From a virus: 28,379 nucleotides of DNA. The DNA lies in the IMG/VR virus record IMGVR_UViG_3300027976_000160, positions 1 to 28,379 of that record; one strand, given 5' to 3'. Of the stretch, positions 1 to 28,379 are shown in pieces. Position numbers and translations under genes: made by a program. Each line of letters starts with the position of its first letter. Within the stretch, counting starts at the first letter, position 1. The notes beneath the pieces were generated by a model. It searched no databases and was not told where the DNA came from. It saw only the letters and a list, made by a program, of their open reading frames with translations.

Positions 1-3000
1 TATTGTAAAATAACTTTAATGAACCATCTGAACGTGTTAACCATTTATCATATATAGATTTAAATGACCTATATAAATTTAGTTTTATATCGGAATCTTC
101 AATAATTCGTTTACTTGACGTTGTTGAAGGATTTGTTCTTATGTCTGTTAACCTAGTTTTTACTGTTTTTTGAAAACCAAGAATCCATGAGTCAATAAAT
201 TTGTTAAATTCCTCCTCCTTTAAATTAAATGTTTTACTAAAATTATCTTTATATACACCGTAAAAACTTTTAGGTGTACTAAACCCAATCTTATAGAATT
301 CTGTATACAATTCATTATACATTTTTTCCAACCCTTCATTTTTAAGTTTACTAGACGCTTTACCCGTTAGTGGGGATAGTTGTTCGTAAGTTTCATCACT
401 AGGTCCATAATATCCTGTTATAGAATTAGTAGTACCAAAATGTATTGGGTCGAAGGATTCTAAGTATCCACCTTTAGTCGACCAGTTTGATGTCACCCAG
501 TTTTTAAACTTATCAATGAATTCTTTTTGAACATGAGAAGGCATCATCACTAAACCTTTCATTTCTTGTCTGATGTCAACATAGTTATCACTATCACCTG
601 TTTTCATAAAAGTAAACTGACTCATTAATTTTTTATCATCAAAAGTCTTTTTTGATTTTCGGGTACGACCATTAGTTATAGCTGGCCAATGGTATGGTTC
701 GAATTTTTTATAGTCTTTTAAATACCCACTAACCCATTTTACTGGGTCTATGTTATTTGATGTTGATGATGTATTTTCTAGGTACCCAGATTCACTCATT
801 CTCCATAAAACAGCTCCAGTAATTAAAACCATAGCCTTAGGCATTTTAACTTCTGAGGCTGTAAACTTAAAAAACGGGGTAATAGTTGTTTGGTTTGTGG
901 TGTAATCGTCATACCATCCAGCAAAACCATTGCCATTACTATTCCAATCACCTAATGTTATTAAAGCTAAATAAGCTAAAGCTTGGTTGGATGTGCCTTT
1001 ATTTTGTTGTTTTCCTTTTAGTTCTTGTCCATTATTTTTCCTTTTAATTCCCATACCACTACCATCAACATATCTAGAATTTATATCTTTTGGTAGATTG
1101 TCTGACCATAGTGGGGTTTGAAATAAGGCGTTTTGTATTGAACTATCTTTAAGTGTAAATGGTTCTGGAAATATAATACCAGCTCTCTCTCCATCCTTAG
1201 CACCTGAATTAACACTCACACCACCAATATCTAAATTTGTATTTTCCTTTTTCCAATCATAAAAAAACATAAATTTATCCTTAAAGTCTTCCGACACAGT
1301 CGGTACTCTTGATTCGTTTTTAGTAAAACTAAATATAGATTTATCCCACTCTGTCAATTCTAAATAAAAATGTTGTTTTTCAAATATTGTTAAGTCGTTG
1401 TATGTACCCAAGTCTTTTGTTTGTTTAGCTAGGTCGGTGGTTTCTACTTTTCCTTTCGTTTCCTCTTTTAAGGTAATACTCGGTGTTGTTTCTATACCAT
1501 CTACTATAAAAAAATCACCATCATTTTTATATGGGTTTGGTGATATATTTATACCATTCTTTAATTCAATTGGACCATCGTAACTAAGAATTTTAGTATC
1601 ATTAGTAATTTTAGTGTCACCTAATTGTTTTAAGGCTGGAAGTATTTTTGCGGCAGTAACATTGTTGATTTCTGATTTAGCCCAAACAGAAAATTTATCT
1701 TCTTTAATTACTAATTGTTTTATTATTTCAGCCTTAAATGCTGATTCATCCTTTATTCGTTCACTAATAGCACTTAAATTAGTTTCATCAAGTAATGTGT
1801 TTGCACAATTCATCCCATCTAAAAAACCATAACCATCCATTATATTGGTGGTTGTTAGACCACCGAAACCAAGGTCACGTTTCCAACGTGTACTAAAAGT
1901 AGTATCTGTGTTATTCATAATATCACTTAAAGGTCTAGCTACGTAGTCACCAATTGTATTATTTCGAGCTGTTGATGTAGCGTCGTAAAGAGTTGTGTTA
2001 CTAAAGTCTTCAATATTAAGACGAGCTCTCCAAGCTGTTAAACTATTCATAAAGGTATGGTCACCAACCATAAATGACCTTTGTCCAATTATACTAATTA
2101 TGTTATTGATATCTGTTTCATTATAATAACTATTTGGTGTTAGTTGTTCAAATAATGGTGATTCTAAGGTATTCATTGGGATATAATCAGAATACCCCTC
2201 AATATCTGATGTTTCACCGTTATCTATATCTAATTCCACTTTTAATTCTAAATAAGCCTTAATGTAATCCTCAACAAACATAACTTCTTCCCAACCTACA
2301 TAACTTGAGTTATCGCCAGGGTATGTTAATACGTCACCCTCACCTTTTTGGGTACTATTATCTTCATAGTATTCAGGCCATGGATATATTACATCAGAAG
2401 AACCATCACCCAATATTTTTTGTGGTTTTGGGACGCCTTTATGATTATTTTCAGCCCTAACTGACGCATCAACCAATAGTTCTAAAAATAATTCAACATT
2501 AGCTGTTAATATTAACATAACATTTTTAACTGTTGGGTTAAATCCTAATGTTGATTCAACAGAATCATTAACAAACCCTTTTAATGTTTTATCTTTTTCA
2601 GTAATTATGTCAGTAAGTGATTTAAGATGTGTTTGTGCACCCTTAAGTAAAATTTCACCAAAATCAACTACTCGGTAAACATTATTATCTTTAGTTTCTA
2701 TTTTACTAGTATCATATAATCCACTTAGTGAAAGGGTGTAAAACCATTTTAAATCACTTAAACTGGTCTCAATATCATTAATTAATATAACTTTCACCCC
2801 ATACAATGAACCCTTATACCCATTGTTATTGGAACTACCAAAATAATTTTCAATTAATGCCTCAAGTCCCTCATTAAAATTATCTTTTGGTATCAACATT
2901 TTGGTTTTTCCAACCCCTTGGTAGGAACTAGTTTCAAATATAGCTCCAACATTAAGGTCGGTTACTTCTTTAATAAATTTTGTTACAGTGGGTTCTAAAT

Positions 3001-3817
3001 CACTGAGATATTCTTTAGCTTTTTTTAAATTATCAACTTCCCTAAACTCATTCGTATTTACCAATTCAGATAGAACATTTTCAATTTCATTAATATCTTT
3101 GATTAATTCTCTTAGTGTTTTTGGTTCTGATGGTAGTGTTGAATTGTTAACAGCGATATCTCTCCATATTGATTCTAATTTTTCTCTACCACCTATCATG
3201 TTTGGTGCAGCTAAAGCATACCCCATAACTATATCAGATAAGAAAGCATATGTATACCCAATAAACTCACACTTAACTTCAAAATTTCCAGTACTCGGAT
3301 TAAATTTAGCGTTAAACTTTCTTAAGGCTAGTGTATATGTTACAGCCTTACCATAAAAACCCTTCATTGTTAATTCAAAAACTGGGTATGGCATTTTAAA
3401 AAATGATGCGTAAGGTGAACACGCACCTTGTTCAAATAATGTTGCACCTCTAATGTCAATGAAGTTAATCACAACCTGTGGGGTAAAAGAACTCTTAACT
3501 TCTATATCCACACTTGTTATCCCGAATGTTTCGTTATCATTACCTTCACCAATCGGACCACCACCAACTTTAGTCCAATTTGTTGTTAGTGTTTTGGCAC
3601 CAGTTGGGTGGGTGAAATTAGTTTCATTATTATATAATTTACCTTCTATAATAACCTCTTCACCCTCGTTTTTTGTTATTATTGACCGACTACTAGTTCT
3701 TGCTTTTAGTTTAACATAGACCATTAAGTCTTCATATTTTATGTTAGTTCCCTCTGGGTTTGGGTCGACTATTCGTACCGTACCATTACCCGAACCCGTT
3801 ATTGTTACTTTAGCCAT
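1..3817 (-). CDS. Very large putative baseplate/tail structural protein, C-terminus outside the window
   Basis: Minus-strand reading frame open from ATG at 3817-3815 to the left edge, giving about 1272 residues with no stop. The N-terminus reads MAKVTITGSGNGTVRI. Near residues 135-180 is a segment (YPVFELTMKGFYGKAVTYTL, then NPSTGNFEV and EFIGYTYAFLSDI) with a beta-strand pattern resembling tube or baseplate barrel domains; the resemblance is weak. The rest is rich in N, T, S, D and aromatics, without signal peptide or clear membrane segments. The start overlaps the stop of the LysM gene by one base (TAATG), so translation is probably coupled. Its place downstream of tape measure, tube-initiator candidate and LysM genes suggests a baseplate or tail-tip role. 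The family was not recognised; the role is inferred from position only. Confidence 0.8.
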   Translation of the reverse strand, partial: MAKVTITGSGNGTVRIVDPNPEGTNIKYEDLMVYVKLKARTSSRSIITKNEGEEVIIEGKLYNNETNFTHPTGAKTLTTNWTKVGGGPIGEGNDNETFGITSVDIEVKSSFTPQVVINFIDIRGATLFEQGACSPYASFFKMPYPVFELTMKGFYGKAVTYTLALRKFNAKFNPSTGNFEVKCEFIGYTYAFLSDIVMGYALAAPNMIGGREKLESIWRDIAVNNSTLPSEPKTLRELIKDINEIENVLSELVNTNEFREVDNLKKAKEYLSDLEPTVTKFIKEVTDLNVGAIFETSSYQGVGKTKMLIPKDNFNEGLEALIENYFGSSNNNGYKGSLYGVKVILINDIETSLSDLKWFYTLSLSGLYDTSKIETKDNNVYRVVDFGEILLKGAQTHLKSLTDIITEKDKTLKGFVNDSVESTLGFNPTVKNVMLILTANVELFLELLVDASVRAENNHKGVPKPQKILGDGSSDVIYPWPEYYEDNSTQKGEGDVLTYPGDNSSYVGWEEVMFVEDYIKAYLELKVELDIDNGETSDIEGYSDYIPMNTLESPLFEQLTPNSYYNETDINNIISIIGQRSFMVGDHTFMNSLTAWRARLNIEDFSNTTLYDATSTARNNTIGDYVARPLSDIMNNTDTTFSTRWKRDLGFGGLTTTNIMDGYGFLDGMNCANTLLDETNLSAISERIKDESAFKAEIIKQLVIKEDKFSVWAKSEINNVTAAKILPALKQLGDTKITNDTKILSYDGPIELKNGINISPNPYKNDGDFFIVDGIETTPSITLKEETKGKVETTDLAKQTKDLGTYNDLTIFEKQHFYLELTEWDKSIFSFTKNESRVPTVSEDFKDKFMFFYDWKKENTNLDIGGVSVNSGAKDGERAGIIFPEPFTLKDSSIQNALFQTPLWSDNLPKDINSRYVDGSGMGIKRKNNGQELKGKQQNKGTSNQALAYLALITLGDWNSNGNGFAGWYDDYTTNQTTITPFFKFTASEVKMPKAMVLITGAVLWRMSESGYLENTSSTSNNIDPVKWVSGYLKDYKKFEPYHWPAITNGRTRKSKKTFDDKKLMSQFTFMKTGDSDNYVDIRQEMKGLVMMPSHVQKEFIDKFKNWVTSNWSTKGGYLESFDPIHFGTTNSITGYYGPSDETYEQLSPLTGKASSKLKNEGLEKMYNELYTEFYKIGFSTPKSFYGVYKDNFSKTFNLKEEEFNKFIDSWILGFQKTVKTRLTDIRTNPSTTSSKRIIEDSDIKLNLYRSFKSIYDKWLTRSDGSLKLFYN

Positions 3818-4137
3818 TATATTCCGTATAATTTAATGTGTGTTTTAATTTTTTCTTGGTATTCCCCTAAAGTGGCTCTAAATGGGAATGGTATTCTAAT
3901 TGTTGTGTTTATGGGTATATCAAACTCTAAACCACCATTCGATGGGTTAGCTTGTAGTATTAAATAACCATGTTTTCCATTCCCATAATACTGTTGACTT
4001 AATACATCAAATCTAGTATTCTCTTTTAGTGTTACGAGTATATCTGTTGGTTTTTCATCTAACTTAATAAATGGTACTGGTTTAACCTGACCATCAACTT
4101 TAAACATACCATATCTATCAAAATATTCTTCTGCCAT
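3817..4137 (-). CDS. Small LysM-like baseplate protein (gp53-like)
   Basis: A 106-residue protein. The second half has a LysM-type pattern: a strand with TRFDVLSQQYYGNGKHGYLI, then LQANP, then a short turn and the strand TTIRIPFP. Small LysM proteins of this shape occur in baseplates of contractile phages (T4 gp53) and in related injection systems, where the LysM follows the tube-like hub domain (Afp7 type). Here the LysM is a separate gene directly after the 1302-residue protein, which carries tube-like segments, as if the fused arrangement had been split. It shares a TAATG overlap with the next gene. No export signal is seen, so the LysM fold probably works as a structural module in the baseplate rather than as a secreted wall binder. 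Confidence 0.72.
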   Translation of the reverse strand: MAEEYFDRYGMFKVDGQVKPVPFIKLDEKPTDILVTLKENTRFDVLSQQYYGNGKHGYLILQANPSNGGLEFDIPINTTIRIPFPFRATLGEYQEKIKTHIKLYGI

Positions 4138-4174
4138 CTTATTATTATAATTTATTATTGGTTTTATTAAAGAC

Positions 4175-7100
4175 TTAACCTAATTCATTTATATTTTTAT
4201 TAATATCATCGAAACTATTTAAGGTTGTACCTTTACAGAATACTTTATTTAATAAAGTGGTTAAGTCTGGGTTTTTTTGTTCTACGATATTAGTTCCATC
4301 ATTCAAGGTCACAACTAAAGGTTTACTACAATCATAAATTAAGTTGTTAAAATTATCTATTTGTTTTGTTGGTATTGTTGAGTTATTCCATACCTTATAT
4401 TTTGATATCCTAACAAGATTATCTTTTGGATAAGCAAAAGCCCCAACCTCAACTGTTGCCTTTAAAGCTGACTTATAATCAGTCCTTATTAATTCATAAT
4501 TTTGTGTGAATGTTAACTGACCGTTAGTTACATCATCACTCTTTGTTTTTTCGTCTTCCGATGGTTTAGCTTCTTTAATTTTTTCTTTCACTTTTTCTTC
4601 TACTGGGGCTCTTATGTATGAACCGTAATTAAAACTTTCAATATCATCACCATTAAGTTTGGTACCTTTGGGTACGTCAATAGGTCTTCGTTCGTTATAG
4701 ACACTCGTGTTAGCGAAGAAATTAAATGATACAGCGTTTTGTAATTGTGAGATTGGTCCACCTAATGAAGAACCCCCAATAAATTTAAAGTTTAAATCCA
4801 CCTTAGTTAACATTGGTTGTACACCAATACCTTCAGGGTTTAAATCCCATTGTAATGGTTCGTATGAAAAATTCACGGAATCGATAACTATTTTAGTGTG
4901 ATAAAAATCACCAATCCTAAGTACACATATCGGTGGTTTACCGAATGCCATGTTATTTGGCCCATTTTTTATGTTTATACTAGGTCCTTGTCTTGTACAT
5001 TGTTGTAGGAATGTTAACCTGGAATTCATCCCCTCAGGTGTCATTGAATGAAACGCTGGGTGGAAAAATTTAACTTTATCTTTTAGTGAATCATAAACAA
5101 AACTATCCTCAACTTTAAGTTTATTAAAGTATGTCGCTTCATTAACCATTTCTTTAGTTAATTCAGCTGATTTTATTTTAATTGTTTCTTCTCTTCTTTT
5201 CTTTTCTGATATTTTTTTTTTATGAATTTCTTCATTTTCATTTACAGACATTTCTCTCATAAATGCATCAATGTTGGGATTATATATTAAGGTAACGGAA
5301 GCTTTCCTAGCGTTAATAGCTTTAGGGTCATTAATTATCACCTCAATTTCTTCAGGTGTTTCAGTACCATTTAATGGTGTGTTTTGTCCACTACCCCCAA
5401 CTTCACCTTTACCACTTGGTGGTGCCCATCTTAATTGGTTATTAATCCATTCAGCTTCTGTTGGGTATGTTTTTTCACCATCACCATACCTAACCGAAGT
5501 GTCTAGTTCAATGAGTTTATTTTGTAAATAATTTTTTATCGAGGTTGCTCTATCAAGACCTAACACTTTGTTATAACTATTCACATTTAAGGCACTTCTA
5601 TATCCATGTGTTATAATCTGATATCTTTTACCCTCTTCCCCTATTAGGAACTTAGCAATGGTATCTAAATCACTTAAAAATAACGTGTTCTTTGTGTTAC
5701 TACCATTACCATACCCATAACCTGAATCTATATCCGTCTGAATATCTCTACCTGGTTTAGCTGTTGTGTCAGCGTTTTCAAAATAAAAGGTTAATTGTGG
5801 TGTTATAGTTGGTGGTGGACTAAATGGTGTTGGTTTGTTAGATGTATCGGTATTACTATCTTTTTCTACTGAACTTCTACTTACAATTTTACTTGATATA
5901 TCACCAAACGCTGTATTAGTTAATTCACAACCAGCAAAATACCTTTCTAAACTAACTTGTGTTTCTTCTTTAATTACTTCTAAAGCTGATGGACTATCTG
6001 TTAATACTATAAATGAAAGTGTCCCAGTTCTTTCCGTATTATTATAAGTATATATTGGTTCGGCTCTTCCGATGAATTGTGTTGTTTCCCAATTAACACT
6101 TGTATTATCCGTAAAATTTATATCATAAGGTGGGAACCACATAAGTCTACCACCATTTGGACCTCTCTCTATTTTATGTAAAGCGTAAAGTTCATTAGTT
6201 CCTTGCCAAGCTAAGTTTTCAATGGATAACATATATTTGGCTGGGTTATCAACACTCACATAGTCTTCCTTATATGGGACGATTTTTGGCATTCCATTAT
6301 CCTCTAAAATCGATAGAGTTTTAAATACATCAGCTCTTCTTAAACTTTCATGTCTGATTGTGTCTTCTAGTTTACTATACGGGTTCCTAACAGACCATGA
6401 ACGACAATAAACACTATTATCAATCGACTTAACTCTATTACCTTGTGACCATTCTTTGTGTCTATTATTTTTATTTGTGTCTATATTGTTGTCACTATTT
6501 GCCTTACCAATATACCTACCAGCTGAATTATCCTCACCACCATCATTAATTAAATTTTGTGTAAATTTTAATAAACCCCTTTTAGTTGTGTTATTACCAT
6601 TATTTGGTTTCCAAAGTAATGTATTTTTATCAGATGTTAATTCAGGTTCAGTATTATTTGGTTGTATTGTTTTAAATCTAGTACTATATTGGGGTGTTAT
6701 ACCAGGTTTATTAAACTCATCATCATTCTTATATTCACTACCATATGTACCATCCCCCATGTTATACCCTAAGTTACCATTAACTGTTGGGTCGATTAAT
6801 ATACTTGGTTTTATAGACTCAGTGGGTATTGTTGGTTCTTTTTGTTTATTAATTAACCCATCAATTAATTTTTTAACACCCGAATTTAATTTATCAACTA
6901 AGGGTTTCTCTCGTTCTGTTTGTTCTTCAATATCTGTTATTATTGGGTCAGTATATGAAATTGTTGTTGGTTGGTCACCAGCCCCACTAAATCCATCAAT
7001 AATGTCATTGATAACATTACTAACTTTACTTATAAATTTACCTACCTTTGTTTTTGGTTCTGTAGCTGTTTCACCCTTACCAAATTTTGGCCCCCATTTA

Positions 7101-8083
7101 TTTAATATGATAGCATCATACAATAAACTTTTAGTTCCATTAGATGTGTACTTTAGTAATGTATCGGAGTATCCAGGAACACTAATGTTAGCGTCTTGTG
7201 GTATTACACTTCTTGGTAAATTAAACCCCACTAAACTTGCGGTGAAAGATGCTGCCTTACCACCAAAACCAGGTGGTCTTGTTATTGTGTAATCTTTCAT
7301 AAATAAATCCTGTCCAGACAATAGACCGAATGGGTCAAGATTTATTCTACCAACTGTTTCATCAACAAAGTTTAGTTTAATTCTTTCTTTAACATTAAAT
7401 TTTCTTTGGTCCTTTCCTATGTCAGCTAAATTAGATTCATATTCAATACCAGCACCTGGTCCGAAACCTAATTGTCGTCCTAAGATAGAAGAACGAAAGT
7501 CACCACCAGCAAATGTCTTGTACTCATTAAAACCAGTGTCAGGTCCAATTTCATCTAAGTTTGTTATATCGATAAAATTTGATGGACCGTATGTGTTGTT
7601 ATTAACTAACCCATCAACCACACTTTTAGATGTTTTAATTTCACCACTACCACTTTTCCACGATTTAGTATTACCAACTTCCCCTAATTTTTTAGTTGTA
7701 TCTACATAACTTTTTTTAGGTTGTGGTGATGATGTTTGGATTGTGTTACCACCAAGATTATATGTGTATGGATTTAACCCTAACCATAAATTCATCACTT
7801 GATTACTTTCGTATGGTGATAAATTATTTAATGAGTTCAATGGTATATTGGCTGTGGTAGTTACATTAGGTAAATTAGGTATGTTTGTATATGGTAACCC
7901 TAAATCACCAGCAAATGAATTTAACCCACCAATGTTATACCCATAAAATTCCAATTGTTGGTTTGGGTAACTTAGGTTATTATTTAGGACGTGGTCTCTA
8001 AAATCTGTTGTTAATATAGGACCTAATGTTTTAGTGTTAAGTTTATCTATATTATAATCTTCTGGATTTATTGCGTTAGGCAT
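4175..8083 (-). CDS. Large baseplate / tail-tube initiator candidate with an inserted OmpA-like domain
   Basis: A 1302-residue protein. Roughly the first 590 residues are low-complexity, N/G/P/T-rich sequence. Around residues 610-720 is a segment with GGRLMWFPPYDINF and FIGRAEPIYTYNNTERTG, and around 1000-1110 one with PPICVLRIGDFYHTKI and TKVDLNFKFIGG; both look like strand-rich tube/baseplate barrel segments of contractile systems (CIS-tube type). Between them, about 764-935, lies an OmpA-C-like domain: FYFENADT, then ITHGYRSALNVNSYN, then VLGLDRATSIKNYL, and a last strand NARKASVTLIYNP. The RA motif arginine that contacts peptidoglycan is kept, but the usual Asp after GHT appears to be Tyr. 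The gene follows the tape measure, where T4 carries genes 48/54, and precedes LysM. Baseplate/tube-initiator function is inferred; the OmpA-like fold is a confident pattern match. Confidence 0.72.
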   Translation of the reverse strand: MPNAINPEDYNIDKLNTKTLGPILTTDFRDHVLNNNLSYPNQQLEFYGYNIGGLNSFAGDLGLPYTNIPNLPNVTTTANIPLNSLNNLSPYESNQVMNLWLGLNPYTYNLGGNTIQTSSPQPKKSYVDTTKKLGEVGNTKSWKSGSGEIKTSKSVVDGLVNNNTYGPSNFIDITNLDEIGPDTGFNEYKTFAGGDFRSSILGRQLGFGPGAGIEYESNLADIGKDQRKFNVKERIKLNFVDETVGRINLDPFGLLSGQDLFMKDYTITRPPGFGGKAASFTASLVGFNLPRSVIPQDANISVPGYSDTLLKYTSNGTKSLLYDAIILNKWGPKFGKGETATEPKTKVGKFISKVSNVINDIIDGFSGAGDQPTTISYTDPIITDIEEQTEREKPLVDKLNSGVKKLIDGLINKQKEPTIPTESIKPSILIDPTVNGNLGYNMGDGTYGSEYKNDDEFNKPGITPQYSTRFKTIQPNNTEPELTSDKNTLLWKPNNGNNTTKRGLLKFTQNLINDGGEDNSAGRYIGKANSDNNIDTNKNNRHKEWSQGNRVKSIDNSVYCRSWSVRNPYSKLEDTIRHESLRRADVFKTLSILEDNGMPKIVPYKEDYVSVDNPAKYMLSIENLAWQGTNELYALHKIERGPNGGRLMWFPPYDINFTDNTSVNWETTQFIGRAEPIYTYNNTERTGTLSFIVLTDSPSALEVIKEETQVSLERYFAGCELTNTAFGDISSKIVSRSSVEKDSNTDTSNKPTPFSPPPTITPQLTFYFENADTTAKPGRDIQTDIDSGYGYGNGSNTKNTLFLSDLDTIAKFLIGEEGKRYQIITHGYRSALNVNSYNKVLGLDRATSIKNYLQNKLIELDTSVRYGDGEKTYPTEAEWINNQLRWAPPSGKGEVGGSGQNTPLNGTETPEEIEVIINDPKAINARKASVTLIYNPNIDAFMREMSVNENEEIHKKKISEKKRREETIKIKSAELTKEMVNEATYFNKLKVEDSFVYDSLKDKVKFFHPAFHSMTPEGMNSRLTFLQQCTRQGPSINIKNGPNNMAFGKPPICVLRIGDFYHTKIVIDSVNFSYEPLQWDLNPEGIGVQPMLTKVDLNFKFIGGSSLGGPISQLQNAVSFNFFANTSVYNERRPIDVPKGTKLNGDDIESFNYGSYIRAPVEEKVKEKIKEAKPSEDEKTKSDDVTNGQLTFTQNYELIRTDYKSALKATVEVGAFAYPKDNLVRISKYKVWNNSTIPTKQIDNFNNLIYDCSKPLVVTLNDGTNIVEQKNPDLTTLLNKVFCKGTTLNSFDDINKNINELG

Positions 8084-8096
8084 ATCTTACTTTTAT

Positions 8097-8106
8097 TAAT
8101 AAATAT
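8097..8106 (-). promoter_or_regulatory. ATATTTATTA box upstream of the 1302-residue gene
   Basis: On the minus strand ATATTTATTA lies 13 bases before the start codon at 8083. The same word or a one-base variant occurs before several other genes in this window (see findings). It may be a phage promoter element or an AU-rich leader that helps initiation. The rest of the 8107-8208 gap holds only a weak hairpin, TAGCT-GCG-AGCTA, near 8150, with no clear terminator behind the tape measure gene. Confidence 0.4.
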
Positions 8107-8208
8107 TTGCTTATTAGAATTTACTTATAGCTAATTAATATTTCTATTTAGCTGCGAGCTAGTTTAGATAGTAATAGCTTTAATTAAATAATAAAGGTGT
8201 TTTTAATT

Positions 8209-11133
8209 TTAGGTTCTATCATCTTCTAATTTTTCAGAAATTAGGTTTTTAAGTTCTCTAATAAATATCGGGTCACTTAACCAATCTGTCGATGTCTTAC
8301 CACCACCTTCACCAGAAAGTGAAATATCACCTTTTAAATTCATATCTGAAAATTCAACTCGTATTGGTTTACCTGTTGAACTAGCGGTAACCAATTCTTT
8401 TAACATTGATAATTTATCTTTGTCTAAATTGTTTATACCTTCTAATGATGAACTAAAATTGGCTTTTTCCATCACGACAGCCGTACCACTTAGTAAACTA
8501 GTTAAAACGGTTAGGATACCAAGTGCTGGTAATAGAGCTAATGATGAAACGGATAAAGCCAACATAGAAAGAGTTAATATACCTAAACCAACACCCATAG
8601 CTATAAACCCAACACCTATTTTTATTAAATTATCACCATCAACAACTGAAAACATAGTGGTAAATGCACCAATAATAGAAGCTATACCTTCACCAGCTAA
8701 TTTTAAACCATACCCGAACCCGATAAAGGCAAGTGATAATGCAGCTAATACAGCAACACCTAACCAACCAACAGTACCAGCTGTAGCCCCAAATGCTACT
8801 AAACCTTGACCTAAAAGTGTTAAACCAGTACCAGCGGCACCACCAAGTAAAGCAATACCACCTAACCCAATTAGACCAGCTGTCATCCCAATAAAAGCAA
8901 CTGAAGCTAATAATAAGTTAAGTGCTCCAAATGAAACAAGTGGTGTTCCCATTGCTGTTAAACCCCTACCTAAAGCACTTAAACTTTTAAATACTGAGTT
9001 ACCTGAACTTAAATACATCATAGTTGGTATTGCTGGTATCAGGGTGATTAAACCAACTGAAGCTAATAATAAGTTAAGTGCTCCAAATGAAACAAGTGGT
9101 GTTCCCATTGCTGTTAAACCCCTACCTAAAGCACTTAAACTTTTAAATACTGAGTTACCTGAACTTAAATACATCATAGTTGGTATTGCTGGTACCATAG
9201 CTATTAAACCAATAGATGCTGGTATTAGGTTAAGTGCACCGAAGAGTACTTTTCCTGTCCCCATAGCTGTTAACCCTTTAGATAGATTTGTTAATGATTT
9301 ACCAGTGTCACCACCTTTTTTTGGTGTTGTTGGTGTTTTTGGTGTTTTTGGTGTTGTTGGTGTTTTTGGTGTTTTTGGTGTTGTTGGTGTTGTTGGTGTT
9401 TGTTTATTAGGGGTTTGGATTTTTGAACTTTCATTACTTAGTGGGTTACTCGTTTCAGGGGATACCTTCTTTTTAAATGGGTTTAATTTACCCAACCCCT
9501 CTTTAACTGAACCTGAATCAAAACCCTTTCTTAACTGAACACCACTATACACCCATTTAGCTGCGTTGAATAAAGCTGCCCCACCTAATACTAAAGCACC
9601 TATAAGAGTTTTAAGTGAATTTGGCATATTGGATACCACATCAACAATACTAGTAATTAATGGTTTAACGATATTAAGAAATGGTAATAAAAATTCGGCA
9701 GCTAAAGCTTTTAATTGATTTTGTAACCCTTTAAATGATTCATCAAATGTTTGACTTTGTTCAGCTAAAACCTTGTTAGATTCTTTAGCTTCCTGCATTT
9801 CTTTAACCATGTTACTATTCATATCTTGTAAAGCTCGTGTTTGGGTTACACCGTCTTTATCCATAAACTGTATTTGAGCTACACCTTTTTCACTAAATTC
9901 AGCCATACCAGATAGTAATTCTTTATCTTTAGGTGACATTGACCCTAACATATCACCAAACATATCTATTTTAGCTGTCTGTTTAGCTGTCTCAACCAAC
10001 TCTTCAAAAGGCATCCCTAAAGCTGATGCAGCTTCTCTCATCCTATCAAGTTCAAGGGCATTCATATCCCAACTTTGTGTTTCAGCATTCCATTCAGCTG
10101 AAGAAGACACCGCTTTAGATAATGATTTAGCTAATTCCTCAGGTGCGTACCTAGCTTGATACATTAATTGAAACGGGTCACCAAGTTGTGATAATGAGCC
10201 ACCTAACATTTGTAGATTTGCGGCAGCTTCAATAGCACCTTCGGGTCTAAACACCTTCTCAGATACAGACGCAACTGACTCCATACTAATTTTATATTTT
10301 TCTGAATAAGCAGCCATACTAGCCATACCTTTCACACCACCCTTAAATTCTAACTTATTTAATAACTTTAAATTTTGTTGGAATTTCTTTACAACCTTAC
10401 CAGCGTTAACACCTTGTGCGGCCGCAATATCCCTAACATCTCTGACAACCTCTAATGACTTTTCAGCTCCCATACCAAAAGCCTCCATTTCACCTGTTAA
10501 TGTAGACATCTCACCAACTGTCATATTTAAGGCTCTAGATAATTCAACAGTTGTCCTTAACGCTTGACCACTAAGTAAAGATGCCCTACCCGTTTCATTA
10601 GCGTAGGCACCTTGTGCTTCAACTAACTGTTCAGTTGTGACATTAAGTCCCTCTGCCACCATTGAGGCATCAGACATGTTACTTCTAAGTACCGCCATCT
10701 GATTAGCTCCTAGACCCATTGAAGCTGACGTACTTCTGATAGCTTTATCAACAGTTTGAGACTTTTCGTATATACTTGAAAAACTTGGTATTAATTTTGA
10801 TTTTAATTCATTACCAACAGCTCGTAAACCTTGTAATATTCCAGTTGTACTTTTATTTATTGCCCTTAATTGTTCAGCTTGTTTTCTATAATCAGCTATA
10901 CTGTTTAGACGTTGTTTTTCTTCGTCACTCCCTATTTTATATTTTTGTTTTTCTAAATCAACTATTTCGGATTCAAGAGCCTTAAGTAATTTAGTGTTTT
11001 CTAAAAGTTGTTTTTTTGATTCAATATAACTAGATAATCCTTTACGATTTCTTTCTTGTGCATCAGCTATTTGATTTTGTATCTTTAAATACTCTAACGC
11101 GGATTTTTTATCACTACCGAAATTTTCTGACAT
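8209..11133 (-). CDS. Tail tape measure protein
   Basis: A 974-residue protein. Residues 1-125 are charged and helix-forming (a likely coiled coil). Residues about 135-400 are alanine-rich helices of the tape-measure type (for example SRALNMTVGEMSTLTGEMEA). A hydrophobic stretch around 490-530 is followed by a Thr/Pro/Lys linker of TPTTPK-like units around 580-605, and then a long glycine-rich hydrophobic region (610-900) with tandem 52-residue units. Tape measure proteins fix tail length, and at about 1.5 angstrom per residue this one would suit a tail of roughly 140-150 nm, longer than that of T4 (gp29, 590 residues). The start is 2 bases after the stop of the upstream 561-residue gene. Position between gp26-like and baseplate genes fits. 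Confidence 0.9.
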   Translation of the reverse strand: MSENFGSDKKSALEYLKIQNQIADAQERNRKGLSSYIESKKQLLENTKLLKALESEIVDLEKQKYKIGSDEEKQRLNSIADYRKQAEQLRAINKSTTGILQGLRAVGNELKSKLIPSFSSIYEKSQTVDKAIRSTSASMGLGANQMAVLRSNMSDASMVAEGLNVTTEQLVEAQGAYANETGRASLLSGQALRTTVELSRALNMTVGEMSTLTGEMEAFGMGAEKSLEVVRDVRDIAAAQGVNAGKVVKKFQQNLKLLNKLEFKGGVKGMASMAAYSEKYKISMESVASVSEKVFRPEGAIEAAANLQMLGGSLSQLGDPFQLMYQARYAPEELAKSLSKAVSSSAEWNAETQSWDMNALELDRMREAASALGMPFEELVETAKQTAKIDMFGDMLGSMSPKDKELLSGMAEFSEKGVAQIQFMDKDGVTQTRALQDMNSNMVKEMQEAKESNKVLAEQSQTFDESFKGLQNQLKALAAEFLLPFLNIVKPLITSIVDVVSNMPNSLKTLIGALVLGGAALFNAAKWVYSGVQLRKGFDSGSVKEGLGKLNPFKKKVSPETSNPLSNESSKIQTPNKQTPTTPTTPKTPKTPTTPKTPKTPTTPKKGGDTGKSLTNLSKGLTAMGTGKVLFGALNLIPASIGLIAMVPAIPTMMYLSSGNSVFKSLSALGRGLTAMGTPLVSFGALNLLLASVGLITLIPAIPTMMYLSSGNSVFKSLSALGRGLTAMGTPLVSFGALNLLLASVAFIGMTAGLIGLGGIALLGGAAGTGLTLLGQGLVAFGATAGTVGWLGVAVLAALSLAFIGFGYGLKLAGEGIASIIGAFTTMFSVVDGDNLIKIGVGFIAMGVGLGILTLSMLALSVSSLALLPALGILTVLTSLLSGTAVVMEKANFSSSLEGINNLDKDKLSMLKELVTASSTGKPIRVEFSDMNLKGDISLSGEGGGKTSTDWLSDPIFIRELKNLISEKLEDDRT
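8898..9194 (-). repeat. Tandem duplication inside the tape measure gene
   Basis: Bases 8898-9038 and 9054-9194 appear identical over 141 bases with a period of 156 bases, which is 52 codons. The repeated protein unit contains GRGLTAMGTPLVSFGALNLL and PAIPTMMYLSSGNSVFKSLS. A more diverged third unit lies at about 9195-9290 (GLTAMGTGKVLFGALNLIPA). Exact identity of the first two units at the DNA level indicates a very recent in-frame duplication. Confidence 0.95.
9321..9401 (-). repeat. 9-base tandem repeats coding a Thr/Pro/Lys linker
   Basis: On the plus strand GGTGTT units alternate with GTT and TTT in a 9-base period; on the coding strand they give TPTTPK and TPKTPK units. The tract joins the helical N-terminal part of the tape measure to its hydrophobic C-terminal part. 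Such short repeats expand and contract easily by slippage, always in frame here. Confidence 0.85.
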
Positions 11134-11135
11134 GT

Positions 11136-12821
11136 TTATCTTATTTTAAAATTACTTAGTTCAGCTGTAAAGTCTTTATGTATGGATTCATTACCACTAA
11201 CTTTTTTCCCTATGGTTATTTTACCTGAGTAACCCTTATCACTTTTAGCAGCTATAATCCAATCAGCGTCATCACCAATTAAAACCATAGCTTCGGTATC
11301 ACCAGCGGTAAAACCATTTGGCCATACAAGTATAACTGATTTATCGTTTTGTTTGGACTTTTTAACATCTAAACCAACGGTTAGTAAACTTTGAATATTA
11401 TTTGATACATTACTTGTCCACCAACTCATTTCACTATCCTTAGGTGGTGTCCCAACATTTATTCTACCAGTGGCGATACCTTTAATCTCAGTTTTTTGTT
11501 TTTTATCTTTCACACCACCCTCACCAAAACCTAGTTTAATACTCCCTAATTTAAGTATCCCAACATATGGTTTTTTTGTCTCATCACCTTCTTCTCTAAT
11601 TAGAGATTCGGATTTAACACCCCTACTTGCTTTAATAACAGCATCTTTATCGTAGGTAAGTTGAGTACCCTTAAGTTTTGAATACATCATACTTAACATT
11701 TCAATAAATTGGGGTAGGTTCTTAAGGAATAATTTTTCTTGAAATCCTGCTAAATCAGCTAAATCACCTAACTTTCCTTCTGATAATAATTGACTAACCA
11801 CATTTTTGGTAATTGATTCGGTGGATATTTTACTCTCATTTTCTCGACCAAATTTGAATTGTGGGAAGGTGGTATTTAAATCTTTAAAAAACCCAGCTAT
11901 ATTTTTTCTTGTGTTTCGAACCCATTTAACTTTAGCTTTAACGTCATTAGAAACAACAACTTTACCTAACCAATTTTCTTTAGAAACCTTACTTTTAAAA
12001 TTACCGTTTTTAACAAATTCTTCATAAAGTCTTTCTAAATATTTTCCTCGGTCAAAATCACCACCACCTATTGCGGCATCAAAAAACCTTGTTGGTATAT
12101 TTGTACCATCTTTTAAATTTAACTTGGACCACAAGTCTTGTCCATTGGGTGTAAATGTTTTTGATAGGTGTATTAATTGTGTATCTCTATTATTTTTTAA
12201 AAAATCCTTAGGTGATGGAACGTTAACTGACAATTCTTCTTCTTCTTCTTCCTTTTCGTTAGTCCCATCATCTTCTTCACCCTCATCACCAGATTCTGTG
12301 GGGTCATATGACCCACCTAGGATTACTTTGTATTCTCTACCATCAGTTAAAGCTCGTACCGATTTATCCGTACTCGGGAGATTTATATCTAAATCATCAT
12401 TATCGAATGTAACCACCCAACCATTATCTAAATCTAAAACAACTGTTTGTCGTTCTTGGGATAATGATGTGTTATATTTAGCTCGACCATTAAAATTAGC
12501 AAACTCATCAAAAATTTCTTTTTCAGATGGTGGTAGGTTGTTATCAAAACCACCCCTACCAAGTTGTCTAACTTTAAAGGACATAGCAAAACCCATGACT
12601 TTTAGTTGGTCTAGTGTGTAAATACTATCTAACTCAGCTGGTCTAACACCCATGTTAGATAAATTTGATTTAATTTTATCAATTAACATTTCAGCTTTAG
12701 CACTGGTATTAGCTGTTTCGTTGTCAGTGACATTTTTTTCATTAGCTATATCAGTAGCGTCATAGTCCTCACTTAGTAGTTTATTTAAAATATTTTTAAT
12801 TAGAAATGTTCGTTTAGACAT
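11136..12821 (-). CDS. Unrecognised 561-residue protein between the gp26-like gene and the tape measure
   Basis: The family was not recognised. The N-terminus (RTFLIKNILNKLLSEDYD) is amphipathic and resembles the N-terminal tags of other small proteins in this window. A middle segment around 170-200 is strongly acidic (GDEGEEDDGTNEKEEEEEE), which suggests a disordered linker. The C-terminal third is rich in short strands (KPYVGILKLGSIKLGFGEGG, SVILVWPNGFTAGD, ADWIIAAKSDKG). No signal peptide or membrane segment is seen. It stops 2 bases before the tape measure start, so the two are almost certainly co-transcribed. By position it corresponds to T4 genes 27/28 (baseplate hub), but no sequence similarity supports that. 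Confidence 0.8.
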   Translation of the reverse strand: MSKRTFLIKNILNKLLSEDYDATDIANEKNVTDNETANTSAKAEMLIDKIKSNLSNMGVRPAELDSIYTLDQLKVMGFAMSFKVRQLGRGGFDNNLPPSEKEIFDEFANFNGRAKYNTSLSQERQTVVLDLDNGWVVTFDNDDLDINLPSTDKSVRALTDGREYKVILGGSYDPTESGDEGEEDDGTNEKEEEEEELSVNVPSPKDFLKNNRDTQLIHLSKTFTPNGQDLWSKLNLKDGTNIPTRFFDAAIGGGDFDRGKYLERLYEEFVKNGNFKSKVSKENWLGKVVVSNDVKAKVKWVRNTRKNIAGFFKDLNTTFPQFKFGRENESKISTESITKNVVSQLLSEGKLGDLADLAGFQEKLFLKNLPQFIEMLSMMYSKLKGTQLTYDKDAVIKASRGVKSESLIREEGDETKKPYVGILKLGSIKLGFGEGGVKDKKQKTEIKGIATGRINVGTPPKDSEMSWWTSNVSNNIQSLLTVGLDVKKSKQNDKSVILVWPNGFTAGDTEAMVLIGDDADWIIAAKSDKGYSGKITIGKKVSGNESIHKDFTAELSNFKIR

Positions 12822-12833
12822 ATTTTACTTTAT

Positions 12834-12843
12834 TAATAAATAT
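12834..12843 (-). promoter_or_regulatory. ATATTTATTA box upstream of the 561-residue gene
   Basis: The minus-strand word ATATTTATTA is 12 bases before the start at 12821 and immediately downstream of the frameshift extension of the upstream gene. Spacing and sequence match the box before the 1302-residue gene. Confidence 0.4.
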
Positions 12844-12856
12844 TACACTACTTGTT

Positions 12857-13793
12857 TTAACGACGACCTTTATTGGCTTTATCATTTTGTTTTTTACGTT
12901 CCTCTAATTCTTTTTGCCAATAGTCAAGATAAAGTCTCCTTTCATATATGGGCATTATTTGAATAGACTCATAAGAAAATCTCATATGTTTAACCAAATA
13001 ATAAATTTCTTGTGTTAGATTTAACTTATATTCCGGCGTTAGGCCAAAAAAAGTTGAGTCCAATTTGAACTGTAACGGGAAACGTTTCACCAGATGGACC
13101 CTCCACTTCCACCTCCATGTCAATACCAGGTTCAATAGAATCAGAATATTCCCTGAATTTTAATGAATCGAAAGCTGGCATAAACTGTAGATATTGTGAT
13201 ATGTAACTTTTATCTTGATTACCATCTATTGATATAATCTGTGCTTCCAATCTATATGTTAACGTATTTGAAATCTGTGATTTAAATTTTTTGTCACGTA
13301 TTTCAGATTGTTTAATAATTGACGATTCATCACCAACGGTTAGTAATTTAAATTTAATTTTTTTCTTACTTCTAGGTAATTCAAAATCGAAAAGACCATT
13401 TTCATCAGGTTCAGCACCTAATGGTTTTGTTTTTAAATCATTTAAATCAACATCATACTCAAATTCTTCACCAGTATTTGGGTCCATTAATTTAACTGGG
13501 TACATTTCACCATAACCAGTTGCCCTTAACCAAATCATAATAGCGTTTCTATCACCTACTAATAAATTACCGATAGGCATTGGTAAATCTTTTATTTTTC
13601 GTTCAAGTAATACATCTAAAACTTTCCCATTCTTGATTAAGTTAGGTGATGTTAGTATATTTTCATCAGCAGCTGTTAAGTATTGTACTTTAACTGTGTT
13701 ATTTTTACCTGGATATAATAATCCTTTAGAAGGTATTTCGATTACATCGAAAGGTACTTCAAATTCTGTTTGTTGATTGTTTTCAGTAGACAT
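12857..13793 (-). CDS. Frameshift-extended form of the gp26-like tail-assembly protein (predicted)
   Basis: The reading frame at 13045-12857 (62 codons plus stop, containing LTQEIYYLVKHMRFSYESIQ and MPIYERRLYLDYWQKELEER) has no ATG or good start at its beginning. The only start upstream in that frame is a TTG inside the gp26-like gene, and the overlapping part translates to arginine/tryptophan-rich nonsense. The two frames meet at a run of seven T on the coding strand (plus 13046-13052), where the main frame reads AAC TTT TTT TGG. A +1 slip, or a -2 slip, joins NFF to GLTPEYKLN and gives a protein of about 311-312 residues. Tail-assembly chaperone genes upstream of tape measure genes commonly use such frameshifts, and in T4 genes 26 and 51 are adjacent here. 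A sequencing error in the T run, or reinitiation at an internal ATG, are the alternatives. Confidence 0.6.
13026..13793 (-). CDS. gp26-like tail/baseplate assembly protein (zero-frame product)
   Basis: A 255-residue protein. The N-terminal half has the layout of the T4 gp26 family (T4_baseplate): FDVIEIPSKGLLYPGKNNTV, then VQYLTAADENILTSPNLIKN, then LLVGDRNAIMIWLRATGYGE and a MDPNTGEEFEYDVDLNDL segment. The family is known from baseplate hub assembly in T4 and probably acts as a chaperone or assembly factor around the tape measure. The start ATG is at 13793 after an (ATT)n-rich leader. The zero-frame product ends NFFWPNAGI just after the seven-T run. It stands between tail tube and tape measure, as expected for tail-assembly chaperones. 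The family call is from motif pattern, not from a search. Confidence 0.72.
   Translation of the reverse strand: MSTENNQQTEFEVPFDVIEIPSKGLLYPGKNNTVKVQYLTAADENILTSPNLIKNGKVLDVLLERKIKDLPMPIGNLLVGDRNAIMIWLRATGYGEMYPVKLMDPNTGEEFEYDVDLNDLKTKPLGAEPDENGLFDFELPRSKKKIKFKLLTVGDESSIIKQSEIRDKKFKSQISNTLTYRLEAQIISIDGNQDKSYISQYLQFMPAFDSLKFREYSDSIEPGIDMEVEVEGPSGETFPVTVQIGLNFFWPNAGI
13046..13052 (-). other. Candidate frameshift slip site (seven T on the coding strand)
   Basis: The coding strand reads AAC TTT TTT TGG in the gp26-like frame, only six codons before its stop at 13026. The run allows realignment of TTT-decoding tRNA by +1 or -2. It is the only long homopolymer in the overlap between the two frames. 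Confidence 0.5.
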
Positions 13794-13808
13794 TTAAAAC
13801 TATTTTAA

Positions 13809-13829
13809 TTATTATTATTATTATTATTA
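13809..13829. repeat. (ATT)n microsatellite
   Basis: About seven ATT units lie in the leader of the gp26-like gene, between it and the divergent plus-strand endonuclease gene. The rest of the 13794-13949 gap is AT-rich; the only element seen is the box at 13913-13922. No perfect host-type promoter was found there on either strand. Confidence 0.85.
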
Positions 13830-13912
13830 CACTACAAGTATAAAAGTGACTTATAATTTGTAAAGTATTACTTATAAATAACTACATGTTCATTTTTTAT
13901 TAAAACAATTTT

Positions 13913-13922
13913 ATATTTATAG
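13913..13922 (+). promoter_or_regulatory. ATATTTATAG box upstream of the first endonuclease gene
   Basis: ATATTTATAG on the plus strand lies 27 bases before the ATG at 13950. It differs from the ATATTTATTA box only at the last two bases and equals the version before the HAD-fold gene on the other strand. The distance is longer than for most of the other copies. Confidence 0.35.
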
Positions 13923-13949
13923 ACAATAATATACTAAAAACACTGAACT

Positions 13950-15731
13950 ATGAATTTACAATACTTCCTAGAGAATAAAAATGGGTCTAGATTAAAACCG
14001 AAATCATTAAAAAAGGAGAACATAACATTATATAATAACATATTAGAATATAATGTAGGTAATGGTTTTAATGATTTACCGTTTAATGAACAAGTGTGGT
14101 TCTACATTAATAGGTGTGACACAAAACCCGAATGTGGTGTGTGTGGTGGGGAAACAAAGTTTGAACGAGTGAGTACTGGGTATCGTAGTTATTGTTCTGT
14201 TAAATGTAAATCCATATCTAAAACAGTAAAAGATAAAACAATAAACACATTTAATGAGAAATATGGTGGACACCCAATGAAAAACGATACCATTAAAGAT
14301 AAAATAAAGAAAACTAACATGGATAGATATGGTCATGAATCTCATTTAAGTTCTGAAATCATAAAATCTAAAATAGAATCAACCAACCTAATTAAATATG
14401 GTGTTAAACGACCATTAGAATCAAAAACCATCCAAGATAAAAGTCGTAACACTATGATTGATAGACATGGTGTTGAACATGGTTTACAATCAGATGATAT
14501 ACACAAAAAAACCACAGAGTCATTAATAAAGAATAATGATTGGGGTGTTTTTTATGGTAAAATACAGGACACTAAGAAATTGTTATATGGTGATAAAAAC
14601 TATAATAACACGGAGAAAAATAAAGAAACGTGTTTAGAGAAATATGGTGTTAATAGTGTCTTAAAAAACCCTGACATACGAAATAGAATCGGTGATACAA
14701 AATTGAGGGGCAGTGTCAGTGGATATAGGTTTGGTGGTAATATAGAAATTGTTTCACATGACAGTGACACATGTTGTGTTTATTGTAAAGTGTGTGGTAT
14801 GGAAACTGAGACACCGAGACATTTTATGGTGATGAGGGGTTATAGGGGAAACAACATGTGTCTCGAATGTAACCCTAAAGGTAAATTTAATTCAGAAAAT
14901 GGGTTAACACATTTTATTACTGAGGAATATGTTCAGAACGATAGAACTGTATTAGATGGGTTAGAGATTGACATCTTAATACCTAACAAAAAAATGGGTA
15001 TAGAGTATGATGGTGTTTATTGGCACAATGAACTATATGTGGATAAAAAATATCACCTAAATAAAACCGAATTAGCTAAACAAAAGGGGTATGATTTAAT
15101 ACACGTATTCGAGGATGAATGGGTTAATAAGGAACCTATTGTTAAATCTATCATTAACAATAGGTTAGGTAATACACTTGATAGGGTTTATGGTAGGAAA
15201 TGTGTCATTAAAGAAATTAACCCTAATGTGGCAAAACAATTTCTAATAGATAACCACATACAAGGGAACGTTAATTCTAAAATTAAATTAGGTCTGTATC
15301 ATGTTAATGAGTTGGTATCGGTTATGACCTTTGGTGGTAATAGGGTAGCTTTAGGTTCTAAAAATAGGGAAGGTGAATGGGAAATGTTACGATTTTGTAA
15401 TAAACTGAATACCTCGGTTATTGGTGGTGCATCAAAATTATTCAAGTACTTCATTAAAACATATGAACCACAAAAAATAACAACATACGCTGATAGACGA
15501 TACTTTAATGGTGGATTATATGAAAATTTGGGTTTTATGTTCTTAACAAACACTACCCCAAACTACCACTACGTAATTAATGGTAAAAGACACCACAGGT
15601 ATAAATTTAGAAAAGATGTTTTGGTTTCGGATGGTTATGATAAAAATAAAACGGAACACCAAATCATGTTAGAACGTAAGATATACAGAATATACGATTG
15701 TGGTAATAGTAAATGGGAATGGGTTATTTAG
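13950..15731 (+). CDS. Homing-endonuclease-like protein 1 (PD-(D/E)XK nuclease fold)
   Basis: A 593-residue protein. Residues about 50-90 hold a Cys-rich finger (CGVCGGETKF, then YCSVKCKS). About 100-250 contain repeated helix units ending in KYG or RYG/RHG (NEKYGGHPM, MDRYGHESH, LIKYGVKRP, IDRHGVEHG, LEKYGVNSV), of the kind seen in modular DNA-binding parts of phage homing endonucleases. A second finger follows (CCVYCKVCG, then CLECNP). The nuclease core is at 339-400: IDILIPNKKMGIEYDGVYWH with D341 and E352, then LIHVFEDEW, as in Vsr-like PD-(D/E)XK nucleases. The C-terminal 190 residues (GLYHVNELVSVMTFGG, FCNKLNTSVIGGASKLFKYF) are shared with the second copy at 17650. It stands alone on the plus strand between minus-strand tail genes, typical of a free-standing homing gene. 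Confidence 0.8.
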   Translation: MNLQYFLENKNGSRLKPKSLKKENITLYNNILEYNVGNGFNDLPFNEQVWFYINRCDTKPECGVCGGETKFERVSTGYRSYCSVKCKSISKTVKDKTINTFNEKYGGHPMKNDTIKDKIKKTNMDRYGHESHLSSEIIKSKIESTNLIKYGVKRPLESKTIQDKSRNTMIDRHGVEHGLQSDDIHKKTTESLIKNNDWGVFYGKIQDTKKLLYGDKNYNNTEKNKETCLEKYGVNSVLKNPDIRNRIGDTKLRGSVSGYRFGGNIEIVSHDSDTCCVYCKVCGMETETPRHFMVMRGYRGNNMCLECNPKGKFNSENGLTHFITEEYVQNDRTVLDGLEIDILIPNKKMGIEYDGVYWHNELYVDKKYHLNKTELAKQKGYDLIHVFEDEWVNKEPIVKSIINNRLGNTLDRVYGRKCVIKEINPNVAKQFLIDNHIQGNVNSKIKLGLYHVNELVSVMTFGGNRVALGSKNREGEWEMLRFCNKLNTSVIGGASKLFKYFIKTYEPQKITTYADRRYFNGGLYENLGFMFLTNTTPNYHYVINGKRHHRYKFRKDVLVSDGYDKNKTEHQIMLERKIYRIYDCGNSKWEWVI

Positions 15732-15750
15732 AATAAATATTGATTTATTC
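15731..15750 (+). terminator. AT-only hairpin after endonuclease gene 1
   Basis: GAATAAAT-ATTG-ATTTATTC forms 8 perfect pairs beginning at the last base of the stop codon and runs directly into TTTG. It has little GC, so it is a weak terminator at best. It abuts the promoter of the peptidase gene and may be an operator instead. Confidence 0.35.
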
Positions 15751-15781
15751 TTTGCCAATCATTATTTTATACATATATTTG
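15751..15781 (+). promoter_or_regulatory. Bacteroidota-type promoter for the peptidase gene
   Basis: TTTG at 15751-15754, a 19-base spacer and TATATTTG at 15774-15781 match the consensus TTTG-N19-TAnnTTTG of the Bacteroidota housekeeping sigma factor exactly. The ATG of the peptidase follows 22 bases downstream, without a Shine-Dalgarno sequence. Confidence 0.75.
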
Positions 15782-15803
15782 TTAAAACATTAATATTATA
15801 AAC

Positions 15804-16829
15804 ATGGAAAAGAATAAATTAGAAAGGTTAACAGAAATTTTATCGGTACCATCTTACTCAGGTGAGGAAGATAGAATGATTAAGTATCTAAAAGGTGTTT
15901 TGGATTCTAAGGGTTATAAATACACTGTCGATAAACAAGAGAACATTTATATCACTAAAGGTGTTTCTGAAGCTTACCCACTTTTTGTGGCACACACAGA
16001 CACAGTACATAGGGTCAACGAGAACCTACGAATTAAAGAATACGTACACAACGATAATATACACGTAGATAAGTTAGCCTTGACTGGTTATGACATGGAA
16101 ACAAATAAACCATCAGGTTGTGGTGGTGATGATAAGTGTGGTATTTATTTAGCGTTAGAAATGTTAGACACACTTGAAAATGTTAAAGTGGCTTTATTTA
16201 TTTCAGAAGAAATTGGTTGTATTGGTTCAAGAGGAGCTGTTAAAACTAACCCTGAATTTTTTAGTAATGTTGGTTACGCTATTCAATATGATTCACCTGA
16301 GGGTAACTCATTAAGTTCGACTTTAATGGGTGAATATCTATTTGAGGGTTCAAGTGTGTTTACAGATAAAGTTGGTGGTCTAATTAGAGAACACGGGATT
16401 ACTAAATGGGAAAGACATCCATTCACTGATGTTTATTCTTTAATGGAAGAATTTGACTTTTGTTGTCTTAATTTGGCAGCTGGTTATTATAAATACCACA
16501 CTAATAATGAATATGTGATAGTTGACGATGTTCAGAATGGTTACGACCTAGGGTTAAAATTATTTGAGGTGTTGGGTGAAAATAAATATGTTAGACCTAA
16601 AGTGAAAAAATGGGAACCAATACATAGTCATCAATCTAGTGGACCCGTTGTAATTGTTGAAGAACATAAACCAATCACAGAAGAGGAAGTTGTTAAGATG
16701 GGAATATTACAAAATAAACCATTATTGGAGTGGTCAGAAAGTGAGTGGGATTTCTATAACGACTTTTTAGACCGGTCTGATTTAGAAGACGAGGAAAAAG
16801 ACAATGATTTTTTCTCACAGTGGAATTAA
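15804..16829 (+). CDS. M20-type zinc peptidase (aminopeptidase/tripeptidase-like)
   Basis: A 341-residue cytoplasmic protein with the full metal-site pattern of co-catalytic zinc peptidases: H64 and D66 in FVAHTDTVH, D109/D110 in GCGGDDKCG, E135-E136 in FISEEIGCIGS, D163 in IQYDSPEG and H232 in YYKYHTNNEYV. Such enzymes remove amino acids from short peptides. The family usually has a dimerisation (lid) domain; the stretch between D163 and H232 is short, so that domain is reduced or missing. The last 60 residues are acidic and unmatched. It has its own host-type promoter and its own terminator, so it is a single-gene unit between two tail genes of the opposite strand. Substrate is not predictable; a cell-wall peptide substrate is also possible. 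Confidence 0.85.
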   Translation: MEKNKLERLTEILSVPSYSGEEDRMIKYLKGVLDSKGYKYTVDKQENIYITKGVSEAYPLFVAHTDTVHRVNENLRIKEYVHNDNIHVDKLALTGYDMETNKPSGCGGDDKCGIYLALEMLDTLENVKVALFISEEIGCIGSRGAVKTNPEFFSNVGYAIQYDSPEGNSLSSTLMGEYLFEGSSVFTDKVGGLIREHGITKWERHPFTDVYSLMEEFDFCCLNLAAGYYKYHTNNEYVIVDDVQNGYDLGLKLFEVLGENKYVRPKVKKWEPIHSHQSSGPVVIVEEHKPITEEEVVKMGILQNKPLLEWSESEWDFYNDFLDRSDLEDEEKDNDFFSQWN

Positions 16830-16830
16830 A

Positions 16831-16860
16831 AAAAAGGGGACATTAGTTGGTCCCCTTTTT
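16831..16860 (+). terminator. Rho-independent terminator after the peptidase gene
   Basis: AAAAAGGGGAC, an 8-base loop ATTAGTTG, and GTCCCCTTTTT form an 11-pair stem beginning 2 bases after the stop codon. The A and T tracts on both sides make it usable in both directions. Confidence 0.9.
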
Positions 16861-16865
16861 GATTT

Positions 16866-16925
16866 TTAAATACCTTGGTCTGGATACCAATCGTAATTGT
16901 CGTCGTACTCATTTGGGTCTTCCAT
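16866..16925 (-). CDS. Possible 19-residue micro-ORF
   Basis: ATG at 16925 opens MEDPNEYDDNYDWYPDQGI, an acidic, aromatic peptide ending just before the bidirectional terminator. It lies downstream of the tail tube gene on the same strand. There is no independent evidence of expression, and a frame of this length can easily occur by chance. Confidence 0.25.
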   Translation of the reverse strand: MEDPNEYDDNYDWYPDQGI

Positions 16926-16950
16926 TTTCTATTGGTTTTATTAATAAGTA

Positions 16951-17019
16951 TCACAACAAAATGGTTAGTTGTTCCTTAACCCATTCGGGTCTTTCACATG
17001 TTTCACATTTGTATTGCAT
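16951..17019 (-). CDS. Possible 22-residue CxxC micro-ORF
   Basis: ATG at 17019 opens a 22-residue peptide starting MQYKCETCERPEWVKEQ. The CETC pair followed by a short amphipathic helix looks like half of a zinc-ribbon knuckle. It lies between the tail tube gene and the 19-residue frame on the same strand. Possibly the remnant of a small zinc-finger gene. Confidence 0.3.
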   Translation of the reverse strand: MQYKCETCERPEWVKEQLTILL

Positions 17020-17025
17020 AATTTA

Positions 17026-17059
17026 TCCCCTTTGTATATAAAACCACACATAAAGGGGA
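17026..17059 (-). terminator. Long-loop hairpin downstream of the tail tube gene
   Basis: TCCCCTTT (17026-17033) pairs with AAAGGGGA (17052-17059) over 8 bases, extended by one G-T pair, with a loop of about 16 bases. There is no T tract on the minus strand after it, so it may be an RNA 3'-end structure rather than a true terminator. The remaining bases 16861-17085 hold only the two micro-ORFs. Confidence 0.4.
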
Positions 17060-17085
17060 CAAAGTAAATATTTGATGAAGTAATT

Positions 17086-17574
17086 TTAAAATACGTGAAT
17101 TGCTCTATCAAATCTAAGTGAAGCTGTGATATCAGCGATATCCTCAGAACTATAATCAAGGTCACCAAATCCTACATTACCTAACATAGTACTTTGTAAA
17201 ATCCATTTCTCAATTACAACACCTGTTGGGTCTAAAAGTTCTAACTCAACGTCTTTTTTATAACCAGCTGCATATCCTTGTCTACCCGTTACAGATTCAG
17301 AATGTAATCTTACCCACTCCATTAAGGCTTGTGCTGCTGAAGGTCCAATAGGGTCTCTAAAAGTTACATCTATCGGGTCCCAAGTAAATCTTCCCAATAC
17401 CCATGTTGATGTGTTTAGGAACGGTATTTCCGTTTCACCCTGAGATATTGATGGTCTAGAACCTGAAGATACGAACCATTCCTGAATCCCAAGTGGGGAA
17501 GGGAATCTGAATATAAATCTATTCTTTTTCTTTGGTTCGTAAGGAATAGGCATTCGCATTAATAAATCTGACAT
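17086..17574 (-). CDS. Tail tube protein (gp19 family)
   Basis: A 162-residue protein, nearly the same length as T4 gp19 (163). Characteristic segments are an N-terminal MRMPIPYEPKKKNRFIFRFP, the strand IQEWFVSSGSRPSI, FTWDPIDVTFRDPIGPSAAQ, and the C-terminal half with KKDVELELLDPTGVVIEKW and FGDLDYSSEDIADITASLRF. Hexameric rings of this protein form the inner tube enclosed by the sheath. The gene is separated from the sheath gene by about 6.5 kb of small and accessory genes, whereas in T4 the two are adjacent. No host-type promoter was seen upstream; the AT-rich 75-base gap is shared with the divergent endonuclease gene 2. Confidence 0.9.
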   Translation of the reverse strand: MSDLLMRMPIPYEPKKKNRFIFRFPSPLGIQEWFVSSGSRPSISQGETEIPFLNTSTWVLGRFTWDPIDVTFRDPIGPSAAQALMEWVRLHSESVTGRQGYAAGYKKDVELELLDPTGVVIEKWILQSTMLGNVGFGDLDYSSEDIADITASLRFDRAIHVF

Positions 17575-17649
17575 AATTATTGTTTTTTATATATTTATTA
17601 TTATATTAGTAACTGGTCTTAACCACATTACAATTATAAATATCTAAGA

Positions 17650-19254
17650 ATGGAAAAAAAAATTAATATCCACACATTTTTTATTACTGACAATAAGTCG
17701 GGGTGGAAAACACGTGCTGATAGATTAAAAAAAAAAGAACCAAAATTATATAATGATGTTTTAGAGTTTACTAAAGGTGACCAACTAATGTACCTACCAT
17801 TTAAGGTTAGAGTGTGGCATTTCATACATAATGAACCCAACATACCAAAATGTCCACAATGTGATGTGGAATTAAAATTTAAAAGAAGTATATCAGAAGG
17901 GTATGGTAAATATTGTTCAATTAATTGTACAAACAAACACGGGGACCACGTTAATCAAGTTAGGGATAAGTGGAGGGTAAACGAAGTGGAGATATTATCT
18001 AAAATAAAAAAAACAAATCAAGAAAGGTATGGTGTAGATAACACATGGAAACGTTTAGATATGGTGGCTGATGGTTTTATTCGGAATCATGGGGTTAACC
18101 ACGTATCAAAAGTCGATGGTGTTTTAGAACGTAGAGGGGAAACAAATATTAAGTTACGTGGTTATCTAAATAACCTATCTGACCCATTAATTTTGGATAA
18201 ATCGTTTAAGGTTAGACGAGATGAATTTCTTCATAAATATGAAAATCACACTTTTATAACACACACTGGTAACACATTATCAATATTGTGTAATGTGGTT
18301 GGACACACTTATGAAATTAATAGGACACTATTTAGGTATCGTAATGGGGTTAATGTAAACCCGTGTACCAAATGTAACCCAGTAGATGATTCGGTATCAA
18401 TACAAGAAAAAGAGTTACAAGATTTTGTATTAACATTAGTTGATGAAATTAAATGTAACGATAGGGAAACAATAAAACCAAAAGAGTTAGATATTTTAAT
18501 ACATGAATATAACTTAGCTATTGAATTTAATGGGTTATTTTGGCATTCCGAAAAATTTATTCCAAGTGATTACCACATAAATAAAACAATGGATTGTGAA
18601 AGTTTGGGTATTGATTTAATTCATGTGTTTGAAGATGAGTGGGTTAATAATAAAGACATAGTTAAATCCATAATACAAAATAGGTTAGGTTTAAGTACTA
18701 ACACCATTTACGCTAGAAAAACCGTGATAAAAGAAATTAGTGGTAAGGATTATAAAAATTTTTGTAATAATAACCATATACAGGGTCATGTTAATGCTAG
18801 TGTGAAACTTGGTTTGTATTGTAGTGATGTGTTAGTGTCTGTAATGAGTTTTGGTGGGTTAAGGCGGTCATTAGGGTCACACAGTAAAAAAGGTTCGTTC
18901 GAGATGTTACGTTTCTGTAATAAATTAAACACAAACATAGTTGGAGGTGCTTCCAAACTATTCAAGTATTTTATTAAAACATATAATCCAAATGAGATAA
19001 TATCCTTTTCAGATAATAGATATTTTAATGGGGGTTTATATGAACAATTAGGTTTTAGGTATGAGAAAAAAACAACACCTAACTATTACTACATAACAGA
19101 TAAATTAAAACGTGAAAATAGATTCAAATACCGTAAAGATGTGTTAGTTAAGTGTGGGTATGATTCAAATAAGACTGAACGACAAATAATGGTGGATAGA
19201 GGTATTAATCGTATATATGACTGTGGAAATAAGAAATGGGTTTGGTTGTCTTAA
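17650..19254 (+). CDS. Homing-endonuclease-like protein 2, paralogue of the protein at 13950
   Basis: A 534-residue protein with the same layout as protein 1 but fewer DNA-binding repeats. There is a first Cys finger (CPQCDVELKF, then YCSINCTNKHG), two or three YG/HG helix units (QERYGVDNTW, IRNHGVNHV), and a second Cys pair (CTKCNP). The nuclease core is ELDILIHEYNLAIEFNGLFW with D281 and E292, followed by LIHVFEDEWVNNKDIVKSII. The C-terminal 190 residues (IQGHVNASVKLGLYCSDVLV, RFCNKLNTNIVGGASKLFKY) are highly similar to protein 1. The N-terminal parts differ, as expected if the two recognise different DNA sites. It lies divergent to the tail tube gene; an ATATTTATTA copy at 17591-17600 lies 49 bases before its ATG. 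Confidence 0.8.
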   Translation: MEKKINIHTFFITDNKSGWKTRADRLKKKEPKLYNDVLEFTKGDQLMYLPFKVRVWHFIHNEPNIPKCPQCDVELKFKRSISEGYGKYCSINCTNKHGDHVNQVRDKWRVNEVEILSKIKKTNQERYGVDNTWKRLDMVADGFIRNHGVNHVSKVDGVLERRGETNIKLRGYLNNLSDPLILDKSFKVRRDEFLHKYENHTFITHTGNTLSILCNVVGHTYEINRTLFRYRNGVNVNPCTKCNPVDDSVSIQEKELQDFVLTLVDEIKCNDRETIKPKELDILIHEYNLAIEFNGLFWHSEKFIPSDYHINKTMDCESLGIDLIHVFEDEWVNNKDIVKSIIQNRLGLSTNTIYARKTVIKEISGKDYKNFCNNNHIQGHVNASVKLGLYCSDVLVSVMSFGGLRRSLGSHSKKGSFEMLRFCNKLNTNIVGGASKLFKYFIKTYNPNEIISFSDNRYFNGGLYEQLGFRYEKKTTPNYYYITDKLKRENRFKYRKDVLVKCGYDSNKTERQIMVDRGINRIYDCGNKKWVWLS

Positions 19255-19285
19255 CACATTATTTACTTTTATTTCGTATAATTTA

Positions 19286-19317
19286 TTTGACTAATCGATT
19301 TACTATTATTATGTTTG
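19286..19317 (+). promoter_or_regulatory. Bacteroidota-type promoter for the ClpP gene
   Basis: TTTG at 19286-19289, a 20-base spacer and TATGTTTG at 19310-19317 match TTTG-N19/20-TAnnTTTG. An AAGGAG follows at 19319-19324, but it is 22 bases from the ATG at 19347, too far to act as a normal ribosome binding site. Confidence 0.7.
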
Positions 19318-19346
19318 TAAGGAGTTAATTAATTAAATAAAAATAT

Positions 19347-20036
19347 ATGAATAACGAATTTAATCATTACGCAAAAAAACATTTAGGAATCCACGATTCA
19401 ATCATCCATGGGTATCAAAGTTTAAGAGCTGAACTACCTATGGTAATTGAGGCGTCAGTAACCCCAACCATTATTGAGGAGAGAAAATTAAATGTGGTAG
19501 CTATGTCAGTTTTTGACCGATTAATGATGGATAGAATATTGTGGGTAGCTGGACCAGTCGATGACAGAATGTCAATCATCGTTCAAGCTCAGTTACTTTT
19601 CTTGTCCGACCAAGACCCTAAAAAGGCGATAACAATGCATATTGACTCACCAGGTGGTTCAGTTAAAGCTGGGTTATCAATGGTAGATAGTATGGAATTA
19701 TGTAAAGCACCTATTCAAACAATCAACACGGGGATGGCGGCATCCATGGGTTCTGTATTGTTAGGAGCTGGAACTAAGGGGATGAGAAGTTCGTTAAGAC
19801 ACTCACGAACGATGTTACACCAATCTAGTGGTGGTGTTCAGGGTAATATTCAAGATGCTGAAATCACATGGAAGGAATGGAAAAAAGTTAATAAGGAATT
19901 ATTTGTTTTATTAGGTGAGTATTCAGGTAAGTCTTGGGAAGAGGTTGCTAATGACGCTTCAAGAGATTTATGGTTAAACGCTGAGGAAGCCGTTACTTAT
20001 GGAATTATCGATGAAGTGATTAGACCAACAAAGTAA
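19347..20036 (+). CDS. ClpP-type serine protease
   Basis: A 229-residue S14-family protease. The catalytic triad is intact: S133 in GMAASMGSVL, H158 in RTMLHQSSGG and D207 in SRDLWLNAEEAV. The oxyanion/strand motif MHIDSPGGSVKAGL precedes the serine, and the C-terminus TYGIIDEVI is as in bacterial ClpP. ClpP forms barrels that cut unfolded proteins delivered by Clp ATPases; no such ATPase is in this window. Phages also use ClpP-like enzymes as prohead proteases, but this gene lies away from any visible capsid gene, on the plus strand, with a host-type promoter, which points to expression separate from late virion genes. It ends at a strong terminator shared with the convergent small gene. Confidence 0.9.
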   Translation: MNNEFNHYAKKHLGIHDSIIHGYQSLRAELPMVIEASVTPTIIEERKLNVVAMSVFDRLMMDRILWVAGPVDDRMSIIVQAQLLFLSDQDPKKAITMHIDSPGGSVKAGLSMVDSMELCKAPIQTINTGMAASMGSVLLGAGTKGMRSSLRHSRTMLHQSSGGVQGNIQDAEITWKEWKKVNKELFVLLGEYSGKSWEEVANDASRDLWLNAEEAVTYGIIDEVIRPTK

Positions 20037-20049
20037 GTGTAACAAACAC

Positions 20050-20085
20050 AAAAAATGGGAGATAATTAATTATCTCCCATTTTTT
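20050..20085. terminator. Perfectly palindromic bidirectional terminator
   Basis: A fully self-complementary stretch of 36 bases: an A tract and TGGGAGATAATT on one side, AATTATCTCCCA and a T tract on the other. It serves ClpP on the plus strand and the convergent 100-residue gene on the minus strand. Confidence 0.92.
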
Positions 20086-20103
20086 TTTATTATTTAATTT
20101 AAT

Positions 20104-20406
20104 TTAACTAACCACTGTCTCAAGGTCATATTCAACAGGACCTATTCTATAAGAGTTAAGTATTGTATCATCACTGTGACTAAAATCAACCATCACCCAC
20201 CAACCATCATCATTATCATTTATATATGGGTATCCAACAATTGTACCCGTAAGTCCAGGGGCTTGTTTATGATATTTAGAACGTTGGGCTAGTTTAACTT
20301 TGGTACCTAGGTCAGCATTTTTATTATTAACTGTTTCCTCAAATGGTGTATCAGTAATCCATTGAAAGTCATTCTCTTTTAGTATTTTTTTAATTAAATT
20401 TTTCAT
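20104..20406 (-). CDS. Small protein with LIKKILKE N-terminal tag
   Basis: A 100-residue protein of unrecognised family. The first 17 residues, MKNLIKKILKENDFQWI, form a basic amphipathic helix nearly identical to the start of the next gene (MRSLIKKILKESDFEWV). After a charged stretch, the C-terminal half (GLTGTIVGYP, then GWWVMVDFS) has the glycine and strand pattern of a small SH3-like/KOW barrel. It is the last gene of a minus-strand group and runs into the bidirectional terminator. The shared start could be a capsid-targeting propeptide cut after LKE (see findings). Fold and tag role are inferred. Confidence 0.65.
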   Translation of the reverse strand: MKNLIKKILKENDFQWITDTPFEETVNNKNADLGTKVKLAQRSKYHKQAPGLTGTIVGYPYINDNDDGWWVMVDFSHSDDTILNSYRIGPVEYDLETVVS

Positions 20407-20420
20407 AAGTGTTTTTTAAT

Positions 20421-20990
20421 TTACCATTTAGTCAAAGGTATATTGATACCCATATATCTTTTTAATTTACCATTTATCCACGCATCATAGTTATCACCAA
20501 TGTAATACCTTGCAACACCGTTTGGTCCTCTTTCAGTTTTAACAATTCCAGAATCCTTTATCGACCCAAAAAAATGTGTGTTATTACCACTTTTATTTTG
20601 TCGACCAAGAACTTGGGTGTAAAAATCTCTTTTAGTCCCACCCTCATTTTGATAAACCCAATCGATAAATTTTTTTGTTAATGTGTTTTCTCTTGGTGGG
20701 TATGTAAATTTAAAAGTCGAAGAAGAATTCTCAGGTACCCAATATGTGATATCCTCATTATATTTGTGTTTAAATTTTTCGTTCGGTTGGTGTTTGTCGG
20801 CCAATAATTTTAGAACCTCATCCTTGGTTACACCATGTCTATTCATTAATGTTTGTTTTATTGCGTATGGGTTTGATTTATCTATATCACCCAAATGGGA
20901 CATTAAAAAATCATGTCTATCAGATTTGATGGCATCTTCAACCCATTCAAAATCACTTTCTTTTAATATTTTTTTTATTAAACTTCTCAT
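20421..20990 (-). CDS. Protein with LIKKILKE tag and possible winged-helix C-terminus
   Basis: A 189-residue protein of unrecognised family. It begins MRSLIKKILKESDFEWVED. The C-terminal half, about 100-185, reads LTKKFIDWVYQNEGGTKRDF, then HFFGSIKDSGIVKTERGPNG, then RYYIGDNYDAWINGKLKRYM. This is a helix-helix-strand-turn-strand order compatible with a winged-helix DNA-binding domain. Its ATG overlaps the stop of the upstream HAD-fold gene by one base (TAATG), so it is probably translationally coupled. A gap of 14 bases separates it from the 100-residue gene, which shares its N-terminal tag. If the tag directs packaging, this could be a DNA-binding internal head protein. Confidence 0.65.
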   Translation of the reverse strand: MRSLIKKILKESDFEWVEDAIKSDRHDFLMSHLGDIDKSNPYAIKQTLMNRHGVTKDEVLKLLADKHQPNEKFKHKYNEDITYWVPENSSSTFKFTYPPRENTLTKKFIDWVYQNEGGTKRDFYTQVLGRQNKSGNNTHFFGSIKDSGIVKTERGPNGVARYYIGDNYDAWINGKLKRYMGINIPLTKW

Positions 20991-21880
20991 TAACTTCTTT
21001 GTATAACTAATTTTTTATTACCACCTTCGGATGTATCATAAACAACGAAGTGGATTTGTGGATACATGTGTCTTAGTTCATTCTGTATAAACTCTTCTGA
21101 TGCCCTAACGTTCCTAATATCATCATCAGAGAACCCAATGGAAACTTTTGAATAATACCCTTGGTCAACTAATTTTTGTACGTTACGTATCACTTTTTTA
21201 GTGAAATGTTCTATAGCAACTTTTTTAGAGTGTTCGGGGTTAGCAGCTCCACCTGATGTATCCAAACCGAACCTTTTTCCGAATTCTTCAGAGGATACAG
21301 GGTAATACTCACCAAACTCTTCCAAATACAAATCGATAATTTGGTCACTGTTTAATCTACCAGCTTTTAAACTTCGATAACCCTGAACATCTTGTGGTAT
21401 ATTTTTACGAACATTATTTACCATAATTTCTTCTTCTTCATCAGATAAGACCAAATCAATGAAAATTTTAACACCTTGTTTAAGTGCTTCAGGTTTATGA
21501 CCCCTTGCTGTATTAATAGCAAATCTATTACCATAGATTAACGATTCCTTAAATTTTTCGAAACTTGGTGCATACTTTTTATCTCTAATAGCTTCAACAG
21601 TGTCATCTAAAAATGAATTAGTTAATCGGAAGTCTTCAAAAGCAACATTTGGGTCTTCGTTTCTTAATCGATAATTCGGACTTGTTCTTATTTGTGCAAA
21701 CTCTTCTGTTGACACATCAATCGGTGACCATTTACCACCAATTTGTTTATCCATCTTTATCTTAGTTGGCATAAATAAGATATTATCATCCCAATCAAAT
21801 ATGTATGACCTATTAACAACCTCATTAAGGTGTTTTTTAATAGTTTCATATTGTGACTCTTTAATAACTAATTTTTTCAT
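20990..21880 (-). CDS. HAD-superfamily hydrolase (phosphatase-like)
   Basis: A 296-residue protein with the four HAD motifs in order: motif I DWD at D29-D31 in YIFDWDDNILF, motif II T124 in FAINTARGHKPE, motif III lysine at about 219/220 in SKKVAIEHF, and motif IV D252-D254 in IGFSDDDIRNV. HAD enzymes form an aspartyl-phosphate on the first Asp of motif I. The long inserts between motifs I and II are not recognised as a known cap. The N-terminus MKKLVIKESQYETIKKHLNE resembles the tags of neighbouring small proteins. Possible roles include nucleotide or nucleic-acid 3'-phosphatase activity as in T4 PseT, but no kinase domain is present. An ATATTTATAG box lies 14 bases before the start. Confidence 0.72.
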   Translation of the reverse strand: MKKLVIKESQYETIKKHLNEVVNRSYIFDWDDNILFMPTKIKMDKQIGGKWSPIDVSTEEFAQIRTSPNYRLRNEDPNVAFEDFRLTNSFLDDTVEAIRDKKYAPSFEKFKESLIYGNRFAINTARGHKPEALKQGVKIFIDLVLSDEEEEIMVNNVRKNIPQDVQGYRSLKAGRLNSDQIIDLYLEEFGEYYPVSSEEFGKRFGLDTSGGAANPEHSKKVAIEHFTKKVIRNVQKLVDQGYYSKVSIGFSDDDIRNVRASEEFIQNELRHMYPQIHFVVYDTSEGGNKKLVIQRS

Positions 21881-21894
21881 AAGAATTCTTTTTT

Positions 21895-21904
21895 CTATAA
21901 ATAT
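21895..21904 (-). promoter_or_regulatory. ATATTTATAG box upstream of the HAD-fold gene
   Basis: On the minus strand ATATTTATAG ends 14 bases before the ATG at 21880. It would head a three-gene group (HAD-fold, 189- and 100-residue proteins) that ends at the terminator at 20050-20085. TATTTATA is the reverse complement of the T4 late promoter word TATAAATA. Confidence 0.4.
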
Positions 21905-21924
21905 ACGAAATATATGTTTAAAAA

Positions 21925-21956
21925 TTTGTTTTATCGATAAAAAGTTACTATATTAG
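21925..21956 (+). promoter_or_regulatory. Possible Bacteroidota-type promoter for the 148-residue gene
   Basis: TTTG at 21925-21928, a 20-base spacer and TATATTAG at 21949-21956 match the consensus except for one base of the -7 element. The ATG follows at 21993. Confidence 0.5.
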
Positions 21957-21992
21957 ATGAGGTTATGTGTTAATAGTTAATAATATAAAATC

Positions 21993-22439
21993 ATGGTAGT
22001 TAGAATTAAAATAAATAAATTAACATTAGATGTTGAAATGTTTCATAAACTTTCATATAAATTGGATAGTACTTGTGAATTGTTTAACTATAATATGAAT
22101 AATCACCTAATTTTTGAGGAAGGTGATACACATGATTTTATATATGTTATTGGTGAATCCTCGATAGTGTCCGCAGTTAAAGACACTCTTGAATCTGAGG
22201 GGTACACAATATTTGATAAAAAAGATGTAACAAGTTCATTTACTAATTTAATGTTAAGTAGTGATACTGACGACTTATTATCTCAGTTTTCAATTCACGA
22301 TGACTTTGTTGATGAGTTTTCAGAACTTGTGAATAATTTTATTAATGTATATGTCACTAAAGATATGATTTTAGATAAGATTATTGAACATGGTGTGGGT
22401 AGTTTAAATGAAAAAGAATTAGGTGTATTGAAGGCATAA
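21993..22439 (+). CDS. Unrecognised 148-residue acidic protein
   Basis: The family was not recognised. The protein opens MVVRIKINKLTLDVEMFHKL, has a mixed strand/helix middle (DFIYVIGESSIVSAVKDTLE), and an acidic helical C-terminal half (LSSDTDDLLSQFSIHDDFVD, then VTKDMILDKIIEHGVGSLNE). There are no cysteine clusters, no membrane segment and no signal peptide. It is a single-gene unit on the plus strand with its own likely promoter and a strong terminator shared with the convergent 304-residue gene. Promoter type and strand group it with the peptidase and ClpP genes rather than with virion genes. Confidence 0.7.
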   Translation: MVVRIKINKLTLDVEMFHKLSYKLDSTCELFNYNMNNHLIFEEGDTHDFIYVIGESSIVSAVKDTLESEGYTIFDKKDVTSSFTNLMLSSDTDDLLSQFSIHDDFVDEFSELVNNFINVYVTKDMILDKIIEHGVGSLNEKELGVLKA

Positions 22440-22469
22440 AAAAAGGATACAATAAATTGTATCCTTTTT
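22440..22469. terminator. Bidirectional hairpin terminator
   Basis: AAAAAGGATACAAT and ATTGTATCCTTTTT form a perfect 14-pair stem with a minimal AA loop, directly after the stop of the 148-residue gene. A and T tracts on both flanks serve the convergent gene at 22488 as well. Confidence 0.92.
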
Positions 22470-22487
22470 AAATAGTTATTTTTTGTG

Positions 22488-23402
22488 TTATGAAGCCATA
22501 CCAACGTTACCACCTGAACCTTGACCACTGTATTGTGTAGAGTCAACAAAATATCCTTGTGAACCATCAGGAGCGGTTGCATTAACATCCCATGTTTGGT
22601 AAGCTGTACCAGGGTTATAACCTAAGAATATTAAAAATTTTGTTTTTTGTTCCTTACTTTTTAAAGAATTATGAACTTTTATTTTACTTGGGTTTTTCTT
22701 TGCGAATTCAATTCCTTTTTCACGAGCTTCTTCATCACTTTTAGGTTTTCTACTAAATATACCTTCTGCCATACCAGCGTTACCACCTGAACCTTGACCA
22801 CTGTATTGTGTAGAGTCAACAAAATATCCTTGTGAACCATCAGGAGCGGTTGCATTAACATCCCATGTTTGGTAAGCTGTACCAGGGTTATAACCTAAGA
22901 ATATTAAAAATTTTGTTTTTTGTTCCTTACTTTTTAGCAGATTATGAACTTTTATTTTACTTGGGTTTTTCTTTGCGAATTCAATTCCTTTTTCACGAGC
23001 TTCTTCATCACTTTTAGGTTTTCTACTAAATATACCTTCTTCTAAGTTTTCAGATACCGAACCACTTATATGTTTTTTAACATCTCTAGGTTGTGTCTTT
23101 TTTTCTTTTTTACTACCTGGGTTAACTTCACTAGCTTTTGGTGTGTTTTGTCTTTCATCTACCATGTCACCACTTACAGAACCACTTACATGTTTCTTAG
23201 CTTCAGCTGAATGTTTCTTTGCGTCATTACGACCAAAATCCTTCTTAGGTGGTGTTCCACCACTATTAGGTCTTTTTTCAACCATAACTCCACCTTCGGA
23301 ACCATTTAAGTGTTTTGTTGCTTCAGAAGCTGCAGCTTCTGTTACGAAGTTTTCAACCAACTTCTCAACTTGTTCTTTTGTTACTTTGTATCTTGTTGCC
23401 AT
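22488..23402 (-). CDS. Putative virion protein with two near-identical 91-residue repeats
   Basis: A 304-residue protein of unrecognised family. The N-terminal part has three short motifs in series: KHLNGSEGGVMVEKR, KHVSGSVSGDMVDER and KHISGSVSENLEEG. The C-terminal two thirds are two tandem units, each EGIFSRKPKSDEEAREKGIE, then IKVHN(S/L)LKSKEQKTKFLI, then NPGTAYQTWDVNATAPDGSQ and a G/S-rich tail. Each unit reads as a helix followed by strands around FLGYNPGTAYQTWDV, plausibly a small globular domain. The gene lies 12 bases after the calcium-loop gene and two genes from the sheath gene, so a virion or virion-assembly role is likely. The start MATRYKVTKEQVEKL is helix-forming like other starts in this group. 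Confidence 0.7.
   Translation of the reverse strand: MATRYKVTKEQVEKLVENFVTEAAASEATKHLNGSEGGVMVEKRPNSGGTPPKKDFGRNDAKKHSAEAKKHVSGSVSGDMVDERQNTPKASEVNPGSKKEKKTQPRDVKKHISGSVSENLEEGIFSRKPKSDEEAREKGIEFAKKNPSKIKVHNLLKSKEQKTKFLIFLGYNPGTAYQTWDVNATAPDGSQGYFVDSTQYSGQGSGGNAGMAEGIFSRKPKSDEEAREKGIEFAKKNPSKIKVHNSLKSKEQKTKFLIFLGYNPGTAYQTWDVNATAPDGSQGYFVDSTQYSGQGSGGNVGMAS
22495..23040 (-). repeat. Tandem 273-base duplication, about 98% identical
   Basis: Units 22495-22767 and 22768-23040 are the same length (91 codons) and differ at about five bases. Four differences are clustered in two adjacent codons (Ser-Leu versus Leu-Leu), and one makes Val versus Ala near the unit end. The duplication is in frame and recent. 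Confidence 0.95.
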
Positions 23403-23414
23403 TTTTTTTATGTA

Positions 23415-23993
23415 TTAGTATTTGTAGTTAATTATTTTATTGAATGAGGCTAAATCTTTTTTAAGGTTTTCACTAATTATATTATGTTTAGACGCTTGGT
23501 TAGCTAATCTGTTTGTTGATTCATTGACAGGGTCAATACCATTATCAACATCTAACACATCTAATGAATCGATACCTAAATATTGTGCTGCTTCTACTCG
23601 TGATACATCGTAATCATTGTCTTTATAACAATTACCACCAACACAAGCAACTTTTTTATCACCATTTTTGTAAATAACAATCTGTCCAAACTTATCAACA
23701 AATTGGTCGTACTGTGCTTTTTCATCTTTTGTTATTAGACTCCATAGTGTACCCTTACCCATATCCATCATTTCCTCATGAGAATTAACCACATGTCTAA
23801 CAACGTTTTCATCAAGTTCTTTATCATTACCTTTTCTAAGTTTTTTAAAGTCTGTCGCGTCAATCTTACCATTACTATTTACATCTAACTTACCTTGTTT
23901 ACCAGTTAATTTTTCTTCTTTTAACAAACCAGCTTCTCTCATTGTAGATTCAATAAGGTTAGTGATGTCACCTTTTTTTATAATTTTACCCAT
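23415..23993 (-). CDS. Putative virion protein with an EF-hand/dockerin-type calcium loop
   Basis: A 192-residue protein. After a basic helical N-terminus (MGKIIKKGDITNLIESTMRE) comes a canonical 12-residue calcium loop, D37-V-N39-S-N41-G-K43-I-D45-A-T-D48, with ligands at positions 1, 3, 5, 9 and 12 and Ile at 8, followed by a helix FKKLRKGND. A single such loop is typical of dockerin-like or calcium-stabilised structural proteins. The middle has a CVGGNC pair that could form a turn or bind metal. It lies between sheath and duplicated-repeat genes; a terminator and an ATATTTATTA box separate it from the sheath gene, so it probably starts a new transcript. Function is otherwise unknown. Confidence 0.72.
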   Translation of the reverse strand: MGKIIKKGDITNLIESTMREAGLLKEEKLTGKQGKLDVNSNGKIDATDFKKLRKGNDKELDENVVRHVVNSHEEMMDMGKGTLWSLITKDEKAQYDQFVDKFGQIVIYKNGDKKVACVGGNCYKDNDYDVSRVEAAQYLGIDSLDVLDVDNGIDPVNESTNRLANQASKHNIISENLKKDLASFNKIINYKY

Positions 23994-24007
23994 AGTTGTC
24001 TTTTGTA

Positions 24008-24017
24008 TAATAAATAT
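24008..24017 (-). promoter_or_regulatory. ATATTTATTA box upstream of the calcium-loop gene
   Basis: The minus-strand word ATATTTATTA lies 14 bases before the start at 23993 and directly after the sheath terminator. A new transcript has to start between the terminator and the gene, which supports a promoter function for this copy. Confidence 0.5.
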
Positions 24018-24030
24018 GTTATAATTCTAG

Positions 24031-24060
24031 AAAAAACCCATGGTCTTCCAACCACGGGTT
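24031..24060 (-). terminator. Rho-independent terminator after the tail sheath gene
   Basis: On the minus strand AACCCGTGGT, a six-base loop TGGAAG, and ACCATGGGTT pair over ten positions with one G-T, followed by TTTT. It lies 15 bases after the sheath stop codon and its T tract is on the minus-strand side. Confidence 0.88.
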
Positions 24061-24075
24061 AATTGTTATTTTATT

Positions 24076-26844
24076 TTAGATGTTATCAAATGATGCACCT
24101 GTTGGGGTTACATTAAATTCAACCTCGATGAACTCCAATGTTGGAATTGGTTTCAAGAAGATTTTACCCCTCATTTCATTTCTATCTATTTCCTCAGGGT
24201 CATCAGAAAGTACTACTCTAAAGTCAACAAGACCTCTTTCTTTTCTAATGTTATCCATAATTGGGTTAACTAAATTTAAGAATTGACTTCTTACGATTTG
24301 GTCGTTTTGTTCGAACAATAATCTTACCGCTACAGCTGACACTAATTTACGTGCTTGTAACAACAATCTTCTTATGTTAATTCTATCTAACAATGAATCT
24401 TTAACTTGTAGGTTTTTATTACCCCAAATGATTGTACCTTCGTCAGAGAAATAAGCCATTGGATTAATTCTACCTTCGTATAATGTATCCCTATCATCCT
24501 CAGTTAATTTAACTCTTGGTTGAATAGCTTTAGTAAGACCTCTTGAATAACCAGCAACAGCGAACCATGGAAAAGCAACGTTGTCTGTTAAGGCAATGTT
24601 TCTTACCACTTCTAATGTTGGTGGTAACCAAACATTAACTGTGTTTTCAGAATCTCTCTCTTGTATCCATGGCCAATATGTACATGTGTAGTTTGAGTCG
24701 ATGTCAGCTATATCTAATAAATCAACCATATCCGTTGTTGATGAGATGTCAGATGTTGAGAACCCTAATCCAGTTGTACTTGACGTATTGTTATAAGTAA
24801 CACCTTCCGAGGTTGTACAAACATATAATGAATCAGCTCTATCTTCTTCAATTAAATCAATAGCTTCATTTACTAAACCTAAGTTATCGGTGTAATCAAT
24901 ACCTGGTGTTGCGAATATATTAATATTAACCGATTCAGGGTTTCTAAATGTATCTAAACCATCAAGGTAAGCGTAATAATCAGATGTACCCTCAGTTGAA
25001 GTAATTAACTTAAATTGTCCGTCATTTGTTCCAGCTATATAACCAGGTTTACCAACTTTATATTTATCAGTGTTTGTTCTAGATGTTCTGTAACAATCCC
25101 AACCATCCCATCCTAGTTGCATTGCTAGGGTGAATTTTCTTGCGGATATTGATTCGTAATCAGTTCCTTCAATTCCAGCTTCACTTCTAAATTCAAGACT
25201 ACCAACGGCGTAATTACCAGCGACAGTAGCTCCAGAATCCATATGGAAACCTTTAGTTGTTGCCGACCATTGACTAGGTGAATTATCGTTAGTATAACCT
25301 TTCCAATTAAATAATGTTTGGTCAATACCTGTTGTATCTGAAATACCTAGGTATACTTTTTTAATTCTTTCGTTTGTTGGGTTGTAAGTTGTTTTGTAAT
25401 CGATGTATGGTGCTTGAATAGAACCAGGGTAATCTCTTACAATAAATCCTTCATAACCAGATGGGAACATATCAATTGAAGCGTTCTCATTAACAACAGC
25501 CATAACATATTTACTTCTTAATACGTTTTCACCATCAGCGGTACCAATTCTTCTAGCGATGTAGTTGTTAGAAGTTATGTCCATGTTACATTTACTAAAT
25601 CTTTCTAATATTGTTGGTCTAGCATCTAAATCATTAAATTCTCTTACAACAACGTCAAATGATTTATCACTTGGTCTAATGTTTTGTATAGATACTTTAA
25701 TTTCTTTATTAGCTGATGAACCATCTGAAATAGATATTAATTTAAAAAGTTTTTGAACTTCAGAACCACGTAACTCAGAAACTATCCACGGTGTTTCAGG
25801 TGTTTGGTATCCTTGTTTGTAATTTTCAAAGTTATTTGTTTGTGTAACAGAACCATTGATACCTAAAATGTATTTATTAGAAATCATATCCTCTAACATT
25901 TCAGGATAAATTTCTTCAACAAACACACCAGTTGATTTATCTTGACAAGATACACCAAATACACCAGATATGTAATTACTTGATGTTGAATCTAATGATA
26001 CCGTATATTCTGTTGTAACTGACGTTGCTGATGTCGTTGCTGATAAAGTGAATGAGGCTAATGGGTTAGTTAATAATGATGTTGTGTTACCCATATTAAG
26101 ACCCGTAGTCGGGTTAGTTCTAAATTTAAGTACATCACTAACGTGGTCAGCTCTTGACCTTAACATAGCAACCACTACATTGTTATACTCAGTGTAAGCT
26201 GTCGCTGTGTATGTAGTAACAGTACCACTAACAATACCAGAAGTTCCACCAGTTACACCTAATCCAATACCCATTGTTACTGATACACCAGTAAATGCTG
26301 TACCACTAGTTTTATCAAACACAATACCTTCTGGGTATGTAGTTACATCATTTGGGACAGCCACACCAGACGAAGTCGGTCCATTTGGAAATAGGCCTTC
26401 ATCATATAGAAATTTAGCATCAGCGTTATCGAAGTTATTATAAGTTAACCCAGTAAATGATGCTGTAAAAGTTGATGATACCCCAGCTGATATAGTACTT
26501 GGGTCATAATTAGCTATTGTTGTTAACATCCACGCTGAACCAGCATCATAACCATTCAACCCTAAAATTCTTGTTACGAATAATTGGTTTGATTCAGTTA
26601 AGTAGTGTTTCGCGATGTAAGATAACTCATATCTTGGTTTATTGTTTGAATCCTTTTTTGCGTTTAACCCACCGAAGATTGCTGTGAACTCATCATATTT
26701 TGATATGAAGATTGGTTCGAAAGCTGGACCTTTCACGGTTTCACCCACAAGACCTAATGTTGTTACACCAACTTGTTGTGCAACAAAAGTTAAATCTGTT
26801 TCTGAAGTGAATACACCTGGTGATACGAATATTTTACCTGCCAT
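24076..26844 (-). CDS. Tail sheath protein (gp18 family)
   Basis: A 922-residue protein. The N-terminus, with KIFVSPGVFTSETDLTFVAQ and VGETVKGPAFEPIFISKYDE, and the C-terminus, with WGNKNLQVKDSLLDRINIRR, LVNPIMDNIRKERGLVDFRV and GKIFLKPIPTLEFIEVEFNV, are characteristic of contractile sheath proteins. The conserved C-terminal region forms the inner layer that contacts the tube and links subunits. It is about 260 residues longer than T4 gp18 (659). The excess lies mostly in a Ser/Thr/Gly-rich, strand-forming region around residues 110-320, probably an extra surface domain. Transcription ends at the hairpin at 24031-24060. An ATATTTATTA box is 31 bases upstream of the start. Confidence 0.95.
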   Translation of the reverse strand: MAGKIFVSPGVFTSETDLTFVAQQVGVTTLGLVGETVKGPAFEPIFISKYDEFTAIFGGLNAKKDSNNKPRYELSYIAKHYLTESNQLFVTRILGLNGYDAGSAWMLTTIANYDPSTISAGVSSTFTASFTGLTYNNFDNADAKFLYDEGLFPNGPTSSGVAVPNDVTTYPEGIVFDKTSGTAFTGVSVTMGIGLGVTGGTSGIVSGTVTTYTATAYTEYNNVVVAMLRSRADHVSDVLKFRTNPTTGLNMGNTTSLLTNPLASFTLSATTSATSVTTEYTVSLDSTSSNYISGVFGVSCQDKSTGVFVEEIYPEMLEDMISNKYILGINGSVTQTNNFENYKQGYQTPETPWIVSELRGSEVQKLFKLISISDGSSANKEIKVSIQNIRPSDKSFDVVVREFNDLDARPTILERFSKCNMDITSNNYIARRIGTADGENVLRSKYVMAVVNENASIDMFPSGYEGFIVRDYPGSIQAPYIDYKTTYNPTNERIKKVYLGISDTTGIDQTLFNWKGYTNDNSPSQWSATTKGFHMDSGATVAGNYAVGSLEFRSEAGIEGTDYESISARKFTLAMQLGWDGWDCYRTSRTNTDKYKVGKPGYIAGTNDGQFKLITSTEGTSDYYAYLDGLDTFRNPESVNINIFATPGIDYTDNLGLVNEAIDLIEEDRADSLYVCTTSEGVTYNNTSSTTGLGFSTSDISSTTDMVDLLDIADIDSNYTCTYWPWIQERDSENTVNVWLPPTLEVVRNIALTDNVAFPWFAVAGYSRGLTKAIQPRVKLTEDDRDTLYEGRINPMAYFSDEGTIIWGNKNLQVKDSLLDRINIRRLLLQARKLVSAVAVRLLFEQNDQIVRSQFLNLVNPIMDNIRKERGLVDFRVVLSDDPEEIDRNEMRGKIFLKPIPTLEFIEVEFNVTPTGASFDNI

Positions 26845-26875
26845 TGATTTGTTTTTTTTTTAAGTAGTTATTTAA

Positions 26876-26885
26876 TAATAAATAT
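26876..26885 (-). promoter_or_regulatory. ATATTTATTA box upstream of the sheath gene
   Basis: The same minus-strand word as before four other genes, but here 31 bases before the start, with an A-rich leader between them. The longer distance fits a promoter better than a ribosome-binding role. Confidence 0.4.
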
Positions 26886-26908
26886 AATCGATAAACCCAA
26901 AAGAATTG

Positions 26909-26931
26909 TTATTGAGTAGAATACTCAATAA
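26909..26931. promoter_or_regulatory. Perfect inverted repeat, candidate operator
   Basis: TTATTGAGTA (26909-26918), a three-base centre GAA, and TACTCAATAA (26922-26931) form a perfect 10-base inverted repeat. It lies in the divergent gap between the sheath gene and the small ribbon-helix-helix candidate. TAAGTTTC at 26941-26948, one base off TAnnTTTG, follows it, so a protein bound here would cover the -35 region of such a promoter. There is no T tract, so it is not a terminator. Confidence 0.5.
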
Positions 26932-26980
26932 TTAGTATGATAAGTTTCTACCTTTTGACATACTTATAAAGAAAACACTA

Positions 26981-27133
26981 ATGAAAAGGATAAAAAACTT
27001 GAAAATAACACCAGCAACACATACGATTTTAAAAAAATATTGTGAAGAAAATGGGTTAAAGATGTTCGCTTTTGTTGAAAAGTTGATTAGGGACAAATGT
27101 ATTGACCCCAAAGATATCTATAATGAGGATTAA
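26981..27133 (+). CDS. Small ribbon-helix-helix (Arc/MetJ-type) DNA-binding candidate
   Basis: A 50-residue protein. The layout is a basic strand (MKRIKNLKIT), a first helix (PATHTILKKYCEENG), a turn (LKM) and a second helix (FAFVEKLIRDKC), then a short acidic tail. This matches the length and order of the ribbon-helix-helix fold, whose dimers bind short inverted repeats through the strand. A perfect inverted repeat lies 50 bases upstream, so it could regulate itself and the divergent sheath gene. Its last 4 bases overlap the end of the convergent patatin-like gene. The fold call is from pattern only. Confidence 0.6.
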   Translation: MKRIKNLKITPATHTILKKYCEENGLKMFAFVEKLIRDKCIDPKDIYNED

Positions 27134-28089
27134 CTGTTTAGTCCGATAGTACCATCAAATATTAGTTTAGGTTTACGTCTACCAATTAATTCATATGATT
27201 TATAGAATTGTGATTTAGCTGATTCAAAACCTTCTTCCCACCATTCGGTCATTGTATCTTTATTGAAGATTAATGCATTGTTGGTTAATTTTCTAGGTGT
27301 ATAATAAAAGTTAATCTTAACATCACCTTTTAATTCCGCTTTTAGATTAGCTAAACGAATGTCGTCACGAGATATTTCATTCATCATTAAATCCAACGAA
27401 CGAAGTAAATAATGAAATGGGTTTCTAATTCTTTCAGGTGTTAATGAAGAAAATTCTTTTTTTAATACAATAACATCAATATCGGTTGCTCCTCTATTAA
27501 TAGCCTCTTGTAGTGGAATACTTTCTAAAATACCACCATCTGCATAATCGTAACCACCCTTAGTGACAGGTTCCATAAACGGGGGTACTGTCGATGAAGC
27601 CAACATCCAATCACCAAAATCATTCCAACCATAATTATTAATTGATTTGTATTCGGTTTGTGCTAAAGTCATATTAGTAACACAGGATAAAACTTCTTTA
27701 TTAGATGACTTTATGATTTCAAAATCACGTTCAGTCATGAATTCATTAATTAAATTCCTTAGGTTAGATGCGTCACCAAAAGCGTTTTTCCTTCTGAACA
27801 CAACATTATATAACACATTAAGATAGTCAATACCAATTTTAGTTGACCCATTAACATCTTTTTTAATTTTAAATGGATTAATCTTAAATATTTTTTCTTG
27901 TGTCACATTTGTATATGCTTCCTTTAATTTATCTAATTCTTTTATAGCCAAAAAGGGAACCAATAAACTTCCAGTTGAAGTACCAATAAATAAATCATAG
28001 TCTCTGTGTTGTTCCTCAATAAGGTATTGTGCGACACCACCACCGAATGCCCCTTTACTACCACCACCTGAAACTACTAATGCTTTCAT
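27130..28089 (-). CDS. Patatin-like phospholipase
   Basis: A 319-residue protein from the ATG at 28089; the frame is open further upstream, but that part overlaps the preceding gene and is not needed. All patatin features are present: the oxyanion loop GGGSKGAFGG at 8-17, the nucleophile elbow GTSTG with S38, and the catalytic Asp in YADGG at D184. The DWMLASSTVPPF segment before it is typical of the family. Patatins are lipid acyl hydrolases with a Ser-Asp dyad. There is no signal peptide, so the enzyme would act in the cytoplasm on the inner membrane or in the virion. The start is 1 base after the stop of the upstream gene, so they form an operon. A role in lysis, membrane damage or entry is possible. 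Confidence 0.88.
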   Translation of the reverse strand: MKALVVSGGGSKGAFGGGVAQYLIEEQHRDYDLFIGTSTGSLLVPFLAIKELDKLKEAYTNVTQEKIFKINPFKIKKDVNGSTKIGIDYLNVLYNVVFRRKNAFGDASNLRNLINEFMTERDFEIIKSSNKEVLSCVTNMTLAQTEYKSINNYGWNDFGDWMLASSTVPPFMEPVTKGGYDYADGGILESIPLQEAINRGATDIDVIVLKKEFSSLTPERIRNPFHYLLRSLDLMMNEISRDDIRLANLKAELKGDVKINFYYTPRKLTNNALIFNKDTMTEWWEEGFESAKSQFYKSYELIGRRKPKLIFDGTIGLNS

Positions 28090-28090
28090 A

Positions 28091-28379
28091 TTAACCCTCG
28101 GTATTTGTAATCTCCATGTATGATATTGATAAATCAATTGCGTTAGCGTTACCACTATTGGATTGTATGTAATCGTTATTATCTAAGGTAAAGGTCCCAT
28201 CTAAAGCTTGGAAACTAGAACCTTGTGGGATTGTCACATTAAAAGCCATATGAAAAGTTTCAGTTGCTGACGTATCAACCCATGATAAATTAAATGATGT
28301 ATCAGCACTAAATACATTAGTGGCGTGTATTGTCTTTATCAAGTGTTTTGTTGTGGTTGTGTGAATTGATGTTAGTCCA
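28091..28379 (-). CDS. C-terminal part of an unidentified (probably structural) protein
   Basis: The frame is open to the right edge of the window, giving 95 visible residues with the N-terminus outside. The visible part is Ser/Thr/Asn-rich and strand-forming (VFSADTSFNLSWVDTSATET, FQALDGTFTLDNNDYIQSNS) and ends YMEITNTEG. It looks like a small beta-sandwich, as in virion surface or fibre-associated proteins, but no family was recognised. A TTG at 28342 is not a needed start because the frame continues upstream of it. It lies 1 base upstream of the patatin-like gene and is probably co-transcribed with it. Confidence 0.6.
   Translation of the reverse strand, partial: GLTSIHTTTTKHLIKTIHATNVFSADTSFNLSWVDTSATETFHMAFNVTIPQGSSFQALDGTFTLDNNDYIQSNSGNANAIDLSISYMEITNTEG

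Follow-up and report, generated by a model that had tools for sequence, protein, structure and literature searches.

A predicted +1 ribosomal frameshift between gp26-like and gp51-type domains in a tail assembly chaperone gene of T4-related phages

Introduction

The window analysed here, i.e. the whole stretch of 28,379 bases, is a virus record with a contractile tail operon on the minus strand. Near the 3' end of a gp26-like gene of this operon is a run of seven Ts, and a second open frame of 62 codons continues from that run. How is the second frame translated? A sequence-only reading of this DNA had proposed a programmed frameshift, and had suggested that gp26/gp51-type proteins are the chaperone pair of T4-like tails.

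Tail assembly chaperones are made with -1, -2 or +1 shifts in different phages (PMC5009743). According to the literature, lambda gpG/gpGT resembles the present locus in that one gene, which adjoins the tape measure gene, has a short form and a frameshifted long form. The lambda shift, however, is -1 at another slippery site, and the proteins have no detectable sequence relation to those studied here. Phage Mu (-2) and the haloarchaeal myovirus HSTV-2 (probably +1) also have tail genes with a shift other than -1, but these belong to other protein families, and the Mu shift differs in being -2 (PMC5009743).

In the T4-like phages, gp26 and gp51 are listed among the hub assembly chaperones (PMC3004832). 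According to the papers that cite their work (PMC10885494 and PMC12846349), Vladimirov, Gautam and Davidson (2022, Virology 566:9-15) recognised which genes of T4-like phages encode the chaperones, and described T4 26/51 as a two-gene solution. Poly-T signals for a -1 shift are known in T4-like TAC-N genes (PMC12846349). As far as these accounts go, gp26/gp51 as a short/long chaperone pair and -1 shifts in T4-like phages are already published. No description of a +1 shift in the gp26/gp51 family was found in a literature search that reached few of the subscription papers. Within that search, the +1 direction across a far-T4 clade, its UUU-pyrimidine site and a selected GGGG(U) motif in three sub-clades (not that of the window) were not found described.

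Methods

Thirty-two IMG/VR loci with 37-100% identity were retrieved. Together with further scans and annotated phages, the set of relatives comprised 225 loci, which are numbered here with the prefix L, and the extension was located with an extension profile. For three clades, namely the window-like one, the immuto-like one and the TTT TTT TAC group, pN/pS was counted over the 25 codons that precede the site and the 45 that follow it. A tree was built from 57 short forms.

Results and discussion

Frame arrangement at the T run

The gp26-like gene ends in frame 0 with ...GGA CTC AAC TTT TTT TGG CCT AAC GCC GGA ATA TAA (Table 1). Past the T run, the +1 frame reads GGC CTA ACG CCG GAA TAT AAG... 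and stays open for 62 codons. The first frame was said to end just after the seven-T run and the second to continue there, and this description stands as written. The second frame was also said to lack a start of its own except a TTG buried in the first gene; TTG at 13135, within the gp26-like gene, is indeed its sole listed start. The chance of 62 open codons in one given frame is about 0.004 with the base composition of the window, and the openness of the frame by itself is only moderately telling.

Table 1. Positions of the chaperone locus and of tail operon genes in the window
Feature	Position	Strand	Description
Short form, gp26-like tail assembly chaperone (TAC-N)	13026..13793	-	255 aa, ATG start, TAA stop 13028-13026; PF12322, phrog_150
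Putative slip site, seven T	13046..13052	-	frame 0 TTT TTT T (UUU UUU UGG); unchanged in 14/14 distinct clade sequences
Extension (TAC-C), +1 frame	12857..13045	-	62 codons + stop (12859-12857), GLTPEYKLNLTQEIYYLVKHMRFSYESIQIMPIYERR...; phrog_634, pN/pS
Predicted long form (TAC-NC), about 310 aa	12857..13793	-	+1 frameshift product put together from its parts, junction NFFGLTPEYK
C at -4 from the T run (third base of codon -2)	13056..13056	-	candidate for a clade-specific cis element
Sheath	26844-24076	-	PF04984 and PF17482, both below cut-off
Tail tube gene, upstream of the chaperone gene	17086..17574	-	phrog_4542, E 2.6e-25
Probable tape measure gene, downstream	8209..11133	-	974 aa; length, repeats, position

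All the IMG/VR relatives of the first set of 32 loci that extend beyond the gene end share the frame relation of the window. In the larger set, the extension could be placed in 222 of the 225 loci; it is in the +1 frame in 212 of them and in frame +2 (equivalent to -1) in 10. Because these relatives share ancestry, they do not count as independent samples, and percentages or binomial values make the evidence look stronger than it is. Seven of the ten loci belong to cyanophages or other classical T4-like phages and one, L039, to a huge phage; in the remaining two (L141 and L147), the extension is a separate gene. The 222 placeable loci are thus divided into 212 with +1, eight with -1 and two with a separate ATG-started gene. 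Three loci missed by the extension profile (L048, L050 and L051) show an open -1 frame by eye. A lambda-type -1 heptamer (X XXY YYZ) does not describe the site, the extension being +1 in the window and in those 212 relatives. Separate ATG genes in related phages had been named as evidence against a frameshift, and among the 222 placeable loci they are confined to the two above.

The same +1 relation is found in the isolate genomes MW353176, PP395634, KT624200, OQ999172 and PQ819873, several of them without a homopolymer. The IMG/VR contig L001 is identical to the window over 6,765 bases and may or may not be an independent sample. A search of bacterial genomes gave two relatives only, L232 (+1) and L233 (-1).

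Indel errors are frequent in homopolymers, and a single assembly or sequencing error in the T run, or a decayed gene, would also give two overlapping frames. However, about 200 distinct sequences share this relation, and they come from many metagenomes and from isolate genomes; pN/pS is also low on either side of the slip site, as described below. The probability of an error or of decay is negligible. Since the relatives keep the same frame relation, the arrangement is real, and both chance and an assembly error can be dismissed as its cause.

Change of the selected frame at the site

Before the site, the pN/pS values of frame 0 are 0.42, 0.23 and 0.32 in the window-like clade, the immuto-like clade and the TTT TTT TAC group, respectively, and those of the +1 frame are 1.18, 1.64 and 1.39. 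After the site, the +1 frame shows 0.44, 0.29 and 0.34, and frame 0 shows 1.44, 1.78 and 1.45, in the same order; all these values are descriptive and are not tests, as the sequence pairs share ancestry. For the extension in the window clade, the value of 0.44 in the +1 frame compares with 1.44 and 1.07 in the other two frames. Low pN/pS moves from frame 0 to the +1 frame at the site, which indicates that the coding frame changes there. The values before the site also agree with the earlier claim that the second frame is not translated in the overlap.

The extension might instead be a separate small protein, made by ribosomes that re-initiate beyond the gp26 stop; several records annotate it in this way (P-SSM2 gp51 and immuto 6833-6943). 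An internal ATG is present in the extension of the window, the extension of L141 and L147 starts with an ATG preceded by an in-frame stop, and a TAATG overlap occurs in L039 and L051. On the other hand, selection in the +1 frame starts at the slip site, and the residues preceding the first Met are conserved. Eight of the 189 distinct +1 extensions contain no Met at all, and a Met occurs within the first 15 residues in only 24. Re-initiation also leaves the conservation of the UUU-pyrimidine site (see below) without a reason, and in T4 gp51 the extension is fused to a gp26-like domain. Re-initiation is thus a highly unlikely source of the extension.

Slip codon and probable direction of the shift

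UUU followed by U or C is present inside the open overlap in all 189 distinct +1 sequences; some additionally have CUU followed by U. In the gene bodies of these relatives, UUU makes up 77% of the Phe codons. The sites in relatives include TTC TTT TGG, TTT CTT TGG, TTT CTA TTC and TTC TTT CGT. The clade of the window has exactly seven Ts in 14 of 14 distinct sequences. Across the wider +1 set, seven or six Ts are present in 138/189, and the longest T run is four or shorter in 50/189. Homologous loci had been proposed as a check on the overlap and the T run. The +1 relation of the two frames is kept in 212/222 and the T run throughout the window clade; in the wider set it is the UUU-pyrimidine that is kept (189/189) and not a run above four.

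The sequence-only reading left the direction undecided between +1 and -2. When tRNA-Phe moves one base forward, it re-pairs in all 189 sequences. A -2 ribosomal frameshift, as documented for the tail genes of phage Mu (PMC5009743), would reach the same frame with one extra Phe (NFFFGLTPEYK). The seven-T run permits re-pairing two bases back, and the window sequence taken alone allows -2 as well as +1, as is the case for 138/189 relatives. However, in the other 51/189, which have the same frame relation (e.g. TTC TTT TGG), tRNA-Phe cannot re-pair at -2. The +1 shift fits all 189, and a single mechanism for the clade is simpler; a -2 shift is improbable.

The T run also raises the case of RNA polymerase slipping on it, which would give mRNA lacking one U and require no ribosomal shift. 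The 138 relatives with seven or six Ts would be suitable for this, but runs of at most four Ts (50/189) are too short for slippage to be expected. Moreover, the conserved feature is UUU at the P-site and not the length of the run, and the upstream GGGG(U) motif described below better suits a ribosomal effect. Polymerase slippage is therefore very improbable. Since 51/189 fail re-pairing at -2 and 50/189 have no T run above four, the mechanism is likely +1 ribosomal slippage. The earlier proposal of a programmed frameshift is thus borne out by the conserved frame relation, the selection switch at the run and the invariant slip codon, with +1 favoured and -2 disfavoured.

In E. coli, UUU-pyrimidine is reportedly a context prone to shift, according to Schwartz and Curran in 1997 for UUU-pyrimidine sites and Fu and Parker in 1994 for argI. 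In yopN, UUU-UGG was proposed as a +1 site, yet its mutation did not abolish the hybrid protein (PMC3789692). The UUU-pyrimidine motif alone is therefore not proof of a +1 shift.

Upstream elements and RNA structure

In three sub-clades other than that of the window, GGG is used for the Gly located three codons ahead of the first Phe in 46/69, 18/20 and 33/37 sequences, whereas the share of GGG in the gene bodies of these sub-clades is 8-9%. As a control, GGG was found in 12/182, 2/132 and 5/124 cases at three other conserved Gly positions. Together with the initial G of the next codon, GGG forms GGGG(U) at about -9 to -5 from the slip site. Because only frame 0 is translated upstream of the slip, this codon bias indicates selection on the nucleotides. 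We infer that GGGG(U) may stimulate slippage in the three sub-clades. The clade of the window has GGA at this Gly codon, and the motif is absent. In this clade, C at -4 is present in 14/14 sequences, whereas C occupies 9% of the third codon positions in the gene bodies.

The bacterial RF2 (prfB) +1 site is AGGGGGU AUC UUU GA. In both cases the P-site tRNA moves by one base onto UUU, for the chaperone genes as predicted here, and a G-rich, SD-like stretch lies upstream in three sub-clades of the chaperone family. Unlike RF2, the chaperone site has no stop codon in the A-site, and GGGG(U) is located about two bases further upstream and is absent in the clade of the window.

Downstream RNA structure gave no consistent signal in 22 relatives; for the window sequence alone, z is -1.5 over 191 nt. 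A candidate helix GGGUCC/GGACUC upstream in the window was rejected, as the clade of the window gives it no support.

Relation to T4 gp26 and gp51

The short form matches PF12322 (T4_baseplate) with E 4.7e-10 and 40 bits against a curated cut-off of 24.5, and phrog_150 with E 1.7e-10. For the extension, the match is to phrog_634, 'baseplate hub assembly catalyst' (E 4.9e-4). T4 gp51 (249 aa) matches phrog_150 over its length (E 2.6e-84) and phrog_634 at its C-terminus (E 1.2e-23), and is matched to gp26 by blastp (E 2e-6). According to these three matches, T4 gp51 is a gp26 paralogue plus the extension, i.e. the long form as a separate gene. The short form of the window is homologous to T4 gp26 (PF12322), and the extension to the C-terminal domain of gp51. 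The +1 and -1 extension profiles match each other (E 7.5e-9), and a match to the end of T4 gp51 was obtained with the -1 profile (E 7.4e-5). Comparison of the +1 short-form profile with T4 gp26 or gp51 singly by hhalign is weak, so the link to the T4 pair rests on PF12322, phrog_150 and the PHROG of the extension.

The window and T4 are alike in that the short form belongs to PF12322 and the long form has the same C-terminal domain. They differ in that T4 has two separate, divergent genes, whereas the window has one gene and a predicted frameshift. The extension had been said to occupy the position of T4 gene 51, adjacent to gene 26. Its relation to gp51 is confirmed, but gp51 is a full-length long form and not a bare extension, and the two T4 genes are divergent. 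The suggestion that gp26/gp51-type proteins are the chaperone pair of T4-like tails agrees with the membership of the extension in the gp51 family and with the composition of T4 gp51, although the idea was already in print.

The AF2 model of the short form has a mean pLDDT of 91.4 and matches many viral 'baseplate hub' proteins. On realignment, its best PDB match is the HK97 tail assembly chaperone 2ob9, with Z 5.2 over 77/104 residues at 3.2 Å. This weak match does not exclude chance, as unrelated models typically reach a best Z of 7-8; by Foldseek, the match to 2ob9 has E 2.8. A link to contractile injection systems via Pfam DUF6760 (E 0.12 for the extension) was also considered and was rejected, as there was no family match in two related phages and two bacterial genomes.

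Proposed two forms of the chaperone

The locus very probably has a single gene from which a +1 slip yields a short and a long T4-type tail assembly chaperone, a pair of the lambda G/GT type. Most ribosomes would end at TAA and give the gp26-like short form. Some would slip by +1 within UUU UUU U, with tRNA-Phe on UUU and U as the next base, and would read the 62 further codons, which add a gp51-type C-terminal domain in the long form. If lambda gpG/gpGT is taken as a guide, the tape measure protein may be coated by many copies of the short form and few of the long one, and the extension may recruit tube subunits. The occurrence of the slip, its efficiency and the chaperone activity are what we infer from the sequence comparisons.

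On this reading, a large sequence-defined family would be added to the few +1 frameshift sites known in phages. It would also give independent support for reading T4 gp26 and gp51 as the short and long forms of a tail assembly chaperone; both have long been called hub assembly chaperones, with an unclear function. Flavobacterium phage immuto, Bacillus phage SP-15 and LIS04 are isolates available for studying the site.

Evolution of the three modes

In the tree of 57 short forms, in which the root is not known and the placement of long branches is unsure, a well supported split separates the -1 users and T4 gp26/gp51 from the +1 users. The +1 side also holds two separate-gene cases and, on long branches, the -1 cases L039 and L233. 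At least four changes of mode are required on the tree.

The -1 loci of cyanophages and other T4-like phages (T TTT TTC) have the same two domains as the window, with the junction at the same Phe-Phe near the gp26 end. They differ in the -1 shift and in their separate branch of the gp26 tree. The deep +1 branch includes contractile-tailed phages of Flavobacterium, Microcystis, Bacillus, Listeria and Streptococcus, some huge phages and many uncultured ones. We consider it somewhat more likely than not that this deep T4-like branch uses +1 at UUU-pyrimidine, aided by an RF2-like GGGG(U) in some sub-clades, that its sister branch shifts by -1 at this Phe-Phe junction, and that gene duplication took the place of recoding in T4. 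If true, this would be an undescribed case in which one recoding event switches direction and is dispensed with in one gene family. The same pair would be made in at least three ways (+1, -1 and two genes), which suggests selection for the two forms and not for the route.

L141 and L147 lie within the +1 clade, and their extension is a gene of its own with an ATG and a stop upstream in its frame; recoding seems to have been lost in this lineage. In L050 and L051 (Ackermannviridae SFP10 and Vibrio phage K445), the gp26 gene is followed by an open -1 frame; its sequence is gp51-like, but the T TTT TTC heptamer is missing. A Deltaproteobacteria MAG contig (L233, 2965-3893) carries a gp26-like gene with a -1 extension beside tube and tape measure-like genes, and this locus is either a prophage or an injection system.

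Several hundred phage records mis-annotate or miss the gene at this locus. Public records annotate the extension as a small gene from an arbitrary start, or omit it (L033 6833-6943, L034 6758-6994, L043 3723-3896 and L045 3801-3896).

Tail operon of the window

The gene order in the window is tube, inserted nuclease and peptidase genes, chaperone, a 561-aa ORF and the probable tape measure gene. L033, L036 and L038 show sheath, tube, chaperone and tail/tape measure gene in succession, and the last three are interrupted by one small ORF at most. The placement of the locus between tail tube and tape measure, as first read, is thus found in the window, with inserted genes, and in these three relatives. 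The 974-aa ORF had no family match in Pfam and PHROG profile searches. It contains a 156-base repeat (2.2 copies, 93%) at 8894-9237 and a short 9/27-base repeat array at 9318-9401.

Between tube and chaperone, on the strand opposite to the tail operon, are two related ORFs of 593 and 534 aa (13950-15731 and 17650-19254, plus strand). They show DUF7487, MTES_1575-type nuclease and Mom-like matches, and are probably mobile nuclease genes. A 273-base tandem duplication, 98% identical, is located at 22495-23040 within a 304-aa ORF (22488-23402). Beside the tail genes, the phage encodes a ClpP-like protease (19347-20036, E 1.2e-57) and a patatin-like phospholipase (27130-28155, E 5.7e-23).
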